Source: Maricaulis sp.
GTDB taxonomy: Bacteria; Pseudomonadota; Alphaproteobacteria; Caulobacterales; Maricaulaceae
Direction: 5' to 3'
DNA: 64,000 bases
Assembly: GCF_017642925.1 (NCBI RefSeq)
Contig: NZ_JAEPOL010000007.1
Span: forward strand, 1 to 64,000
In this document: in pieces, positions 1 to 64,000 of the stretch
Layout: the number at the start of each line of letters is the position of its first letter
Position numbering within the stretch: position 1 is the first letter of the stretch
The notes under the pieces: model-generated
Database searches by the model: none
Seen by the model: only the letters and a program-made list of their open reading frames with translations
Told to the model about the DNA's origin: nothing
Translations under genes and position numbers: made by a program

Positions 1-420
1 AGGGACTGAGCTCATGCCTCCCATCCCGGAAACCGCTGACGAGCATACGCCCAGTTGAACGGGCGGGGATAAGTTTCCCGACCCGGCCCCACGCACCGTC
101 ATCCTGACGAAAGTCAGGACCCAGATCGCAAAGGGAGATTTGGGCTGGAGGGCCTCAGATCGTACTGCGCCATCATGGGGGATAAGTGCGTATTCGCGAC
201 CACCCAGCCCTGTGAACTGGGCCCTGACCTTCGTCAGGGTGACGGTGTTTGGTGGAGCGTTGGTACCTTCTCTTCCAACTCTCTCTATTTTTCCCGGACG
301 GAGGCCTGCGCAGGCAGGCCGCAGATCCGGGACCGACCGAAGATCATTTCAAGCGATGCGCTTCCCGCAGATCCCGGCACTCCGCCCGGCTCAGGGCCGG
401 GCATTCGACCGGGAAAAACG
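1..420. repeat. Long intergenic repeat, left copy (inverted relative to 62447-62885)
   Basis: This stretch has no gene. Read on the plus strand it matches the reverse complement of 62447-62885 along nearly its whole length, with scattered substitutions and small indels. Shared landmarks are the opening AGGGACTGAGCTCATGCCTC, the hairpin CCTGAC-GAA-GTCAGG near 103-120, GTGAACTGGGCCCTGAC near 212, and the palindromic GCCTGCGCAGGC near 304. The copy may extend to the left of the window. Confidence 0.85.
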
Positions 421-486
421 GAGGGGAATTCAAAGAGAGGGGCGGCCGAGGAGCGGCCTACTCAAGATTCTTTGCAGCGCTGCCGC

Positions 487-537
487 GCGCCCCTCATCCG
501 CCCTGCGGGCACCTTCTCCCCGGTCGGGGAGAAGGAA
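487..537. repeat. Short hairpin repeat downstream of ubiD
   Basis: A block beginning CCCTCATCCGCCCTGCGGGC and ending in a CTTCTCCCC / GGGGAGAAG hairpin. It resembles short palindromic intergenic repeats common in alphaproteobacterial genomes (from memory). It lies between the long repeat and the 3' end of ubiD and could also act as an RNA 3'-end structure, although no strong T tract follows on the minus strand. Confidence 0.55.
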
Positions 538-562
538 GGCGGCTCTCAGGACAGGCCTTGGA

Positions 563-2065
563 TCAGCCGATCCCCAGCTCGCTCCACATCGCGTCGACCC
601 TTGCCTTGGTCGCGTCGTCCATGTCGAGCTTTTCGCCCCATTCGCGATTGGTCTCGCCGTCCATCTTGTTGGTGGCGTCCAGGCCGATTTTCGAACCCAG
701 GCCGGAGACGGGGGAGGCGAAGTCGAGATAGTCGATCGGCGTATTCTCGACAGTGACGATATCGCGGGCCGGGTCCATGCGGGTGGAGACCGCCCACATC
801 ACATCCTTCCAGTCACGCGCGTCGATATCGTCGTCCACGACGATGATCCACTTGGTGTACATGAACTGGCGCAGATAGGACCAGGCGCCCATCATCACGC
901 GCTTGGCATGACCGGCATAGGCCTTCTTCATCGAGATCACGGCGATGCGGTAGGAACAGCCTTCCGGCGGCAGCCAGAAGTCGGCGATCTCGGGGAATTG
1001 CTGCTGGATCAGCGGGATGAAGACCTCGTTCAGCGCCTCGCCCAGCACGGCGGGTTCGTCCGGCGGCCGGCCGGTATAGGTGGTCAGGTAGATCGGGTCT
1101 TTCCGCATGGTGATGGCGGAGATCTCGAAGACCGGGAATTGCTCGACGGAATTGTAATAGCCCGTGTGGTCGCCATAGGGGCCTTCCGGACCGTATTCGT
1201 CCAGGAGGACGTGGCCTTCCAGTACGATCTCGGCTTCCGCCGGCACTTTCAGCGGCACGGTCTTGCAGTCGACGAGTTCAGCCTTCCGGCCGCGCAATAT
1301 GCCGGCGAACTGGTATTCCGACAGCGTGTCGGGCACGGGCGTAACGGCGGCGAGAATGGTGCCCGGATCGGCGCCGAGTACGACGGCGGCGGGCAGGGGT
1401 TCCGGGCGTTCCTTCTTCCAGCGTTGATAGTGCTGGGCGCCGCCGCGATGCTTCAGCCAGCGCATCAGCGTGCGCGTCTTGCCCAGCTTCTGCATGCGGT
1501 AGATGCCGAGATTGAAATCGTCCTGCTTGTCGTCGGACGGGCCCTTGGTGACGACCAGCGGCCAGGTGATGAGCGGCGCGGGCTCGCCGGGCCAGCAGGT
1601 CTGGATGGGCAGGCGATCAAGATCGATCTGGTCCCCGGTCAGCACCACGTCCTGGCAGGGGGCCTTCTTTACCGTCTTCGGCCGCATCGACATCACGGTC
1701 CTGGCCAGGGGCAGCATGTCGAGCGCATCCTTGACGCCGCGCGGCGGTTCCGGCTGGCGCAGGAAGGCGAGCAATTCACCGACCTCGCGCAGTTCCGCAC
1801 CGGTCGTGCGGGCCTCGCCACCCAGCGTGACTGCTTGGGCGACGCGTTTCACCGTGCCGAACAGATTGACGAGGCAGGGCATCTCGCTCTTCTCGCCTTT
1901 TTCATTGACCACATTCTCGAACAGCAGGGCCGGACCGCCGGCGTGCAGGGTGCGGCGGTGGATCTCCGTCATTTCGCGATCCGTCGAGACGGGCGTGGTG
2001 ATGCGCACGAGGTCGCCCTCGGCTTCCAACTGGTCGATGAAGTCGCGCAAGGATTTGTAGGCCAT
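563..2065 (-). CDS. ubiD: 4-hydroxy-3-polyprenylbenzoate decarboxylase UbiD
   Basis: Decarboxylates the polyprenylated 4-hydroxybenzoate made by UbiA, an early step of ubiquinone synthesis. The enzyme family depends on prenylated FMN supplied by UbiX. The protein is 500 aa, close to the usual UbiD length, and starts [19 protein letters not shown]. The C-terminal signature [19 protein letters not shown] is typical of the family. An in-frame upstream extension was rejected because the ATG at 2065 has a GGAG about ten bases before it and matches the family N-terminus. No ubiX is in the window, but ubiA is at 11636-12562. The gene is divergent from the BLUF-like gene. Confidence 0.95.
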
Positions 2066-2267
2066 GCGGGTCTCGCTCCGGTGATATCGAATGACCGAAA
2101 CTGCAACTTCACGGGCGAAAGTCCAGCGTCTGCTGCGTCGCACCTGCAGGCGAGCCGTGCTGGAGGGTATTTGAGTCAAGTTCGACTCGAATTTTGCGAC
2201 ACGTCTTGAGTCTTGCTTCAGACGCGGCTGCTAGAGCCCGCGGCCCGCTGGATGGAAGGTTGTCCGC

Positions 2268-2702
2268 ATGCTTCACAGAATGGTTCTTGTCGCCCGCGCC
2301 CGTGTCGATCTCGGCGAAGGCGCGCTCAATGGCGATCTGGGACTGATGCTGGCAGCACACATGAAGGCAAGCGTGGAGCGGGAGATGACCGGCGGACTGG
2401 TCTGGCTCGACGGCTACTTCCTGGAAGTGCTGGAAGGCGATCGCGAGGCTTTGCGCGGCTTTTTCCTGGCGATTGCCGCGGATCCGCGGATCTCGGACCT
2501 GCGCAGCGAGGAGTTCCTGCCGATAGCCCGCCGTCAGTATGCGCGCTGGTCCGTCGCCCGGGGCGATGCGGCGATCTATGATACCTCCGCGTTGCGGGCA
2601 TTGCGCGGGGGGCGTGCCAGCGCGGCGCAGGCGAGCGAGCTTGTCGCCCAGTGCCTGCGCAGCGCCACGCTGGCCGAAACGCCGCCGCTGGTCGCGGCCT
2701 AG
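2268..2702 (+). CDS. BLUF-fold protein lacking the flavin-photochemistry residues
   Basis: The 144 aa protein aligns along its first ~95 residues to BLUF domains: an N-terminal strand, helix 1, MTGGLVWLDGYFLEVLEG, then a second helix and an RRQYARW segment. Compared with the AppA BLUF domain, the key Tyr is replaced in LVARAR, the helix-1 Asn is not present, and the Gln of the FxQ motif is Glu (FLEVLEG). Known BLUF light sensing needs the Tyr and Gln, so this is predicted to be photochemically dead or to bind something else. GGAAGG lies eight bases before the ATG. It converges with the SRPBCC gene, the two stop codons sharing CTAG. Confidence 0.75.
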   Translation: MLHRMVLVARARVDLGEGALNGDLGLMLAAHMKASVEREMTGGLVWLDGYFLEVLEGDREALRGFFLAIAADPRISDLRSEEFLPIARRQYARWSVARGDAAIYDTSALRALRGGRASAAQASELVAQCLRSATLAETPPLVAA

Positions 2703-3574
2703 CTGTTGGCCGCAGCCGCCTCGCCGACGGTGCGGAACTGCTGCAGGAACCAGCGCCAGCCCCAGGGATAGTCGGAGATGTCGACGGTGCGCGTGAAGCC
2801 GTCATGGACCAGATCGACCCGTGTTCCGGCACCGTCCTCGCTGAGCAGCCAGGTCACGCGCTGATGGGGAACGTCCGGATCGCCCCGCCAGTCCCGCCAC
2901 TCCATCACCAGGCGCTCCGGTTCGGCGATCTCGAGCAATTGCATCGGCGGCACGACGACCTCCCGGCCGTTTTCCTCGTAGCGCCATCCGAAATCGAGCG
3001 TGCCGGCCGCAAGATCGATCACGGCCGCCTTGGTCAGCCATTGGTCGAGCAGGGCCGGGTCTGTCAGCGTACGCCAGACCGCCGCGCGCGGGGCATCGAC
3101 ATGGATGGAGAGTCTGACCTGCGGATGCGGGTCGGCGAAGTCGGGAAGCGTGACGGGCTGGCCGGACAGATGCGTGCCCAGGGCGCCCAGATGCATGCGC
3201 CAGAGATCGTCGACCAGCTCCCGGGCCCGTCCGATCGCGGGACTGTCGGCCAGCACGTGCCGTGCCGTGATTGCCGTGCCCTCATCCTTCGGTGCCAGGC
3301 TCAGCGTGACGCGGCCGGCCTGGCCTTCCAGCGGCCAGTCGAAGGCAATCTCCCGATCCGGCTCGAAAGTGTGCAGGCGGGTCTGGACCCCGGGGTGAGC
3401 CGGAGTGCCGTAGGTGTGGCGTCCCCAGAAGCTGAAGCCGCCGCCGGGGCGCGCATCGATCGCCACGCCCTCGGCAAACCAGACCGTCAGGTCGGCAGGG
3501 TCGGTCAGCGCCCGGAAGACGCGATCGGGCGGTGCGGCGATGGTGTGGGTGTAGCTGACATCGAGTGCAGTCAT
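2699..3574 (-). CDS. Tandem SRPBCC (AHSA1/START-like) domain protein
   Basis: The 291 aa cytoplasmic protein contains two AHSA1-type SRPBCC modules, roughly residues 1-135 and 150-285. Each begins with a hydrophobic strand and an AAPPDRVFRALTDPADLTVWF or DAPRAAVWRTLTDPALLDQW pattern. Such domains form a deep cavity for hydrophobic ligands; the ligand here is unknown. Its start overlaps the stop of the ArsR-family gene by four bases (ATGA), so the two are translationally coupled. The ArsR plus AHSA1-SRPBCC pairing is a common conserved gene pair. No signal peptide is seen. Confidence 0.85.
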   Translation of the reverse strand: MTALDVSYTHTIAAPPDRVFRALTDPADLTVWFAEGVAIDARPGGGFSFWGRHTYGTPAHPGVQTRLHTFEPDREIAFDWPLEGQAGRVTLSLAPKDEGTAITARHVLADSPAIGRARELVDDLWRMHLGALGTHLSGQPVTLPDFADPHPQVRLSIHVDAPRAAVWRTLTDPALLDQWLTKAAVIDLAAGTLDFGWRYEENGREVVVPPMQLLEIAEPERLVMEWRDWRGDPDVPHQRVTWLLSEDGAGTRVDLVHDGFTRTVDISDYPWGWRWFLQQFRTVGEAAAANS

Positions 3575-3918
3575 GAGCCGGTCTCCTCGTCCGGTAGCGA
3601 TTCCGCGATCTGTTTGAGTCCCGTCAGGCGCGCGGACCAGTAAAGCCGGTAGGGCGCGATCCAGCGGTCGATCGCCGCCAGGCCCGCCGGGTCGAGCGCA
3701 TAGATCCGGGCGCGTGACTCCCGGCGCTCGCGCACCAGGCCGGCGCGTTTGAGCACACCGACATGGCGGGCAATGGCCGGCCGGCTGACGGGGAAGTTTT
3801 CGGCAATGGCCCCGGCCTGCATCTCGCCCTGGCGGAGCAGGTCGAGAATCGCCCGTCGCGTCGGGTCGGCGATGGCGTGAAAGCCGGGATGATCTGTCTG
3901 GACTTTATCCGTAACCAT
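3571..3918 (-). CDS. ArsR-family winged-helix transcriptional regulator
   Basis: The 115 aa protein has the usual ArsR-type winged helix: HAIADPTRRAILDLLRQGEM, then the recognition helix region VSRPAIARHVGVLKRAGLV and the wing RRESRARIYAL. The metal-binding ELCVCDL motif of ArsR/SmtB sensors is absent, so it is more likely a regulator of the SRPBCC type than a metal sensor. It is first in a two-gene unit with the downstream SRPBCC protein. An 18 bp palindrome covers its start codon and suggests autorepression. Confidence 0.9.
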   Translation of the reverse strand: MVTDKVQTDHPGFHAIADPTRRAILDLLRQGEMQAGAIAENFPVSRPAIARHVGVLKRAGLVRERRESRARIYALDPAGLAAIDRWIAPYRLYWSARLTGLKQIAESLPDEETGS

Positions 3919-3927
3919 ACTGTTACG
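3910..3927. promoter_or_regulatory. Palindrome over the ArsR start codon (putative operator)
   Basis: CGTAAC-N6-GTTACG is a perfect inverted repeat with six-base arms. The start codon of the ArsR-family gene (3916-3918) lies in its spacer. Binding there would block translation initiation or early transcription of the arsR-SRPBCC unit. Assigning it to this regulator is an inference from position. Confidence 0.6.
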
Positions 3928-4010
3928 AATAAAGCGTGACGTGATTCAAGACAAGCCCGATCCTTCCCGGCGCCGGGGCACCGGGTTCGCAAAGGCGGTC
4001 ATCGGATGTG

Positions 4011-5393
4011 TCAGCCTGGAGTGCCGATGTGCGGGGCGGGGCGGTCGCGCAGGGCTGCGGCGACGCCGGCCGCGAGTTCGCCGGCGCCGGAGGCAACCCG
4101 GTTGGTCGCGCCGAAGCGGACAATGACCAGGTCCTGCTGCGGCATGATATAGGCCAGCTGGGACTGGAAGCCGCGCATCATGAAGGTGCCGTCCGGCAGG
4201 TTCTCATGATCCTCCGGCAGCCAGAAGCCCATGCCATAGGCCCCGTCCGAGCCTTCCGTCGGCAGGCGGACCAGATCGACCCAGTCCTCGGGCAGGAGGC
4301 GCTGTCCGCCAACGATCCCGTCTTCGGCGTAGAGCCGGGCCAGCCGGGCCCAGTCATGCGCCGTGGCATACATGTAGGACGAGCCCTGGAACGTCCCGCT
4401 TTCGTCGGGTTCCAGGATGGCGGAGCGGATGCCCAGCGGTTCGAACAGGCGGGCGCGCAGCTCGGTGACCTGCTCGGGCAGGGTGTCGCCGAGTTGCTGC
4501 TGCATGGCGTGCGTCGCGAGGATCGTATTGCCGCTCATATACTGCCAGTGCTCGCCCGGCCCGTAGAGCCGTTCGCGCGTGGCGGCGAAGTGCGGCATGT
4601 CGGACTGGGTCATCAGCATCTGCGAGTTGGGGTCCCAGCCGTCATTGCGCTCGGCAATCGCCAGCCCGCCTGCCATGCGCAGCAGGTCCTCGATGGTGAT
4701 GTCGGTCAGGCTGTCATCGATGGCGGCGAGCGCGGGAACCTCGCCCTCGGCCTCGATATCGATCAGTCCGTCGCGCTGCAGCACGCCGGCGAGCGTGGCC
4801 ATCGTGCTCTTGGTCATCGACCAGCCGTGAAAGCGCGTCTCGCGGCTGGCGCCGGGCGCATAGCGTTCCGCGACCAGACGGCCCTGGTGCAGGACGGCGA
4901 CGCCCAGCGTGTTGCGCAGATCGGTGTCCGGATCGCCGAAGGCACCGTCGACCGAGGCTTGCAGAGCGGTGACGTTGAAGTGCGTGTCGCGATGCTCCGT
5001 GTCGAGTTCCAGCGGTTCGAAGGGGGCAGCGAGGGGAACTTCCAGGTCCGGATCGAAATCGCCCCGGCCATGGACCAGCGTGCAGCCCAGACCCTCGCGA
5101 TAGACGGCATGCTGGCGCCAGAACAGGCCGAACACGCCGGAGCGGACCTCGCGGGCCTCGGTGTCGATATCGTAGTGGATCAGGCTGCCGGCCCCGCCGA
5201 GCAGCGGGTCGATATAGATCGACTTGGCCAGATCGGTGTCGAGGCCGGACACGAAGGTCAGCGAACAGGTCTGCTTGGCGACAAGCCCGGTCCCCGACGG
5301 CAGGTAGCTGCGCCCGAGCGGCGAGAGATTGAGGGCGAGAAGCCCGCCTGCAACGACAATGGCTGCTGCACCGAGAAGAATACGTTTGGCCAT
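4011..5393 (-). CDS. Serine hydrolase, class C beta-lactamase/esterase family, membrane-anchored
   Basis: The 460 aa protein has an N-terminal hydrophobic segment (residues ~5-22) that should anchor it in the inner membrane or act as a signal. The catalytic Ser-x-x-Lys is SMTK, with Ser192, inside HGWSMTKSTMATLAGVL. A later YMSGNT segment is a candidate for the YxN motif. The ~150-residue N-terminal part before the catalytic domain resembles periplasmic esterases more than true AmpC enzymes. Substrate unknown; an esterase or peptidase is more likely than antibiotic resistance. It lies upstream of arsR on the same strand with no obvious coupling. Confidence 0.85.
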   Translation of the reverse strand: MAKRILLGAAAIVVAGGLLALNLSPLGRSYLPSGTGLVAKQTCSLTFVSGLDTDLAKSIYIDPLLGGAGSLIHYDIDTEAREVRSGVFGLFWRQHAVYREGLGCTLVHGRGDFDPDLEVPLAAPFEPLELDTEHRDTHFNVTALQASVDGAFGDPDTDLRNTLGVAVLHQGRLVAERYAPGASRETRFHGWSMTKSTMATLAGVLQRDGLIDIEAEGEVPALAAIDDSLTDITIEDLLRMAGGLAIAERNDGWDPNSQMLMTQSDMPHFAATRERLYGPGEHWQYMSGNTILATHAMQQQLGDTLPEQVTELRARLFEPLGIRSAILEPDESGTFQGSSYMYATAHDWARLARLYAEDGIVGGQRLLPEDWVDLVRLPTEGSDGAYGMGFWLPEDHENLPDGTFMMRGFQSQLAYIMPQQDLVIVRFGATNRVASGAGELAAGVAAALRDRPAPHIGTPG

Positions 5394-5420
5394 GACGTCC
5401 CCCGTGATCCCGGTAGAAAT

Positions 5421-5472
5421 CTAGAGCATTTTCAGCAAAAGTGGGCACCGGTTTTGCGGTTCGAAAATGCGA
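5421..5472. repeat. Nested palindromic repeat (GCATTTTC...GAAAATGC)
   Basis: The outer arms GCATTTTC (5426-5433) and GAAAATGC (5463-5470) enclose inner arms GCAAAA (5435-5440) and TTTTGC (5452-5457), giving a two-part cruciform. From memory, very similar AGAGCATTTTC elements are dispersed in Rhizobiales and related genomes. It lies between the enoyl-CoA hydratase and serine hydrolase genes. Confidence 0.65.
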
Positions 5473-5518
5473 CCACTCAAAAAGCCGCGCCGGGCGCCTT
5501 GTGCGAGTCCGGGGTGCC

Positions 5519-6295
5519 TCAGCCCAGCTTGTCGAAGTCCGGCGGACGCCGTTCCATGAAGGCGGCGGCGGCTTCGGCAAATTCCGGCGAGCGCAATTGT
5601 TCGGCGAACTGCCGGCCTTCCAGCGCGATCCGGTCGGGCAGCGGCTCCGGCGCGCGCCGCATCAGGGTCTTGGCCTTGGCCAGCGCGTCCGGTGCCTTGG
5701 CGGCAAGAATGCGGGCCGTGTTGCGCACGGTTTCCATCAGCGCATCCGGTGTGGTGACGGCGCCGACGAGGCCCGTCTGGACAGCCCGTTCCGCATTCCA
5801 GGTCGCACCCAGCAGCAGGAGTTCGGCTGCCACGACATGCCCGAAGGCGCGCGGCATGGTCTGGCTGGAGCCGTATTCCGGCGCCAGGGCCAGATCGACG
5901 AAGGGCGTCTTGAAGCTGGACCGGTCCGAACAATAGACGAGGTCGCAATGCATCAGCAGGGTGACGCCGATGCCGATGGCGAGCCCGTCGACGGCCGCGA
6001 TCACCGGCTTTTTCGCATTCAGCAGCGCCTGCATGAAATGCTGGACCGGGGAGATCTCTTTCCCGTCCATCGCCGGCGGCTGTTCCATGAAGTCGACGAT
6101 GTCATTGCCGGCGGTGAAGATGCCGCCTTCGCCGGTCAGGATGATGACCCGCACAGCCGGATCCCGGTCGCCATCCTCGATGGCTTCGGCAGCGGCGGAA
6201 TACATGGCGCGTGTCAGCGCGTTCTTCTTGTCGGCGCGGTTGAAGGAAATCGTGCGGATACGCTCCGCGGTATCGACCAGAACCTGTTCGCTCAC
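5519..6295 (-). CDS. Enoyl-CoA hydratase/isomerase family protein
   Basis: The 258 aa crotonase-fold protein acts on acyl-CoA thioesters in the cytoplasm. Oxyanion-hole segments are GGIFTAGNDIVDFM and AAVDGLAIGIGVTLLMHCDL. The acidic catalytic position falls in LALAPEYGSSQTMPRAFG, where only one of the two classical hydratase Glu residues is evident, so isomerase or another crotonase chemistry is possible. The gene is preceded by an acyl-CoA-regulator-like palindrome at 6378-6394 and by a MarR-family gene on the same strand, a context fitting fatty- or branched-acid catabolism. Confidence 0.88.
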   Translation of the reverse strand: MSEQVLVDTAERIRTISFNRADKKNALTRAMYSAAAEAIEDGDRDPAVRVIILTGEGGIFTAGNDIVDFMEQPPAMDGKEISPVQHFMQALLNAKKPVIAAVDGLAIGIGVTLLMHCDLVYCSDRSSFKTPFVDLALAPEYGSSQTMPRAFGHVVAAELLLLGATWNAERAVQTGLVGAVTTPDALMETVRNTARILAAKAPDALAKAKTLMRRAPEPLPDRIALEGRQFAEQLRSPEFAEAAAAFMERRPPDFDKLG

Positions 6296-6377
6296 ACGAG
6301 CCTCCCATGGATCGTTTTTCAGATGTTGTTGGCGGGCAGGTTAGAGCATCCGGTACGGTTATGGAAGGTCCGTTCCA

Positions 6378-6394
6378 GTTTACGTAAACGTCAA
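6378..6394. promoter_or_regulatory. LiuR-like palindrome upstream of the enoyl-CoA hydratase gene
   Basis: TTTACGT-AA-ACGTCAA (6379-6394) is an imperfect inverted repeat and contains the perfect 12-mer GTTTACGTAAAC (6378-6389). It sits about 85 bp before the enoyl-CoA hydratase start. It resembles the TTTACGT/ACGTAAA sites recalled for LiuR, a MerR-family regulator of branched-chain acyl-CoA breakdown. No liuR gene is in the window. Confidence 0.5.
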
Positions 6395-6400
6395 GAAGCA

Positions 6401-6835
6401 TCAGCCGTCGCGGGTCACCAGACGGGTGAGTATGTCGTGCAGCCGGTCGGCATCGTCCGTTCCCAGCCAGGCCTCCAGCTCCAGATTGAGGTCGCGCAGC
6501 ACATGGTCGGCGGCGTCGCCGACGGCGCGGCCCTTCTCGGTCAGGGATACGACGGCCGAGCGCTTGTCCGTCCGCGAGGCCGTCTTCACGACGAGGCCCA
6601 GGGCCTCCATGCGGTTGACCAGCCCGGTCACCGCCGGCGGGTTCAGTGACAGTGTCTCGCCGATATCGCCCATACGCCGCTCACCCTTGCGGGCCAGCAG
6701 GAACAGGACGGCGGTCTGGGCTGTTGTGACGCCGGCGGTTTTCTTCAGGCGCGCATCCGCATCCCGGTTCATCCGCCGGGCCGCGATTTCAAGCAGGAGG
6801 AAAAGCCGCCGGTCGACGGCACGCGCGCGAGCCAT
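6401..6835 (-). CDS. MarR-family transcriptional regulator
   Basis: The 144 aa protein has the MarR winged helix in the middle: TTAQTAVLFLLARKGERRMGDIGETLSLNPPAVTGLVNRMEALGLV, shown here in parts as TTAQTAVLFLL, LSLNPPAVTGLVNRM and the wing TASRTDKRSAVVSL. An in-frame start at 6901 would add 22 residues, but it would overlap the promoter and operator at 6878-6905, so the ATG at 6835 (MARARAVDRR) was chosen even though its ribosome site is weak. It may repress itself and perhaps the downstream enoyl-CoA hydratase, which is on the same strand after a 105 bp gap. Confidence 0.88.
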   Translation of the reverse strand: MARARAVDRRLFLLLEIAARRMNRDADARLKKTAGVTTAQTAVLFLLARKGERRMGDIGETLSLNPPAVTGLVNRMEALGLVVKTASRTDKRSAVVSLTEKGRAVGDAADHVLRDLNLELEAWLGTDDADRLHDILTRLVTRDG

Positions 6836-6877
6836 GACCCGAAAACTGCGCCGATTCTGAACTCGGGGGGAGATGAG

Positions 6878-6905
6878 TTGAAATACAATTTCAAATAGCA
6901 TAATA
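6878..6905 (-). promoter_or_regulatory. MarR operator and promoter
   Basis: TTGAAAT-N3-ATTTCAA (6878-6894) is a perfect 17 bp palindrome. On the minus strand it lies directly after a TATTAT -10 box (6900-6905), so it would cover the transcription start, the usual place for MarR autorepression. The -35 box is weak. Assignment to the adjacent MarR protein is by position. Confidence 0.6.
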
Positions 6906-6930
6906 TGAAACTACACGAATAACATTCAGA

Positions 6931-6998
6931 CTTCCCCCGTTTTTACGGGGGAAGTGGCCGACTCCGGCCCGCGGCCGGAGAAGGTCGAAGGGGGTGAG
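6931..6998. repeat. Hairpin repeat pair upstream of the DUF559 gene
   Basis: There are two perfect hairpins in a row: CTTCCCCCGT-TTTT-ACGGGGGAAG (6931-6954) and CTCCGGCC-CGC-GGCCGGAG (6962-6980). An AAGGGGGTGAG then serves as the likely ribosome site of the DUF559 gene. A related hairpin pair flanks the other side of the gene. Confidence 0.75.
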
Positions 6999-7006
6999 TC
7001 AAAAAA

Positions 7007-7387
7007 TTGCGAGAGGACACGACAACATCACGCGCTCGGGCGCGCTCCATGAGGCGGTCAATGACCAAAGCGGAGCTCTGGCTTTGGCAGCGCCTGCGTG
7101 CCCGCCAGCTCTGCGGTCTCAAATTCAGGAGGCAGCACCCCATCGGGCCCTATATCGCCGATTTTGCATGTCTTCAGTGCCGGCTCGTCGTCGAGCTTGA
7201 TGGCAACTCTCATTCAACCGACCAGGAAACTGCCCATGATCGAAGACGGACGGCATTCATGGAACGCGACGGCTGGCTCGTGCTCCGATTCTGGAACACC
7301 GACCTGTATGACGATATCGACGAGACATTGAACAGGATCGCGGAAGTCGCCAGCGCCCGGACGTCGTCTGCGCAGCGTGTGCGCTGA
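7007..7387 (+). CDS. DUF559 endonuclease-fold protein (VSR/PD-(D/E)XK-like)
   Basis: The 126 aa protein shows the full DUF559 signature: RARSMRRSMTKAELWLWQRL, then LKFRRQHPIGPYIADFAC, LVVELDGNSH, and RDGWLVLRFWNTDL. The family shares a fold with Vsr mismatch endonucleases; the Asp of IADF and the Glu and Asp of VELDG are the likely metal ligands. The start is TTG at 7007 behind GGGGGTGAG; ATG codons at 7049 or 7061 are alternatives but would cut the conserved helix. The function of the family is not established. Hairpin repeats bracket the gene on both sides. Confidence 0.85.
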   Translation: MREDTTTSRARARSMRRSMTKAELWLWQRLRARQLCGLKFRRQHPIGPYIADFACLQCRLVVELDGNSHSTDQETAHDRRRTAFMERDGWLVLRFWNTDLYDDIDETLNRIAEVASARTSSAQRVR

Positions 7388-7394
7388 AGTTTCA

Positions 7395-7465
7395 AGCGCT
7401 GCTTCGCGCGCTCCCCCTCAGTCCGCTACGCGGACAGCTCCCCCGCAAGCGGGGTGAGCCCTTTC
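7395..7465. repeat. Hairpin repeat pair downstream of the DUF559 gene
   Basis: GTCCGC-TAC-GCGGAC (7421-7435) is followed by CCCCGC-AA-GCGGGG (7441-7454), embedded in a GCTC...GAGC outer pairing. The composition and design match the hairpins on the other side of the DUF559 gene. The second hairpin could also serve as a 3'-end structure. Confidence 0.7.
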
Positions 7466-7494
7466 GGTGTGAAGCCGGGGGGTGGTGCCTGCGG

Positions 7495-8169
7495 TCAGGC
7501 GAAGCGCCAGACCTTTGCAAAGCGGTCTTCGCGGTCTTCCAGTTCGCGCTGGACGGGGACGGTGTAGCGGGCGACTTCCTCCAGCGCGCCCCTGGGCAGG
7601 AAGGCGCGGCCGGGATCGCCGATCAGCACGGTCGCGCCGCGCCGGTGCAGGGCGGCCAGCCAGTCACCGATGTGGATTGCGAGCTCGGCCTCGTAGAAGA
7701 CATCGCCGGCAAGCACGACATCCCAGCCGTCATCCCGGCCGACAACATCTTCCAGCCGTGCCGTGACAATGACGTGGTTGGCGGCCGCATTGGCCTCGAT
7801 CGCCGCGATGGCGAATGCGTCCAGCTCGCTGGCTTCGACCGCGCGGGCTCCGGCCTTGAGGGCCGCGATGCCGGTCAGGCCGCTGCCGGCGGCAAAGTCG
7901 AGGACATGCGCGCCGCGGACAATGTCCGGCTGATCCAGACAGTATCGTGCCAGCGCCTGGCCGCCGGCCCAGGCGAAGGCCCAGAAGGGGGGCGGCAGGC
8001 CCATTTCGCCGAGAGCCTCCTCGGTCTCCTGCCACAGCGCCACGGTTTCCACGGCAAGATGCAGCGGCACTTCCGGGACTAGTGGCGGTGGCATCAGGGC
8101 GGTGTGTTCGCGAACGAAGCGATGCGGGGCGCGGATAGCGGGGGTGTCGGCCACGGTTTTCCCTGTCAC
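7495..8169 (-). CDS. Class I SAM-dependent methyltransferase, ETF-beta lysine methyltransferase type
   Basis: The ~224 aa protein has the Rossmann SAM-binding motif VLDFAAGSGLTGIAALKAGA and the post-motif VVLAGDVFYE, which is close to the (D/E)xxY motif of the family-16 lysine methyltransferases. The segment HTALMPPPLVPEVPLHLA and GLPPPFWAFAWAGGQALARY are typical of bacterial ETFB-KMT-like proteins, which methylate the beta subunit of electron-transfer flavoprotein (from the family). A long upstream extension lacks homology. The GTG at 8169 is the likely start, with another GTG at 8154. The gene is divergent from a VOC gene 45 bp away. Confidence 0.8.
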   Translation of the reverse strand: MTGKTVADTPAIRAPHRFVREHTALMPPPLVPEVPLHLAVETVALWQETEEALGEMGLPPPFWAFAWAGGQALARYCLDQPDIVRGAHVLDFAAGSGLTGIAALKAGARAVEASELDAFAIAAIEANAAANHVIVTARLEDVVGRDDGWDVVLAGDVFYEAELAIHIGDWLAALHRRGATVLIGDPGRAFLPRGALEEVARYTVPVQRELEDREDRFAKVWRFA

Positions 8170-8214
8170 ACTGGCTGCCGCGTCGATAGAGCGATGACAG
8201 GCCGGGGGGCAAGA

Positions 8215-8580
8215 ATGACTGCGAAAATGACGGGCTGCACCTATGTGCTCGCTGTGCCGGATCTGGCACCGACCGCCCACTGGTGGACACAATGCATGGG
8301 GTTCCAGGCGTGGCTGGATGTGGAAGGCTGGGCCTTCCTGCGGCGCGACGGCTGTTATCTGCGCATCGGTGAATGTCCGGATGCGATCCCGCCCCGGGAT
8401 CTGGGCGATCACCAATACTTTGCCTATGTCGAGCTGGACGATGTCGACGCCTATCACGCCGAGATCGCCGGACCGGGTGTGGACATCATCCATCCGCCCG
8501 AGGACCGCCCCTGGGGCATGCGCGAAATGGCGGTGCGCACACCGGACGGACACCGCATCATGTTTGCGACAGAGCTGTAA
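8215..8580 (+). CDS. VOC (glyoxalase/bleomycin-resistance) family protein
   Basis: The 121 aa protein is a single vicinal-oxygen-chelate module made of two beta-alpha-beta-beta-beta halves: TYVLAVPDLAPTAHWWTQCMGFQ and AYVELDDVDAYHAEIAG, ending in MREMAVRTPDGHRIMFA. The closing Glu-containing strand typical of metal-binding VOC proteins is replaced by MFATEL, and the substrate is unknown. The ATG at 8215 follows a GGGGGGC ribosome site; an upstream ATG at 8194 is possible. It lies back to back with the methyltransferase. Confidence 0.82.
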   Translation: MTAKMTGCTYVLAVPDLAPTAHWWTQCMGFQAWLDVEGWAFLRRDGCYLRIGECPDAIPPRDLGDHQYFAYVELDDVDAYHAEIAGPGVDIIHPPEDRPWGMREMAVRTPDGHRIMFATEL

Positions 8581-8613
8581 AAAAAGCGGCCGGACCCGAA
8601 AGGCCCGACCGCC
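8579..8613 (-). terminator. Terminator of the M16 protease operon
   Basis: On the minus strand a GC-rich imperfect stem (GCGGTCGGGCC against GGTCCGGCCGC) with a TTTC loop is followed by seven T residues. It lies between two convergent genes. It fits the minus-strand protease pair best. Confidence 0.75.
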
Positions 8614-8637
8614 AGCCATGGCAAATCCGTAGTCCGG

Positions 8638-10059
8638 TTATTCGCTGTCCGGTGTGATGATCCGTGCCCCTTCCAGTTCGGGCAGGGCCAGCACATCGGC
8701 CTGGATCGTTTCCAGATCGCCCACCAGCACCAGCGTCATCCGGTCCAGCGGCAGATAGGTGCGCGCCGTTTCCGAGATCTCTTCGTCGGACACCGCGAGG
8801 ATGTTGGGCACATAGGCTTCCAGATAATCGTCCGGCAGTCCCCAGAAATCGCGCTGGGCGAGCTGGTTGATCAGCCCGCCGGTCGAGGCGTTCTGCAGGA
8901 TGAAGATCCCGGCCAGCCAGTTGCGGATGCCCTGGGCTTCCTCATGCGGCGGCGTCTCGGTCTGCAGACGCTCGATTTCGTAGAAGGTCTCGCGCAGGGC
9001 GGCTGCCGTGTCGCCGGCGGTCACATCGGCATTGAAGGTCCACAGGCCGCCGTCCAGCATCCAGGTCTCACCGGAGCCGGGCGAGTAGGTATAGCCCTTG
9101 TCCTCGCGCAGATTGCGGGTGAGGCGCGATGTGAACGAACCGCCCAGAAGCGCATTCATGACTTCCATGGCGGGGGCGTCCGGATCGCCGATCGCAACAC
9201 CGGGAAAGCCCAGGCGGATCGTGGTCTGCGGTGCACCGGGGCGGTCGATCAGCTGGACGACGGGGCCGGCTGACGCGGTCGCGCCTTCAACGCTGTCCGG
9301 CTCGCCGGTTTCCCAGTCACCGAAGGCCTCGCGCACGGCGGCTTCCATGGCGGCCTCGTCGAACCGGCCCGCGATATAGATCCGCGTCCGCCCTGCGCCG
9401 AAATGGTCGGCATAGAAGGCATTGACGTCTTCGATCGTGTAGCCGCGCAGCTGTTCTTCCGTCGGCAGGATATGGCCATAAGGGTGATCGCTGCCGAACA
9501 GCAGGTCACGGTAGGCCTCGTCGGCGATCGAGCCGGGCTGGGCGCGCGACACATCGACATCGCGCACGAGATTGGCGCGTACGCGCTCGAACTCGTCCGC
9601 ATCGAGATTGGGATGGCGTACCACATCGGCCAGGAGTGCCACGGCGTCCGGTCCGTATTGCGACAGCACGCCGGTGGAGATGCCGGTCGTGTGTACGCCG
9701 ACCTCGACATTGATATTGCCGCCCATGGAGGCAATCGTCTCGGCGAGCGCTTCCTTGGAACGGCCGCCGGCACCTTCTTCCATCATGGCGCCCGTCAGAT
9801 CGGCGAGCCAGGTCTGGGCACCGTCATCGATATTGCCGGCCCGGACCTGCACCGAGATATCCACGGTCGGTGCTAGGCCGAAGGGGATGAAGGTGACCTC
9901 CAGCCCGTTATCCAGCGTGAAATGCCGGGTCTCCGGCAGTTCGAAGGCAACCGGTTCGCCGATCGGCGGCTGTTCGTGAATTTGTGCCTGCACCGTCGCT
10001 GCCGGCAGGAGGGCGAGGCTGGCCGCGGCCAGGGCCGCGCGGAGAGATGTCTTGGCCAT
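8638..10059 (-). CDS. M16-family peptidase, non-catalytic partner subunit
   Basis: The ~473 aa protein begins MAKTSLRAALAAASLALLPA, a signal peptide ending near AQA, so it is periplasmic. It has the M16 repeat fold (LDNGLEVTFIPF; C-terminal domain with RLTRNLREDKGYTYS), but where catalytic M16 enzymes have HxxEH it reads WLADLTGAMMEEG, so it cannot bind zinc there. It is translated just after the catalytic subunit and probably forms a heterodimer with it, like PqqL/YmxG pairs. An ATG at 10089 overlaps the upstream stop (ATGA), but the ATG at 10059, with AGGGA ahead of it and a clean signal peptide, is preferred. Confidence 0.9.
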   Translation of the reverse strand: MAKTSLRAALAAASLALLPAATVQAQIHEQPPIGEPVAFELPETRHFTLDNGLEVTFIPFGLAPTVDISVQVRAGNIDDGAQTWLADLTGAMMEEGAGGRSKEALAETIASMGGNINVEVGVHTTGISTGVLSQYGPDAVALLADVVRHPNLDADEFERVRANLVRDVDVSRAQPGSIADEAYRDLLFGSDHPYGHILPTEEQLRGYTIEDVNAFYADHFGAGRTRIYIAGRFDEAAMEAAVREAFGDWETGEPDSVEGATASAGPVVQLIDRPGAPQTTIRLGFPGVAIGDPDAPAMEVMNALLGGSFTSRLTRNLREDKGYTYSPGSGETWMLDGGLWTFNADVTAGDTAAALRETFYEIERLQTETPPHEEAQGIRNWLAGIFILQNASTGGLINQLAQRDFWGLPDDYLEAYVPNILAVSDEEISETARTYLPLDRMTLVLVGDLETIQADVLALPELEGARIITPDSE

Positions 10060-10085
10060 GGGGCTCATTCCCTTTGCGATCCCGA

Positions 10086-11537
10086 TCATTCTTCACCCTC
10101 CGGCGTGGTGCCGTCCGCGTCGGCGAGGCGCACTTCCAGAACGGTGCGGTTGCCCGGGCGCAGATATTCCTGGGCCGTCTGGCGGATCAGTTCCGGCGTG
10201 ACCTGCTGGAAGCCTTCGGTGATGCGGTTGATCCGGCTCGGATCGTCGTCGAACAGCGCGAAGGAGGCGAGCAGGTCGACCAGGCCGAAGCGGGTCGAGG
10301 TGTCGACGGTGCCATAGAAGTCGGCCAGCAGCTTGGTGCGGGCGCGTTCCACATCGGCCTCCGAGACCGGTTCGGTGCGTATCTCCTCGATCGTGGCGTC
10401 CAGCGTCGTCATCACGTCGGACACGGTGAACTCGCTGTCGTGGATCAGGCCGACCGTCCACAGCATGGGGCCGTTATAGTTGAAGGCATTGCCCAAGAGG
10501 TTGATGCCGCCGAACACGCCGGACGCATAGCCTTCCTCATTGACGATGGCCTGGGTCAGACGGCTGTCATCGCCCTGGACCAGCAATTGGTCGATCACGG
10601 CCATGGCATAGTATTCCGGCGTACCGCGCGGGGGCATGTGATAGCCCACGGCGAGCGCCGGCTGGTTCGCCAGATCGTCCTCGATGAAGGCAAACTTCTC
10701 TTCGTCCTGGCGCGGTTCCGACGTGTCGATTTCGGGCAGGGGATCGCCGGCCGGAATGTGGCCGAACATCTCCTCGATCCAGCCCAGGGTCTCTTCGCGA
10801 TCGAAATCGCCGGCCACGACGAGCACCGCATTGCTGGGGGCGTAGAACTGGTCGAAGAAGGTCTGGGCGTCCTCCAGGCTGGCGGCATCGAGATCCGACA
10901 GGTCGCCATAGAAATTATGCGCGTTGTGCCAGTTCTCGTTCGCCGCCATCGGCAGGTCGATCCAGATCCAGCCGCCATAGGGCTGGTTGATCACATTGAC
11001 GAAGACCTCGTTGCGAACGACCTCGCGCTGATTGTTCAGCTGGTTCTCGTCGAGATCGGGAAAGGCCATCCGGTCGGCCTCGGCCCACAGCACAGCCTGC
11101 AGGGCATTGGACGGCACGACTTCGTAGTAGTTGGTGAAGTCGTAGCGCGTGGAGCCGTTATTCACGCCGCCGGATCCGTAGATCAGATTGTCGAATGCGC
11201 CGTGCGGCAGATTGCGCGAGCCCTGGAACATCAGATGCTCGAACAGGTGGGCAAAGCCGGTGCGGCCGCGCGGCTCGTTGCGGAAGCCGACGCCGTAATA
11301 GACGCCCACCGTCGCGGTCGGAACGGTGTGGTCCTGCGACAGCACGACACGCAGCCCGTTATCGAGCTGGTGATAGCTGACATCGACCGTGAAATCGGTC
11401 GAGACGCTGTTCGTCGTGCTGGAGCCGGTTTCGGCGGCGGCCGATGTATCGCCTGTTTCCGGCGGCGTGTCCGCAGGCTGGCAGGCTGCGAGAACGAGGG
11501 CGCCGATGCCGGCAGCCAGGCCTCGTTGGATGTCCAT
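10086..11537 (-). CDS. M16-family zinc metallopeptidase (catalytic), lipoprotein
   Basis: The 483 aa protein carries the inverted zinc motif HLFEH (H97, E100, H101), with the third ligand region in NQREVVRNEV. The N-terminus MDIQRGLAAGIGALVLAAC is a lipoprotein signal with Cys19, followed by a Ser/Thr-rich linker to about residue 48. It should be anchored in the periplasm and degrade peptides or unfolded proteins. It is first of a two-gene operon with a non-catalytic M16 homologue, the reading frames overlapping by four bases. Confidence 0.92.
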   Translation of the reverse strand: MDIQRGLAAGIGALVLAACQPADTPPETGDTSAAAETGSSTTNSVSTDFTVDVSYHQLDNGLRVVLSQDHTVPTATVGVYYGVGFRNEPRGRTGFAHLFEHLMFQGSRNLPHGAFDNLIYGSGGVNNGSTRYDFTNYYEVVPSNALQAVLWAEADRMAFPDLDENQLNNQREVVRNEVFVNVINQPYGGWIWIDLPMAANENWHNAHNFYGDLSDLDAASLEDAQTFFDQFYAPSNAVLVVAGDFDREETLGWIEEMFGHIPAGDPLPEIDTSEPRQDEEKFAFIEDDLANQPALAVGYHMPPRGTPEYYAMAVIDQLLVQGDDSRLTQAIVNEEGYASGVFGGINLLGNAFNYNGPMLWTVGLIHDSEFTVSDVMTTLDATIEEIRTEPVSEADVERARTKLLADFYGTVDTSTRFGLVDLLASFALFDDDPSRINRITEGFQQVTPELIRQTAQEYLRPGNRTVLEVRLADADGTTPEGEE

Positions 11538-11635
11538 GATGTCCCCACCCGGTGCAATTGGTCCGAACGCATATCAGACGCTGCGGGGGCGTTCCGGTCA
11601 AACCGTCATGGAGAAGAATTAATCTTGGCCGCGGC

Positions 11636-12562
11636 TCAGATCAGTGCGCCCAGCGCCAGTGTCGCGACCAGCAGCAGGCCGCTGGTGCGGTTGGCCTTGA
11701 ACAGGGCGAGACAGCGCGCGCCATCTTCGACGTCCAGCTTGCGGACCTGGTTGAACAGGTGCGCCGTATAGGCGGTGAACGGCAGGACCACCCAGGGCGA
11801 GGCGCCGCTCAGCCAGATCGCCAGGGCGACCAGAAGGGCATTGGCGCCGTAGAAGCCGGCCACCCAGTAGGGCGTGCTCTCGCCGAACAGGCGGGCGGTG
11901 GATTTCACACCGACCAAGGCGTCGTCCTCGACATCCTGGTGGGCGTAGATCGTGTCATAGCCGAGCGTCCAGAAGATCGCCGCGGCATAGAGCGCGATCA
12001 TGGCGGGCTCGATGGCGCCGGCTGCTGCAGTGAAGGCAACCGGAATGCCCCAGTTGAAGGTCAGGCCCAGCCAGGCCTGCGGCCACCAGGTGATCCGCTT
12101 CATGAAAGGATAGGCGGCCACCAGGACCAGCGCCGCCAGACCGACCCCGATCGCCAGGAGCGGCAGCTGGATCAGGACCAGCAATCCCACCAGCGCCTGG
12201 CCGGTCAGGAAAAACCAGGCCTGGCGCAGCGAGACGGTTCCGGCGGCCAGCGGGCGGTTGGCGGTGCGGGCAACACGCGCATCCAGGTCGCGGTCGACAA
12301 TGTCGTTATAGGTACAGCCCGCGCCGCGCATGGCGATGGCGCCGACGGCAAAGATCACCGCATACCAGAGATCGGTCCAGCCGAGGCCTTCGCCCGTGCG
12401 GGCCAGCATCAGGCCCATCCAGCACGGCAGGCCGAGCAGCCAGAACCCGATCGGACGATCATAGCGCGCCAGACGCAGATAGGGCCGCACGGCCGACGGT
12501 GCGCGATCCACCCAGGTCTTTGGAAGGCTGTCGGCGACTCGCCGGTCGAAGTTCAAAACCAT
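11636..12562 (-). CDS. ubiA: 4-hydroxybenzoate polyprenyltransferase UbiA
   Basis: An inner-membrane prenyltransferase that attaches the polyprenyl tail to 4-hydroxybenzoate, the first committed step of ubiquinone synthesis. The 308 aa protein has about eight to nine membrane segments and both Asp-rich motifs: NDIVDRDLDARVARTANRPL and DTIYAHQDVEDD. The start at 12562 (MVLNFDRRVADS) was chosen over an upstream in-frame Met that reaches into the leader of the divergent rsmE gene. Its product is the substrate line for UbiD (563-2065). Confidence 0.95.
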   Translation of the reverse strand: MVLNFDRRVADSLPKTWVDRAPSAVRPYLRLARYDRPIGFWLLGLPCWMGLMLARTGEGLGWTDLWYAVIFAVGAIAMRGAGCTYNDIVDRDLDARVARTANRPLAAGTVSLRQAWFFLTGQALVGLLVLIQLPLLAIGVGLAALVLVAAYPFMKRITWWPQAWLGLTFNWGIPVAFTAAAGAIEPAMIALYAAAIFWTLGYDTIYAHQDVEDDALVGVKSTARLFGESTPYWVAGFYGANALLVALAIWLSGASPWVVLPFTAYTAHLFNQVRKLDVEDGARCLALFKANRTSGLLLVATLALGALI

Positions 12563-12639
12563 ATTCGCTGTGTGGCAAAACCGGCCGGGCAGTTCAAGCG
12601 GCACTTGACGCACCGGCGCAGCCCCGCCAAAGCGAAGAC

Positions 12640-13404
12640 ATGTCGACCGATCCCAGACTCTTCATCGGCCAGGATCTTGCCGCCGGACAGGCGGTCGCCC
12701 TGCCGAAGGAAGATACTCACTATCTCGTCAATGTGATGCGTCGCGCGGCGGGCGATACGGTGCGCCTGTTCAACGGCCGCGACGGCGAGTGGCGGGCGCA
12801 GATCGTGGAGACCGGCCGCAAGGCTGCGATTCTCGAACCGCTCGAACAGACGCGTATTCAGGCCGGCGTGCCCGATCTCTGGCTGCTCTTCGCGCCGGTC
12901 AAACGCCAGAAGACCGATCTGATGGTGGAAAAGGCAACCGAGCTGGGCGTGGCGCGGCTGTGTCCGGTTTCAACGGCGCGCACGCAGAGCGAGCGCGTCC
13001 GCATTGATCGTTTCCGCACGATCACCAAGGAAGCGGCCGAGCAGACCGAGCGCCTCGACCTGCCGGAAATTGACGAGCTGGAACGGCTGGACCGGGTGCT
13101 CGATGGCTGGGATCCGGCGCGGCGGCTGATCTATTGCGACGAGGCCGGTGACGAGGCGGGCGAACCCTGGGGTGGCGCGCGCGGGCGCGGCCAGCCGATG
13201 GCCGCCGTGCTGGCCGGGCTGGAAGCAGGACCGGCTGCAATCCTGATCGGACCCGAGGGCGGTTTTTCCGAAGCCGAGCGCACCCGGTTGCGGGATCACG
13301 ATTTCGTCACCCCGGTGACGCTGGGGCCGCGCATCCTGCGCGCGGAAACCGCTGCCATGGCAGCACTGGTGCTCTGGCAATCCGTTCACGGCGACTGGCG
13401 TTGA
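12640..13404 (+). CDS. rsmE: 16S rRNA (uracil-1498-N3)-methyltransferase RsmE
   Basis: Methylates U1498 of 16S rRNA using SAM. The 254 aa protein has an N-terminal PUA-like domain (residues ~1-75, HYLVNVMRRAAGDTVRLFNG) and a C-terminal SPOUT/trefoil-knot domain with the signatures LIGPEGGFSEAE and LGPRILRAETAAMAAL. The KRQKTDLMVEKATELGVARL segment is also typical. The start is the ATG at 12640; the in-frame upstream extension is non-homologous. It is divergent from ubiA and followed by gshA 110 bp later, a pairing also recalled from other alphaproteobacteria. Confidence 0.95.
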   Translation: MSTDPRLFIGQDLAAGQAVALPKEDTHYLVNVMRRAAGDTVRLFNGRDGEWRAQIVETGRKAAILEPLEQTRIQAGVPDLWLLFAPVKRQKTDLMVEKATELGVARLCPVSTARTQSERVRIDRFRTITKEAAEQTERLDLPEIDELERLDRVLDGWDPARRLIYCDEAGDEAGEPWGGARGRGQPMAAVLAGLEAGPAAILIGPEGGFSEAERTRLRDHDFVTPVTLGPRILRAETAAMAALVLWQSVHGDWR

Positions 13405-13513
13405 GGCTGTATCCGCCAACGCATCGCGGCAATCCGCAGATACCGGCCCTTGTTCTCACCGGAACGCCCACATATCTGTTGCGGATATTGACGACAGAGC
13501 GGGGGCGCCTGGC

Positions 13514-14890
13514 ATGAGCGGCACCTATAATCCGGGCGGCGAAGGCGCACCCGTCGAAAGTCTGGACCAGCTGACGGCCTATTTCGCGGCCGGCTGCAAG
13601 CCGGAAGCCGATTTCCGTATCGGCACCGAACACGAGAAATTCGGGTTCGCGCTCGAGGATCACACGCCCCTGCCTTACGAGAATGGCGGCGGTCCGAGCG
13701 TGAGAAAGATGCTGGAAGGCCTGGTCGCCTTCGGCTGGACGCCGATCGAGGAAGACGGGCATGTCGTGGCCCTCAAGCGCAAGGGCGCCTCGATCACGCT
13801 GGAGCCGGGTGGTCAGTTCGAACTCTCCGGTGCACCACTGGAAACCATTCACGAAACCTGTGCGGAAGTGAACGGCCATCTGCGCGAAGTGCGCGAGGTC
13901 GCCGACCGCATCGGTGCGGGCTTCCTGGGGCTGGGCTTCTCGCCCAAATGGTCCCTGGAAGAGACGCCGATGATGCCCAAGGCGCGCTACAAGCTGATGA
14001 AGGCCTACATGCCCAAGGTGGGCACGATGGGGCATCAGATGATGTTCCGCTCGTGCACGGTGCAGACCAATCTGGATTTCGCGTCCGAAGCCGACATGGC
14101 GAAGAAATTCCGGGTCTCACTGGCGCTGCAGCCGCTGGCGACGGCCCTGTTCGCCAATTCCCCGTTCAAGGATGGCGGGCTGAACGGTTTCCTGTCCTAC
14201 CGGGCCCATGTCTGGACGGACACCGACAATAATCGCACCGGCATGCTGCCCTTCGTCTTCGACGAGGGCTTCGGCTTCGAGCAGTACCGCGACTGGGCGC
14301 TCGACGTGCCGATGTATTTCGTCAAGCGCAACAATGTCTATCTGGATGCCACCGGCCAGAGTTTCCGCGACTTCCTCGACGGCAAGCTGCCTGTCCTGCC
14401 GGGGGAGCGCCCGGTGCTGAGCGACTGGGAAGACCATCTCTCCACACTTTTCCCGGAAGTGCGTCTGAAGACCTTCCTGGAAATGCGTGGTGCCGATAGC
14501 GGGCCGTGGAACACGCTGTGCGCGCTGCCGGCCTTCTGGGTCGGTCTGCTGTACGACTCAACGGCGCTGGATGCGGCCTGGGATCTGGTGAAGGACTGGA
14601 CGGCCGAGGAACGGACTGCATTGCGGCTCGGCGCGGCGCGCACGGGGCTGAAAACGCCCTTCCGCTCGGGCACGCTGCAGGATGTGGCCCGCGAGGTTCT
14701 GGCAATCAGCCGCAAGGGCCTGAATGCCCGCAAGCGTCTGAACGGTCATGGTGAAAACGAGTCGCTTTTCCTCGACGATCTGGACGAGATCGTGAAGACC
14801 GGCCGGACCCGCGCCGACGATCTGATCGATCGTTTCAATGGCGATTGGGGCGGTTCGATCGAACCGGTGTTTACCGAAGCCGCCTACTAG
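13514..14890 (+). CDS. gshA: Glutamate-cysteine ligase (plant/alphaproteobacterial type)
   Basis: Joins Glu and Cys with ATP in the first step of glutathione synthesis, in the cytoplasm. The 458 aa protein has RIGTEHEKFGF near the N-terminus, LEPGGQFELSGAP, and the KARYKLMKAYMPKVG / MFRSCTVQTNLDF stretch, which mark the plant-like GCL class rather than the E. coli type. It ends WGGSIEPVFTEAAY. Length is normal for the class. It stands as a single gene after rsmE with a short gap and no clear terminator between. Confidence 0.94.
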   Translation: MSGTYNPGGEGAPVESLDQLTAYFAAGCKPEADFRIGTEHEKFGFALEDHTPLPYENGGGPSVRKMLEGLVAFGWTPIEEDGHVVALKRKGASITLEPGGQFELSGAPLETIHETCAEVNGHLREVREVADRIGAGFLGLGFSPKWSLEETPMMPKARYKLMKAYMPKVGTMGHQMMFRSCTVQTNLDFASEADMAKKFRVSLALQPLATALFANSPFKDGGLNGFLSYRAHVWTDTDNNRTGMLPFVFDEGFGFEQYRDWALDVPMYFVKRNNVYLDATGQSFRDFLDGKLPVLPGERPVLSDWEDHLSTLFPEVRLKTFLEMRGADSGPWNTLCALPAFWVGLLYDSTALDAAWDLVKDWTAEERTALRLGAARTGLKTPFRSGTLQDVAREVLAISRKGLNARKRLNGHGENESLFLDDLDEIVKTGRTRADDLIDRFNGDWGGSIEPVFTEAAY

Positions 14891-15025
14891 CGAACCGTTC
14901 CCGACCCCTCCTCATCGCGGGCAATTGATTGTCACAGCCGCGTCACGGGCTTGAGCCTGGATGCCGTGCATGGTCAATTGCAGGCCGGAAATTTGGCCCG
15001 CCGGTGGGGCGGGGACGGGGAGAAC

Positions 15026-16939
15026 ATGGTTATCAATCTGGTTGTTGCCATCGGCATTGTCGTGACCATCGCGACGGCAATTCCGGTGTTTCTCGAGATG
15101 CGCAATCACCCGAAAGGGCTGCACATCCTCTTCTTCGCCGAAATGTGGGAGCGCTTCTCCTACTACGGCATGCGCGGTCTGCTGATCTTCTATCTGACCC
15201 AGCATTTCCTGTTCGACGACGCCTTCTCCAGCTCGCAATACGGCGCCTATACCGCCCTGGTCTATCTGCTGCCGCTGGTCGGCGGCTATCTGGCCGATAA
15301 GTATCTGGGTAACCGCAAGGCCATCGCCTTCGGAGCGCTGCTGCTGGTCGCGGGTCACTTCACGATGGGGATTGAAGGCGAGCCTGCGCGCGAAGCGATT
15401 GTCTATGATGGCGGCCAGTACGAGCTCGTGGCCGAAGGCCGCGGCGCGGCGCGGACCGTGCTGCTGGAAGTCGGCGACGCCACCTATGACTTCTCCGCCA
15501 ATTCCGCAGGCGATCTGGTGATCGAGGGCCTGCCGGCGAGCGCGGCTATCCCGGCGACCCTGCCGGCCGGCTCGTTCGAAACGCAGATCATCGAGCGCGA
15601 CCGGATGTTCGTGAACATCTTCTACCTCGCCCTGGCCCTGATCATCATGGGTGTCGGCTTCCTGAAGGCCAACATCTCCTCGATCGTCGGCCAGCTCTAC
15701 GAAGAAAACGACCCGCGCCGCGACGGTGGTTTCACCCTCTATTATTACGGCATCAATCTGGGGTCCTTCTGGGCGGCCATCCTGTGCGGTCTGCTCGGCG
15801 AGACCGTGGGCTGGTGGGCCGGCTTCGGCCTGGCCGGGGTGGGCATGCTGCTCGGCTGGCTGGTCTTTGTCCGTGGCCGTGCGCTGTTCTTCATGCCGGG
15901 CACCAACCTGATCGGCCATGTCGGCAATCCGCCGGAGCCGGAGAAGCTGAAGCAGAAGGTCTTCGGACCGCTCAGCCGTGAAGGCCTGATCTATCTGCTT
16001 GGCGTTGCCGGCGTGCTGGTCGTCTGGTTCATGGTGCAGGCCCACACGATCATGTTTGCGGGCACCGACCTGCTGGCGGTCCTGCTGATCATCGGCGGTC
16101 TGCTCTTCGTCGGCTACATGATCTACTACATGGTCACCGAGTGTACGGCGGTCGAGGCCCAGCGCCTGATCCTGGCGATCTTCCTGATCGTGACATCGGT
16201 CGTGTTCTGGGCCCTGTTCGAACAGGCCGGCTCGTCGATGAACCTGTTCGCTGCCCGCAATACCGACCTGTCGGTGGCCGAAGCCGCAGTCTGGAACCTC
16301 GGCCCGATCGGCATCGAGATGAGCCTGACGGCGTCTCAGACGCAGTCGTTCAATGCCGGCTTCATCCTGATTTTCGCGCCGGTCTTCGCCGCGCTCTGGG
16401 CTTTCCTGGCCAAGCTTCAGAAGAACCCGAACACGGTTCTGAAGTTTGCGCTGGCGCTGGTCCAGGTCGGCCTGGGCTTCATGCTGCTGGTCTGGGGCGT
16501 GAACTTTGCCGATGACAGCTATCGCGTGCCGCTGATCTTCCTGGCGGGTGCCTATCTGCTGCACACCACCGGTGAGCTCTGCCTGTCGCCGGTCGGCCTC
16601 TCGGCCATCACCAAACTGTCTCCGGCAGCCGTGGTGTCCTTCATGATGGCGGGCTGGTTCCTCTCCAGCTCCTTCGCCCAATATGTGGCAGGCATCATTG
16701 CGACCTTTACCGCGACCGACACGGTTGCCGGCCAGGTGCTGGATCCGGAAGCGGCGCTCAGCGGCTATGCCTCGGTCTTCCAGGCGATTGGCATTGTGGC
16801 AATCGTGCTGGGTATCGTGGTCGGTGTGTTCAGCTTCCTCCTGAAGAAGCTGGGTCATGGCCGCGCCGAGGATCAGGTCATGATCCCGGCGGCTGCCGAA
16901 GCGGCAGGCCCGGAACAGGATGCGCATCCCAAGGCGTGA
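15026..16939 (+). CDS. POT-family proton-dependent peptide transporter
   Basis: An inner-membrane symporter that takes up di- or tripeptides with protons. The 637 aa protein has the POT motif ExxERFxYY in EMWERFSYYGMRGLL and about 12-14 membrane segments. After the third segment there is a hydrophilic insertion of about 75 residues (near 115-190, rich in Glu, Gly and Ala) before FVNIFYLALALIIMGVGFLKANIS; by topology this faces the periplasm. GGGGAG precedes the ATG at 15026. A strong terminator follows. Confidence 0.92.
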   Translation: MVINLVVAIGIVVTIATAIPVFLEMRNHPKGLHILFFAEMWERFSYYGMRGLLIFYLTQHFLFDDAFSSSQYGAYTALVYLLPLVGGYLADKYLGNRKAIAFGALLLVAGHFTMGIEGEPAREAIVYDGGQYELVAEGRGAARTVLLEVGDATYDFSANSAGDLVIEGLPASAAIPATLPAGSFETQIIERDRMFVNIFYLALALIIMGVGFLKANISSIVGQLYEENDPRRDGGFTLYYYGINLGSFWAAILCGLLGETVGWWAGFGLAGVGMLLGWLVFVRGRALFFMPGTNLIGHVGNPPEPEKLKQKVFGPLSREGLIYLLGVAGVLVVWFMVQAHTIMFAGTDLLAVLLIIGGLLFVGYMIYYMVTECTAVEAQRLILAIFLIVTSVVFWALFEQAGSSMNLFAARNTDLSVAEAAVWNLGPIGIEMSLTASQTQSFNAGFILIFAPVFAALWAFLAKLQKNPNTVLKFALALVQVGLGFMLLVWGVNFADDSYRVPLIFLAGAYLLHTTGELCLSPVGLSAITKLSPAAVVSFMMAGWFLSSSFAQYVAGIIATFTATDTVAGQVLDPEAALSGYASVFQAIGIVAIVLGIVVGVFSFLLKKLGHGRAEDQVMIPAAAEAAGPEQDAHPKA

Positions 16940-16963
16940 TGCAGTCCTGACACCGACATAAAG

Positions 16964-16998
16964 AAGGCCGCGGAGCTGATTGCTCCGCGGCCTTTTTC
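16964..16998. terminator. Bidirectional terminator between the peptide transporter and the retropepsin-like gene
   Basis: A perfect 13 bp stem AAGGCCGCGGAGC / GCTCCGCGGCCTT with a five-base loop is followed by TTTTTC on the plus side. On the minus side there is TTCTTT, so it can serve both convergent genes. Confidence 0.9.
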
Positions 16999-17018
16999 TT
17001 TACGCCGTCCCTGTCGCG

Positions 17019-17942
17019 CTACTCCTCGCAGGCATAGTCCGGCACGGCTGCGTCGATCTGGAAACTGCCGGTCTCGCGATCGACAGTCACCTCGGCATAT
17101 TGCAGCAGGTCCATGCCCAGCACGATGGCGGGTTCGTTCTCCCAGCCGAGGTGCTCGAAGATGTCGAGATCCGCGTTCAGCACGCGGAGTGACGGGAAGC
17201 ACAGACCACCCATGCGGAACTGCCGGATCGACAGCAGGCTGGCCTCTTCCACCTCGCGGCCGTCAATGCCGCCGACCGTCATCGCCCGCATGACCATGTG
17301 ACGGCTGCCGACCAGGCGATCGAGCGGAACATTCGCGATCGTCCGCGCGCTGCCGCTGTCGAGCATCACCCTCACCGGACGGCTGGCGCGAAGCATGGCG
17401 GCGTCGCCGACCAGCAGGCCGGCCGGATCGATCCGGCCATCGGCGCGGGATGCGGGTGAGGGGGCGAGTTCCAGCCGGGCGGCGGCGAAGTCGACACGGT
17501 ACCGGTCGGTGCGAATGGCGTCGACACCGAGAAGGCCGGCGACGGGGATGGGTTGCCCTTCTTCAACGGGAATGATCACACTCAGGAGGTCGATCGGGGA
17601 CTGGTCTCCGAAATTCAGGCTGTGTAGCGCGAAGCGTTCGGCTTCGAAGCGTGTTGTCAGCGCCTGGACATCGTCGACATGCTCCCATCGCGACTGGAAG
17701 CCCAGCTGCTCTGCGATGGGGGCGGCTATGGCCGTGTGACTGGCGCCGGTGTCGAGAATGAAAGGGAAGGGTCCCGCGTTACCGATGGTCACCGGGAGCA
17801 GAAGGTGACCGCTGGGTGTGCGTTCGAGCGGGATGTCATCTCCGGCAAGAGCCTCGCTGGAATGCGCAGCTCCCGTCGCAAGAACGGCAGCGGCAGCCAG
17901 AGCGGCGCCGGACGCTTTTCGTAGTCTACGGGCATGCGACAT
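17019..17942 (-). CDS. Two-domain retropepsin-like aspartic protease, exported
   Basis: The 307 aa protein starts with a signal-like stretch (residues ~9-30) and carries two aspartyl-protease motifs in one chain: ILDTGASHTAI (D64) and MLDSGSARTI (D195). It therefore may form its active site within a single chain, unlike the dimeric retropepsins. A downstream GMDLLQYAEVTVD is the usual hydrophobic-Gly closing motif. AGGGAGG precedes the ATG at 17942; the longer in-frame form is non-homologous. It probably acts in the periplasm. Substrate unknown. Confidence 0.82.
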   Translation of the reverse strand: MSHARRLRKASGAALAAAAVLATGAAHSSEALAGDDIPLERTPSGHLLLPVTIGNAGPFPFILDTGASHTAIAAPIAEQLGFQSRWEHVDDVQALTTRFEAERFALHSLNFGDQSPIDLLSVIIPVEEGQPIPVAGLLGVDAIRTDRYRVDFAAARLELAPSPASRADGRIDPAGLLVGDAAMLRASRPVRVMLDSGSARTIANVPLDRLVGSRHMVMRAMTVGGIDGREVEEASLLSIRQFRMGGLCFPSLRVLNADLDIFEHLGWENEPAIVLGMDLLQYAEVTVDRETGSFQIDAAVPDYACEE

Positions 17943-18068
17943 GGTCCTGCCTCCCTGCAGGTTGGCCAGCAGCCCCTCGCTGGTCTGTGGTTCCGGATTC
18001 CGGCGCCTGTGCGGCGCTCTCATATTGTCTTGATAGTGTCACGATACGCCGCCCCGGCGCGCGGCTGC

Positions 18069-18100
18069 AAACGGGACCCGGACGTTTCCGGGTCCCGCTG
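18069..18100 (-). terminator. Terminator of the TonB-dependent receptor gene
   Basis: A perfect 11 bp stem CGGGACCCGGA / TCCGGGTCCCG (18072-18097) with a four-base loop lies just after the receptor stop. On the minus strand the T run that follows is short (GTTTGC), so termination strength is uncertain. Confidence 0.6.
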
Positions 18101-18106
18101 CGATCA

Positions 18107-20215
18107 CTAAAACGTGTCCTGGAACCGCAGATAGGCGATCTGGCCGTTCGAGATGTTGCGGTACTCGATGGCGTCGATCACGCCGTCTGCACGCGAGCCG
18201 TCATAGAAGACCCGCCGACGGTCGTCGCCATTGTTGAAGACACCGTCCACCCCGGCGCGCACGGTCATGCCGAACCAGCGTGTTGTCTCAACGTAGATGT
18301 CGAAATCGCCATCGGTGTTGTCAAAGAGCCGGTATTCCTGGGCGAGAAACTCCTCGCCATCGGTGAACCAGTGATAATCCCAGCCCCAGGCGAGTCGTTG
18401 CTGCGGGAAGGTCTGCCGGAAATCCAGGCTGAGTTCCCATTCGCGAATACCCGACCAGTGACGGCTTTCGCCGGTGAGCGGGTCGTCCACCTTGGTGTCG
18501 TACCATTCCAGGAAGACATCGATCACGGCATTGCTCAGCCCGAACCGGTCCAGCGGCGAAGTCAGATTGCCGGTGACGCGCAGATTGGTGCCGTCGCCGA
18601 TATTGCCCGGTGCGTCGAAGACACCGTCATCGGTGATGATCGGCACCCAGCCGTCGAGGTCCTGGATCCAGTCATAGCCGACCTGTAGCGAGAAGGAGCC
18701 GTCTTCGCCGAACCGCCGTTCCCATTCGGCCTCAATGGTCCAGGTCCGCTGGGGCACATAGTCAGGATTGCCGAGAACGGGATTGTCGTCGGCAACGTCG
18801 ATGGAGCTGGCAAACTTGTCGAATTCCAGCTGGTCGACATCCCGCCGCGCCGTGAAGCGCAGCCGGTTTCGCTCGTCCTGGCGCCAGTTCAGCGTCACGC
18901 TGGGCTTGGCATAGGTGAAGCTGCGCGACTGTTCCGCATCGCCTGTCTGGGTGATTTCGGAGAATTCGTAGCGCAGCCCTGTTTCCACGCTCAGCCGGTC
19001 ACTGGCCGCCCAGACATGATTGGCGAATATCTCGCTGCGGGTCTCCTCGACCCGCGTCGACGAGACCGGCAGCGGGATGGGCGTGACAACCGTGCCGTCA
19101 TCCTCGAACAGGTCCAGGTCGGTATCGCGGGCATTGATCGCGGTTTCCGCCCCGATCTCGAAAGAATGGGTCGGGTTCGGATTCCAGGACAGCGTCTGGC
19201 GAAGCGCGGTTTCCTCGTAGTCGCCCTCAAAGCTGACTATGGTTGCGCCGACGAATCCTGTCTCGGCGTCGTAGAGCTCATAGGGCTCCGGCCCGTCCTC
19301 CCAGCTCTCGCGGCTGACCAGCAGGATTGTGCTGGAAGACAGGGTGTCGGTGAAATCGCGGTTATAGGTCAGCGTCGCCGATGCTTCCCGGCCCTCATCC
19401 TGCGTCTGGTTCCGCTCGATGGCGACAAGGGAACCGGACGTGTCGCTTATGAAGTCGATCGCACCCCGGTGCCAGGACCGGGCTTCGATCCGGCCGTCGA
19501 AACGCAGGCGCGACCGCTCGTCGATGGCCCAGTTCACCGAGACCGTTGGAATGATCTCGGAATAGGCACGCTGATCGGAAACCCGAGAATAGAATTCCGG
19601 TTCGTCATTGCCGTTGTGGAAGGCGTGGTGCCGGCGCACACGATTGCCATCGAAGCCCCCTTCGAGGCCGAGCACGATGTCGGCCGTCCCGACCGGCATG
19701 GAATAGGATATCTCGCTCCAATTCCCTGCGCGTCCTGAATCCGACAGGACAAAGCGTGATGCCCAGGAGCCCGAGCGTCCCGCGCCCTCGCGCAGAATGA
19801 CATTCACCAGGCGCGGATGACCGCGCATATCGTATTGCGGCAGGGCCTCCTGGATCAGCTCGACCCGGGCGACATCCTCTGTCGGGATGCGCTGCAGGAC
19901 GGTCTCCAGCGACAGCGACTTGTTGGATGGCCGCTGACCGTTGATCAGAAGATTGCCGAAACTGTCGCCCAGGCCGCGGCGGTCGGTATCGCCGCCCGAA
20001 AGCGAGAAACCGGGCACCCGGCTGACCATGTCCAGCGCCGTGACCGGCGAATATGTGGCAAAGAAGGCCGGTGCGTAGATCGCTATCCCGGCTTGCGTTT
20101 CGATAATGGTGTCCGCAGTCCCAGCATCTGCGTCATCCCGGAATGCCCAGGCTGAATCACCAAATAGTGCGGCTGTCGCGGCCCCTGCGACCACGCCGAT
20201 AACTGTCCCTCGCAT
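18107..20215 (-). CDS. TonB-dependent outer-membrane receptor
   Basis: The ~702 aa protein has an N-terminal signal peptide, a plug domain (TALDMVSRVPGFSLSGGDTD, then LLINGQRPSNKS and VELIQ), and a long beta-barrel that ends in Phe (LRFQDTF), as outer-membrane proteins do. The plug is of the Caulobacterales style with a short NGQRPSNK loop. The ligand cannot be read from the sequence, and no transport operon is adjacent. The ATG at 20215 follows AGGGG; a TTG eight codons upstream is less likely. Confidence 0.92.
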   Translation of the reverse strand: MRGTVIGVVAGAATAALFGDSAWAFRDDADAGTADTIIETQAGIAIYAPAFFATYSPVTALDMVSRVPGFSLSGGDTDRRGLGDSFGNLLINGQRPSNKSLSLETVLQRIPTEDVARVELIQEALPQYDMRGHPRLVNVILREGAGRSGSWASRFVLSDSGRAGNWSEISYSMPVGTADIVLGLEGGFDGNRVRRHHAFHNGNDEPEFYSRVSDQRAYSEIIPTVSVNWAIDERSRLRFDGRIEARSWHRGAIDFISDTSGSLVAIERNQTQDEGREASATLTYNRDFTDTLSSSTILLVSRESWEDGPEPYELYDAETGFVGATIVSFEGDYEETALRQTLSWNPNPTHSFEIGAETAINARDTDLDLFEDDGTVVTPIPLPVSSTRVEETRSEIFANHVWAASDRLSVETGLRYEFSEITQTGDAEQSRSFTYAKPSVTLNWRQDERNRLRFTARRDVDQLEFDKFASSIDVADDNPVLGNPDYVPQRTWTIEAEWERRFGEDGSFSLQVGYDWIQDLDGWVPIITDDGVFDAPGNIGDGTNLRVTGNLTSPLDRFGLSNAVIDVFLEWYDTKVDDPLTGESRHWSGIREWELSLDFRQTFPQQRLAWGWDYHWFTDGEEFLAQEYRLFDNTDGDFDIYVETTRWFGMTVRAGVDGVFNNGDDRRRVFYDGSRADGVIDAIEYRNISNGQIAYLRFQDTF

Positions 20216-20253
20216 TGTACCCCTGACGAGTTGTGCCAACCCAGCGTCCCTTG

Positions 20254-20309
20254 ACTACTGGGGTAGTACATGGCGGGGGTCTATAATACGTAAGCTTTCG
20301 TAAGGTGCA
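20254..20309 (-). promoter_or_regulatory. Candidate promoter and control region of the TonB-dependent receptor
   Basis: On the minus strand a TATTAT -10 box (20283-20288) has in its upstream spacer the direct repeat CTTACG-N4-CTTACG (10 bp period). Downstream, before the start, lies the palindrome ACTAC-TGGG-GTAGT (20254-20267). The -35 is weak, which fits an activator-dependent promoter. The regulator is unknown. Confidence 0.35.
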
Positions 20310-20349
20310 TCACGCGCCTGTTATGCGGCCGTGTTGCTGCGGTGCGGCA

Positions 20350-21765
20350 TCAGCTGCCGGCGCCGCCCACCGTCAGGCCCGAGATCTTCAGGCTGGGCTG
20401 GCCGACACCGACGGGTACGCCCTGGCCGGCCTTGCCGCACACACCGACGCCCGGATCCATCTCGAAATCGTCGCCGATCATCTCGATGCGGGTGAGGGCG
20501 GTCGGCCCGTCGCCGATCAGCGTGGCGCCCTTCACCGGCGCAACCACTTTCCCGTCCTTGACGCGATAGGCCTCGGTACACTGGAAGACGAACTTGCCGG
20601 AGGTGATGTCGACCTGGCCGCCGCCGAAATTGACGGCATAGATGCCGTCTTTCAGGCTTTCGAGCATTTCCTCGCGCTTGTGATTGCCGGCCAGCATGTA
20701 GGTGTTCGTCATGCGCGGCATGGGCGGATGGGCATAGGATTGCCGGCGGCCATTGCCGGTCGGCTTGTGGCCCATGAGGCGGGCATTCATGCGGTCCTGC
20801 ATGTAGCCGGTCAGGATGCCGTCCTCGATCAGCACGGTGCGCTCGGTCGGCGTGCCTTCATCGTCGATGGTCAGCGAGCCGCGGCGCTTCTCCATCGTGC
20901 CGTCATCGATCACGGTGACGCCCTTGGCGGCGACCTGCTGGCCCATGCGTCCGGCAAAGGCGGATGTGCCCTTGCGGTTGAAATCGCCTTCCAGGCCGTG
21001 GCCGACGGCCTCGTGCAGCAGCACGGCCGGCCAGCCGGGGCCCAGCACGACGTCGAACACACCGGCCGGCGCGTCGACGGCGTCCAGATTGACCCGGGCG
21101 ATCCGCAGCGCCTCGTCCGCCAGCGGCTTCCAGGCGTCCGGCGCAATCCAGCGGTCGAACTCGGCGCGACCGCCGGCACCGGCAGAACCGGTCTCGCGGC
21201 GGCCGTCACGTTCTACGGTGACCTGGACGTTCAGGCGCACCAGCGGCCGGATATCGGTCTTGATGTCGCCATCGGCGCGGATGATCGAGATATTGCGCTT
21301 GGCGCCGGCGATCGAGGCGGAGACCTGCACCACACTGGCGTCCTTGGTGCGGCAATAGGCGTCGATCTCCTGCAGCAGCTTCACCTTGGTGTCGAAGGCG
21401 GGATGCGCGACCGGGTCGACGGCGTCGTAGAGCTTGCGATTGGTGCCCGCCGGCGGCGGCGCCAGAACACCGGCATGACCGCGCTTGACGGCGCTGGCGG
21501 TTTCCGCAGCGCGCTTGACGGCATCCAGCGTCGGGTCGGAGGAGTGCGCATAACCGAAAGCCTCGCCCGCCACGCAGCGCAGTCCGAAGCCGCGGTTGGA
21601 GTCGAAGCTCGCCGACTTCAGACGCCCGTCGTCGAAGACGAGCGATTCCGAAACGGCCGTCTCCAGGAAGAGCTCGCCATCGTCGGCGCCGGACATCGTG
21701 TCGGCAAGGACCGGTGTAACGTCCTCGACGTCGAATTCGAATTGTTCGATCGGTTCGTCAGACAT
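20350..21765 (-). CDS. tldD: Metalloprotease TldD
   Basis: TldD works with TldE as a zinc protease that processes small peptides and degrades unfolded ones. The 471 aa protein has the HExxxH motif in LLHEAVGHGLEGDF and the C-terminal block DGIYAVNFGGGQVDITSGKFVF, which carries the third ligand region. Length fits TldD. No tldE is in the window. The gene is alone, divergent from the cytochrome oxidase operon, with a 393 bp non-coding gap to coxB. Confidence 0.95.
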   Translation of the reverse strand: MSDEPIEQFEFDVEDVTPVLADTMSGADDGELFLETAVSESLVFDDGRLKSASFDSNRGFGLRCVAGEAFGYAHSSDPTLDAVKRAAETASAVKRGHAGVLAPPPAGTNRKLYDAVDPVAHPAFDTKVKLLQEIDAYCRTKDASVVQVSASIAGAKRNISIIRADGDIKTDIRPLVRLNVQVTVERDGRRETGSAGAGGRAEFDRWIAPDAWKPLADEALRIARVNLDAVDAPAGVFDVVLGPGWPAVLLHEAVGHGLEGDFNRKGTSAFAGRMGQQVAAKGVTVIDDGTMEKRRGSLTIDDEGTPTERTVLIEDGILTGYMQDRMNARLMGHKPTGNGRRQSYAHPPMPRMTNTYMLAGNHKREEMLESLKDGIYAVNFGGGQVDITSGKFVFQCTEAYRVKDGKVVAPVKGATLIGDGPTALTRIEMIGDDFEMDPGVGVCGKAGQGVPVGVGQPSLKISGLTVGGAGS

Positions 21766-22074
21766 GGCGGCACTCCAGAAGCGGTTTCACGAGCATGACA
21801 TAGTCGACCGGGGAGGACGAGGGAACACGCGCAGGTCAGCGAAGCCGCAGCCGCGGCGGGCAATACCCGAGCAATTCGTTGCGGGCGGCTGAGACGTTTG
21901 GCCGCATACTGAGTCGGTGCCAGCGGCCTATAGTCGCATCACCAATCGGGGCTTTGTCGCGCGAATGCTTCGCAGTTTCGGTTGGTCGGGGAGTGTAGGG
22001 CGTTTCAAATCAATAGCTTGCCGGCTATTCGGATATCATGTGCGAATGCCGGTACAAAAAATGCCGTTGACGGC
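21766..22074. other. Non-coding gap between tldD and the cox operon
   Basis: No gene or structured RNA is recognised in this stretch. It should contain the tldD promoter on the minus strand and upstream control of the cox operon. An AT-richer segment runs from about 21995 to 22060. The cox promoter itself is listed separately. Confidence 0.5.
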
Positions 22075-22103
22075 CTGACACGGCCGTGACCGGGCTCTAT
22101 ATT
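22075..22103 (+). promoter_or_regulatory. Promoter of the cytochrome oxidase operon
   Basis: CTGACA (-35, 22075-22080), a 17 bp spacer, and TATATT (-10, 22098-22103), each five of six matches to the sigma-70 consensus. It lies 55 bp before the coxB start. No other good promoter is seen in the gap. Confidence 0.6.
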
Positions 22104-22158
22104 CCGCCGCCATCGGCGGGGGATTCCTGCCTTAATGCCTGACTTGTATGGGGAAGCC

Positions 22159-22998
22159 ATGCGATTCCTGACCGCACTCGTGCTTACTTGGACAACCGCC
22201 GCTGCCGGCGCACTCGCAACGCCCGGCCAGCCGACGGACGGCCATCTGGGCTTTCAGCCGGCCGTCACGCCGATCATGGAACGCGTGACCAGTTTCCATA
22301 ACATCCTGCTCTGGATCATCATTCCGATCACGATCTTCGTGATGGGTCTGCTGCTGTGGGTGATGATCCGCTACAACCGCAAAGCCAATCCGCAAGCCAG
22401 CAAGAACAGCCATAACACGCTGCTCGAAGTGGTCTGGACGGCGGTGCCGGTCATGATCCTGATCGTGATCTCGGTCTTCTCCTTCCCGCTCCTGTACTTC
22501 CAGGACGAGATTCCGGAAGCCGACTTCACCATCAAGGCGACGGGCTATCAGTGGTATTGGGGCTATGAGTATCCCGACCACGAAGTGCCGCAATACATCT
22601 CCACGATGGTCGCGGAAGAGGATCTGTCCGAAGGCCAGCTGCGCAATCTGTCGGTCGACTATCCGCTGGTCGTTCCGGTTGATGCCGTCGTTCGCCTGCA
22701 GGTGACTGCGGCCGACGTGATCCACAACTGGGCGATGCCGTCCTTCGGCACCAAGATGGATGCCATTCCGGGCCGCATCAACGAAGCCTGGTTCCAGGTG
22801 ACCGAAGAGGGCACCTATTACGGCCAGTGCTCGGAGCTGTGCGGCATCCGCCACGCTTTCATGCCGATCGAGGTTCACGTCGTGTCGCAGGACACGTTCG
22901 ACGCCTGGGTCGAGGCCGGTCCGGGTTCGGACGAGGCCAATGCCGTGATTGCTGAATATTCCGCCGCGCGGGAAACGCGCCTGGCGCAACTCGACTAG
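22159..22998 (+). CDS. coxB: Cytochrome c oxidase subunit II
   Basis: Carries the CuA centre that takes electrons from cytochrome c. The 279 aa protein has a signal peptide, two transmembrane helices (near residues 50-72 and 90-113), and a periplasmic cupredoxin domain with the CuA ligands in VIHNW and GQCSELCGIRHAFMP. The aromatic patch YQWYWGYEYPD for electron entry is present. The ATG at 22159 has GGGGA seven bases upstream and was preferred to one at 22135. First gene of the oxidase operon. Confidence 0.96.
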   Translation: MRFLTALVLTWTTAAAGALATPGQPTDGHLGFQPAVTPIMERVTSFHNILLWIIIPITIFVMGLLLWVMIRYNRKANPQASKNSHNTLLEVVWTAVPVMILIVISVFSFPLLYFQDEIPEADFTIKATGYQWYWGYEYPDHEVPQYISTMVAEEDLSEGQLRNLSVDYPLVVPVDAVVRLQVTAADVIHNWAMPSFGTKMDAIPGRINEAWFQVTEEGTYYGQCSELCGIRHAFMPIEVHVVSQDTFDAWVEAGPGSDEANAVIAEYSAARETRLAQLD

Positions 22999-23012
22999 GG
23001 ATGGGCTGAACC

Positions 23013-24629
23013 ATGTCTGCTGACGCCGCTACGCACGACGATCACACCCCGAGCATGTGGGACTGGCGCCGCTGGGTGCTGTCCACCAACCACAAGGACA
23101 TCGGCACGATGTACCTGGTCTTCGCGATCTTCGCGGGGATCATCGGCGGTGCCCTGTCCGGCCTGATGCGCTGGGAACTCATGGAGCCGGGCCTGCAGGT
23201 CTTCAACAACGGCTTCTGGGGCAACGAGCACAATTACAACGTCGCCACGACGATGCACGGCCTGATCATGATCTTCTTCATGGTCATGCCGGCGATGATC
23301 GGCGGTTTCGGCAACTGGTTCGTGCCGCTGATGATCGGCGCGCCGGACATGGCCTTCCCGCGGATGAACAACATCTCGTTCTGGCTGCTGCCCTTCGCTT
23401 TCGCGCTGGCGGTGATGTCGATGTTCGTGCCGGGTGCCGGTGGCGACATGGGTTTCGGCGGTGGCTGGGTGCTCTACCCGCCGCTCTCGACTTCGGGCCA
23501 TAACGGTCCGGCGATGGATCTTTTGATCCTGTCCCTGCACATCGCGGGTGTCAGCTCGATCCTGGGAGCCATCAACTTCATCACCACGATCTTCAACATG
23601 CGCGCTCCGGGCATGACGATCCACAAGATGCCGCTCTTCGTGTGGTCGGTGCTGGTGACCGTCTTCCTGCTGCTGCTGTCGCTGCCGGTCCTGGCCGGCG
23701 CCCTGACCATGCTGCTGACCGACCGCAATTTCGGCACGACCTTCTTCGATCCGATGGGCGGCGGCGATCCGGTGATGTACCAGCACCTGTTCTGGTTCTT
23801 CGGCCACCCGGAAGTCTACATCCTGATCCTGCCGGGCTTCGGCATCATCTCGCACATCGTGTCGACCTTCTCGCGCAAGCCGATCTTCGGCTATCTCGGG
23901 ATGGCCTACGCCATGGTGGCGATCGGCTTCATCGGCTTCATCGTGTGGGCGCACCACATGTACACGGTCGGCATGCCGGTCGATCTGAAGGCTTACTTCA
24001 TTGCGGCCACGATGGTGATCGCGGTGCCCACGGGCATCAAGATCTTCTCCTGGATCGCGACGATGTGGGGCGGCTCGATCGAGTTCCGCACACCGATGAT
24101 GTGGGCGATCGGTTTCATCTTCCTGTTCACCGTGGGCGGCGTGACGGGCGTCGTGCTGGCCAATGCCGGCGTCGACCAGTCCCTGCACGACACCTACTAC
24201 GTCGTGGCGCACTTCCACTACGTGCTGTCTCTGGGTGCCGTCTTCGCGATCTTCGCAGGCTGGTACTACTGGTTCGAGAAAATCTTCGGTGTGAAGTACA
24301 ACTCGATCCTGGCGCGTCTGCAGTTCGCCTTCTTCTTCATCGGCGCGAACGTGATCTTCTTCCCGCAGCACTTCCTGGGTCTGCAGGGCATGCCGCGCCG
24401 CTATGTCGACTATGCCGACGGGTTCGCCCTGTGGAACTACGTGTCCACGGTCGGCTACATGATCATGCTGGTGGGTATGGTGCTGTTCTTCCTGGTGCTC
24501 ATCGATGCGATGATCCGCCGCCGGAAGGCCGACGCCAATCCGTGGGGCGAAGGCGCCACGACGCTGGAGTGGACCCTGTCTTCTCCGCCGCCTTTCCACC
24601 AGTTCAACGAGCTGCCGAAGATCAAGTAG
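23013..24629 (+). CDS. coxA: Cytochrome c oxidase subunit I (aa3 type)
   Basis: Catalytic subunit with heme a and the heme a3-CuB site. The 538 aa protein has 12 membrane helices. Heme and copper ligands are visible in [26 protein letters not shown] (His, plus the K-channel Glu and cross-linked Tyr), [10 protein letters not shown] and [10 protein letters not shown]. The D-channel segment [12 protein letters not shown] is present, so this is an A1-type oxidase. It follows coxB by 14 bp and precedes ctaB by 5 bp. Confidence 0.98.
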
Positions 24630-24634
24630 GTGGC

Positions 24635-25630
24635 ATGTTGGACACGCTGACCCAAACCGGCGTTACGCACGCAGAGGGCGGGGCTGTTTCGACAGCCTCG
24701 CCCCGCGACTTTTTCGACCTGATGAAACCGCGGGTGATGACGCTGGTCGTCTTCACTGCCTTCTCCGGTCTGGTCGCGGCCCCGGTCGACATGGACCCGT
24801 TCCTGGCCTTCATGTCGATCCTGTGCGTGGCCATGGGCGCCGGCGCTGCCGGTGCCCTCAACATGGCCTATGACGCGGATATCGACGCCACGATGAAGCG
24901 CACCCGCAAGCGGCCCGTGCCGCGTGGTGCGGTCTCGGTGTCGAATGCCTACGGGTTCGGCGTGGTGGCTGCCGTGCTGTCGGTCCTCTTGATGGCGCTG
25001 TCGAGCAATTATCTCGCGGCAGGCCTGCTGGCCTTCTCGATCTTCTTCTACTCGGTCATCTACACGATGATCCTGAAGCGTTCGACGCCGCAGAATATCG
25101 TGATCGGCGGGGCTGCCGGTGCCTTCCCGCCCATGATCGGCTGGGTCGCGGCGACGGGTGAAGTCTCGCTCGACGCGGTCATCCTGTTCATGATCATCTT
25201 CCTGTGGACGCCGCCGCACTCCTGGGCGCTGGCACTCTACAAGTCCGGCGACTATGCCGCGGCCGGCGTGCCGATGATGCCGGTGGCCAAGGGTCCCAAA
25301 TCGACCCGGCTGCAGATCCTGCTCTATTCGATCGTCATGGTCGTGTTCGCCGGCGCGCCCGTCCTGACCGGGCTCGGCGGTCTGGCCTATGCCGCGACCT
25401 CGCTGGGCGGCGGTGCGCTGTTCATGCTGCTGGCCTGGCGCGTCTTCGCATCGCGGGCCGGTGAAGCCGGTTCGGCCGAAGAGGGTGAGCTTTACGCCGT
25501 TCGCGCCGGCGACAAGGCCGCTCGCGATCTCTTCGCCTATTCGATCGGCTATCTGGCCGCGCTGTTCGCGGCGCTGATTGCCGAACACGGGCTGGGCGCC
25601 TATCTCGCTGTTCCGGGAGTAACGGGATGA
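24635..25630 (+). CDS. ctaB: Heme O synthase (protoheme farnesyltransferase)
   Basis: An inner-membrane UbiA-superfamily enzyme that farnesylates heme B to heme O, the precursor of heme A. The 331 aa protein has the Asp-rich motif NMAYDADIDATMKRTRKRP and the PPHSWALALYKSGDY segment, with about nine membrane helices. The ATG at 24635 lies five bases after the coxA stop, with AGGTGG before it. Its stop overlaps the next start (ATGA), so the two are coupled. Confidence 0.95.
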   Translation: MLDTLTQTGVTHAEGGAVSTASPRDFFDLMKPRVMTLVVFTAFSGLVAAPVDMDPFLAFMSILCVAMGAGAAGALNMAYDADIDATMKRTRKRPVPRGAVSVSNAYGFGVVAAVLSVLLMALSSNYLAAGLLAFSIFFYSVIYTMILKRSTPQNIVIGGAAGAFPPMIGWVAATGEVSLDAVILFMIIFLWTPPHSWALALYKSGDYAAAGVPMMPVAKGPKSTRLQILLYSIVMVVFAGAPVLTGLGGLAYAATSLGGGALFMLLAWRVFASRAGEAGSAEEGELYAVRAGDKAARDLFAYSIGYLAALFAALIAEHGLGAYLAVPGVTG

Positions 25631-25830
25631 GCGATCGCGACGACAATTTCGGTTTCCATCATCGTGAAGGCCAGGCGACGGGCGAGCATGTCCGTCTGAC
25701 GCCGGAACAGGAAAAGGCCCGCAAGCGCCGCAATGTCTACATTGCCTGGGGCCTGGTGGCCTTCATGGTCGCGGTCTTCCTGATCACGGTTGTGCGCCTG
25801 AGCCAGAATATTGCGGGAGCGGCCGGATGA
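25627..25830 (+). CDS. Small single-helix protein of the cox operon (CoxF-like)
   Basis: The 67 aa protein has a charged N-terminal half (LTPEQEKARKRRN) and one membrane helix (residues ~37-58, YIAWGLVAFMVAVFLITVV). It sits between ctaB and ctaG with ATGA overlaps on both sides, the position of the small coxF gene in rhizobial oxidase operons (from memory). A role in oxidase assembly is inferred from position only. Confidence 0.85.
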   Translation: MSDRDDNFGFHHREGQATGEHVRLTPEQEKARKRRNVYIAWGLVAFMVAVFLITVVRLSQNIAGAAG

Positions 25831-26390
25831 AGCGTCTTTGGCAGAATGCGAACACGCGCGTCGCGCTGATGGCCGGCACCACGGCGGTCGTGATGGTTGG
25901 CGCGGCCTTTGCCGCCGTGCCGCTCTACAACCTGTTCTGCAAGGTCACCGGGTATGGCGGCACGACGACGGTCGCCATGGGCGAGGCCGGTGCGATCCTC
26001 GATCGTGAAGTGACCGTGCTGTTCGACGCCAATATCAGCCGCGATCTGCCCTGGGAGTTCCATCCCGTGCAGCGCTCGATGACGGTGCGGATCGGCGAGA
26101 CGGCGCTGGCCTATTACACGGCCACCAACACGTCCGACCATCCGATCACCGGCGTGGCGACCTACAATGTCGCGCCCTTCAAGGCCGCGTCTTATTTCTC
26201 GAAGCTGGAATGTTTCTGCTTCACCGAACAGACCCTGGAACCGGGTGAGAGCGTCGAAATGCCGGTACTGTTCTTTGTCGATCCGCTGCTCGACGAGGAA
26301 AGCCGACTGGACGACATCACGACACTTACCTTGTCCTACACGTTTTTTGAAACCGAGGGGGATGCGGCCTCGTCCGACGCCGCGCCTTAG
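25827..26390 (+). CDS. ctaG: Cytochrome c oxidase assembly protein CtaG/Cox11
   Basis: Delivers copper to the CuB site of subunit I. The 187 aa protein has one N-terminal membrane anchor (residues ~12-32) followed by a periplasmic immunoglobulin-like domain. The copper motif is CFCFTEQ, and the SKLECFCF context is typical. PLYNLFCKVTGYGGT near the anchor is a family signature. Its start overlaps the preceding small gene by four bases. Confidence 0.95.
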   Translation: MKRLWQNANTRVALMAGTTAVVMVGAAFAAVPLYNLFCKVTGYGGTTTVAMGEAGAILDREVTVLFDANISRDLPWEFHPVQRSMTVRIGETALAYYTATNTSDHPITGVATYNVAPFKAASYFSKLECFCFTEQTLEPGESVEMPVLFFVDPLLDEESRLDDITTLTLSYTFFETEGDAASSDAAP

Positions 26391-26409
26391 CATTGAACCT
26401 TGACGCCCC

Positions 26410-26425
26410 GCCCTGTAATCAGGGC
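26410..26425 (+). other. Intercistronic hairpin between ctaG and coxC
   Basis: GCCCTG-TAAT-CAGGGC is a perfect six-base-pair hairpin with no T tract. It could set mRNA stability or processing between the assembly genes and subunit III. Low certainty. Confidence 0.35.
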
Positions 26426-26463
26426 GCATCAAGGGGCTGATTTGAAATCGCAGGAGATTCGCG

Positions 26464-27345
26464 ATGGCTGGGCATGCCGCAAAGCACGACTATCACCTGG
26501 TTGATCCGAGCCCGTGGCCGTTTGTGGGCTCGCTCGGCGCCTTCCTGCTGGCCGTGGGTGCGGTCGGCAATATGAAGGGCCTTGTCGGCGCGGATCACCC
26601 GCTGGCCTTCATGTATGGCGACGGGGCCTTCGGCGGCCTGATCCTCGGCTTTGCTGTGGTCCTGTATACGATGATCGGCTGGTGGGGCGACGTGATCAAG
26701 GAGTCGCGCCGCGGTGACCACACGCCGGTCGTCGACCTGCACCTGCGCTACGGCATGATCATGTTCATCGCCTCCGAAGTGATGTTCTTCGTGGCGTGGT
26801 TCTGGATCTTCTTCGAATACGCCATCTTCCACGAAGTCCGCACGGGCTGGGACGGTGCAACGCTGGCTGCCGATTTCCAGGGCCTGGGCACTTGGCCGCC
26901 GGTCGGTGTGGAAACCTTCAATCCGTGGCACATCCCGCTGATGAACACGCTGATCCTGCTGCTCTCGGGCACCACGGTCACCTGGGCGCACCACGCCCTG
27001 CAGCATGGCGATCGCAAGGGGGCCACGCTGGGCCTGATCTTCACGGTCATTCTCGGTGTGTGCTTCACGTCGCTGCAGGTGGTCGAATACATGGAAGCGC
27101 ACTTCGCCTTCTCGATCGCCGATGGCGGCAATCTCTACGGTTCGGCCTTCTTCATGGCGACGGGCTTCCACGGTGCACACGTGGTGATCGGGACGATCTT
27201 CCTGGCCGTCTGCCTGTTCCGTCTGCTGGCCGGCCAGTTCACGCCGGAGAAGCATTTCGGGCTCGAAGCCGCCGCCTGGTACTGGCACTTCGTCGACGTG
27301 GTCTGGCTGTTCCTGTTCGCCTTCGTCTACGTCACATTCGGCTAG
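26464..27345 (+). CDS. coxC: Cytochrome c oxidase subunit III
   Basis: Seven-helix structural subunit that protects the catalytic site of aa3 oxidase. The 293 aa protein contains [23 protein letters not shown], split here as [16 protein letters not shown], and the conserved [11 protein letters not shown] and [14 protein letters not shown] motifs. Length is usual. Preceded by AGGAG and followed 13 bp later by the DUF983 gene. Confidence 0.97.
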
Positions 27346-27358
27346 GAGCCGGACCGTC

Positions 27359-27718
27359 ATGACCAAACCCTCCCCGTTCCAGGCCGGCGTCTCAGGACAC
27401 TGTCCGAAGTGCGGGGAGGGGGCCATGTTCGATGGCCTCCTGAAGATCGCGCCGCGCTGTGATGTGTGCGGCGCGGACTTCGACAAGGCGGATGTCGGCG
27501 ACGGGGCCTCCGTCTTCGTGATGTTCATCGTCGGCTTTCTTGCCGTCATTCTCTACCTGCTGGTCGAGGTCGCCTTCTCGCCGCCCTGGTGGGTGCACCT
27601 GATCTTCCAGATCCCTTTCATCCCCGTCGTCTCGATCCTGCTGCTCCGGCCGATCAAGGGACTGCTCTTCGCGCTGCAGTTCGAACACGACGCCCAGGAA
27701 GCCCGGCTCGACGACTAG
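27359..27718 (+). CDS. DUF983 zinc-ribbon membrane protein
   Basis: The 119 aa protein begins with two CxxC pairs, CPKCGEGAMFDG and CDVCGADF, forming a likely zinc ribbon, followed by two membrane helices (residues ~50-72 and ~75-97). DUF983 genes sit in cox operons of many alphaproteobacteria, between coxC and surf1, so a role in oxidase assembly is likely but unproven. Confidence 0.9.
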   Translation: MTKPSPFQAGVSGHCPKCGEGAMFDGLLKIAPRCDVCGADFDKADVGDGASVFVMFIVGFLAVILYLLVEVAFSPPWWVHLIFQIPFIPVVSILLLRPIKGLLFALQFEHDAQEARLDD

Positions 27719-27773
27719 ACGGGCTGCCTTCCGGCCGCAGACATTCACGCTTCCCGGAGGGACCGGGCATCCC

Positions 27774-28445
27774 ATGCCGCACTTCCGACCGCTGCCGCTA
27801 CTCACCCTGTTCAGCCTGCCGGCGCTGGCTCTGTTGCTCACCCTGGGCACCTGGCAGATGCAGCGCATGTCCTGGAAGGCCGACCGGATCGATGCCTTCG
27901 AGGCTCGCGGCGAGGTGGCGAGCTTCCAGGCCGCATTGTGCAACGGATTCGAAGGCGACTTCGGACCGAGTGTCACCGGCCCCGCGCCGCTGACGGGGGA
28001 AACCCTCAGGGTCTACACGCTGCGCGACGCGCCGGGCTGGGCCCGCGTCGGCCTGATGGCGGTCCCGGCCTGCCAGACAGGAGAGCCGGACCGGCTGGTC
28101 TTCGTGGAAACCGGGTTTGAAACCCTGATGCGTGGCGACCGCACGCCGGTCTCGCGATGGCGCATCGAACCCCTGCCGGCTGCAGGCGTTTTCAGTGGAC
28201 GCAACGATCCGGATACCAATCAGTGGTACCGTTTCGATGTAGACGCCATGGCTGCGGCGCTGGATGCCGATCCGGCGCGCATTGCACCGGTGTGGGCGCG
28301 GGCCGATCTCGGCCTGCCGCAGAGCCTGGCCCAGACCCCGCCTTCGCGGCACCTGGGCTATGCGCTGACTTGGTACGGGCTGGCGCTGGCGCTGGTCGGT
28401 GTCTACGCAGCTTTCCACGTCGCGCGTGGCCGGCTGCGTCTTTGA
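27774..28445 (+). CDS. SURF1 family cytochrome oxidase biogenesis protein
   Basis: Helps insert heme a into subunit I. The 223 aa protein has the expected hairpin design, with one helix at each end (residues ~8-25 and ~195-215) and a periplasmic domain between. Family motifs are LGTWQMQRMSWK and, near the end, RHLGYALTWYGLALALVGVYA. It is the last clear gene of the oxidase operon. Confidence 0.93.
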   Translation: MPHFRPLPLLTLFSLPALALLLTLGTWQMQRMSWKADRIDAFEARGEVASFQAALCNGFEGDFGPSVTGPAPLTGETLRVYTLRDAPGWARVGLMAVPACQTGEPDRLVFVETGFETLMRGDRTPVSRWRIEPLPAAGVFSGRNDPDTNQWYRFDVDAMAAALDADPARIAPVWARADLGLPQSLAQTPPSRHLGYALTWYGLALALVGVYAAFHVARGRLRL

Positions 28446-28516
28446 TGCGGCACACGCCGGTCGAATGATGTAGAGAGAAGGCGGACAACAAGCCGCCCGG
28501 ACGGGAGAATGGACTG

Positions 28517-29095
28517 GTGGCAGTTTGGCGCGAAACCCCGTGGGACGATCCGCTGATCGGCGAAGGCATCCGGCTGCGCATGCCGCAGCTGGAGGATTAC
28601 GAGGCCTGGGCCCGCCTGCGCAGCGCAAGCCGTGCGCACACGGAGCCGTGGGAACCGGCCTGGACCCAGGACGAGTTGTCCAAGGGGGCCTTCCGTCGCC
28701 GTATCGAACGCTATGACGCCGACCGCAATGCCGGCACGGGCTATCCCTTCTTCGTCATGCGCGCCCGCGACAATGTGCTGCTGGGTGCCTGCAATCTGAA
28801 CAATGTCCGCCGCGGCGTGCTGCAGAGTGCGGATATCGGCTACTGGATCGGCAGCCCCTATGTGCGCCAGGGCCACACCCGCGCCGCGGTGCGCCGTGTC
28901 CTGGCCTTTGCCTTCGACGAGCTGCGCCTGCACCGGATCGAGGCGGCCTGCCAGCCGGCGAACACGGCCTCCCGCACGCTTCTAGAGGCTGTCGGCTTTA
29001 CCCATGAAGGGCTCGCCCGCGCCTATCTGAATATCGCCGGGGAGTGGCGCGACCACGAGCGCTACGCCATCCTCTCAACCGATCCGCGGTCATGA
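28517..29095 (+). CDS. GNAT acetyltransferase, RimJ/RimL type
   Basis: The 192 aa protein has the GNAT fold with DIGYWIGSPYVRQGHTRAAVRRVLAFAFDEL holding the acetyl-CoA loop (QGHTRAA) and the RimJ-type end NTASRTLLEAVGFTHEGLARAY. It is likely to modify an N-terminal residue of a protein, or a small molecule. The start is GTG at 28517 with GGGAG ten bases before. Its stop overlaps the start of the EAL gene (ATGA). Being just after surf1, it may be co-transcribed with the oxidase operon. Confidence 0.85.
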   Translation: MAVWRETPWDDPLIGEGIRLRMPQLEDYEAWARLRSASRAHTEPWEPAWTQDELSKGAFRRRIERYDADRNAGTGYPFFVMRARDNVLLGACNLNNVRRGVLQSADIGYWIGSPYVRQGHTRAAVRRVLAFAFDELRLHRIEAACQPANTASRTLLEAVGFTHEGLARAYLNIAGEWRDHERYAILSTDPRS

Positions 29096-30228
29096 CGGGC
29101 ACCGGCTTCGAAGCGGGCGCACGGGCGGCCGGTGCGGTTGCCTTCGCCTGCGACACGGCTGCGGGCCGGGTGCGTTTTACAGGTGATTTCGCCCGCTTCG
29201 GTCTGGATGCAGCCGAGCTGGCCTGGACCGGTTTTCTCGATCGTCTCGGCCCGGCCGACCAGTCGCGCCTGACGGCGGCGCTGGAGCGCGAGCACATTGA
29301 TATCCGCCTGCGACTGATCGGTGACAAGGGGCAGCTTGCCTATGTCCGCCTGCTCGGCCGCCGCAATGGCGAGGGGCGGGTCGAGGGCCTGATGACGCCC
29401 GCCGGGAGCACCGCCGACGGTGCCGGCCGGATCAGCGAGGAACATGCGCTGGCAAACGGTGTCGGGAACGGGGAGGTGCTGGCCTGGTACCAGCCGGTGA
29501 TCGATCTTTCCACGGGCCGGCTGGCGGGGTTCGAGGCGCTGGCGCGCTGGGAGCGCCCGGGCGTGGGCGTGCTGGCGCCGGATGATTTTCTGGACATGGC
29601 GCAGGATCTCGATCTGCTTGAGCACATCTCCGACCAGGTGCGCAGCAGTGCTGTCGCGGACCTGTCGTCCTGGCGTACCGCTCATGTGACATCCGGCACT
29701 CTTTTCGTAGCCGCCAATGCAACAGTTTCCGAACTTGTCGACCCGGTTTTCTGCGACCGCCTGATTGCGGCGGTGAAGGAGGCGCAGCTGCCGGACGGGG
29801 CGTTCAAGCTGGAAATCGCGGAAACCGAGATCATGCGCGATCCGGAGCAGGCGGCGGGCGCGATGAAGCGTCTGTCCGAGGCGGGGATTGCCCTCGCGCT
29901 GGATGATTTCGGCACCGGCTATTCCTCGCTCGCGCGGCTCGACATGCTGCCCTTCGACGTCGTCAAGATCGACCGCTATTTCATCCGCGCCATGACCGCC
30001 GACGAAAGTGCGGGAACGGTCGTGAAATCGGTGATCCAGCTGGCGACGCATTTCGGGATGAAAGTCGTGGCCGAGGGTGTCGAAAGCACCGAGGCTGCGG
30101 ATCGGTTGCGCGAGATGGGCTGCCAGTTCGTGCAGGGCTATCGCTATGCCGGCGCCCTCTCGCCGGATGCGGCGGCTGACGCTGTCGCCAACGGTATCGC
30201 CGGGCGCTTTGCGGCGCCGGGCGTCTAG
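29092..30228 (+). CDS. EAL-domain cyclic-di-GMP phosphodiesterase
   Basis: The 378 aa protein has an N-terminal ~100-residue PAS-like segment and a complete EAL domain. Active-site residues are all present: EAL at 148-150 (GFEALARW), AANATVSEL, EIAETE, DDFGTGYSSLARLD, VKIDRYFI, VVAEGVES and QFVQGY. It should therefore hydrolyse c-di-GMP rather than only bind it. No membrane segment is seen. It is coupled to the upstream GNAT gene by ATGA. It converges with the TauE gene, sharing CTAG as stops. Confidence 0.9.
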   Translation: MTGTGFEAGARAAGAVAFACDTAAGRVRFTGDFARFGLDAAELAWTGFLDRLGPADQSRLTAALEREHIDIRLRLIGDKGQLAYVRLLGRRNGEGRVEGLMTPAGSTADGAGRISEEHALANGVGNGEVLAWYQPVIDLSTGRLAGFEALARWERPGVGVLAPDDFLDMAQDLDLLEHISDQVRSSAVADLSSWRTAHVTSGTLFVAANATVSELVDPVFCDRLIAAVKEAQLPDGAFKLEIAETEIMRDPEQAAGAMKRLSEAGIALALDDFGTGYSSLARLDMLPFDVVKIDRYFIRAMTADESAGTVVKSVIQLATHFGMKVVAEGVESTEAADRLREMGCQFVQGYRYAGALSPDAAADAVANGIAGRFAAPGV

Positions 30229-30974
30229 GCCAGGGCGCGCAGTGTGAAGATCGCTGTCATTATGCCGCCCGTCGCGATGATCACCCCGCGCACCACGCTG
30301 TCGGGCAGGGCCCGCGCCAGCGGCGCGCCGAGATAGCCGCCGGCGGTCGCTGCGGCCATCATCGCCAGCGCCGGCGTCCAGGCGACCAGTCCGGCCAGCG
30401 CAAAGGCGGCAACCGAGATTGCCGAGACGATCAGCGAGATAGCAGTCTTCAGCCCGTTCATCCTATGCAGGCCCGTCATGCCCTGCAGCGCAAACAGCGC
30501 CAGCAGCATGATGCCCAGCCCGCCATTGAAATAGCCGCCATAGACACAGACCAGAAAAAGCCCGGCCGCGCTGGCGAGCGGGCCGGCGGCGGTGGTGCCA
30601 GCCAGCCGGGCCCGCAGGGTGTCGCCGAAAGCAAAGGCGAGGGTGGCGACAAGCATCAGCGCAGGGATGATGCGTGTGAAGGCCGCGTCGGGCGTGACCA
30701 GCAGGAGGCCGGCACCGGCGAGACCTCCGGCCAGCGCCGTGCCGGCCTGACGCAGCAATTGCGCACGCGGCAGGGTGCCGAGTTCGCGGCGATAGCCGGC
30801 CATGCCGCCGGCATAGCCCGGCAGGACGGCGACCGCGCTGGTCGCATTGGCGGTGACAGGCGGCATGCCGGTCAGCACCAGTGCGGGGAAGGTGAGGAAA
30901 GTGCCGCCGCCGGCCAGCGTGTTCAGAACACCGGCGGCGAACGCGGCGGCGACGAGAATCAGGATGTCGGGCAT
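30225..30974 (-). CDS. TauE/SafE-family membrane transporter
   Basis: The 249 aa protein has about eight membrane segments. The N-terminal GVLNTLAGGGTFLTFPALVL and the mid-protein VCVYGGYFNGGLGIMLLALFAL are the two repeat signatures of this family of sulfite or organosulfonate exporters. Substrate unknown. Its stop overlaps the EAL stop. The start is 13 bp after the stop of the thioesterase gene on the same strand, so they may form a unit. Confidence 0.88.
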   Translation of the reverse strand: MPDILILVAAAFAAGVLNTLAGGGTFLTFPALVLTGMPPVTANATSAVAVLPGYAGGMAGYRRELGTLPRAQLLRQAGTALAGGLAGAGLLLVTPDAAFTRIIPALMLVATLAFAFGDTLRARLAGTTAAGPLASAAGLFLVCVYGGYFNGGLGIMLLALFALQGMTGLHRMNGLKTAISLIVSAISVAAFALAGLVAWTPALAMMAAATAGGYLGAPLARALPDSVVRGVIIATGGIMTAIFTLRALA

Positions 30975-30986
30975 GGCGCCGGCAGC

Positions 30987-31412
30987 CTAGCGTTCGCGCA
31001 GCCGCTTGATCGTGCCGGAGAAGTTCAGGCAGGGCTTGCCCTCGGCCGTGACCACTCCGCGCACGAAGATCAGCGATCCGCCGGCGCGCAGCACCTCGCC
31101 GCGGGCCTCCATGTAGTCGCCCTCGCGCGCACTGCCGAGAAACTCGGAGGTAAAGGCGACCGTGACGCCGTAGCCGGACGGTCCCATCTCTTCATGCGCG
31201 ATGCCGAAGAGGGCAAAGTCGGCGAAGCTCATCAGGCAGCCGCCATGAATAATGCCCATGCCGTTCAGCTGCTTCTTCTGCACCCGGAAGGCACAGACCG
31301 CCTCACCCTCGGCGTGGCGATAGAAGAAGGGGCCGGCGGCCTGCTCGAAAGGATCGGTCGGCCAGTAGTGCCAGCCGGCGAATTCGCCGCTTTCAACGAT
31401 ATGCGCATTCAT
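30987..31412 (-). CDS. Hotdog-fold acyl-CoA thioesterase, PaaI-like
   Basis: The 141 aa protein has the hotdog signature GIIHGGCLMSFADFALFGIA, the HGG loop forming the acyl-CoA site, and TSEFLGSAREGDYMEARGEVL as the second strand pair. It probably hydrolyses acyl- or aryl-CoA. It is the first of a two- or three-gene minus-strand group with the TauE gene. Confidence 0.85.
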   Translation of the reverse strand: MNAHIVESGEFAGWHYWPTDPFEQAAGPFFYRHAEGEAVCAFRVQKKQLNGMGIIHGGCLMSFADFALFGIAHEEMGPSGYGVTVAFTSEFLGSAREGDYMEARGEVLRAGGSLIFVRGVVTAEGKPCLNFSGTIKRLRER

Positions 31413-31446
31413 GAGTGGGTCTTTTCGCTAGGGGAGGCCCGGCGGC

Positions 31447-32043
31447 TCAGGCGTGGCCGGATATCATGGAGAGGTGTTCGGGCGTTACGCCGATCAGGTC
31501 AAGGGCGGCCTCCCACTTGCCGGCATCCTCGGTGTCGAAGATCAGCCCTTCGTCCGGATCGGTGACCAGCCAGGCATTGGCCGCCAGCTCGTTCTCCAGC
31601 TGGCCGGCGCCCCAGCCGGCATAGCCCAGCGCCATCAGGCTGCGCCGCGGCGGATGGTCGGACGCGATGGCTTCAAGCACGTCGCGCGTGGCGGTCAGCA
31701 GGATGCCGTCGCATACGGGCAGGGTGGAGTCCTCTGCGTGGAAGTCCGTCGAGTGCAGGACAAAGCCGCGATCACGATCCACCGGACCGCCCAGCAGGAC
31801 CGGCCGGTCAGGCGCGCCCTTGCCGCCCGCGATGTCGAGCTGCTGAAACAGCTCGGGCATGCGCAGGCCTTCGACCGGTTTGTTGATGACAATGCCCATG
31901 GCGTGATCGGCGGCGTGATCGCACATCAGGATCACGGCGCGGTCAAAGCGCGGATCGCCGATGCTCGGCGTGGCGACGAGAAGCTTGCCGTTGAGGAAAC
32001 TCTCGTCCACATCTGTGTCGGTCGCACGGTCCATGGCCGCCAT
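31447..32043 (-). CDS. YqgE/AlgH family protein
   Basis: The 198 aa protein belongs to the DUF179 family. Signatures are FLNGKLLVATPSIGDPRF, MGIVINKP, VLLGGPVDRDRGFVLHS and ALGYAGWGAGQLENEL. The biochemical role is not known; E. coli YqgE is next to the YqgF resolvase gene, but no yqgF is present here. It is divergent from the peroxiredoxin gene. Confidence 0.93.
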   Translation of the reverse strand: MAAMDRATDTDVDESFLNGKLLVATPSIGDPRFDRAVILMCDHAADHAMGIVINKPVEGLRMPELFQQLDIAGGKGAPDRPVLLGGPVDRDRGFVLHSTDFHAEDSTLPVCDGILLTATRDVLEAIASDHPPRRSLMALGYAGWGAGQLENELAANAWLVTDPDEGLIFDTEDAGKWEAALDLIGVTPEHLSMISGHA

Positions 32044-32132
32044 GTTCGCCGCAAAGAGGGGATGCGTCCAGCCAGGTTCCCGCTATCTTGCCGTGCGTGT
32101 TTACATGAATACTAACTCACAGGAGAACTGAC

Positions 32133-32615
32133 ATGACCCTTTCGGTCGGAGATCGCCTTCCCGAAGCCAGCTTCATGACGATGACGGCGGACGGGCCGAC
32201 GAAGCTGTCGATGGACGATGTGTTCGCGGGCAAGACCGTGGCGCTGTTTGCAGTGCCGGGCGCCTTCACGCCGACCTGCTCGGCCAAGCACCTGCCGGGC
32301 TTCGTCGAAAAAGCGTCCGAGATCAAGGCGAAGGGCGTCGATACGATCGCCTGCGTGTCGGTGAACGACGTGTTCGTCATGGACGCCTGGGGCAAGTCCC
32401 AGAATGCCGGCGAAGACGTGGTGATGCTGGCCGACGGCAATGGCGAGTTCGCCAAGGCTGCCGGCCTGGAAATGGACGGATCCGGTTTCGGCATGGGCAC
32501 GCGCTCGCAGCGCTTCTCCATGATCGTGAAGGACGGCGTCGTGTCCGAACTGAACGTCGAGGCACCCGGCGAATTCAAGGTGTCATCCGCTGACCATATT
32601 CTCGGTCAGCTCTAG
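32133..32615 (+). CDS. Peroxiredoxin, Prx5 type
   Basis: Reduces peroxides through its peroxidatic Cys49 in VPGAFTPTCSAKHLPGF, the Prx5 signature. The 160 aa protein also has the GRxSQRFSM-like segment RSQRFSMIV that carries the active-site Arg. A resolving Cys is not obvious apart from Cys in TIACVSV, so it may be a one-Cys enzyme using glutathione; gshA is in the window. AGGAG lies before the ATG. Confidence 0.92.
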   Translation: MTLSVGDRLPEASFMTMTADGPTKLSMDDVFAGKTVALFAVPGAFTPTCSAKHLPGFVEKASEIKAKGVDTIACVSVNDVFVMDAWGKSQNAGEDVVMLADGNGEFAKAAGLEMDGSGFGMGTRSQRFSMIVKDGVVSELNVEAPGEFKVSSADHILGQL

Positions 32616-32634
32616 GGATCTGCCCTGGACCGGC

Positions 32635-32657
32635 CCGGGCGGCATGGCGCCGCCCGG
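32635..32657 (+). other. Hairpin between the peroxiredoxin and SPFH genes
   Basis: CCGGGCGGC-N5-GCCGCCCGG is a perfect nine-base-pair stem in the 75 bp gap. There is no T tract, so it is more likely an mRNA-stability or attenuation hairpin than a terminator. Confidence 0.4.
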
Positions 32658-32690
32658 CCGCCGGCAAGACAAACAAGAAAGGGGTTCCGC

Positions 32691-33635
32691 ATGGATTTCG
32701 GTCTGATCGGTATTGGCGTTTTCTTCCTTTTGGCGCTCTTCATCATCGCTTCGGTGATCAAGACGGTACCACAGGGGCGTGAGTTCACGGTCGAACGCTT
32801 CGGACGGTTCACGCGGACCCTGAAGCCGGGCCTCCACTTCCTCGTGCCCTTCATCGACTCCATCGGCTACAAGATGAATATGCGCGAGCGCGTGCTGGAC
32901 GTGCCCAACCAGGATGTGATCACCCGCGACAATGCGACGGTGTCCGTCGATGCGGTCGTGTTCATCCAGGTGCTCGATGCACCGCGCGCGGCCTATGAGG
33001 TCGACAATCTGGAATTCGCCATCATCAACCTGGCCCTGACCAATGTGCGGACCGTGATCGGCGCCATGGACCTGGACGAGACCTTGTCCAAGCGCGACGA
33101 GATCAATGCGCGCCTGCTGGGCGTGATTGATGCCGCCACCAATCCCTGGGGCGTGAAGGTCACCCGGATCGAGATCCGCGACCTGTCGCCGCCCGTCGAC
33201 ATTACCGAAGCCATGGCGCGCCAGATGAAGGCGGAACGCCTGAAGCGTGCCGAGATCCTCGAGGCGGAAGGCGCCAAGCAGTCCGCCATCCTGCGCGCCG
33301 AGGGCGAAAAGGAAGCGGCCATCCGCGAGGCCGAGGGCCGCAAGGAAAGTGCCTTCCTGGACGCCGAGGCCCGCGAGCGTGAAGCCGAAGCCGAAGCCAA
33401 GGCGACCCAGCTGGTGTCCGACGCGATCGCCAAGGGCGATGTGTCCGCCATCAACTACTTCCTGGGTCAGAAATATGTCGAGGCCTTCGGCAAGCTGGCG
33501 ACCAGCGAGCAACAGCGCACCGTCATCATTCCGGCCGAGTTCTCCAACATCATCGGCACGATCACCGGTGTGGGCGAGCTGGGCAAGGCGGCGCACGACG
33601 CCATCAGCGAAGCGACCCGCAAGGGTCAGGGCTGA
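32691..33635 (+). CDS. SPFH/band-7 (paraslipin/QmcA-like) membrane protein
   Basis: The 314 aa protein has one N-terminal helix (residues ~3-22) and an SPFH domain (VPQGREFTVERFGRFTRTLKPG, split as REFTVERFGRFTRTLKPGLH; ISVDAVVFIQVLD-like strand), followed by an Ala/Glu-rich coiled coil (~175-245). It likely forms large membrane rings that organise proteases such as FtsH. It is followed directly by an NfeD gene, the usual partner. Confidence 0.93.
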   Translation: MDFGLIGIGVFFLLALFIIASVIKTVPQGREFTVERFGRFTRTLKPGLHFLVPFIDSIGYKMNMRERVLDVPNQDVITRDNATVSVDAVVFIQVLDAPRAAYEVDNLEFAIINLALTNVRTVIGAMDLDETLSKRDEINARLLGVIDAATNPWGVKVTRIEIRDLSPPVDITEAMARQMKAERLKRAEILEAEGAKQSAILRAEGEKEAAIREAEGRKESAFLDAEAREREAEAEAKATQLVSDAIAKGDVSAINYFLGQKYVEAFGKLATSEQQRTVIIPAEFSNIIGTITGVGELGKAAHDAISEATRKGQG

Positions 33636-33662
33636 GCAGACAGGCGATAGGAGGTTTTTGTC

Positions 33663-34157
33663 ATGGATATCCTCTTTTCAGTCTTCGACCGCATGAACAT
33701 GTGGGCCTGGTGGGCGATTGCCGGCGTCATCCTGATCGCCGAACTGCTCACCGGCACCACCTACCTTCTATGGCCGGCGGCCGCGGCTTTCCTGACCGGT
33801 TTTGTCGCGATGGAGGCCTTCGGTATCAGCTGGCCGATCCAGCTGGGTGTGTTCATCGTTCTGACCCTGCCGCTCCTCTGGGCCGGCGACCGCTGGGTGC
33901 GTCCGGCGCTGAAGTCGGGATCGGACAGCGGTCTCAATGACCGGTCGAGCCGCATGGTCGGACAGCGGGTGACCGTGGTTGGTGCTTTCTCGGCAGGACA
34001 AGGGCGAGTGCGTTATGGCGATACGGAATGGTCGGCCCAGACGGCAGACGGGTCCGATCCGGAAGCCGGTGCGCACTGGTTCGTGACCGAAGTTCGCGGT
34101 GTGATCCTGACGATCGCCCCGGCAGCGGCCGCATCCGATGCGCAGGCCACTGCATAA
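33663..34157 (+). CDS. NfeD-family membrane protein
   Basis: The 164 aa protein has two to three membrane helices (residues ~13-30, ~35-52, ~55-75) followed by a C-terminal OB-fold domain (MVGQRVTVVGAFSAGQGRVRYG, shown as RVTVVGAFSAGQGRVRY; DTEWSAQTADG). It is the short type without the N-terminal protease domain. It probably works with the SPFH protein just upstream (27 bp gap). Confidence 0.9.
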   Translation: MDILFSVFDRMNMWAWWAIAGVILIAELLTGTTYLLWPAAAAFLTGFVAMEAFGISWPIQLGVFIVLTLPLLWAGDRWVRPALKSGSDSGLNDRSSRMVGQRVTVVGAFSAGQGRVRYGDTEWSAQTADGSDPEAGAHWFVTEVRGVILTIAPAAAASDAQATA

Positions 34158-34261
34158 AGTTTCGGGTTCGATCAAAATTTAGGGATTCCGGAAGCGAGGT
34201 GGCAAGACACAGGCCCTAAACGTTCGCTCGCAAACGCACCTAACCTCGCTGAGTGAACACC

Positions 34262-34606
34262 ATGAACAAGAACATCCTCTCCGCCTGCCTGTGCCTTTCC
34301 ATGATCGCTGCTCCGGTGGCCCTGACCGGCGCTGCTGCCGCTGCCGACGCGCCGGAGCGCGAAGCGATCGAGCGCGTTGCCCCGGAATATCCGCGTGGCG
34401 CCGAACGCCGCGGTATCGAAGGCTCGGTCCGCGTGACCTATTCGGTCGCCCCGACCGGTGAAGTCGTCAATGCCGAGATCGCCGAAGCTACGCCGGCCGG
34501 CGTGTTCGACCGTGCCGCCCTGTCGGCCATCGAAGCCTGGCGCTTTGCGCCGGCCGCGACCCAGACCGACGGTCATTCCTACGAGCTGGAATTCCGTCTG
34601 AACTAG
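34262..34606 (+). CDS. Periplasmic TonB C-terminal-domain protein
   Basis: The ~114 aa protein has a signal peptide (MNKNILSACLCLSMIAAPVAL) and one TonB C-terminal domain (IERVAPEYPRGAERRGIEGSVRVTYSVAP, shown as RVAPEYPRGAERRGIEG; DRAALSAIEAWRFAPA). There is no proline-rich linker or ExbBD partner and, if the signal is cleaved, no membrane anchor, so it is not a full TonB. A GTG three codons earlier (34253) is an alternative start. A strong double hairpin terminator follows. Confidence 0.85.
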   Translation: MNKNILSACLCLSMIAAPVALTGAAAAADAPEREAIERVAPEYPRGAERRGIEGSVRVTYSVAPTGEVVNAEIAEATPAGVFDRAALSAIEAWRFAPAATQTDGHSYELEFRLN

Positions 34607-34620
34607 TCTCCGCCTTCGGG

Positions 34621-34674
34621 GGACGGCAAAGCCGTCCTGGGGCCGCGGCATCACTGCCGCGGCCCTTTGTCTTT
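34621..34674 (+). terminator. Double-hairpin terminator
   Basis: GGACGGC-AAA-GCCGTCC (34621-34637) is followed by GGGCCGCGGCA-TCAC-TGCCGCGGCCC (34640-34665) and TTTGTCTTT. It ends the SPFH-NfeD/TonB-C region before the hybrid kinase. Confidence 0.85.
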
Positions 34675-34827
34675 GCGATTCGAAGTATTTGTTGCAATGC
34701 AGCGAATATTCGTATTCGAACGCAAGTGCACAATATCCGCCTTTAAATCCATCGTAACGCGCAGATCCTAGACTTGCGGAAAATTGGGGCGCGCAATAAC
34801 AGGCCGCCCGCTTGTCCGGGGGTAGGA

Positions 34828-37785
34828 TTGGCTGACCGTCACAGCACACCAGCACTGGAAAACGCCGATATCGCGACGGCCAATGAAGTCCTCGCCGCGA
34901 TCGCACGCGTGCAGAGTGTATTCATTTCCGGCGAGGGCGCCGAGCGCGAAGCGTTCGACGATCTGCTGGAGACGGTGCTGCGCCTGACCAAGAGCGAGTA
35001 CGGCTTTATCGGTGAAGTGCTGCAGGACGCCGGCCGGCCCTATCTCAAGACCTGGGCGATCACCGATATCTCCTGGAATGCCCAGACCCGCGAGTTCTAC
35101 GAGACGAATGCGGCAAACGGTCTGGAATTCCGCAATCTCGACACCCTGTTCGGCTACAGCCTGAAGACCGGCGACCGGGTCATCGCCAATACGCCGGTGG
35201 AACATGCTGCAGTAGGCGGATTGCCACCCGGGCATCCGCCGCTCAACGCCTATGCCGGTATTCCGCTTCACTCGCATGGCGAGTTCGTTGCCCTTCTGGG
35301 TCTCGCCAACCGGCCGGATGGATATACGGATGCGGCGTTGAAGGATATTTCACCGCTGCTGCAGACCATCGGCGATATCATCTATGCACGCCGCACTTCC
35401 CGCGACCGGGACAATGTTCTGCAGCGGCTGGCTGAGTCCGAGCGCCGCTTCAGCCTGGCCATCGCCGGCATGACGGCCGGCATCTGGGAAGTCGATCTCG
35501 TCAACAACGAGCTGTTCACCTCGAACCGCCTGCTCGAGATTATCGGCCGTCCGCCCAGTGCCGAGGATCGCGGCACCTATGCCCGTGACGGTCTGGACCT
35601 GCTGCTCTCGCGGATCCATCCGGACGACCGGACGCGGGTCCACGAGGCCCTGCAACACGCCTGGACGACCTGCGAGCCGCTGGAGATTGCCTACCGTTTC
35701 CAGCATGCCGACGGGCACTACTTGCATCTGCATGTGCGCGGACAGGCCCAGCAGGACATGTCCGGATGCGCGATCCGCATGGCCGGTTCGGCAGAGGACA
35801 TCACCGAAAAGATGCGCCTCGTCGATGTTGAGGAGCGCACGCGCGCCCGGCTTGCCGCCGTCACCGAGCTGAGCGGGATCGGCAGCTGGGAAGTGGATCT
35901 TGTGACCGGCGCTGTGGAGTGGGACGCAACCACCCGTCGGATCCTCGACGTGTCGCCGAATCACGAGATCACGCGCGAGGATCTCATCTCCTTCATCGCG
36001 GAAGAGGCGCGCGCTGACGTCCGCACGACCGTTGACGGATTTATCGGCGATCTGGGCAGCTGGGACATGGAAGTCCCGATGGTCACGGCCGCCGGCCGCC
36101 GCATCTGGGTGCAGGTGGTCGGCAAGCCGGTGATTGCCGATGGCCGGGCGATCAAGCTGATCGGGTCCTATCGCGACGTGACGGAACGCCGCTCACGCGA
36201 GGCGGAGATGGCGACCCTGTCGAGCCGTCTGTCCATGGCGCTGGAGGCCTCGGCGGTGGGCGTCTGGGAATTCGGCATCGACACACCTCACTTCTGGTGG
36301 GACGAGGCCTGCAACCGCATCTTCGGGCGCGAGGGTTTCGATGAGGAGATGACCTTCCAGAAGTGGCGCGAGTGCGTGCACCCCGAGGACTTCCATCAGG
36401 TCATGGCGGTTGTCGACGAGGCGATCGAAAGCGGCGGACCGGCGATGTTCGAATACCGCGTCATCCTGCCGGACGACAGTATACGCCATGTCCGCGTGAG
36501 CGCGTCGATTGTCCGCCGCTATGACGGGAGCCGGGTTATCTCCGGCACCAATTTCGACATTACCGACGATGTAAACACGGCCCGCGAGCTGGACCGCCGC
36601 CGCAAGGAGGCCGAACAGGCCAACGCGGCCAAGTCGCAATTCCTGGCCAATATGAGCCACGAGATCCGCACGCCGCTCAATGGCGTTCTGGGCATGGCGC
36701 AATTGCTGAAGATGACGCATCTAGACGGGGTGCAGGCGAACTATGTCGAGACGCTGCAATCCTCCGGCCGGGCATTGCTCAGCCTGATCGAGGACGTGCT
36801 GGATATCTCCAAGATCGAGTCAGGGGTGGCTGAAGCGGCCTTCGAGCCGTTCGACCTGCACGACATGGTTGCCGACGCGCTGCGTGTGGTCGAGCCGATG
36901 GCGCGCGAGAAGGGCCTGGCCGTCGGTTGCGACATGGCGGCCGACATTCCCGCCCGGGTCGGGGGTGACGAGGCGCGGCTGCGCCAGGTGCTGATCAACA
37001 TCGCCGGCAATGCCGTCAAGTTCACCGATGCGGGCCATGTCGACGTAAGAATCTACCGAACAGAGGGCGACCGGATCCGGTTCGAGGTCCAGGACAGCGG
37101 CCCGGGTATTCCGCAAGACCGGCTGGAGCATGTCTTCGACCGCTTCGCCCAGGTCGATGCGTCCGTGACGCGCAAGCATGGCGGCTCCGGGCTGGGCCTG
37201 ACCATCTGCCGGGAAATCGTCCGGCAAGCCGGCGGCGAGATCGGGGTCGACAGCCGTCTGGGCGAGGGCGCCTGCTTCTGGTTCGAACTGCCGCTGCCGG
37301 AAATGGCCGCTGTCGAGGACGAGGACGTGCGCAAGGAGCGGCCGGCGCTGCCGGTGGCGCCGGGCCGGATTCTCGTGGTGGACGACGTCGAGACCAATCG
37401 CGTCGTCGCCGCTGCGCTGGTGCGCTCGCTGGGTCACGAGGTGGATACCGCCGCTGACGGGCTGGAGGCGATCGAAGCCCTGGCGAACACGCCCTACGAC
37501 GCCGTGCTGATGGATATCCAGATGCCCGTCATGTCCGGCGAGGACACCATCATCCAGATCCGCAGTTCGAGCGAACGCTGGGCCAATCTACCGGTCTTTG
37601 CCGTCACGGCTGATGCCACGGCCGGTGCGCGCGAGCGCTATCTCGATATCGGTGCCACGGACTATCTGTCCAAGCCGCTCGATCTGGAAAGCGTGCGCCG
37701 TGTGCTCGATGCGGCCTTGTCTGCCGAGCGGGAATCTGCGGAGCCGGGCAGTGGCGAGACCGGCGGCCGGGCCGCAGCCGGCTAG
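34828..37785 (+). CDS. Hybrid sensor histidine kinase with GAF, three PAS and receiver domains
   Basis: The ~985 aa cytoplasmic protein runs: GAF (roughly 30-195), PAS 1 (~210-335), PAS 2 (~345-460), PAS 3 (~465-590), dimerisation domain with His611 in [15 protein letters not shown], HATPase with [20 protein letters not shown] and [14 protein letters not shown], and a C-terminal receiver with Asp896 in [13 protein letters not shown]. No membrane helix is seen. There is no in-frame ATG near the start; TTG at 34828 with GGGGGTAGGA ahead is preferred, TTG at 34774 being an alternative. The partner phosphotransfer protein is not in the window. Confidence 0.92.
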
Positions 37786-38219
37786 CGCGCTTCGGCGAGA
37801 CCCTCGCGGGCGAGCTCGTCGGCCCGTTCGTTCTCGGGGTGGCCGGCATGGCCCTTGATCCACTGCCAGTCGATATCGTGCTTCTGTGTCAGCGTGTCGA
37901 GGCGCTGCCAGAGATCGACATTCTTGACCGGCTTCTTGCCGGCGGTCTTCCAGCCGCGCTTCTTCCAGCCGTGGATCCATTTGGTGATGCCGTCGCGCAG
38001 ATAGACGCTGTCGGTGACCAGCTTCACTGTCTGGCCGGGACGCTTGAGCGCTTCGAGCGCCTGGATCGCCGCCATCATCTCCATGCGGTTATTGGTCGTG
38101 TCGCGCTCACCGCCCTTCAGCTCCTTGCGGTGGCCATTCCATTCCAGGATGGCGCCCCAGCCGCCGGGTCCCGGATTGCCGGAGCAGGCGCCGTCGGTGT
38201 GGATCACGATCAGGGTCAT
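37782..38219 (-). CDS. rnhA: Ribonuclease HI
   Basis: Cuts the RNA strand of RNA-DNA hybrids. The 145 aa protein has all catalytic residues: D9 ([16 protein letters not shown]), E47 (NNRMEMMAA), D70 (VTDSVYL), H124 ([13 protein letters not shown]) and D134. It converges with the hybrid kinase, the two stop codons sharing CTAG. Its start overlaps the stop of the DUF1801 gene by four bases (ATGA). Confidence 0.97.
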
Positions 38220-38635
38220 TCGGGATATTTTTCCGCCATGTCGGCCAGGCCGGCCCGGATCAGCTCTTCGAGCACGTCCAGATCGACATCGGCCAGCTTG
38301 TTGATGTTGAGGCAGGACTTGCCGGACTTGTGCTTGCCCAGGCGGGCAAGGATGGCACTGTGATCGGAATAGCCGGGCATGATGTAGACGGCCATGTTCG
38401 CCTTGCGGGGCGAGAAGCCGGTGCGCATGAAATCGCCTTCCCGGCCGCTGTCATAGCGATAATGGTATTGTCCGAAACCGATGATGGCCGGGCCCCACAT
38501 CCTCGGCTCCTCGCCGGTAATGCGGGTCATCATGGCCAAGAGGGTTTCCGCGTCGGCGCGCCGGACCGGATGCTCGATCGATGCGATGAAGTCTGCGGGG
38601 GAAGCGCCGGTCGGCTGCGTCTTGTTCTCGCTCAT
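38216..38635 (-). CDS. DUF1801 domain protein
   Basis: The 139 aa protein has the DUF1801 pattern: [45 protein letters not shown], split here as [16 protein letters not shown], then [17 protein letters not shown] and [20 protein letters not shown]. The family is small, cytoplasmic and of unknown function. It is between ispH and rnhA, coupled to rnhA by a four-base overlap. Confidence 0.88.
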
Positions 38636-38646
38636 CGCAAGTGTCC

Positions 38647-39594
38647 TCAGGCCACGGCACGCGGCAGTTTGAACACGACGTCTTCCTTGGTCACGCTGAC
38701 ATGCTCGACGGTCACATCATAGCGCTCGCCGAACGCTTCGATCAGACCCTGCACGAGGTCCTCTGGCGCCGAAGCGCCGGCCGTGATGCCGACGCTGGCA
38801 ATCCCGGCCAGCGCATCCCAGTCGACATCGGCGGCGCAGGAGACCAGTTCGGCCCGCGGCGCACCGGCGCGTCTGGCGACCTCGACGAGGCGAACGGAGT
38901 TGGACGAGTTGGGCGCACCGATCACGAAGACGATGTCTGACCGCGAGGCGACCGCCTTCACGGCATTCTGGCGGTTGGTGGTGGCGTAGCAGATGTCTTC
39001 CTTGTGCGGCGCCTTCATCTGCGGGAAGCGCGCCTGCAGCACCTCGACGATCGCCGACGTGTCGTCCACAGACAGCGTGGTCTGGGTGACAAAGGCGAGT
39101 TGTGCCGCGTCGCGCGGGGTGAAGCTCTGCGCGTCCTCGACGGTTTCCACCAGGGTGATGGCGCCGTCCGGCAATTGTCCCATCGTGCCGACGACTTCGG
39201 GGTGGCCGGCATGGCCGATCAGCACGATCTCGTCGCCATTGGTGAAGTGGCGCTGGGCCTCGACATGGACCTTGGAGACGAGCGGGCAAGTGGCATCGAC
39301 ATAGATCATCTCGCGCCGCTGCGCTTCTGCCGGCACGCGCTTGGGCACGCCATGAGCGGAAAACACCACCGGCCGGTCGTCCGGGCACTGGTCCAGCTCC
39401 TCCACAAAGACGGCGCCCATGGCTTCCAGGCGTTCGACGACATGCCGGTTATGCACGATCTCGTGGCGCACATAGACCGGCGCGCCGAAGCGCTCGAGGG
39501 CGCGTTCGACGATCTGGATCGCCCGGTCCACACCGGCGCAGAAACCGCGCGGCGCGGTCAAGAGAAGGGTGAGTGGCGGTCGGGGCGCGCTCAT
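38647..39594 (-). CDS. ispH: 4-hydroxy-3-methylbut-2-enyl diphosphate reductase IspH
   Basis: Last enzyme of the MEP isoprenoid pathway, forming IPP and DMAPP with a 4Fe-4S cluster. The 315 aa protein holds the three cluster Cys in [13 protein letters not shown] (C19), [10 protein letters not shown] and [15 protein letters not shown]. The ATG at 39594 ([17 protein letters not shown]) was chosen over a 41-residue upstream extension. Just downstream, after 11 bp, is DUF1801, then rnhA, so these three may be one transcript. Confidence 0.97.
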
Positions 39595-39716
39595 CGGCTC
39601 GCAATCTCCTTCAGCGATGCCGTTGCGGAAGCCGCATGTGCATCGTATGACCGTCCTAACAAAGTGCCCGGCCGCTATCCAGTGGCGGGGTCCGTTTCCA
39701 GGACAGGTAGTGCACA

Positions 39717-40310
39717 ATGTATTTCACTCGGGCGTTCTCCAGTCACGTGCGGTCCATCGCCGCCCTCGCTGTCACAGCAGGCCTGCTGAGCGGCTGCCAG
39801 TCGGTGTCCGATGCCCTCTCGTCGCCGGAGCCGAATGCCGGACCGTGCCCGTCGGCCCTGTCGCTGTACGAAGCGCAGCGCCTGGTCGAGCTGGAAGGCG
39901 GCGAAGTGGCCTACGAGAATGTCGGCTTTACCGGCGAGATTCTCGCCGTGCGCTCGCTGTGCAGCTATTACGGCGAACGTCCGATCCTGGCGAATCTCGA
40001 GATCGATATGGGCTTCGGCCGCGGTCCCGCCGCACGCGGCGATGCGCGCACCTATGAGTATTTCGTCGCCATTACCCGCCGTGACTACGACGTGATCCAC
40101 AAGGAAGTCTTCCCGATCCGCGTCGAATTCGACGCCGGTGAGGACCGCGTCTACCTGACCGAGGAGATCGACGCGATTTCGATCCCGCGGGCAGACGAGG
40201 GTACGTCGGGCGTGAACTTCGAGATCATCGTCGGCTTCGAGCTGACCCCGGAACAGATCGCCTTCAACCGCTCCGGTCAGCGCTTCCGCGTGGCAGCCGG
40301 CCAGGACTAG
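39717..40310 (+). CDS. Conserved putative lipoprotein
   Basis: The 197 aa protein has a lipoprotein signal ending LLSGC and no recognised domain. The mature part is rich in beta-strand pattern ([38 protein letters not shown]). It ends four bases before argS, so it is likely co-transcribed. It appears to be lineage-specific; no function is proposed. Confidence 0.8.
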
Positions 40311-40314
40311 AAAC

Positions 40315-42081
40315 ATGCCTTCGATTGCCGAACAGCTCAGCCGTGTGCTGGGCGACGCGTTTGCTTCCCTCGAGCTTCCGCGGGAGCTGGGCCGTGTCAC
40401 CCCGTCCAAGCAGAACCCGGAACGCTTTCCCTTTCAGTGCAATGGCGCCATGCCGGCGGCCAAGCAGGCGGGCAAGCCGCCGCGCGAGATCGCCCAGGCC
40501 GTGCTGGACCGGATCGCCGGTGATGCGCTGATCGAAAAGGCGGAAATCGCCGGACCGGGCTTCATCAACCTCCTGCCGGCCGCCGCGGCGATCAATGCCC
40601 GCGCTGCCGAGATCGCGTCGGATGACCGCGCCGGTGCGCCGCAAGTTTCCGAACCGCGCAAGGTGATGATCGATTTCGGCGGGCCGAATGTGGCCAAGCC
40701 GATGCATGTCGGCCATCTGCGCTCTTCTGTGCTGGGCGACAGCCTGCAGCGCCTGTTCCGCTTCCGCGGCGACACCGTGATCTCCGACATCCACCTCGGC
40801 GACTGGGGTCTGCAGATGGGCCACCTGATCACCGAGCTGGAAGAAGAACAGCCCGATCTTCCCTATTTCGACGCCGCGATCACGGAGGGCTACCCGTCCG
40901 AACCGCCGGTCGATATCGAGGATCTGGCGCGGCTCTATCCGCAGGCCTCCAGAAAGGCCAAGGAAGATGCCGACCGGCTGGCAAAGTCGCGCCGAGCAAC
41001 GGCCGAGCTGCAGGCGGGCCGGGCCGGCTATCGCGCCCTGCTGCGCCACTTCATCGACGTTTCCGTTGCGGCGCTGAAGAAGGATTTCGGCGATCTGGGT
41101 GTCCATTTCGACCTGTGGAAGGGCGAAAGCGACGTTAATGATCTGATCGACGGGCTGGTGGCCGACTTCAAGGCACGCGGCGTGGCCGAGGAAAGCGAGG
41201 GCGCCTGGGTCGTCCGGGTCGCCCGCGACGGCGACAAGAAAGAGCTGGCGCCGCTGATCCTGGTGACGTCGGAAGGCTCTTCGCTCTACGGCACGACCGA
41301 TCTCGCCACCATTCTCGACCGCAAGCAGTCGGTCGGCCCCGACCTGACGCTCTACGTCGTCGACCTGGCGCAATCGGACCATTTCGAACAGGTCTTCCGC
41401 GCCGCCGACAAGGCCGGCCTGGCACCGGAAGGATCGCTGGAGCACGTCAAGTTCGGCACGGTCAACGGCACTGACGGCAAGCGTCTGCGTACGCGCGACG
41501 GCGGGACTTTCCGCCTGGCCGATCTGATCGCCAGCGCCATCGAGCGGGCGGACCAGCGCCTCAAGGAAGCCGGTCTCGCCGCCGATGTCGGTGCGGAAGA
41601 GCATGACCGGGTGGCGCGCATGGTGGGCCTTGCCGCGATCAAGTTCGCCGACCTGCAGAACTACCGCACGACCAACTATGTCTTCGACCTGGATCGTTTC
41701 ACCAGTTTCGAGGGCAAGACCGGTCCCTACCTGCTCTATGCCGCGGTGCGGGTGAAATCGCTGATGCGCCGGGCGGCCGAGGCGGGGGTCGAGCCGGGGC
41801 CGATTTCGGCCGAGGCGGCCGAGGAGCGCGATCTCGTTCTGGCGCTGGACGCCTTCGGCGCGGCGCTGGAGCAGGCCTGCGAGAACCGGGCGCCCAACGC
41901 GATCTGCGACCACGCTTTCACGCTGGCCCAGGCCTTCTCGAAATTCTATTCGGCCTGCCCGATCCTGTCGGCAGAGACTGAAGCCGTGAAGCGTTCGCGT
42001 CTGGCGCTGGCCGAAGCCACGCTGAAACAGCTGGAGCTGTGTCTCGGCCTGCTCGGCCTGGAAGCGCCGGAACGGATGTAG
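40315..42081 (+). CDS. argS: Arginyl-tRNA synthetase
   Basis: Charges tRNA-Arg. The 588 aa class I protein has the N-terminal Arg-S domain (PREIAQAVLDRIAGDALIEKAEIAGPGFIN-like, residues ~1-95), the HIGH-type motif KPMHVGHLRSSVLGD, and the DALR anticodon-binding domain at the C-terminus. As in most arginyl enzymes the KMSK loop is altered (TDGKRLRTRDGG). The last 18 bases, from GCGCCGG to TAG, recur 549 bp downstream. Confidence 0.97.
   Translation: MPSIAEQLSRVLGDAFASLELPRELGRVTPSKQNPERFPFQCNGAMPAAKQAGKPPREIAQAVLDRIAGDALIEKAEIAGPGFINLLPAAAAINARAAEIASDDRAGAPQVSEPRKVMIDFGGPNVAKPMHVGHLRSSVLGDSLQRLFRFRGDTVISDIHLGDWGLQMGHLITELEEEQPDLPYFDAAITEGYPSEPPVDIEDLARLYPQASRKAKEDADRLAKSRRATAELQAGRAGYRALLRHFIDVSVAALKKDFGDLGVHFDLWKGESDVNDLIDGLVADFKARGVAEESEGAWVVRVARDGDKKELAPLILVTSEGSSLYGTTDLATILDRKQSVGPDLTLYVVDLAQSDHFEQVFRAADKAGLAPEGSLEHVKFGTVNGTDGKRLRTRDGGTFRLADLIASAIERADQRLKEAGLAADVGAEEHDRVARMVGLAAIKFADLQNYRTTNYVFDLDRFTSFEGKTGPYLLYAAVRVKSLMRRAAEAGVEPGPISAEAAEERDLVLALDAFGAALEQACENRAPNAICDHAFTLAQAFSKFYSACPILSAETEAVKRSRLALAEATLKQLELCLGLLGLEAPERM
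42064..42081 (+). repeat. 18 bp direct repeat, copy 1 (argS 3' end)
   Basis: GCGCCGGAACGGATGTAG forms the last six codons of argS including the stop. An exact copy lies at 42613-42630. The bases just before each copy are also similar (CTGGAA versus CTTGAAG). The bases after it differ. Confidence 0.9.
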
Positions 42082-42085
42082 CGCT

Positions 42086-42103
42086 CTCCCCCGAACGGGG
42101 GAG
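42086..42103. repeat. Hairpin repeat after argS
   Basis: CTCCCCCG-AA-CGGGGGAG is a perfect eight-base-pair stem followed by GTTGCCCGCACGGCAATCGG with its own TTGCC/GGCAA pairing. It is of the same style as the hairpins around the DUF559 gene. It could end argS transcription, but no T tract follows. Confidence 0.65.
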
Positions 42104-42131
42104 GTTGCCCGCACGGCAATCGGTTAGGGTG

Positions 42132-42152
42132 GTGAAAACTAGGAGTTTTCAC
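42132..42152. promoter_or_regulatory. Perfect palindrome ending at the start codon of the small secreted-protein gene
   Basis: GTGAAAACT-AGG-AGTTTTCAC has nine-base perfect arms and a three-base centre. The ribosome-binding AGGAG (42141-42145) sits in the centre and first arm, and the ATG begins directly after the palindrome. As RNA it would hide the ribosome site; as DNA it could be an operator. Confidence 0.6.
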
Positions 42153-42542
42153 ATGATCCTGACCGTCCTAGCCGCGCTTCTCGTGGCGTCTGAACCTTCG
42201 ACCTTCTCCGGCGATCCGGCGGATCACTCTGCCTGGATGCAGCATGCCTGCCGAATCCAGCAGGTCGACCGTAGCGGTGGTGTGCCCGAGGATCACGACG
42301 CGTTCTGTTCCTGTCTCGATAGCTATCTGCAGGAGAACGCCAGCCCCGAGGTCTACCGCCTCTTCGCACTCGGCTCCCAGGGCGCCATCCAGGACCGCTC
42401 CGTACTGCCCGACTGGGAGGCGGCCCGCGATACATCTGCGGCCGAGGCGGCAGCGCTTCCTGCTGAGGAGCAGGCTGGCCTGATGGGGCTTCTGCAGGGC
42501 GGCCTGGGTACCTGTGTGAGCTATTCCTATCAGGGCGATTGA
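42153..42542 (+). CDS. Small secreted protein of unknown function
   Basis: The 129 aa protein begins with a signal peptide (MILTVLAALLVASEP). The mature part has four or five Cys (HACRIQQ, DAFCSCLDSYL, GTCVSYSY), suggesting disulfides, and a mainly helical acidic pattern. No family is recognised. It lies between two copies of the argS 3' end, after a hairpin repeat, and is led by a perfect palindrome carrying its ribosome site. Confidence 0.75.
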   Translation: MILTVLAALLVASEPSTFSGDPADHSAWMQHACRIQQVDRSGGVPEDHDAFCSCLDSYLQENASPEVYRLFALGSQGAIQDRSVLPDWEAARDTSAAEAAALPAEEQAGLMGLLQGGLGTCVSYSYQGD

Positions 42543-42612
42543 CCGGGCGCGGATTAATCGCCCTGGCAAGGCGCAGACAGCTTGAGCTCAGCCTCCTCCT
42601 TGCCGCTTGAAG

Positions 42613-42630
42613 GCGCCGGAACGGATGTAG
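42613..42630 (+). repeat. 18 bp direct repeat, copy 2
   Basis: An exact copy of the argS 3' end (GCGCCGGAACGGATGTAG), 549 bp from the first. It is outside any gene, ten bases before the stop of the second serine hydrolase. Confidence 0.9.
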
Positions 42631-42639
42631 AGGCCGTTG

Positions 42640-44154
42640 TTATTGCGCAGCGGTTTCCAGTTCGGCGATACGGGTCCGGGCATTCTCGCACCAGCTACAT
42701 CCGCCGTCGTCCGGCGCGAGCGCCAGCGATGTGCGGAAGGCCGCCAGCGCCGCCTCGGTATTGCCCAGTGCGAATTGTCCCTCACCGAGGCTGTCGTACA
42801 AATTTCCATCGCCCGGGAAGAGCGTGGTGTTCAATTCGAACAGGGCGACAGCCCAGTCTCCGCGTTCTTCACTCAGCAGATGAAAGCCGACCCGGTTGAG
42901 AATGCGGCGGTCGCTGAGCGCGCGGCTGGTCATCATTTCCAGGTGCGCGGGCAGTTCGGTGACCCGTTCAACTGGCTGGCTCTGACTGAACTGGTTGATC
43001 AGCGTATAGGGCGAGGCGTGAACCGGGGTGGCCTCGTAGGCCGGGTCTACCAGCATGCGACGCACCACCGCGCCCATGCGATCCACGGCGGGGCGGCTTT
43101 CATTGGTCCAGTGCATGATCAGAATGTCATCTGCTGGATAGCGGCGGATCGTGGCATTGAAGAGCCCGTTCGAGCCGGCGTGATTGACGGGCATCCCCTC
43201 GGATCCGGTTTCCACGATCCAGCCATAGCCATAATGGTCCGGGTCTCCTTCTTCCCACCGGATGTGCGGCGCATGCATCTGTGCGGTGGACTCCGCTGAC
43301 AGAATAGTGCCGTCCTGCAGCGCGCGATGCCATTTGCCCATGTCGACAAGCGTTGTGTAGAGGCCGCCATTGCCCAACATGTGCCAGGAGACTTCCTCGT
43401 CCCGCCAGCGATCGATGAAGCTGCCGATATCCGCCTGTTCGGGGTCCAGGAAGCCATGGAAATACATGTGCGCCAGGTCCTCATCATCCCAGTCGCGCAG
43501 GCGGTAACCGGTCTGGTCCATGCCGGCCGGGTCCAGCACAGCCTCGATCAGGAAATGTTCGTAATCCATGCCGCTGACGTCCTCGATAATCGCGGCGAGA
43601 ACGGTGTAGCCGCCATTGCTGTATTCCAGCGACGTGCCCGGTTGTCGGCTCAGCGGACTGGCGAACAGTGCGGCAAAGAAATCCTCGCGCGACTTGTAGG
43701 GGCTGTGATCGCTGCCTTCATAACCGCCGGTATGGTCCGACAGGCCGGACGTGTGCGTCAGCAGCTGGTGGATGGTGATGCCGGTCTTGTCGGCAGGCAG
43801 ATCGGCAAAATACTGATCCAGTGTGTCGGATACGCTCAGCTGGCCGCGCTCCTGGAGCACGAGTATGGCCGCCGCGGTGAACTGCTTGGTCAGCGAGCCC
43901 ATGTCGAACACGCTTTCAGGCGTTGCCGGATATTGGGCGCCACGATTGGCCAGTCCGTATCCGGTCGAAATGAGGGTTTCATCACCGATCGTGACCAACA
44001 GGCCGCCGGCCGAACCAACCGCCTCTGCCGTGGCGATATAATCCGTGATGCGTTGCTGTGTGTCCTCGTTGATCGTAACGATCTGGGCGAATGCGGACGT
44101 GGAAATGAGTGACGTGGCCGCCAGAAGACTGGCAGCGAAAATCTTGAAAGGCAT
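42640..44154 (-). CDS. Serine hydrolase (beta-lactamase family) with C-terminal TPR-like segment
   Basis: The 504 aa exported protein starts MPFKIFAASLLAATSLISTS with a signal peptide ending near AFA. Catalytic motifs are SLTK (FDMGSLTKQFTAAAI), the YxN motif in EYSNGGY, and HAGSNG near the C-terminal side. After residue ~430 there is a TPR-like helical pair (NLYDSLGEGQFALGNTEAALAAFRTSLALAP). It probably acts on a peptide or ester in the periplasm. The long upstream in-frame extension to 44532 crosses the gcv leader region and was rejected. Confidence 0.88.
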   Translation of the reverse strand: MPFKIFAASLLAATSLISTSAFAQIVTINEDTQQRITDYIATAEAVGSAGGLLVTIGDETLISTGYGLANRGAQYPATPESVFDMGSLTKQFTAAAILVLQERGQLSVSDTLDQYFADLPADKTGITIHQLLTHTSGLSDHTGGYEGSDHSPYKSREDFFAALFASPLSRQPGTSLEYSNGGYTVLAAIIEDVSGMDYEHFLIEAVLDPAGMDQTGYRLRDWDDEDLAHMYFHGFLDPEQADIGSFIDRWRDEEVSWHMLGNGGLYTTLVDMGKWHRALQDGTILSAESTAQMHAPHIRWEEGDPDHYGYGWIVETGSEGMPVNHAGSNGLFNATIRRYPADDILIMHWTNESRPAVDRMGAVVRRMLVDPAYEATPVHASPYTLINQFSQSQPVERVTELPAHLEMMTSRALSDRRILNRVGFHLLSEERGDWAVALFELNTTLFPGDGNLYDSLGEGQFALGNTEAALAAFRTSLALAPDDGGCSWCENARTRIAELETAAQ

Positions 44155-44409
44155 GAATATATCCCGAGCTAGTTCGTGGTTGGGATGCGGGCTGGGTGCG
44201 ATTCGGATGCAATCGGGGTTCAGCGGGCTGCAGTCGCCGCACCCTGTCTGGGGGCGCAGTGTTCTCCCCATCCAGTACCGGCCTGTCCCTGTCCTGTTAC
44301 GGCGGGTTACGCCCCACGAATTAACCGCCTTGTGACATTGACTCTTCGCCATGGATTCATAGAGTCCGCCGCAATCGCGAGACGGGCGCAGTGTGCGTCT
44401 TGCGGGACC

Positions 44410-44666
44410 AAACTCCCCGCGGGAGAGACCGGCGAATAAGCCGGCGCCGAAGGCGCAACCGCCCCGGAAACGCTCAGGCCGAAGGACCGCGGGAGAGATA
44501 AACGCTGGAAAGTGGATGGGGTTCGCCTTCATCCCACCGACGGAGCAAGCGACTTCCGCCGTGATCGGACGGCATGAGGAAGGTCGCGGAATCTCTCAGG
44601 TTATCGGGACAGCGGGGGCGAAGGCTTGCAGGCACACGGGCTTGCAGGATCGCCCCCATGCAAGGA
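44410..44666 (+). ncRNA. Glycine riboswitch (tandem gcvT-type aptamers) and expression platform
   Basis: Two glycine-aptamer blocks precede gcvT. The first has GCGGGAGAGACCGGCG and GCGCCGAAGGCGCAAC, the second GCGGGAGAGATAAACG and a GGAATCTCTCAGG close, as in the known gcvT element. Aptamer 1 spans about 44415-44485 and aptamer 2 about 44486-44610. Two possible hairpins then compete: GGGGGCGA (44614-44621) with TCGCCCCC (44650-44657), and CTTGCA (44641-44646) with TGCAAG (44659-44664), the latter reaching the AAGGA ribosome site at 44662. Glycine probably switches gcv on. Confidence 0.92.
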
Positions 44667-44674
44667 CCCGATCG

Positions 44675-45772
44675 ATGACCGGCACGCTTTTCAAGACACC
44701 CCTTCACGCGCTCCATGTCGAGCTGGGCGGCAAGATGGTGCCGTTCGCCGGCTATGACATGCCCGTCCAGTATCCGCTGGGGATCATGGGCGAGCACAAG
44801 CACACGCGCGAAAAGGCCGGCCTGTTCGACGTCTCTCATATGGGCCAGGCCCGCTACATCGGCGATGAAGCGGCGCTGGAAGCACTGCTGACGGCGGACC
44901 TGTCGGCGATCAGCGCCGGCGAACAGAAATACACCCTGCTGCTGAACGAGACCGGCGGTATCCGCGACGACCTGATGGTGTCGCGTCCGGACGGGGAGGG
45001 GATTTTCCTCGTCGTGAACGCAGCCACCAAGGACAATGATTTCGCGCTCATCGAGAACGCGACGAAGGGCAAGGGTACGCTGACCCGCATCGAGGACCGC
45101 GCGCTGCTGGCGCTGCAGGGCCCGGCGGCGAAGGATGTGATGAAACGCCTGTGCCCGGACGCCTGCGAGATGGTGTTCATGCAATGCGGTGCCTTCACGC
45201 TGGACGGCACGCACGTGCTGATCTCCCGGTCCGGCTATACCGGCGAGGACGGGTTCGAGATCTCCATTCCCGAAGACGATGCGGAACGGATCGCCCGCCT
45301 GCTGCTCGACCAGCCGGAAGTCGAGGCGATCGGTCTGGGCGCGCGCGACTCGCTGCGTCTGGAAGCCGGGCTTTGCCTCTATGGCCATGACATGGACGAG
45401 ACGCGGACGCCGGTCGAAGCCTCACTGATCTGGGCCCTGTCGAAGACACGGCGCGAGCGCGGGGATTTCCCGGGCGCCGACGTGATCGCGGCGCAGATCG
45501 ATGCGAAGACCTGCCAGAAGCGGATCGGCCTCACCCTGTCCGGCGCCCCGGCGCGCGAGGGTGCCGAGATTGCGTCCAAGGACGGCACCGTGATCGGCAT
45601 CGTCACGTCGGGCGGCTTCGGCCCGACCGTGAACGGTCCGGTCGCCATGGGCTATATCGACCGCGACTTCATGCAGCCCGGCACCGAGGTCGACATCCTC
45701 GTGCGCGGCAAGCCGCGGGCTGCGAAAGTGGTGAAAATGCCGTTCGTGACGGCGAATTTCTATCGGGGCTGA
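44675..45772 (+). CDS. gcvT: Glycine cleavage system aminomethyltransferase (T-protein)
   Basis: Transfers the methylene group from lipoyl-bound glycine intermediate to tetrahydrofolate. The 365 aa protein has [53 protein letters not shown] and [13 protein letters not shown], all family signatures. The ATG at 44675 follows AAGGA by eight bases. It is the first gene of the glycine-controlled operon gcvT-gcvH-(membrane protein)-gcvPA-gcvPB. Confidence 0.97.
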
Positions 45773-45846
45773 TGCTTTGGGCCGGGCAACCGGACGGGCA
45801 GCTGCCAGGCGTTATTCAGGCTTTTATTCTGGGGCAGGAGACAATC

Positions 45847-46212
45847 ATGACCACCCGCTATACCGAAGACCATGAGTGGATTTCTCTCGACGGCGACATC
45901 GCCACGATCGGCATCACGGCCTATGCGGCCGGCCAGCTGGGCGACGTGGTTTTCGTGGAACTGCCGGATGTCGGCAAATCCCTGAAGAAGGGCGACGAGT
46001 TTGCCGTCGTCGAATCCGTCAAGGCAGCCTCCGAGGTCTATGCTCCCGTGGATGGCGAGATCGTCGAGATCAATGACGCGCTGGAGAACGAGCCGGCGAA
46101 GGTCAATGAAGACCCGGCTGGCGACGGCTGGTTCGTGAAGATCAAGGTGTCCGACACGTCCCAGCTCGACGGGCTGATGGACGAGGCTGCCTACAAGGAT
46201 CACACGGCCTAG
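45847..46212 (+). CDS. gcvH: Glycine cleavage system lipoyl carrier H-protein
   Basis: Shuttles the aminomethyl group between P-, T- and L-proteins. The 121 aa protein has the lipoylated Lys59 in [19 protein letters not shown] and the usual N-terminal [13 protein letters not shown]. An ATG at 45847 gives normal length. An upstream in-frame start would add 25 unrelated residues. There is a 74 bp gap after gcvT. Confidence 0.97.
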
Positions 46213-46221
46213 GAGGCCTTG

Positions 46222-46641
46222 ATGGCGCAGACACCCAGGCAGAGAATTCTGGCCATTGCGAGCATGCTCGCGCTTGCGGCGGTGCTTGGCAAGAACGGGC
46301 TCGAGCCAGATGCAAGCCGGTGGACGATCTTCTTCTCAGGCATGATGTCTGGAGGTGCGCTGGCGCATGCCGGGCTGGCCGTCGCGGCGATTTTCTCCTC
46401 TGATCGCGGCGGGGAGATCGCGTCGGCATTGTTGCGCCTGGAACAGAAGGTGCTGCCCTTTGTTCTGGGCGGCATCGCTGTGGGCACGGTGCTGCTGCTC
46501 GGGTTCTGGTCGCTTCGGGCCGGCTGGACGGGCTGGCTGTTGTTCGGCGCTATTCTGATCCTCGTCTGTACGACTGTTTTTGGACTGGGCGGCCACCGGC
46601 CCCTGATCAACTGGTTCCACGCTGTTCGCAGGAAAACCTGA
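46222..46641 (+). CDS. Small membrane protein inside the gcv operon
   Basis: The 139 aa protein has three to four membrane segments (residues ~8-25, ~35-57, ~77-97 and ~103-122) and no recognised domain. AGGAGG lies five bases before the ATG, an excellent ribosome site. Its stop TGA overlaps the gcvPA start by one base, so it is translated with the operon. A glycine-related transport or assembly role is only a guess from position. Confidence 0.8.
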
Positions 46642-47984
46642 TGCGTTACCTCCCCCATACCGATACCGATCGAAAGGCGATGCTCGAGGCCATCGGCGTC
46701 GCTTCCATCGACGATCTGTTCCAGGACGTGCCCGAAGCGGCGCGGCTGGACGGGCTGATCGACCTGCCGACCCGGCAGGGCGAGCTGCAGGTCGAACGGG
46801 CGCTCAGCGCCATGGCATCGAAGAATATATCGGCCGGTCAGGCGCCCTTCTTTGTGGGGGGCGGCGCCTACAAGCACCATATTCCGGCGACCGTGGATCA
46901 CCTGATCCAGCGCTCCGAATTCCTGACGGCCTATACGCCGTACCAGCCGGAGATCTCCCAGGGCACGCTGCAGACCCTGTTTGAATTCCAGACCCAGGTT
47001 GCACTCCTGACCGGCATGGATGTGGCCAATGCCTCCATGTATGATGGCTCCACGGCCTGTGCCGAGGCGGTGATGATGGCCGCCCGCGTGACCCGCCGGA
47101 ACAAGGCCGTGATGGCTGGCGGCGTGCACCCGCACTATGTCGAAGCGTCCAAAACGCTGGCGAAATACTCCGACGTGAAGATCTCGGTCACCGATCCGGA
47201 CGTCGCCGACCTGTCCGCCGTGATGGCAGCCATCGATGAGGAGACCGCCTGCGTCGTCGTCCAGACGCCGGACGTGTTCGGTCGCCTGCACGATCTGCGG
47301 GCCCTGTCCGAAGCCGCCCACGAAAAGGGTGCGCTGGTGATCGCCGCCTTCACCGAATGCGTCTCGCTGGGTCTCGTCGAGAGCCCGGGCGCCATGGGTG
47401 CCGACATCGCCGTGGGCGAGGGCCAGTCGATCGGTGTCGGCCTGAATTTCGGCGGACCCTATGTCGGCCTGTTCGCCTGCAAGGACGATCGCCGCTTCAT
47501 CCGTCAGATGCCGGGCCGCCTGGCCGGCGAGACGGTCGATGCCGATGGCCGCCGCGGCTATGTGCTCACCCTGTCGACGCGCGAACAGCATATCCGCCGC
47601 GACAAGGCGACGTCGAACATCTGCACCAATTCCGGCCTGTGCTCGCTGGCCTGGACGATCCACATGACCCTGCTGGGCGAGCGTGGCATCACCCGCCTGG
47701 CCCGTCTCAATCATGAGATGGCCTGCGCCCTGGCCGACCGCCTCTCGGCGATCGAGGGTGTGGAACTGGTCACCGACACTTTCTTCAACGAATTCACCCT
47801 GCGCCTGCCCAGGCCGGCAGCACAGGTAGTCGACGATCTGGCCAGGATCGGCGTGCTCGGCGGCGTTCCCGCCAGCCGGCTCTATCCCGGCAAGTTCGAG
47901 GACCTGCTGATCGTGGCGGCTACGGAAACCAATACGGATGGCGATCTCGTCGCCTTCGAAAAAGCGCTGCGCGGAGTACTGTAA
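46641..47984 (+). CDS. gcvPA: Glycine dehydrogenase (decarboxylating) subunit 1
   Basis: One half of the split P-protein. The 447 aa chain starts [19 protein letters not shown] and holds [39 protein letters not shown] and [15 protein letters not shown]. It pairs with subunit 2, which bears the PLP lysine. It overlaps the upstream membrane-protein gene by one base and precedes gcvPB by one base. Confidence 0.97.
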
Positions 47985-47985
47985 G

Positions 47986-49557
47986 ATGGGCATGAACACG
48001 CAAGGCCGTCCCACCCGCATGGCCGAGAACATCCAGACCGGTGGCTATGCCGACACGGTCTCGGGCAGCCGCGGTCTCGATCAGGCCGAACCGCTGATCT
48101 TCGAGCGCGGCAATCTGGAGCATTGCGGCGTCGACCTGCCGGAGCCCCGGGGTACCGCATCCCGTCTGGGCGGTCTGGAACGCCAGGGCCAGATCGGCCT
48201 GCCGGGCCTCGCCGAGCCGGAAACCATGCGCCACTATGTGCGCCTGTCGCGGAAGAATTACGCCATCGATCTGGGCCTCTACCCGCTCGGCTCGTGCACG
48301 ATGAAGCACAATCCGCGGCTCAACGAGAAGATCGCCCGCCTGCCGGGCTTCGCCGATGTGCACCCGCTGCAGCCGGCCTCGACGGTGCAGGGCGCCTATG
48401 AGCTGATGGGCGAACTGGCCCACTGGCTGATGACGCTGACGAACATGCCGGCCGTGGCACTGTCGCCCAAGGCCGGCGCCCATGGCGAGTTCTGCGGTAT
48501 GATGGCGATCCGGGCCAAGCTGGATGCCGACGGGCAGACCCATCGCCGCCGCGTACTGGTGCCGGAAAGTGCCCACGGCACCAATCCGGCAACAGCCGTG
48601 CAATGCGGTTTCGTGTGCGACGAAATCCCCGCCGACAAGACCGGCCGGGTCGACATGGAGGCCTTCAAGGCCAAGCTGGGCGACGATGTCGCCGGCATCA
48701 TGCTGACCAACCCCAATACCTGCGGCCTGTTCGAGCGGGATATCCGCGAGATCGCCGACCTGATCCACGCGGCAGGTGGCTATTTCTACTGCGACGGGGC
48801 GAATTTCAACGCCATTGTCGGCCGGGTGCGCCCGGGCGATCTCGGCGTCGATGCGATGCACATCAACCTGCACAAGACCTTCTCCACACCGCACGGCGGT
48901 GGCGGTCCCGGTTCGGGCCCGACCGTGCTGTCGGACGCGCTCGCGGCTTTCGCGCCGGTGCCCTACGTCGTCAAGGACGGTGAGACCTGGAAAATGGTCG
49001 AGCACGCTGCCGAAGCCGAGGGCGAGCCCTTCGGCCGGATGGCGGCTTTCCACGGCCAGATGGGCATGTTCACCCGCGCGCTCACCTACATGATGAGCCA
49101 TGGCTCTGACGGTCTGAAGCGCGTTGCCGAGGATGCGGTGCTCAACGCCAACTACATCCTCGCCCGGCTTAAACATGTGATGACGCCGGCCTTCGAGGGC
49201 AGCTGCATGCACGAAGCCCTGTTCGACGACCGCTTCCTCAAGGATACGGGCGTCTCCACGCTCGACTTCGCCAAGGCGATGATCGACGAGGGCTATCACC
49301 CGATGACCATGTATTTCCCGCTGGTCGTCCATGGTGCGATGCTGATCGAGCCGACCGAGACCGAATCGAAGGGCGGGCTCGACCGTTTCGTCGACGTGCT
49401 TGAGGCGCTGGCTATGGCCGCGAAGTCGGGCGAGAGCGAGCGCTTCCTGGCGGCTCCGGTTCACGCCCCGACCAAGCGTCTGGACGAGACCCGTGCGGCC
49501 CGCCAGCCGGTGCTGCGCTGGGCGCCGGACAGCGGCGAGGCCGCAGCCGCGGAGTAG
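47986..49557 (+). CDS. gcvPB: Glycine dehydrogenase (decarboxylating) subunit 2
   Basis: PLP-binding half of the split P-protein, which decarboxylates glycine and loads the H-protein. The 523 aa chain has the PLP lysine K297 in NLHKTFSTPHGGGGPGSGP and LGLYPLGSCTMKHNP-like residues (IDLGLYPLGSCTMKHNPR). The ATG at 47986 follows GGAG. The start at 47938 would overlap gcvPA and lacks homology. A terminator follows. Confidence 0.97.
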   Translation: MGMNTQGRPTRMAENIQTGGYADTVSGSRGLDQAEPLIFERGNLEHCGVDLPEPRGTASRLGGLERQGQIGLPGLAEPETMRHYVRLSRKNYAIDLGLYPLGSCTMKHNPRLNEKIARLPGFADVHPLQPASTVQGAYELMGELAHWLMTLTNMPAVALSPKAGAHGEFCGMMAIRAKLDADGQTHRRRVLVPESAHGTNPATAVQCGFVCDEIPADKTGRVDMEAFKAKLGDDVAGIMLTNPNTCGLFERDIREIADLIHAAGGYFYCDGANFNAIVGRVRPGDLGVDAMHINLHKTFSTPHGGGGPGSGPTVLSDALAAFAPVPYVVKDGETWKMVEHAAEAEGEPFGRMAAFHGQMGMFTRALTYMMSHGSDGLKRVAEDAVLNANYILARLKHVMTPAFEGSCMHEALFDDRFLKDTGVSTLDFAKAMIDEGYHPMTMYFPLVVHGAMLIEPTETESKGGLDRFVDVLEALAMAAKSGESERFLAAPVHAPTKRLDETRAARQPVLRWAPDSGEAAAAE

Positions 49558-49620
49558 TCCTGCCCCGTGGCAGAATGTCGCGGCCCTTCCCCGGTGGGGG
49601 CTGACACTGAAAAAACACGG

Positions 49621-49660
49621 ACGCCCCCGCTGACATCCGGCGGGGGCGTTACTATTTTAT
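49621..49660 (+). terminator. Terminator of the gcv operon
   Basis: ACGCCCCCGC (49621-49630) pairs with GCGGGGGCGT (49640-49649), a ten-base stem, followed by TACTATTTTAT. It is 64 bp after gcvPB. Confidence 0.85.
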
Positions 49661-49916
49661 GCCTGCAGTTTCGTTCCAGACGGGCCCGCCCGTGAGTGTG
49701 CGCTGCAACACGCGGCAAGATACCAAGCCGCCAAGGAAATGCCGCCCCGGCGTGAGAACCGGTGCGCAGATGCAACAACCCGCTGCAGACTCCGGGCCGC
49801 TGCCTGAATTTCGGCTTTTTTGTCTCGCATTGGGGTCATGTTTACGCGTTTAGTGTTGTCTGTCCCGATGGGTGCCTCTCCCTCACGCGGCACCCCAGAA
49901 CGGGACGGGTTGGAAG
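49661..49916. other. Non-coding gap after the gcv operon
   Basis: No gene or recognised RNA is seen in this stretch. It should hold the promoter for the small membrane-protein gene. The region near 49835-49860 (GTTTACGCGTTTAGTGTTGTC) is the most AT-rich part and is the best place for it. Confidence 0.4.
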
Positions 49917-50222
49917 ATGGTCACGGCGATGAATGAATCCCTCAATGGATGGGCCCAGCGGAATGCCTTCGGTGCGATTGTCGTGCTGATCATCCGCACT
50001 GTCTGCGTCGCCGTCGGGCTGGCGCTGATCGCGCTCGCCGTGCCGATCGGCTTCCTGACGCCCTTCATCCCGATCGGTCTGCCGATGGGTCTGCTCGGCC
50101 TGGTGCTGGTGGCGGCCGCGTCGAAGACGCTGCACACCTATATCACCAACACGCTGCGCCGCTTCCCCTGGGTGTGGAAACGCGTCCGCTTCGCCTTCGG
50201 CGAGAAGGAACCGGCAGAATAG
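49917..50222 (+). CDS. Small two-helix membrane protein of unknown function
   Basis: The 101 aa protein has two membrane segments (residues ~19-45 and ~50-66, rich in Leu, Val, Ile) and a short basic tail (TLRRFPWVWKRVRFAFGEKEPAE). Its segment PIGFLTPFIPIGLPMGLLGLVL is a likely helix hairpin. The ATG at 49917 has GGG seven bases upstream; another ATG at 49929 is possible. It converges with hipA, 12 bp away. Function unknown. Confidence 0.75.
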   Translation: MVTAMNESLNGWAQRNAFGAIVVLIIRTVCVAVGLALIALAVPIGFLTPFIPIGLPMGLLGLVLVAAASKTLHTYITNTLRRFPWVWKRVRFAFGEKEPAE

Positions 50223-50234
50223 ATCTGCCGCCCC

Positions 50235-51536
50235 TCATTCGAATTCCAGTCTGAAACCATTGTGCGCCCGGCGTGAGAGATCGCGCGGGACCCCGGCCTC
50301 GTCGGAATACTCGTCCCAGCGCGCAGCGGCCTGCAGGATATCGTCCAGCATGCCGCGCAGCTGTGCCGGTTTGAGGTCGGCATAGCGGCCGAACTCGACG
50401 AGATCTGCGAGCGTGAAACCGTCGGTCTTTCCCGCGAGCGACATCTGGTGCTCTGACGTCCAGGGTCCGCCGGGATTATAGGCGTAGACGACGTCGAAGG
50501 CCGGTGCGAGCGACCAGTTGCCACCCTTGTCCATCAGGAAGGCGATATTCTTCACATGGTCGTCCTGATTGCGGATGACGATGTTGAGGAGGGCCCGGCG
50601 CACCATCTGCTCCATCGCCGCGCGGCCCAGTCCCAGAAGGCGCAGGGTTTCGATGGCCTGCTCATAGGCATAGGCACGCGGCTGGTTGTAGTCGAAATGG
50701 CGCATCGCCCCCAGCGACTGCATGTGCAGCTTGCCGCCGCCGGGTGTGCGATCGAAGCGCCGTGTCATGAAGTGGGCGCGGCCGCCCTCCTCGTGCAGCC
50801 GGCATTCGCTCATTTCGATCCCGGCATCCACGGCCAGACGATAGCAGGCGTATTCCAGCCGGCCATAGCCTTGCGGATCGGCGATCTCCTTGTCGGCATT
50901 GCCGCTGACCCCGTCGAACTTCAACAGCCAGTGTTCAAATCCGTCCGGCAGGTCGAGCTGGCCCGAGCGGAACGCCCCGCTATCCCGGTTCCAGGCGAGC
51001 ACGGCCTTGGCACGCGCGCCACCGGCCGAGGTGCCGACGCGCAGGATGTCCTCCATCACCCGGTGATCGTCTGTCCCGGTGAGCCGGCCTTTAACCTCCA
51101 GGCGGCTGGAGGTCATCCGGTCGGCCAGTTCGACGAGTGCGTCGATTTCCAGCGGCCGGCCGCGGCCGGACGGAGCGCTGCTGGATGGCTCGAACTCCAG
51201 CGCACCCATGCCGCGGCGGCCGGTATAGCAAAGCCGCTCAACCGGATCGAAATCCCCCGGTGCGCGGCCCTGTTCAGCGAGCCAGCGATCGATCAGCAGA
51301 TTGCCGAACTTGTCCGGCAGACTGTCGGCCAGCAGGCCGGGAAGGCCCTTGAAGGTGTCACGGGGCAGGGCGGGGAATTCGAACACGCCCGTGCGCAGCG
51401 GCATGGTCAGTGGCGCGACTTCGATCCCCGAACGGGTAAAGGCGGGGACGTATTCGAACGTACCGATCTGCCGCCGGTCGTCCCACAGCACGGCGCCGAT
51501 CCGGCGGCCCCACAGGATCACGTCGGCGCGCGTCAT
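50235..51536 (-). CDS. hipA: HipA-family serine/threonine kinase toxin
   Basis: The 433 aa protein has the HipA layout: an N-terminal domain (~1-120) with GVFEFPALPRDTFKGLPGLLADSLPD-type sequence, the phosphate loop VGTSAGGARAKAVLAWN (~167-183), Lys206 in HWLLKFDG, the catalytic loop NQDDHVKN (N323, D325, H327, N330) and the second metal Asp in APAFDVVYAYN (D348). In E. coli the HipA kinase phosphorylates glutamyl-tRNA synthetase; the target here is unknown. Its start overlaps the hipB stop (ATGA). Confidence 0.93.
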   Translation of the reverse strand: MTRADVILWGRRIGAVLWDDRRQIGTFEYVPAFTRSGIEVAPLTMPLRTGVFEFPALPRDTFKGLPGLLADSLPDKFGNLLIDRWLAEQGRAPGDFDPVERLCYTGRRGMGALEFEPSSSAPSGRGRPLEIDALVELADRMTSSRLEVKGRLTGTDDHRVMEDILRVGTSAGGARAKAVLAWNRDSGAFRSGQLDLPDGFEHWLLKFDGVSGNADKEIADPQGYGRLEYACYRLAVDAGIEMSECRLHEEGGRAHFMTRRFDRTPGGGKLHMQSLGAMRHFDYNQPRAYAYEQAIETLRLLGLGRAAMEQMVRRALLNIVIRNQDDHVKNIAFLMDKGGNWSLAPAFDVVYAYNPGGPWTSEHQMSLAGKTDGFTLADLVEFGRYADLKPAQLRGMLDDILQAAARWDEYSDEAGVPRDLSRRAHNGFRLEFE

Positions 51537-51895
51537 GTCTCGTCAGTCTCGTCGCCCCAGGTCCAGGGCGTATCGGGTTCTTCGGCGCGGTGCCGCACCC
51601 GCTGCCGCGGCGCCTGTGCCGTGCTTCTCGTGTCGAGCGGGCTCACTGTGGCGTCGGGGATGATATCCAGCAGGCGGTGGTCGAGATCGAGGGCGCGGAG
51701 CAGGCGGGCAAACGTATCCAGCGTGCCGTTCCCGTCGGCCTCCAGCCGGCGGAGGGTGCGCGCGGAAATGCCGGCTCTGTCGGCAAGCTCTTCCTGCTTC
51801 AGCTGCCGTGATATCCGGTAGGCTTCCATTCTGAGGCCCAATTGCCCCAGCAGGCTGGAGATCGGGCCCGTGTCAGTCTCGTCCAGAACGGACAT
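51533..51895 (-). CDS. hipB: HipB-family antitoxin, HTH regulator
   Basis: The 120 aa protein has an XRE-type helix-turn-helix, LGLRMEAYRISRQLKQEELADRAGISARTLRRLE (residues ~18-52), shown as QLKQEELADRAGISARTLRR. The C-terminal 45 residues are disordered in appearance and end TPWTWGDETDET; in E. coli HipB a C-terminal Trp inserts into HipA, so the two Trp here may do likewise. The ribosome site AGAGGA lies in operator 1. Four palindromes upstream are likely its binding sites. Confidence 0.9.
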   Translation of the reverse strand: MSVLDETDTGPISSLLGQLGLRMEAYRISRQLKQEELADRAGISARTLRRLEADGNGTLDTFARLLRALDLDHRLLDIIPDATVSPLDTRSTAQAPRQRVRHRAEEPDTPWTWGDETDET

Positions 51896-52020
51896 AATTG
51901 TCCTCTAATCGCCGATTGAAACGATAAACGGACAAATATGTCCTTTTACTCGAGATGTCAATAACCGGACAAAAATGTCCGTTGAAGCTGCTTGACAGCG
52001 ATAACGGGACAAATTTGTCC
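51890..52020 (-). promoter_or_regulatory. hipBA control region: four palindromic operators and promoter
   Basis: Four 14 bp palindromes share GGACA-N4-TGTCC: GGACATAATTGTCC (51890-51903, over the start codon), GGACAAATATGTCC (51930-51943), GGACAAAAATGTCC (51967-51980) and GGACAAATTTGTCC (52007-52020). Start-to-start spacings are 40, 37 and 40 bp. A promoter on the minus strand reads TTGACA (51956-51961), 17 bp, then TATTTG (51933-51938); operator 2 covers the -10 box. This resembles, but does not copy, the four-operator layout of E. coli hipBA. Confidence 0.85.
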
Positions 52021-52035
52021 GCTTTTATGCGTGGG

Positions 52036-52070
52036 CAAGAAAAAGCCCGCGGGAGACCCGCGGGCTTTGC
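52036..52070 (-). terminator. Terminator of the atp Fo operon
   Basis: AAAGCCCGCGGG-AGA-CCCGCGGGCTTT is a perfect 12 bp stem. On the minus strand it is followed by TTTTTCTTG, a good T tract, 23 bp after the atpF stop. Confidence 0.92.
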
Positions 52071-52092
52071 AATCTCGAAATTCAAAGAGAGC

Positions 52093-52659
52093 CTAGTTCA
52101 GCTGTTCGCCAACGGCCTTGATGTCGGCATCGACGATCTTGTTCAGATCGGTCTTCTTCAGCTTGGTCTTCAGGATTTCCTCGGCCGCGCTGGCCGCCAG
52201 CTCGGCGGCCGCAGCCTTCACCTCGGCAGCGGCGTGAGCCTCGGCCTGGGCAATACGCTGCTCGGCAAGCACCGTGCGGCGCTCCAGGCGCTCGGTCATG
52301 TCCTTGCGCGCTTCCGCCTTCAGCGTCTTCGCTTCGGACTTGGCCTGGGCGATAATGGCCTCGGCCTCGGCCTCGGCTTCGCGCTGCTTGCGCTGATAGG
52401 AGGCCAGCATTTCCTGGGCTTCCTCACGCAGGCGCTTGGCTTCTTCCAGCTCCGACTTGATCGCATCGGCGCGGTCGTCCAGCGTCTTGGCAATCGTCTT
52501 GTGGACGCCGAAATAACCCAGCACCGCGAAGAAGGCGATGAAGGCCAGGAAGGCGTAGAAGGTCGGATCCGACGGCTGGGCCGCGAACCATTCACCCGAG
52601 AACAGGGCCGGGCCGTGGCTGGTAGCACCGTGAGCGGCGTCTTCAGCGAACAGGGTCAT
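52093..52659 (-). CDS. atpF: ATP synthase Fo subunit b
   Basis: Part of the peripheral stalk that holds F1 to Fo. The 188 aa protein has one membrane helix (residues ~33-52, TFYAFLAFIAFFAVLGYFGV) followed by a long Ala/Glu/Lys-rich coiled coil. It is the last gene of the Fo operon; its start is two bases from the stop of the b' gene. The F1 genes are not in the window. Confidence 0.93.
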   Translation of the reverse strand: MTLFAEDAAHGATSHGPALFSGEWFAAQPSDPTFYAFLAFIAFFAVLGYFGVHKTIAKTLDDRADAIKSELEEAKRLREEAQEMLASYQRKQREAEAEAEAIIAQAKSEAKTLKAEARKDMTERLERRTVLAEQRIAQAEAHAAAEVKAAAAELAASAAEEILKTKLKKTDLNKIVDADIKAVGEQLN

Positions 52660-52660
52660 C

Positions 52661-53227
52661 TTATGCCTCCTTCGCCTTGATCAGGCCGTCCACCGTCTTG
52701 CCGGCATCGGCTTCGGTGATTTCGACACCCGCCAGCGCTTCGACAGCGGCCGCCGTGGCGGTCGCCGCGATACCGCGGACTTCGGCGAACGCCTTGTCCT
52801 TGGCCTTGCGGATGGCAGCCTCGGAGGCTTCCTGCTTGGAGGCCAGCTCGGCTTCCACTTCAGCAGTCTCCTTGGCGATCTCGGCATCGAGCGCCTTGCG
52901 CGTATCGGCCGCAATCACGTGCGCCTTGGCACGCGCTTCGGCCAGCGCCTTCTCATAGGCTTCACCCGCGGCTTCGGCATCGGCCTTGGCCTGGGCAGCA
53001 GCATCGAGATCGTCGGCGATACGGTCGCGACGGTCTTCGATCGTCGTCTTGATCTTCGGCAGGATAAAGCGATCAAGCGCGACGTAGAGAATCACGAAGA
53101 AGATCGCCAGCCAGAAGAGCTGGGACGCGAAATAGGTCGGGTCGAACGGCGGGAACACAGCTTCCGCAGCGCCGTGCGCTGCTTCGGCCGCGTGCTGTGC
53201 GACGTCAGAATGCGGTGCATGCGTCAT
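52661..53227 (-). CDS. ATP synthase Fo subunit b'
   Basis: The second peripheral-stalk subunit, typical of photosynthetic bacteria and alphaproteobacteria. The 188 aa protein has an Ala/His-rich N-terminus, one membrane helix (DPTYFASQLFWLAIFFVILYVALD, shown as LFWLAIFFVILYVALD), the RFILPKIKTTIEDRRDRIADDLD junction and a coiled coil to the end. Starts 79 bp after the stop of atpE, with a hairpin between. Confidence 0.93.
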   Translation of the reverse strand: MTHAPHSDVAQHAAEAAHGAAEAVFPPFDPTYFASQLFWLAIFFVILYVALDRFILPKIKTTIEDRRDRIADDLDAAAQAKADAEAAGEAYEKALAEARAKAHVIAADTRKALDAEIAKETAEVEAELASKQEASEAAIRKAKDKAFAEVRGIAATATAAAVEALAGVEITEADAGKTVDGLIKAKEA

Positions 53228-53267
53228 GGGACGCGGGCTCCCTTGGAAAGGTGGAGCGAAAACGGGA

Positions 53268-53294
53268 GCGGCCGGATCCGGATGAGCCGGCCGC
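53268..53294 (-). other. Hairpin between atpE and the b' gene
   Basis: GCGGCCGG (53268-53275) pairs with CCGGCCGC (53287-53294), an eight-base stem with an 11-base loop, just after the atpE stop. It has no T tract. It may protect the atpE message or reduce read-through, helping make more subunit c than b. Confidence 0.5.
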
Positions 53295-53306
53295 CTCCGG
53301 TATGAT

Positions 53307-53531
53307 TTAGGCCACGAACAGCAGGATCAGCGCGACCAGCAGGGAGAAGATGCCCAGCGCTTCCGTCACGGCGAAGCCGAAGATCAGGTTGCCGAACTGC
53401 GACTGAGCCGCAGACGGGTTGCGCATGGCGCCTTGCAGGAAGGAACCAAAGATGTTGCCCACGCCGACAGCAGCACCCAGCATGCCGAGGCAAGCGAGAC
53501 CGGCGCCGATGTATTTGCCCATTTCTTCCAT
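53307..53531 (-). CDS. atpE: ATP synthase Fo subunit c
   Basis: The 74 aa two-helix proteolipid forms the proton-driven rotor ring. Helix 1 holds the [14 protein letters not shown] glycine pattern, and helix 2 holds the proton-carrying E57 in [15 protein letters not shown]. The RNPSA loop contacts F1. The carboxylate is Glu and there are no sodium-binding residues evident, so it is a proton ring. It lies between atpB and the b' gene. Confidence 0.97.
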
Positions 53532-53592
53532 TTGAAAACTCCTTCGAGGATATGTCTGGCAGTTGGTTGGGTTGGACTGTGACGTCTGCGGT

Positions 53593-54369
53593 CTAGTGAC
53601 CCGGGTGCAGAGCGTCGGAAAGGTAGATGCAGGTCAGGATGGCGAACACGTAAGCCTGCAGGAAGGCGACCAGGAACTCCAGCGCCGTCAGGCCCAGCGT
53701 CATCGCGAACGGTGCGATGCCGAGGACATAGCCGCCCACGCCGAGACCGGCGCCGAGCATCACGATGAAGCCCGCGAAGACTTTCAGCAGGATGTGGCCG
53801 GCCAGCATGTTGGCGAACAGACGCACCGAGTGGCTGATCGGACGCGAGATAAAGGAGATCACCTCGATCAGCGACACGAAGGGCAGGATGTAGCCCGGAA
53901 CGCCGGACGGTACGAACAGTTTGAGGAATTTCGGGCCGTTCTTGAACACGCCATAGATAATGACGGTCAGCCAGACCAGCATCGCCAGAGCCACCGTCAC
54001 GATCAGGTGGCTGGTGATGGTAAAGGAGTGCAGGCCCGGTCCCGGGAAGTACGGGAACATGCCCAGCATGTTGGCGACCAGGATAAAGATGAAGAGCGTG
54101 AAGACGAACGGGAAGAAGCGCAGCGCGTCCGGACCGGCGGTCGAGCGCAGCATGTCCGCCACAAAGCCGTAGATGATCTCGGCCACCGACTGGGCGCGGT
54201 TCGGCACCAGGGCGCGGCTGGACATCGCCAGCGTGAAGAGCAGGACGGTCAGGACCGTCGTCAGCATCATGAAGAAGCTGGAATTGGTGAAGGCCAGATT
54301 CAGGCCGAAAGCTTCGAACGGAACCAGCTCGTGAACTTCGAACTGCTTGATCGGGTTGGTGTCTGCCAC
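53593..54369 (-). CDS. atpB: ATP synthase Fo subunit a
   Basis: Stator proton-channel subunit. The 258 aa protein has five to six membrane helices and the essential Arg in [22 protein letters not shown] (split here as [17 protein letters not shown]). The conserved Asn/His/Gln in the last helix ([21 protein letters not shown]) is present. Gap to atpE 61 bp. Part of the atpI-B-E-F'-F unit. Confidence 0.97.
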
Positions 54370-54434
54370 GCCCGGCCTCTCTTCAATCGTTATTGCGGCC
54401 AGGGCCGCGATTCTTCCGGCAGAGCCCGGTGCGC

Positions 54435-54755
54435 CTAGCGCTCCTGCGACTCCGAACTGATTTCCTGCGCAGCCCTTACGACATTCAGCGTGCCGGCTGC
54501 AAACCCAAACATCGTTCCGGCAATCAGGCCCCAGGGCGAAATGCCGGCGAAATGGTCCAGGGCAAAGCCCAGACCTCCGCCAACCAGAACCCCGCCAAAG
54601 AATTCCGAGCCATAGCGCATCCCCAGCTGCCAGGCAGATCGCTGGGCGTTATCCGGTTTCGGTCTGTACTTCTCGCGCCGCGCATCGATGCGCTGCTGCA
54701 GGGAGTCCAGATCGGCTTTGGATGGGTCGCGCGGGCTTTCGTCTTTGCGTGACAT
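54435..54755 (-). CDS. atpI: ATP synthase assembly protein AtpI
   Basis: The 106 aa protein has a charged N-terminus ([19 protein letters not shown]) and two membrane helices in the second half ([20 protein letters not shown], [21 protein letters not shown]). AtpI assists c-ring assembly and magnesium or calcium uptake in other bacteria. The start is the ATG at 54755 ([13 protein letters not shown]); a longer frame adds unrelated residues. It is the first gene of the Fo operon. Confidence 0.9.
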
Positions 54756-54878
54756 GACTGACCGGTCTGCCAACGGAAGAACAGCCCCCCGCAGGCGCGC
54801 GCACACTATCCACGGCCCCCCGGCAAGTCAAGCAAGGGTGCAGGCGATTTAACTTGCTGAAATAGAAAGATAAAATGC

Positions 54879-57800
54879 CTATTCGGCGGCGATGAGTTGT
54901 TCCGCACCCACCAGGTCGACCGAGACCAGCTGGGAAACGCCGCGCTCGGCCATGGTGACGCCGTAGAGCCGGTCCATGCGCGACATGGTCAGGGCATTGT
55001 GGGTGATCACCAGGAAACGCGTCTCGGTCAGCCGGCGCATCTCGGCCAGCATACGGCAATAGCGGTCGACATTGGCATCGTCGAGCGGTGCATCGACCTC
55101 GTCGAGCACGCAGACCGGTGCCGGATTGGACAGGAAGACCGCAAAGATAAGCGCCGACGCTGTCAGCGCCTGCTCGCCGCCGGACATCAGCGACATGTTC
55201 TCCATCTTCTTGCCCGGCGGGCAGGCCATGATTTCCAGGCCGGCTTCCAGCGGGTCGTCGCTTTCGGTCAGGCGCAGCTCGGCATGGCCGCCCTCGAACA
55301 GGGTGGAGAAGAGATTGCGGAAATGCCCGTCGACAATATCGAAGGCTTCCAGCAGGCGCGCGCGGCCCTCGCGGGACAGCTCGTCCACCGCCTTGCGCAG
55401 GCGCGCGATGGCCTCGATCAGATCGTCCCGCTCCCGCGTCATCTCTTCCATGCGCGTGGCGAGTTCCTCGGCTTCCTCGTCGGCGCGCAGATTGACGGCG
55501 CCCAGCCGCTCGCGGCCCTGACGGGCCTCGTCCAGACGGCGCTCCAGCTCGGCCGGCGTCAGTTCGGAAATCTCGTCCTCATCGACCCGTTTGGACAGCG
55601 TGCCCGGTGCCTCGCCGGTCGCGTCCTGCAGGCGCTCCGTCGTCTCGTTCAGGCGTTCCTTCGCACCGCTGAGGCGGGCCTCGGCGGCGGCGCGGCCTTC
55701 GCGTGCCGCGGATGCGGCGGCCTCGGCCTGGCGGGCGGCACTGTCGGCTTCCTTCACCTGGCCTTCGGTGGTCGAGGCGGCCTCGCGGGCTTCTTCCGCG
55801 GCACGCTCGGCGGCCTGCACCTTGCCGGTCAGGGCGAGGATCTTTTCCTGCAGCACTTCGGGTTTTGCCCGCGCCTCGTCCAGCGCCTTGCCGGCGTCTG
55901 CCGACTGGCTTTCGATATCGGTGATACGGGCTTCGGCCGCCTTGCAGCGCTCAGCCCAGGCATCATGATCGCGCTTGAAGCCCATGCGGCGCTGACGGCG
56001 CAGCTCACCTTCGCGGCGCACGCCGTCCAGCCGGGCCCGGGCATCGGCTGCCGCCTGACGGGCTTCGTCAGCGGCTTCGCGGGCTGCATCCAGGGCCTCG
56101 GTATCGCCATCGCTGGCCTCGGCCTCTTCCAGAAGGGCCTGCGCGGCCTTGCGGCCGGACTGGGTCTCGGCCTGTTCGGCAGTCAGCCGCTCGATCCGTT
56201 CCTTCAGCGCCGTGGCCCGGGCTGCATCCTGCGCGCTCTTTTCGCGCAGGGACGAGACGCGGGCGAGGGCATCGCGCGCCGCCCGGTCGGCCGGACCGAT
56301 TGCGGCGCGGGCCGATTGTTCGCCGGCACGGGCGGTTTCCGCGGCGGTGCGTGCGGCGGCCTCGGCCGTGCGGGCTGATTCGTGCGCTTCGGCCGTCTCC
56401 TCCAGCTCGGTGCGGACGGCATCCAGGCGATTGCGGTTTTCCAGACGGGCAACGGCGGCGGAAGGCGCGTCGGCGCGCGCGACCAGCCCGTCCCAGCGCC
56501 ACAGATCGCCGTCACGCGTGACCAGGCGCTGGCCCGGTTTCAGCTTCGCGGCCGCCTCGGCGGCCTTCTCCGGCCTGATCACGCCGATCGCGTCCAGCCG
56601 CGCCTTCAGTGCCTTGGGCGCTTCGACGTGGTCGGACAGGGGCACGCAACCTCCCGGCAGCATCTCGGCCTTCACGCCGGCTTCCGACCAGTGGCGCGAT
56701 GCCGACGGATCCAGCGAAGCTTCCAGATCGTCACCCAGTGCGGCCGCCAGCGCCTGCTCATAGCCCGGCCGGGCGCGCACGGCGTCCAGCGCCGGCGAGA
56801 CGGTTTCCTGCATCGACGCGGCGAGCAGGCGTTCCAGAGCCTGCGCCTCCCGCTCGAGCCCGTCGCGGGCGGACGCCATCTCGCGCCAGGTTTCGGCAGC
56901 AGTCTCCAGCGCAGCATCGGCTGTCTGGCGCTCGGCTTCGGCACTCTCCAGCCGGGCACGCGCCTCGGTGAGGGCGATCTCGGCCTGTTCGGCATCGATT
57001 TGCGCGGTCTCAAGCTCGTGCAGGGCGGGCGAGGCTTCCAGCCGTTCGCGCTCGTCATTCGCACCGTGGATTTCGCGCGCGATTTGTTCCAGCCGCGTCT
57101 CGAACCGGCCCAGATCACGGCGCGCTGTCTCGATGGCGGCCCGCTTGTCGGCGGCTTCGCGGGCGCGTTCGTCCAGTTCGGCCTCGGCGGCCAGGCGCTG
57201 TTCTTCCGTCGCCTCTGCGGCCGACCGGGCCGCGTCCAGATTGGCGCTCTCGCGCTCGATTTCAGCGTCGAGGCCGGCGATGGCCTTCACGGCCTCGTTG
57301 CGGCTGGCCTGAGCGTCCTCGACAATCTGCCGCTCGCGGCCGGTGGCCGAGGCGAGTTCCTCCAGCCGCGCCTCCAGGCGTTCGATGGTGCGCTCGATCT
57401 CGGCGGCATCGCGCTCAAGCAGATCGCGTTCGCGCTCCAGACGGCGCAGGGCCGCTGCCGCTTCGGCCTCAGCTTGGCGCGCCGGCTCGCGGGCCGCTGC
57501 CAGGATTTCCGCCTGGGTACGGGCTTCAGCCGCGGCGCGCGTCGCGGTCTCGGCAGCGTCGCGCTTGTCGGCCAGTTCCGCTTCGGCGGTGTCGACGGCG
57601 GTCGCCGCCTCGCGCCAGCGATTGAGCCAGACAGCGGCTTCCAGGGCGCGGATCGACGCAGACAGCTGGCGATAACGCGAGGCCTGGCGGGCTTGGCGTT
57701 GCAGCGAGCCGTGGCGGGAAGAAATGTCGTCGATCACCTCCTGCAGCCGGTCGAGATTGGCTTCGGCGCCTTTCAGGCGCAGTTCGGCCTCGTGGCGGCG

Positions 57801-58325
57801 TGCGCGCAGGCCGGACACGCCGGCCGCCTCTTCCAGGATGCGGCGGCGGTTCTGCGGCTTGGCGGCAATGAGTTCGGAGATCTGGCCCTGGCGCACAAGG
57901 GCGGGCGAATTGGCGCCGGTGCCCGCATCCATGAAGAGGAGCTGGACGTCCTTGGCGCGCACTTCCTCGCCATTGATCTTGTAGGCCGAGCCGGCCCCGC
58001 GCGTGATGCGGCGGGTGATCTCGAGGCTGTCGGCATCGTTGAAGCGCGCCGGGGCAAGCTTGTCCTCATTGTCGACGGTCAGCACGACTTCGGCATGGTT
58101 GCGCGAGGGGCGGGCATCGGTGCCCGCGAAGATCACGTCTTCCATGCCGTCGCCGCGCAGCGACTTGGCCGAGGTCGCGCCCATCACCCAGCGCAGGGCT
58201 TCAAGCAGGTTGGATTTACCGCAACCGTTGGGTCCGATCACGCCTGTAAGGCCCGGATCGATCCGCAAGTCGGTGGGATCGACGAAGGATTTGAATCCGG
58301 CCAGCCTCAGCTGTGTGAACTTCAC
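54879..58325 (-). CDS. smc: Chromosome segregation ATPase SMC
   Basis: Shapes and segregates the chromosome as an SMC-ScpAB ring. The 1148 aa protein has the Walker A GPNGCGKS at residues 31-38, long Ala/Glu/Arg-rich coiled coils either side of a hinge (about 500-650), and the C-terminal ABC signature LMSGGEQALTASAL with Walker B VCVLDEVDAPLDDANVD. The GTG start at 58325 has GGAGG four bases before. The ATG at 58352 is an alternative. The order with DsbA genes, dciA and mutY is recalled from Caulobacter. Confidence 0.96.
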   Translation of the reverse strand: MKFTQLRLAGFKSFVDPTDLRIDPGLTGVIGPNGCGKSNLLEALRWVMGATSAKSLRGDGMEDVIFAGTDARPSRNHAEVVLTVDNEDKLAPARFNDADSLEITRRITRGAGSAYKINGEEVRAKDVQLLFMDAGTGANSPALVRQGQISELIAAKPQNRRRILEEAAGVSGLRARRHEAELRLKGAEANLDRLQEVIDDISSRHGSLQRQARQASRYRQLSASIRALEAAVWLNRWREAATAVDTAEAELADKRDAAETATRAAAEARTQAEILAAAREPARQAEAEAAAALRRLERERDLLERDAAEIERTIERLEARLEELASATGRERQIVEDAQASRNEAVKAIAGLDAEIERESANLDAARSAAEATEEQRLAAEAELDERAREAADKRAAIETARRDLGRFETRLEQIAREIHGANDERERLEASPALHELETAQIDAEQAEIALTEARARLESAEAERQTADAALETAAETWREMASARDGLEREAQALERLLAASMQETVSPALDAVRARPGYEQALAAALGDDLEASLDPSASRHWSEAGVKAEMLPGGCVPLSDHVEAPKALKARLDAIGVIRPEKAAEAAAKLKPGQRLVTRDGDLWRWDGLVARADAPSAAVARLENRNRLDAVRTELEETAEAHESARTAEAAARTAAETARAGEQSARAAIGPADRAARDALARVSSLREKSAQDAARATALKERIERLTAEQAETQSGRKAAQALLEEAEASDGDTEALDAAREAADEARQAAADARARLDGVRREGELRRQRRMGFKRDHDAWAERCKAAEARITDIESQSADAGKALDEARAKPEVLQEKILALTGKVQAAERAAEEAREAASTTEGQVKEADSAARQAEAAASAAREGRAAAEARLSGAKERLNETTERLQDATGEAPGTLSKRVDEDEISELTPAELERRLDEARQGRERLGAVNLRADEEAEELATRMEEMTRERDDLIEAIARLRKAVDELSREGRARLLEAFDIVDGHFRNLFSTLFEGGHAELRLTESDDPLEAGLEIMACPPGKKMENMSLMSGGEQALTASALIFAVFLSNPAPVCVLDEVDAPLDDANVDRYCRMLAEMRRLTETRFLVITHNALTMSRMDRLYGVTMAERGVSQLVSVDLVGAEQLIAAE

Positions 58326-58391
58326 CCGACCTCCATTGCGCCGCCTGCCCACTCTTGTAGCGGAGGATTGCGGCGCTTTCCTGCTGCGATT

Positions 58392-59108
58392 CTAGTTTTG
58401 CGAATCGGACTCGTTCAGGAAGTGAAGGATGATTCGGCGGAAAGAGTCTTCGTTCAAGTGGCCGGGAACCCTTTCCCCATTAAGAATAAGGGGTTCGTCG
58501 CCATAGTAGAAGAGCGGGCCGGCGCCGCGATTGGTAGCGATGAGCACGTCACCGCCGATCAGGAAGGCCGGCGTGCCGGGAATCTCGTACTCGACCGATT
58601 GCTGGGCCGCCGCGTTGAGAGCCTCATTCATGGCCGGGTCCTGCAGGCAGCCCATGAGCTGTTCCGGTGTCAGGCCGACGGCACCGCCGATCCGGTTATA
58701 GACCCCCAGGACATCGCCGCCGGCGCGCGCCGTTTCGAACAGGCTCTGCTGTTCGGCGAACAGCAGGTCGACGGCATCGAAGAAACGATCTTCCGGTGCG
58801 CATTCGGCAAGAATGGTGCTGGCCGCAGCAAGCTGCACCGGATTGGTCAGCATGGGACGATAGACCCAGCGCACCCGTCCGGTGTCGACGAACTCCTCCT
58901 TCACCATCGGCCACACAGTGTTCTGGAAATGGGCGCAGTGCGGGCAGGCAAAGGAGGCGTATTCCACGATCACCAGCGGCGCATCGGGATCGCCCAGGGC
59001 ATGGTCGTCCGCGGTCTCGGCCTGGCCGGGGTGCTGGCCCAGTGCCGCCGGAACGGCGAGCAGAAGCAGGGCCAGTGCGCCGGCGATGCGGTTGAGAAAC
59101 CCGGTCAT
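58392..59108 (-). CDS. DsbA-family periplasmic thiol oxidoreductase 1
   Basis: The 238 aa exported protein has a signal peptide (FLNRIAGALALLLLAVPAALG) and the thioredoxin-fold active site ASFACPHCAHFQ with the CPHC motif. The cis-Pro loop is EIPGTPAFLIGG. Extra Cys in AECAPEDRFFD and LMGCLQD may form another disulfide. It oxidises or reshuffles disulfides in exported proteins. It ends before smc and overlaps the next DsbA gene by four bases. Confidence 0.92.
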   Translation of the reverse strand: MTGFLNRIAGALALLLLAVPAALGQHPGQAETADDHALGDPDAPLVIVEYASFACPHCAHFQNTVWPMVKEEFVDTGRVRWVYRPMLTNPVQLAAASTILAECAPEDRFFDAVDLLFAEQQSLFETARAGGDVLGVYNRIGGAVGLTPEQLMGCLQDPAMNEALNAAAQQSVEYEIPGTPAFLIGGDVLIATNRGAGPLFYYGDEPLILNGERVPGHLNEDSFRRIILHFLNESDSQN

Positions 59109-59845
59109 TCGGCGGTCTCGCCGGCTTGCGCCAGAAGGTGGTCGATCAGGCGGGTGAAGGTTTCCGCATCGGCCAGGCCCGGCAGAGGCTCGCCATCGAT
59201 CATCACCTGCTCGCCGTCGAGGAAATAGGTGTATTCCGTCGCACCCGGCGCGCGGCGCGCTTCCAGCATGCGGCCGTTGAAGATGAAGCGCGGCGTACCG
59301 TCCACACCGTCAGCAATCGCACGGTCGTGCGCGGCGACGATGGACTGGTTGATCTCCTCATTGTTGAGGCAGGCGATGAAGTCCTGCTCGCTAAGCCCCA
59401 TCGACCGCGCGATGGCGAGATACTGGCCGCGGGCGCTGCCCTGGGTCTGGGCGGCCTGGAAGATCGCGCGCTGTTGCTGGAACAACAGGTTGACCATGTC
59501 GAAATAACGCTCTTCCGGCACGCAATGGGCGAGCGAGAAGCCGGCGATGGCGAATTGCGGCGAGCCGGTGATCATCTCGCGCAGCACATAACGCATGCGG
59601 CCGGTTTCGATGTAGTTCTCCTCGATCGTCGGGAAGACTTCCTCGTGGAAGGCCGCGCAGTGCGGACAGGCGACCGAGGAATACTCGATCATCGTCAAGG
59701 CCGCGTCGGCATTGCCCATGCCGCGATCGCTGGCGCGCTCATAGCGGGACTGGCCCTCGCCGGGCGCGTCGCCGCCACCGCAGGCACCCAGAACAAGGCT
59801 CGCCGTCAGGGCGGCTGCGGAAAACACACGTCGTGTCAGGTTCAT
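59105..59845 (-). CDS. DsbA-family periplasmic thiol oxidoreductase 2, lipoprotein
   Basis: The 246 aa protein has a lipoprotein signal (ALTASLVLGACGGG) and the active site SVACPHCAAFHEEVFP (CPHC). The cis-Pro is in DGTPRFIFNGR. GFSLAHCVPEERYFD and FIACLNNEEIN add two Cys. It is closely similar to the third gene of the cluster, so they look like a recent duplication. Membrane anchoring should tether it on the periplasmic side. Confidence 0.92.
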   Translation of the reverse strand: MNLTRRVFSAAALTASLVLGACGGGDAPGEGQSRYERASDRGMGNADAALTMIEYSSVACPHCAAFHEEVFPTIEENYIETGRMRYVLREMITGSPQFAIAGFSLAHCVPEERYFDMVNLLFQQQRAIFQAAQTQGSARGQYLAIARSMGLSEQDFIACLNNEEINQSIVAAHDRAIADGVDGTPRFIFNGRMLEARRAPGATEYTYFLDGEQVMIDGEPLPGLADAETFTRLIDHLLAQAGETAE

Positions 59846-59974
59846 CGAAGGGCTCTCCCCGAGAAATTGCCAGTTGCCGGCACGGCCCCGTCCCGTGCGG
59901 TCTCGCCGCAGCTTAACCGCTCAGGCGGGGCTGTTGCCACCACCTCGCTCAGATTTGATCAGCGCTTTTTGCGA

Positions 59975-60700
59975 TCAGCCGCCGGCGGACTGCGCCAGAA
60001 GATGGTCGATCAGGCGCGCAAACGTCTCCCCGTCCTGGCGGGCGGGCAGCGGTTCGCCATCGATCACCACCTGTTCGCCGCCGAGGAAATAGGTCGGCTG
60101 GGATGCCCCCGGCGCGGTGCGTGCCTCCAGAAGCTCGCCATTGAAGGCGAAATTCGGTGTCAGGCTGACGCCGCTGGCCATCGCGGCCTCGTGCGAGGCG
60201 ACAATGGCGCTATTGATGTCCGTATCGTTGAGGCAGGCGTCGAACTGCGCTTCGCTCAGCCCCATCGAGCGGGCGATCGTCACATAGCGGGCACGGACAT
60301 TGCCGCCGCTGCGGGCGGTGTCGAAGATCGCCTGCTGCTGTTCGAACAGCACGTCGATCGTGTCGAAATAGCGTTCTTCGGGAACACAATGCGCCAGCGA
60401 AAAGCCGGCGACGGCGAATTGCGGCGGACCGTTCAGCATCTCGTGCAGCACCACGCGCATCTGGCCGGCTTCGATATAGGGCTCCAGTGCCGGATACACT
60501 TCGTCGTGGAAGCGGGCGCAATGGACGCAGGCGACCGAGGAATACTCCGTCATCGTCACCGGCGCATCCGCTGCACCGAGACTGCGGCCGGTTTCGGCCA
60601 CCGTGCCGCCGCCCGGATTGTCCGAAGAATTGCCGCAGGCGGCCAGCGCCGTGGCGGCCGCCAGGGCCGTGGCGGTGAAGAAGCGTCGTGTCAGTGTCAT
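59975..60700 (-). CDS. DsbA-family periplasmic thiol oxidoreductase 3, altered active site
   Basis: The 241 aa protein is a close paralogue of gene 2 with a lipoprotein signal (TALAACGNSSDNPGG), but its active site is SVACVHCARFHDEVYP, so the CPHC Pro is Val (CVHC). The cis-Pro is in VSLTPNFAFNGE. The same SLAHCVPEERYFD segment is shared. The changed dipeptide should alter the redox potential, suggesting a different job, for example as an isomerase or with another partner. Confidence 0.92.
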   Translation of the reverse strand: MTLTRRFFTATALAAATALAACGNSSDNPGGGTVAETGRSLGAADAPVTMTEYSSVACVHCARFHDEVYPALEPYIEAGQMRVVLHEMLNGPPQFAVAGFSLAHCVPEERYFDTIDVLFEQQQAIFDTARSGGNVRARYVTIARSMGLSEAQFDACLNDTDINSAIVASHEAAMASGVSLTPNFAFNGELLEARTAPGASQPTYFLGGEQVVIDGEPLPARQDGETFARLIDHLLAQSAGG

Positions 60701-60725
60701 GTGTCCCCCGGGAAACGCCTGGATG

Positions 60726-61256
60726 CTACGGCTCGTCCCGGCGGTGAATCGCGCGGGAAAACCGGTCGAGCGCCGACAATAGCCGCGCTTCCGGCGTTGT
60801 CGCCTCTGTCTCGCCGGTGTGTGATGAAGATTGCAGCTTTTTCACGCCGGCCGCGGGCGCGTCGGCGGGCTTGCTCGCCTGTCCCTGCACGATGCGCAGG
60901 CGGGTCGGGGCCCGGTCGCCGGAATGGGTGCGGATCCGCTCGAGAATCCGGCGGCTCTCTGCCTGCAGGATGGCCCCCGCGGGGCCGCGCGCCTCGATCA
61001 CCAGCGTACTGATACCGCCGCTGCGCTGGACGGTTTTCGGCGTGCTCCAGTCGGCCAGGCGCTTGCCGACGATTTCCGGCCAGTGTTCGCGCAATTGCTC
61101 AACCCCGATGCCGAACTGCCGGGTCAGCGGCTTCAGCACCCGTTCGGCGGCCCGCCCGGCGGAGGGCGCGGGCTGGATGGCCCGCCGGCCGCGGCGGCTG
61201 CCGATATAGGCGCTGGCTGCGGCTTCCAGTGTTGACGAGGGCGGTTTGCGCTTCAT
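60726..61256 (-). CDS. DciA-like DUF721 protein, putative replicative helicase loader
   Basis: The 176 aa basic protein has the DUF721 pattern in its first 100 residues: IGVEQLREHWPEIVGKRLADWSTP, GGISTLVIEARGPAGAILQ and ILERIRTHSG. DciA helps load the DnaB helicase in bacteria that lack DnaC. The start is the ATG at 61256 (MKRKPPSSTLEAAAS). It is divergent from mutY with a 77 bp gap that contains a 13 bp tandem repeat. Confidence 0.87.
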   Translation of the reverse strand: MKRKPPSSTLEAAASAYIGSRRGRRAIQPAPSAGRAAERVLKPLTRQFGIGVEQLREHWPEIVGKRLADWSTPKTVQRSGGISTLVIEARGPAGAILQAESRRILERIRTHSGDRAPTRLRIVQGQASKPADAPAAGVKKLQSSSHTGETEATTPEARLLSALDRFSRAIHRRDEP

Positions 61257-61281
61257 GCTGCGCACTCTCGCTGCGAAGCGG

Positions 61282-61320
61282 CCTGCCTGCAAGTCCTGCC
61301 TGCAAGTCCAGCCTGCAAAC
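61282..61320. repeat. Three tandem copies of a 13 bp unit between dciA and mutY
   Basis: CCTGCCTGCAAGT occurs at 61282-61294 and 61295-61307 exactly, and as CCAGCCTGCAAAC at 61308-61320. It fills half of the divergent promoter region, just ahead of the mutY ribosome site. The unit carries a TGCAAG element; no known regulator is recognised. Confidence 0.85.
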
Positions 61321-61333
61321 CCGGAAGGTTTCG

Positions 61334-62395
61334 ATGAGCGCATCCCTTTCCCCGCGTCAGGATATCGCCCGCCTGCGGGCGGCATTGCTGGACTGGTATG
61401 ACCGGGAAGGCCGGACGCTGCCCTGGCGGATCCGTCCGGAGGACCGCGCGGCCGGCCGCGTCGCCGATCCCTATGCGATCTGGCTGTCGGAAATCATGCT
61501 GCAGCAGACCACGGTGCCGCACGCCACGCCCTACTGGTTCCGCTTTCTCGACCTCTGGCCGCGCGTGGAAGATCTGGCGGCCGCAGCGCGCGAGGATGTG
61601 ATGCGGGAATGGGCGGGCCTGGGTTATTACGCCCGGGCGCGAAACCTCCATGCCTGCGCCATCCACGTCGCCGAGGGACTGGGCGGCGTGTTCCCCGGCA
61701 CGCTGGACGGGCTGAAAGCCCTGCCCGGGGTGGGCGAGTACACGGCGAATGCCATTCTGGCCGCCGCTTTCGACCATCCGGCCAGCGTGGTCGACGGCAA
61801 TGTCGAACGTGTGATCACGCGGCTCCATCGGGTCCAGACACCGCTGCCCAAGGCCAAGCCGGAAATACGCCGCCTGGCCGCAGCCATCGCCTCGCCGGAC
61901 CGGCCGGGCGACTATGCCCAGGCCATCATGGATCTCGGCGCCACCGTCTGTACACCCCGCACGCCGGACTGTGCCGCCTGTCCCTGGGCCTTCGCCTGTG
62001 CGGCCCGCGCGGAAGGCGACATGACGCGCTATCCGCTGAAGGAAAAGAAAAAGCCCAAACCGGTGCGCCTCGGTACGGCCTGGCTGGTCAGGGGCGAGCA
62101 GGGACTCTGGCTGCGCCGGCGGCCCGACAAGGGCCTGCTCGGCGGCATGGTCGAAGTGCCCTCGACGTCCTGGGCGGAGGGGCCGCCGGATGAAGCCCCA
62201 CCCTTCAAGGCAGACTGGGTCTCGCGCGGCGAGGTGCGCCACGTCTTCACCCATTTCGAACTCCGGCTCGACGTGCGCGAAACCACCCCCGCCCCGGACT
62301 GGCAACCGGAAGACGGCTACTGGGCCGCCGAAGACCAGCTCGACAACCAGGCCCTGCCCAGCGTCATGCGCAAGGTGGTCAAGCTGAGGCGATAA
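61334..62395 (+). CDS. mutY: A/G-specific adenine DNA glycosylase MutY
   Basis: Removes adenine opposite 8-oxoguanine. The 353 aa protein has the HhH-GPD domain with catalytic Glu in LSEIMLQQTTV, LPGVGEYTANAILA and Asp in VVDGNVERV, the 4Fe-4S loop C-x6-C-x2-C-x5-C in CTPRTPDCAACPWAFAC, and a NUDIX-like C-terminal domain. GGAAGG lies before the ATG at 61334. The gene is close to ccrM, as recalled from Caulobacter. Confidence 0.96.
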   Translation: MSASLSPRQDIARLRAALLDWYDREGRTLPWRIRPEDRAAGRVADPYAIWLSEIMLQQTTVPHATPYWFRFLDLWPRVEDLAAAAREDVMREWAGLGYYARARNLHACAIHVAEGLGGVFPGTLDGLKALPGVGEYTANAILAAAFDHPASVVDGNVERVITRLHRVQTPLPKAKPEIRRLAAAIASPDRPGDYAQAIMDLGATVCTPRTPDCAACPWAFACAARAEGDMTRYPLKEKKKPKPVRLGTAWLVRGEQGLWLRRRPDKGLLGGMVEVPSTSWAEGPPDEAPPFKADWVSRGEVRHVFTHFELRLDVRETTPAPDWQPEDGYWAAEDQLDNQALPSVMRKVVKLRR

Positions 62396-62446
62396 GACGA
62401 GCGCCGACCGGGGGGCTGAAGTGGCGACCATCCCCCAAACATCCCG

Positions 62447-62885
62447 CCTTCTCCCGGCCGGACGCCCGGCGAAGGCCGGGCGGAGTGCCGGGATCTACGG
62501 GAAACGCATCGCTTGAAATGACCTTCGGTCGGTCCCGGATCTGCGGCCTGCCTGCGCAGGCCTCCGTCCGGGAAAAATAAGGCGGTTGGAAGAGAGAGTG
62601 AGAGTGCCGCACCAAGCACCGTCACCCTGACACCCGCTTTCGCGGGCGCAGGCTTCAGTCAGGGCCCAGTTCATAGGGCGCGGTGGCCGCGAGCTCGCAC
62701 TTATCCCGCACATCGCCGCCGCTCGGACTGAGCCCGCCTCGCCCAAATCTCCCTTTACGATCTGGGTCCTGACTTTCGTCAGGATGACGGTTTGTGGGGC
62801 GGATATCGGAAACTTATCCCCGCCCGCTCAACTGCGCGTATGCTCGCAGACGGTTTCCGGGATGGGAGGCATGAGCTCAGTCCCT
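62447..62885. repeat. Long intergenic repeat, right copy (inverted relative to 1-420)
   Basis: Reverse complement of the left-end repeat, ~440 bp with high similarity. It contains the same landmarks: AGGGACTGAGCTCATGCCTC on the minus strand at the outer end, the GTCCTGAC / GTCAGGAT hairpin near 62767-62785, and GCCTGCGCAGGC near 62556. No gene is seen in it. Confidence 0.85.
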
Positions 62886-63149
62886 TGTGCCCGGGAGCGA
62901 GCGGAGCCTGTCCGCGCTGCGGTGTGACACCCGTGGTTCCGGCAGGGCCTCCCCGACGGGTCCGACGGCACTAAACGCCCGACCGGAGTACCTGTGGGGA
63001 TTGGAAACGGGGCGGAGACGGTCCGGGAAAACTCCGCGTGCGGGATGCCGGACGGTGTCACCCACACTCACATATGCGCACCCGATGCCCGACGGCATCC
63101 CGCACCCCTCTCATCGCTCCAGGGTTCTGCCCGTGGAGGGTTTCGTGCT
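62886..63149. other. Non-coding spacer between the long repeat and the hairpin chain
   Basis: No coding region is supported. It is GC-rich and has no recognised RNA gene. Confidence 0.4.
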
Positions 63150-63440
63150 GACACGCCTTTCCTCCCCATTCCATGGGGAGGTGGATCGCCGCAAGGCGGC
63201 GAGACGGAGGGGCGCCGCGTAGCGGCGATGTGTTTGAGACACGCTCCACCACCCTCCGGCGCACACGCGCCGGCCCCTTCGACCCGCGGCTGACGCCGCG
63301 GCCCACTTCCCCACGAGGTGGGGAAGAAAGAGCGCTACCGCTTTCCCCGGACTTGTCCGGGGTCTGGCGGCGTTTCAGATGCAGGCTCAGCCGGGCCCCG
63401 GCACAAGGCCGGGGGAAGTGGAGCGGACCGGGAAAAGGAG
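63150..63440. repeat. Chain of hairpin repeats upstream of the ccrM 3' end
   Basis: Successive inverted repeats: CTCCCCATTCCATGGGGAG near 63164-63182, CGCCGC/GCGGCG near 63188-63203, GGCGCCGCGTAGCGGCG near 63211-63227, CGGCGC/GCGCCGG near 63258-63275, GCGGC/GCCGC near 63286-63301, CTTCCCCAC/GTGGGGAAG near 63306-63328, and CCCCGGACTTGTCCGGGG near 63344-63361. It is the same style as the repeats beside the DUF559 gene and argS. No gene is supported. Confidence 0.7.
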
Positions 63441-63455
63441 CGCTGTGGCGAGAAC

Positions 63456-64000
<545 letters not shown>

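Follow-up and report, generated by a model that had tools for sequence, protein, structure and literature searches.

Four regularly spaced palindromes upstream of hipBA in a Maricaulis genome: a putative HipB operator array with conserved outer spacing

The hipBA locus and its four palindromes

The DNA analysed (hereafter the window) is a 64-kb stretch from Maricaulis sp. that carries hipB and hipA on its minus strand. The hipB gene (51533-51895) encodes a 120-aa HTH_3 protein predicted to be both antitoxin and repressor, with a recognition helix at residues 45-54 in the structural model and a C-terminal PWTWGDE motif. The hipA gene (50235-51536) encodes a predicted HipA-family Ser/Thr kinase toxin of 433 aa with an NQDDHVKN motif. 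The N-terminal Couple_hipA domain and the HipA_C domain (Pfam scores of 70.1 and 164.6 bits, both above cut-off) are present in this single protein, and the hipBST division of the kinase into HipS and HipT is absent at this locus. The hipA ATG overlaps the hipB stop codon (ATGA), with hipB directly upstream in the same predicted operon. Both genes are as the original prediction described them. With a one-piece HipA kinase, an HTH antitoxin gene upstream and candidate operators matching HipB, the locus has the features of a predicted type II toxin-antitoxin module of the hipBA kind.

Within 49872-53227, hipBA is bordered by the atp b/b' genes on one side and by a small gene adjoining gcvP on the other. 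A GC-rich inverted repeat followed by a T-run (52040..52070, minus strand), just upstream of the most distal palindrome, was read from the sequence as the putative terminator of the upstream atp operon; it is absent from a separate listing of terminator-like sites. The Maricaulis loci L088, L089 and L090 have the atp genes and the small gene in the same flanking positions, and L091 (also sampled as L009) does not; gcvP beside the module is visible among relatives only in L007, which is the L090 locus with longer flanks. The hipA products of L090 and L091 are 76% and 72% identical to that of the window. The window hipA was found in 6/19 Maricaulis genomes, including its own, and in 6/16 of the genomes that were at least 90% complete, with a copy in G011 of only 48% identity. 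There was no match at E 1e-60 in 13/19 genomes of the genus, and the hipBA module is therefore accessory.

Upstream of hipB, four exact GGACA-N4-TGTCC palindromes were identified between 51890 and 52020. The distal site, O1 (GGACAAATTTGTCC; 52007..52020), has its dyad between 52013 and 52014 and is the first site in the fitted array. It is followed by O2 (GGACATTTTTGTCC, in the minus-strand reading; 51967..51980), O3 (GGACATATTTGTCC, minus-strand reading; 51930..51943) and O4 (GGACAATTATGTCC, minus-strand reading; 51890..51903), at distances of 40, 37 and 40 bp, exactly as had been predicted. At 10.5 bp per turn, these spacings correspond to 3.81, 3.52 and 3.81 turns. The near-integral spacing that had been proposed does not hold for the middle gap, which is half-integral at 3.52 turns. 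An outer TTA, at offsets 9-11 from the dyad, flanks O3 on both sides and O1 and O2 on one side each; O4 lacks it.

A candidate -35 box, TTGACA (51956..51961, minus strand), lies between O2 and O3 and was the top-scoring -35 in a promoter prediction based on hexamer weights. A candidate -10 box, TATTTG (51933..51938, minus strand), follows after 17 bp and is located inside O3. The predicted TTGACA-N17-TATTTG promoter, with its -10 under one of the sites, is thus present as a pair of hexamers, with a weak -10 box that matches TATAAT at only 3/6 positions. The scoring favoured an alternative at this position, CATATT with a 15-bp spacer, and a separate listing of promoter-like sites named neither hexamer. 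That listing gave one promoter-like match on the plus strand (51870-51898, 9/12), pointing away from hipB. The candidate ribosome-binding site AGAGGA (51901..51906, minus strand), read from the sequence, overlaps the left arm of O4. The hipB ATG begins one base after the O4 dyad, and the site, which also covers part of AGAGGA, stands over the start codon and ribosome site as had been claimed.

The exact GGACA-N4-TGTCC pattern occurs four times in the 64-kb window, at O1-O4 and nowhere else there; with up to two mismatches, 41 matches were counted versus 28.3 expected. Genome-wide (3.61 Mb), there were ten exact core matches, at O1-O4 and at six other places, versus eight occurrences of the reversed control pattern. 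All six core sites away from hipB have G or C in the spacer. When the spacer was restricted to A/T (GGACA-WWWW-TGTCC), O1-O4 were the only sites in the genome and the control gave none; with one mismatch there were six extra sites, versus four for the control.

The genome search for other HipB targets, which had been put forward as a check, was run in the genome of origin and returned no A/T-spaced site beyond O1-O4. The six other core sites were rejected as further targets, given their G/C spacers and a count at control level; the four that were inspected all lie within stop-free stretches of at least 450 nt. A reading of the palindromes as a genome-wide repeat was likewise rejected, the A/T-spaced sites in the genome being confined to hipB. 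In the 18 other Maricaulis genomes, exact sites occurred only in G001 and G012, as two scattered single copies each, and both of these genomes are without a match to the window hipA at E 1e-60. Widespread sites unlinked to hipB had been named in the original prediction as counting against it; the genome of origin has no A/T-spaced ones outside hipB.

Conservation of the spacing in related hip promoters

The locus sample comprised the best 80 of 588 confirmed relatives from a scan of genome contigs, together with matches in 101 relatives, and palindromes recurring upstream of hipB were sought with no letters specified. Excluded were L005, L006 and L087 (copies of the window), L007 (the same as L090), L009 (the same as L091), and L039 and L047, which were too short; L061 was too short for the exhaustive search. 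In a pair test, the best lag was 40 or 41 bp in 24/89 sampled loci versus 6/267 shuffles. A free fit of four sites outscored all 12 of the locus's own shuffles in 74/89 sampled loci and did not do so in 15/89, and 128 of its 267 neighbour spacings were 40 or 41 bp versus approximately 10 expected. An exhaustive four-palindrome search was then used, in which the outer spacings ranged from 24 to 57 bp and lay within 1 bp of each other and the middle gap ranged from 24 to 80 bp. The best array had outer spacings of 40/41 in 72/88 sampled related hip promoters, compared with 2/90 and 2/90 for control regions inside hipA and 2/82 for those further upstream. In the remaining 16/88 regions, a 40/41 array was not the best.

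The middle gap is less uniform. Among the 72 arrays, it was 35-38 bp in 36, 45-50 bp in 27 and a doubtful 24-29 bp in four, with single arrays at 59, 64, 69, 75 and 79 bp. The two common values, near 36 and near 47 bp, are about one helical turn apart. Removal of the four arrays with doubtful gaps left 68, which represent 53, 39 and 16 HipB clusters at 80, 65 and 50% identity, respectively. A maximum-likelihood tree was built from 67 of the corresponding HipA proteins (L097 was incomplete). On this tree, the middle-gap class changed 12 times versus 24.5 when shuffled, and the supported branches force at least seven changes of the short class and at least eight of the long class; the middle gap has switched repeatedly. 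The outer spacing is 40/41 in all rows of the tree, but the rows were chosen for that, and the unselected figure is the 72/88 given above.

The last operator occupies a particular position relative to hipB. An in-frame hipB start codon lies exactly one base after the O4 dyad in 52/68 arrays (45 ATG, 6 GTG and 1 TTG), and is the first start of the frame in 37 arrays. An ATG at this position was found in 49/68 arrays at O4 versus 10, 18 and 15 of 68 at O1, O2 and O3, respectively. The last operator is therefore built around the antitoxin start codon, in the window likewise. In 47/68 arrays, a -10 was predicted no more than 20 bp from the O3 dyad. The mean promoter score was 8.6 versus 7.4 for shuffled sequence, barely above it, and the prediction provides only modest support for a promoter at O3.

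Most of the 68 arrays are from Pseudomonadota. The eight labelled otherwise (Verrucomicrobiota, Balneolota, Gemmatimonadota, Omnitrophota, Melainabacteria, Electryoneota, Actinomycetota and Chloroflexota) are all from metagenome bins, on which the likely spread of the array over phyla rests. The array of the Chloroflexota bin (L080) is nearly identical to that of a Rhodobacteraceae bin (L070), consistent with recent transfer or mis-binning.

Within Maricaulis, an apparent absence of the array from the sister genomes was rejected as an artefact of a scan that demanded exact five-base arms, since the copies there are degenerate. The array search returned 40-35-40 for L088, 41-35-40 for L089, 40-35-40 for L090 and 40-36-40 for L091; L090 differed in the free four-site fit (40-45-30). 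A later class-wide search of 289 genomes returned seven loci besides the genome's own. The five that were new and full-length were tested, a set that excludes the partial L161 and also L162, at 35% identity. The array was present in 2/5, or in 2/3 with hipB beside hipA, a weaker result than in the first sample. The array of L159 is clear (41-45-41), that of L157 is weak (41-37-41, with sites the same as those of L058), and L158 falls short of a 40/41 array. The HipA relatives at L156 and L160 (59% and 47% identity) have no hipB-like frame directly upstream of hipA, which suggests solitary kinases or kinases with another partner.

Operator letters and the HipB recognition helix

Read outwards from the dyad, the most frequent letters in 544 half-sites were T-A-T-G-A-C-C-C-A-T-T-A. 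A core resembling CATATATG lies innermost, offsets 4 to 8 are variable, and a TTA forms the outer part at offsets 9 to 11. The association between 96 HipB columns and the operator offsets was analysed in 39 HipB representatives below 65% identity, with ancestry handled by clustering only. The top three of the 96 columns were residue 46 (offset 5, z of 12.4), residue 45 (offset 7, 11.6) and residue 49 (offset 7, 10.3), and a second run of the test returned the same three in a different order. With decoys shifted 20 bp either way, the maximum z was 5.2 and 4.8 and the three residues ranked 9 to 71. The signal persisted with 13-bp shifts, as expected for positions that still overlap the operator. 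Among the 16 representatives below 50% identity, residue 49 ranked third, residue 46 fourth and residue 45 eighth. A HipB alignment (A1) contained the window protein and 44 of the 57 listed, near copies having been omitted by eye.

The third helix of HTH proteins is the recognition helix. In an AlphaFold model of the window HipB (mean pLDDT of 80.6, pTM of 0.58), residues 45, 46 and 49 are predicted to lie in helix 45-54, the third helix. Among the solved folds matching this model are the HipB proteins of P. fluorescens, E. coli and Shewanella, the last two taken from operator-DNA complexes; the titles among the matched structures include HipA-HipB-O2-O3 and HipB-O1-O2. Particular helices accompany particular letters: RTLRR occurs mostly with G(G/T/A)CC, KRT(V/L)ER with CGA, and SRSTxxR mostly with GCATTA or ACATTA. 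Within Maricaulis, the window, L088, L089 and L090 combine RTLRR with GTCC, while L091 combines RSTLMR with GCTACATT. The operator letters thus covary with three residues of the putative recognition helix of HipB. At the level of sequence, the predicted control of hipBA by a HipB operator array is strongly supported by the uniqueness of the sites at hipB, the layout shared by 72/88 promoters and this covariation of helix and letters.

At the other end of the protein, a W-x-W motif is present within the last 30 residues in 66/68 HipBs, including that of the window (tail at 51536-51595, minus strand). It is likely the counterpart of W88 of E. coli HipB, which is reported to dock onto HipA (PMC3376134).

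Proposed mechanism and alternative explanations

We infer that the four palindromes are operators of HipB, that HipA bridges neighbouring complexes, that occupancy represses hipBA and that the pairs 40/41 bp apart cooperate; as a whole, this reading is very probably correct. Each GGACA-WWWW-TGTCC site would be bound by a HipB dimer whose recognition helix reads the variable letters with residues 45, 46 and 49, and HipA is probably attached to the operator-bound HipB. O3 covers the candidate -10 region and O4, about 40 bp downstream, the ribosome site and start codon, so that their occupancy would block hipBA transcription. O1 and O2 would form a second, upstream pair that reinforces repression. 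The fixed 40/41 bp within each pair may place neighbouring HipB-HipA complexes in contact, leading to cooperative binding, and the promoter would be freed when HipB is lost. Given the constancy of the outer spacing (40/41 bp), cooperative binding or looping, as originally suggested, is plausible; these spacings, at 3.8-3.9 turns, are not strictly in phase. Bridging by HipA of neighbours 40 bp apart is a reasonable guess, since a distance close to 40/41, namely 39 bp, separates the two central sites in E. coli.

Alternatively, the operators may be bound independently, the dispersed sites raising the local repressor concentration and the spacing reflecting the fixed geometry of the promoter (-35, -10 and start codon), with no contacts between complexes. 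The positions of O3 at the predicted promoter and O4 at the start codon are in keeping with this, as the distance between those features is itself constrained, and the authors of work on the three-site operators of Legionella hipBST raise intermediate occupancy, unlike the cooperativity of E. coli (PMC10653801). However, in most arrays O1 and O2 lie upstream of the predicted promoter, and yet their 40/41 bp is retained while the middle gap varies by 10 bp or more; E. coli HipB is reported to bind its four operators cooperatively (PMC3376134). Independent binding is the less likely account, with a modest chance of being right. Inheritance of the 40/41 layout by descent, and its spread by gene transfer with no selection on spacing, would explain why some arrays are near copies of one another (an erythrobacter/sphingomonad group, and L070 and L080). 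It is improbable as a general explanation, since the operator letters, the middle gap and the hipB sequence have all diverged, as the HipB clusters indicate, and the changes of middle-gap class on the tree took place among arrays that kept the outer spacing.

It is highly improbable that another regulator binds the sites, or that they are terminator hairpins or mobile-element repeats with HipB a bystander. Terminator-like flags were raised for O3 on both strands and for O1 on the plus strand, but the stems have only five pairs and 2/3 flags are on the strand opposite hipB; the hairpin reading was rejected on the stems. A role for the sites apart from HipB is at odds with the confinement of the A/T-spaced sites to hipB, with letters that follow the HipB helix and with a layout that accompanies hipBA in relatives.

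A more far-reaching reading of the spacing, to which we give an even chance, is that of an operator ruler. In this clade, HipA-bridged HipB would require exactly 40/41 bp between the two operators of a pair; the two pairs would be kept in phase by whole turns (near 36 or 47 bp), and the final operator would be built on the antitoxin start codon. The letters could then drift freely because the three recognition-helix residues drift along with them, giving each lineage a private, insulated repressor, and the rulers of other clades (27-27-27, 28-39-28 and about 50-50) would keep the hipBA systems of one cell apart. The code of residues 45, 46 and 49 would allow the specificity of a HipB to be predicted, and might account for the coexistence of several hipBA pairs in a cell without crosstalk. 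A spacing fixed within 1 bp while the letters change offers a direct handle on the higher-order HipB-HipA-DNA complex. In E. coli hipA7, interference with HipA dimerisation in the higher-order complex is thought to raise HipA activity (PMC7029023).

Comparison with known hip systems

Multiple HipB operators are already known from E. coli, Caulobacter and Legionella, and E. coli has four (PMC3376134). In searches of the open-licence literature, we found no description of a 40/41-(36/47)-40/41 layout, of an operator at the start codon or of a recognition-helix code; the hipBA operator work found there concerned E. coli, C. crescentus and Legionella hipBST, and none of it the distant HipA group of the window. 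Clade I includes the hipBA modules studied experimentally in E. coli K-12 and C. crescentus (PMC8262856). The window HipA is only 20.8% identical to that of E. coli, and for this reason is probably outside clade I.

The E. coli K-12 hipBA locus, used as a positive control, resembles that of the window in having four palindromes ahead of hipB, grouped as two close pairs, in the HTH fold of HipB and in the hipB-hipA order, and its hipBA is reported to be autoregulated (PMC3376134). The search returned 28-39-28 for E. coli, versus 40-37-40 for the window, and the E. coli TATCC-N8-GGATA sites differ in both arms and spacer. There is no TATCC-N8-GGATA site on either strand of the window and the aligned recognition-helix residues differ, in agreement with the distinct specificity that had been proposed. 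E. coli has no operator over the hipB start codon, where the window has O4. The E. coli HipB-HipA complex is reported to bend its operator by 70 degrees (PMC3376134).

The hipBA1 and hipBA2 promoters of Caulobacter crescentus similarly contain several identical inverted repeats, which their authors interpret as operators of HipB with a spacing compatible with the E. coli complex; unlike the window, three sites are reported (PMC7029023, PMC8545095). Legionella hipBST also has evenly spaced operators bound by HipB, but there are three sites with 53-bp gaps and six-base arms, and the system consists of three genes with a split kinase (PMC10653801).

The genome of the window encodes further hip loci. 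A second hipBA (contig C18) likewise consists of hipB and hipA preceded by four palindromic sites (hipB start at 791), but these are of the TATGATC...GATCATA type at 27-27-27 and its HipA is 43% identical to that of E. coli. Of the 23 relatives of this HipA listed besides its own locus, 21 were tested; the 27-bp spacing was present in 8/21 (L124, L127, L128, L129, L132, L133, L138 and L139), some with three good sites only, and no 27-bp array was found in the other 13. A hip locus on C30 has three TTTAxCG...CGxTAAA palindromes exactly 50 bp apart, 299-399 bp upstream of hipA; among seven tested relatives of its HipA, L148 has a pair 50 bp apart and there was nothing convincing in the other six. 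No convincing array was found at the C9 paralogue. Spacing therefore looks like a trait of each Hip clade.
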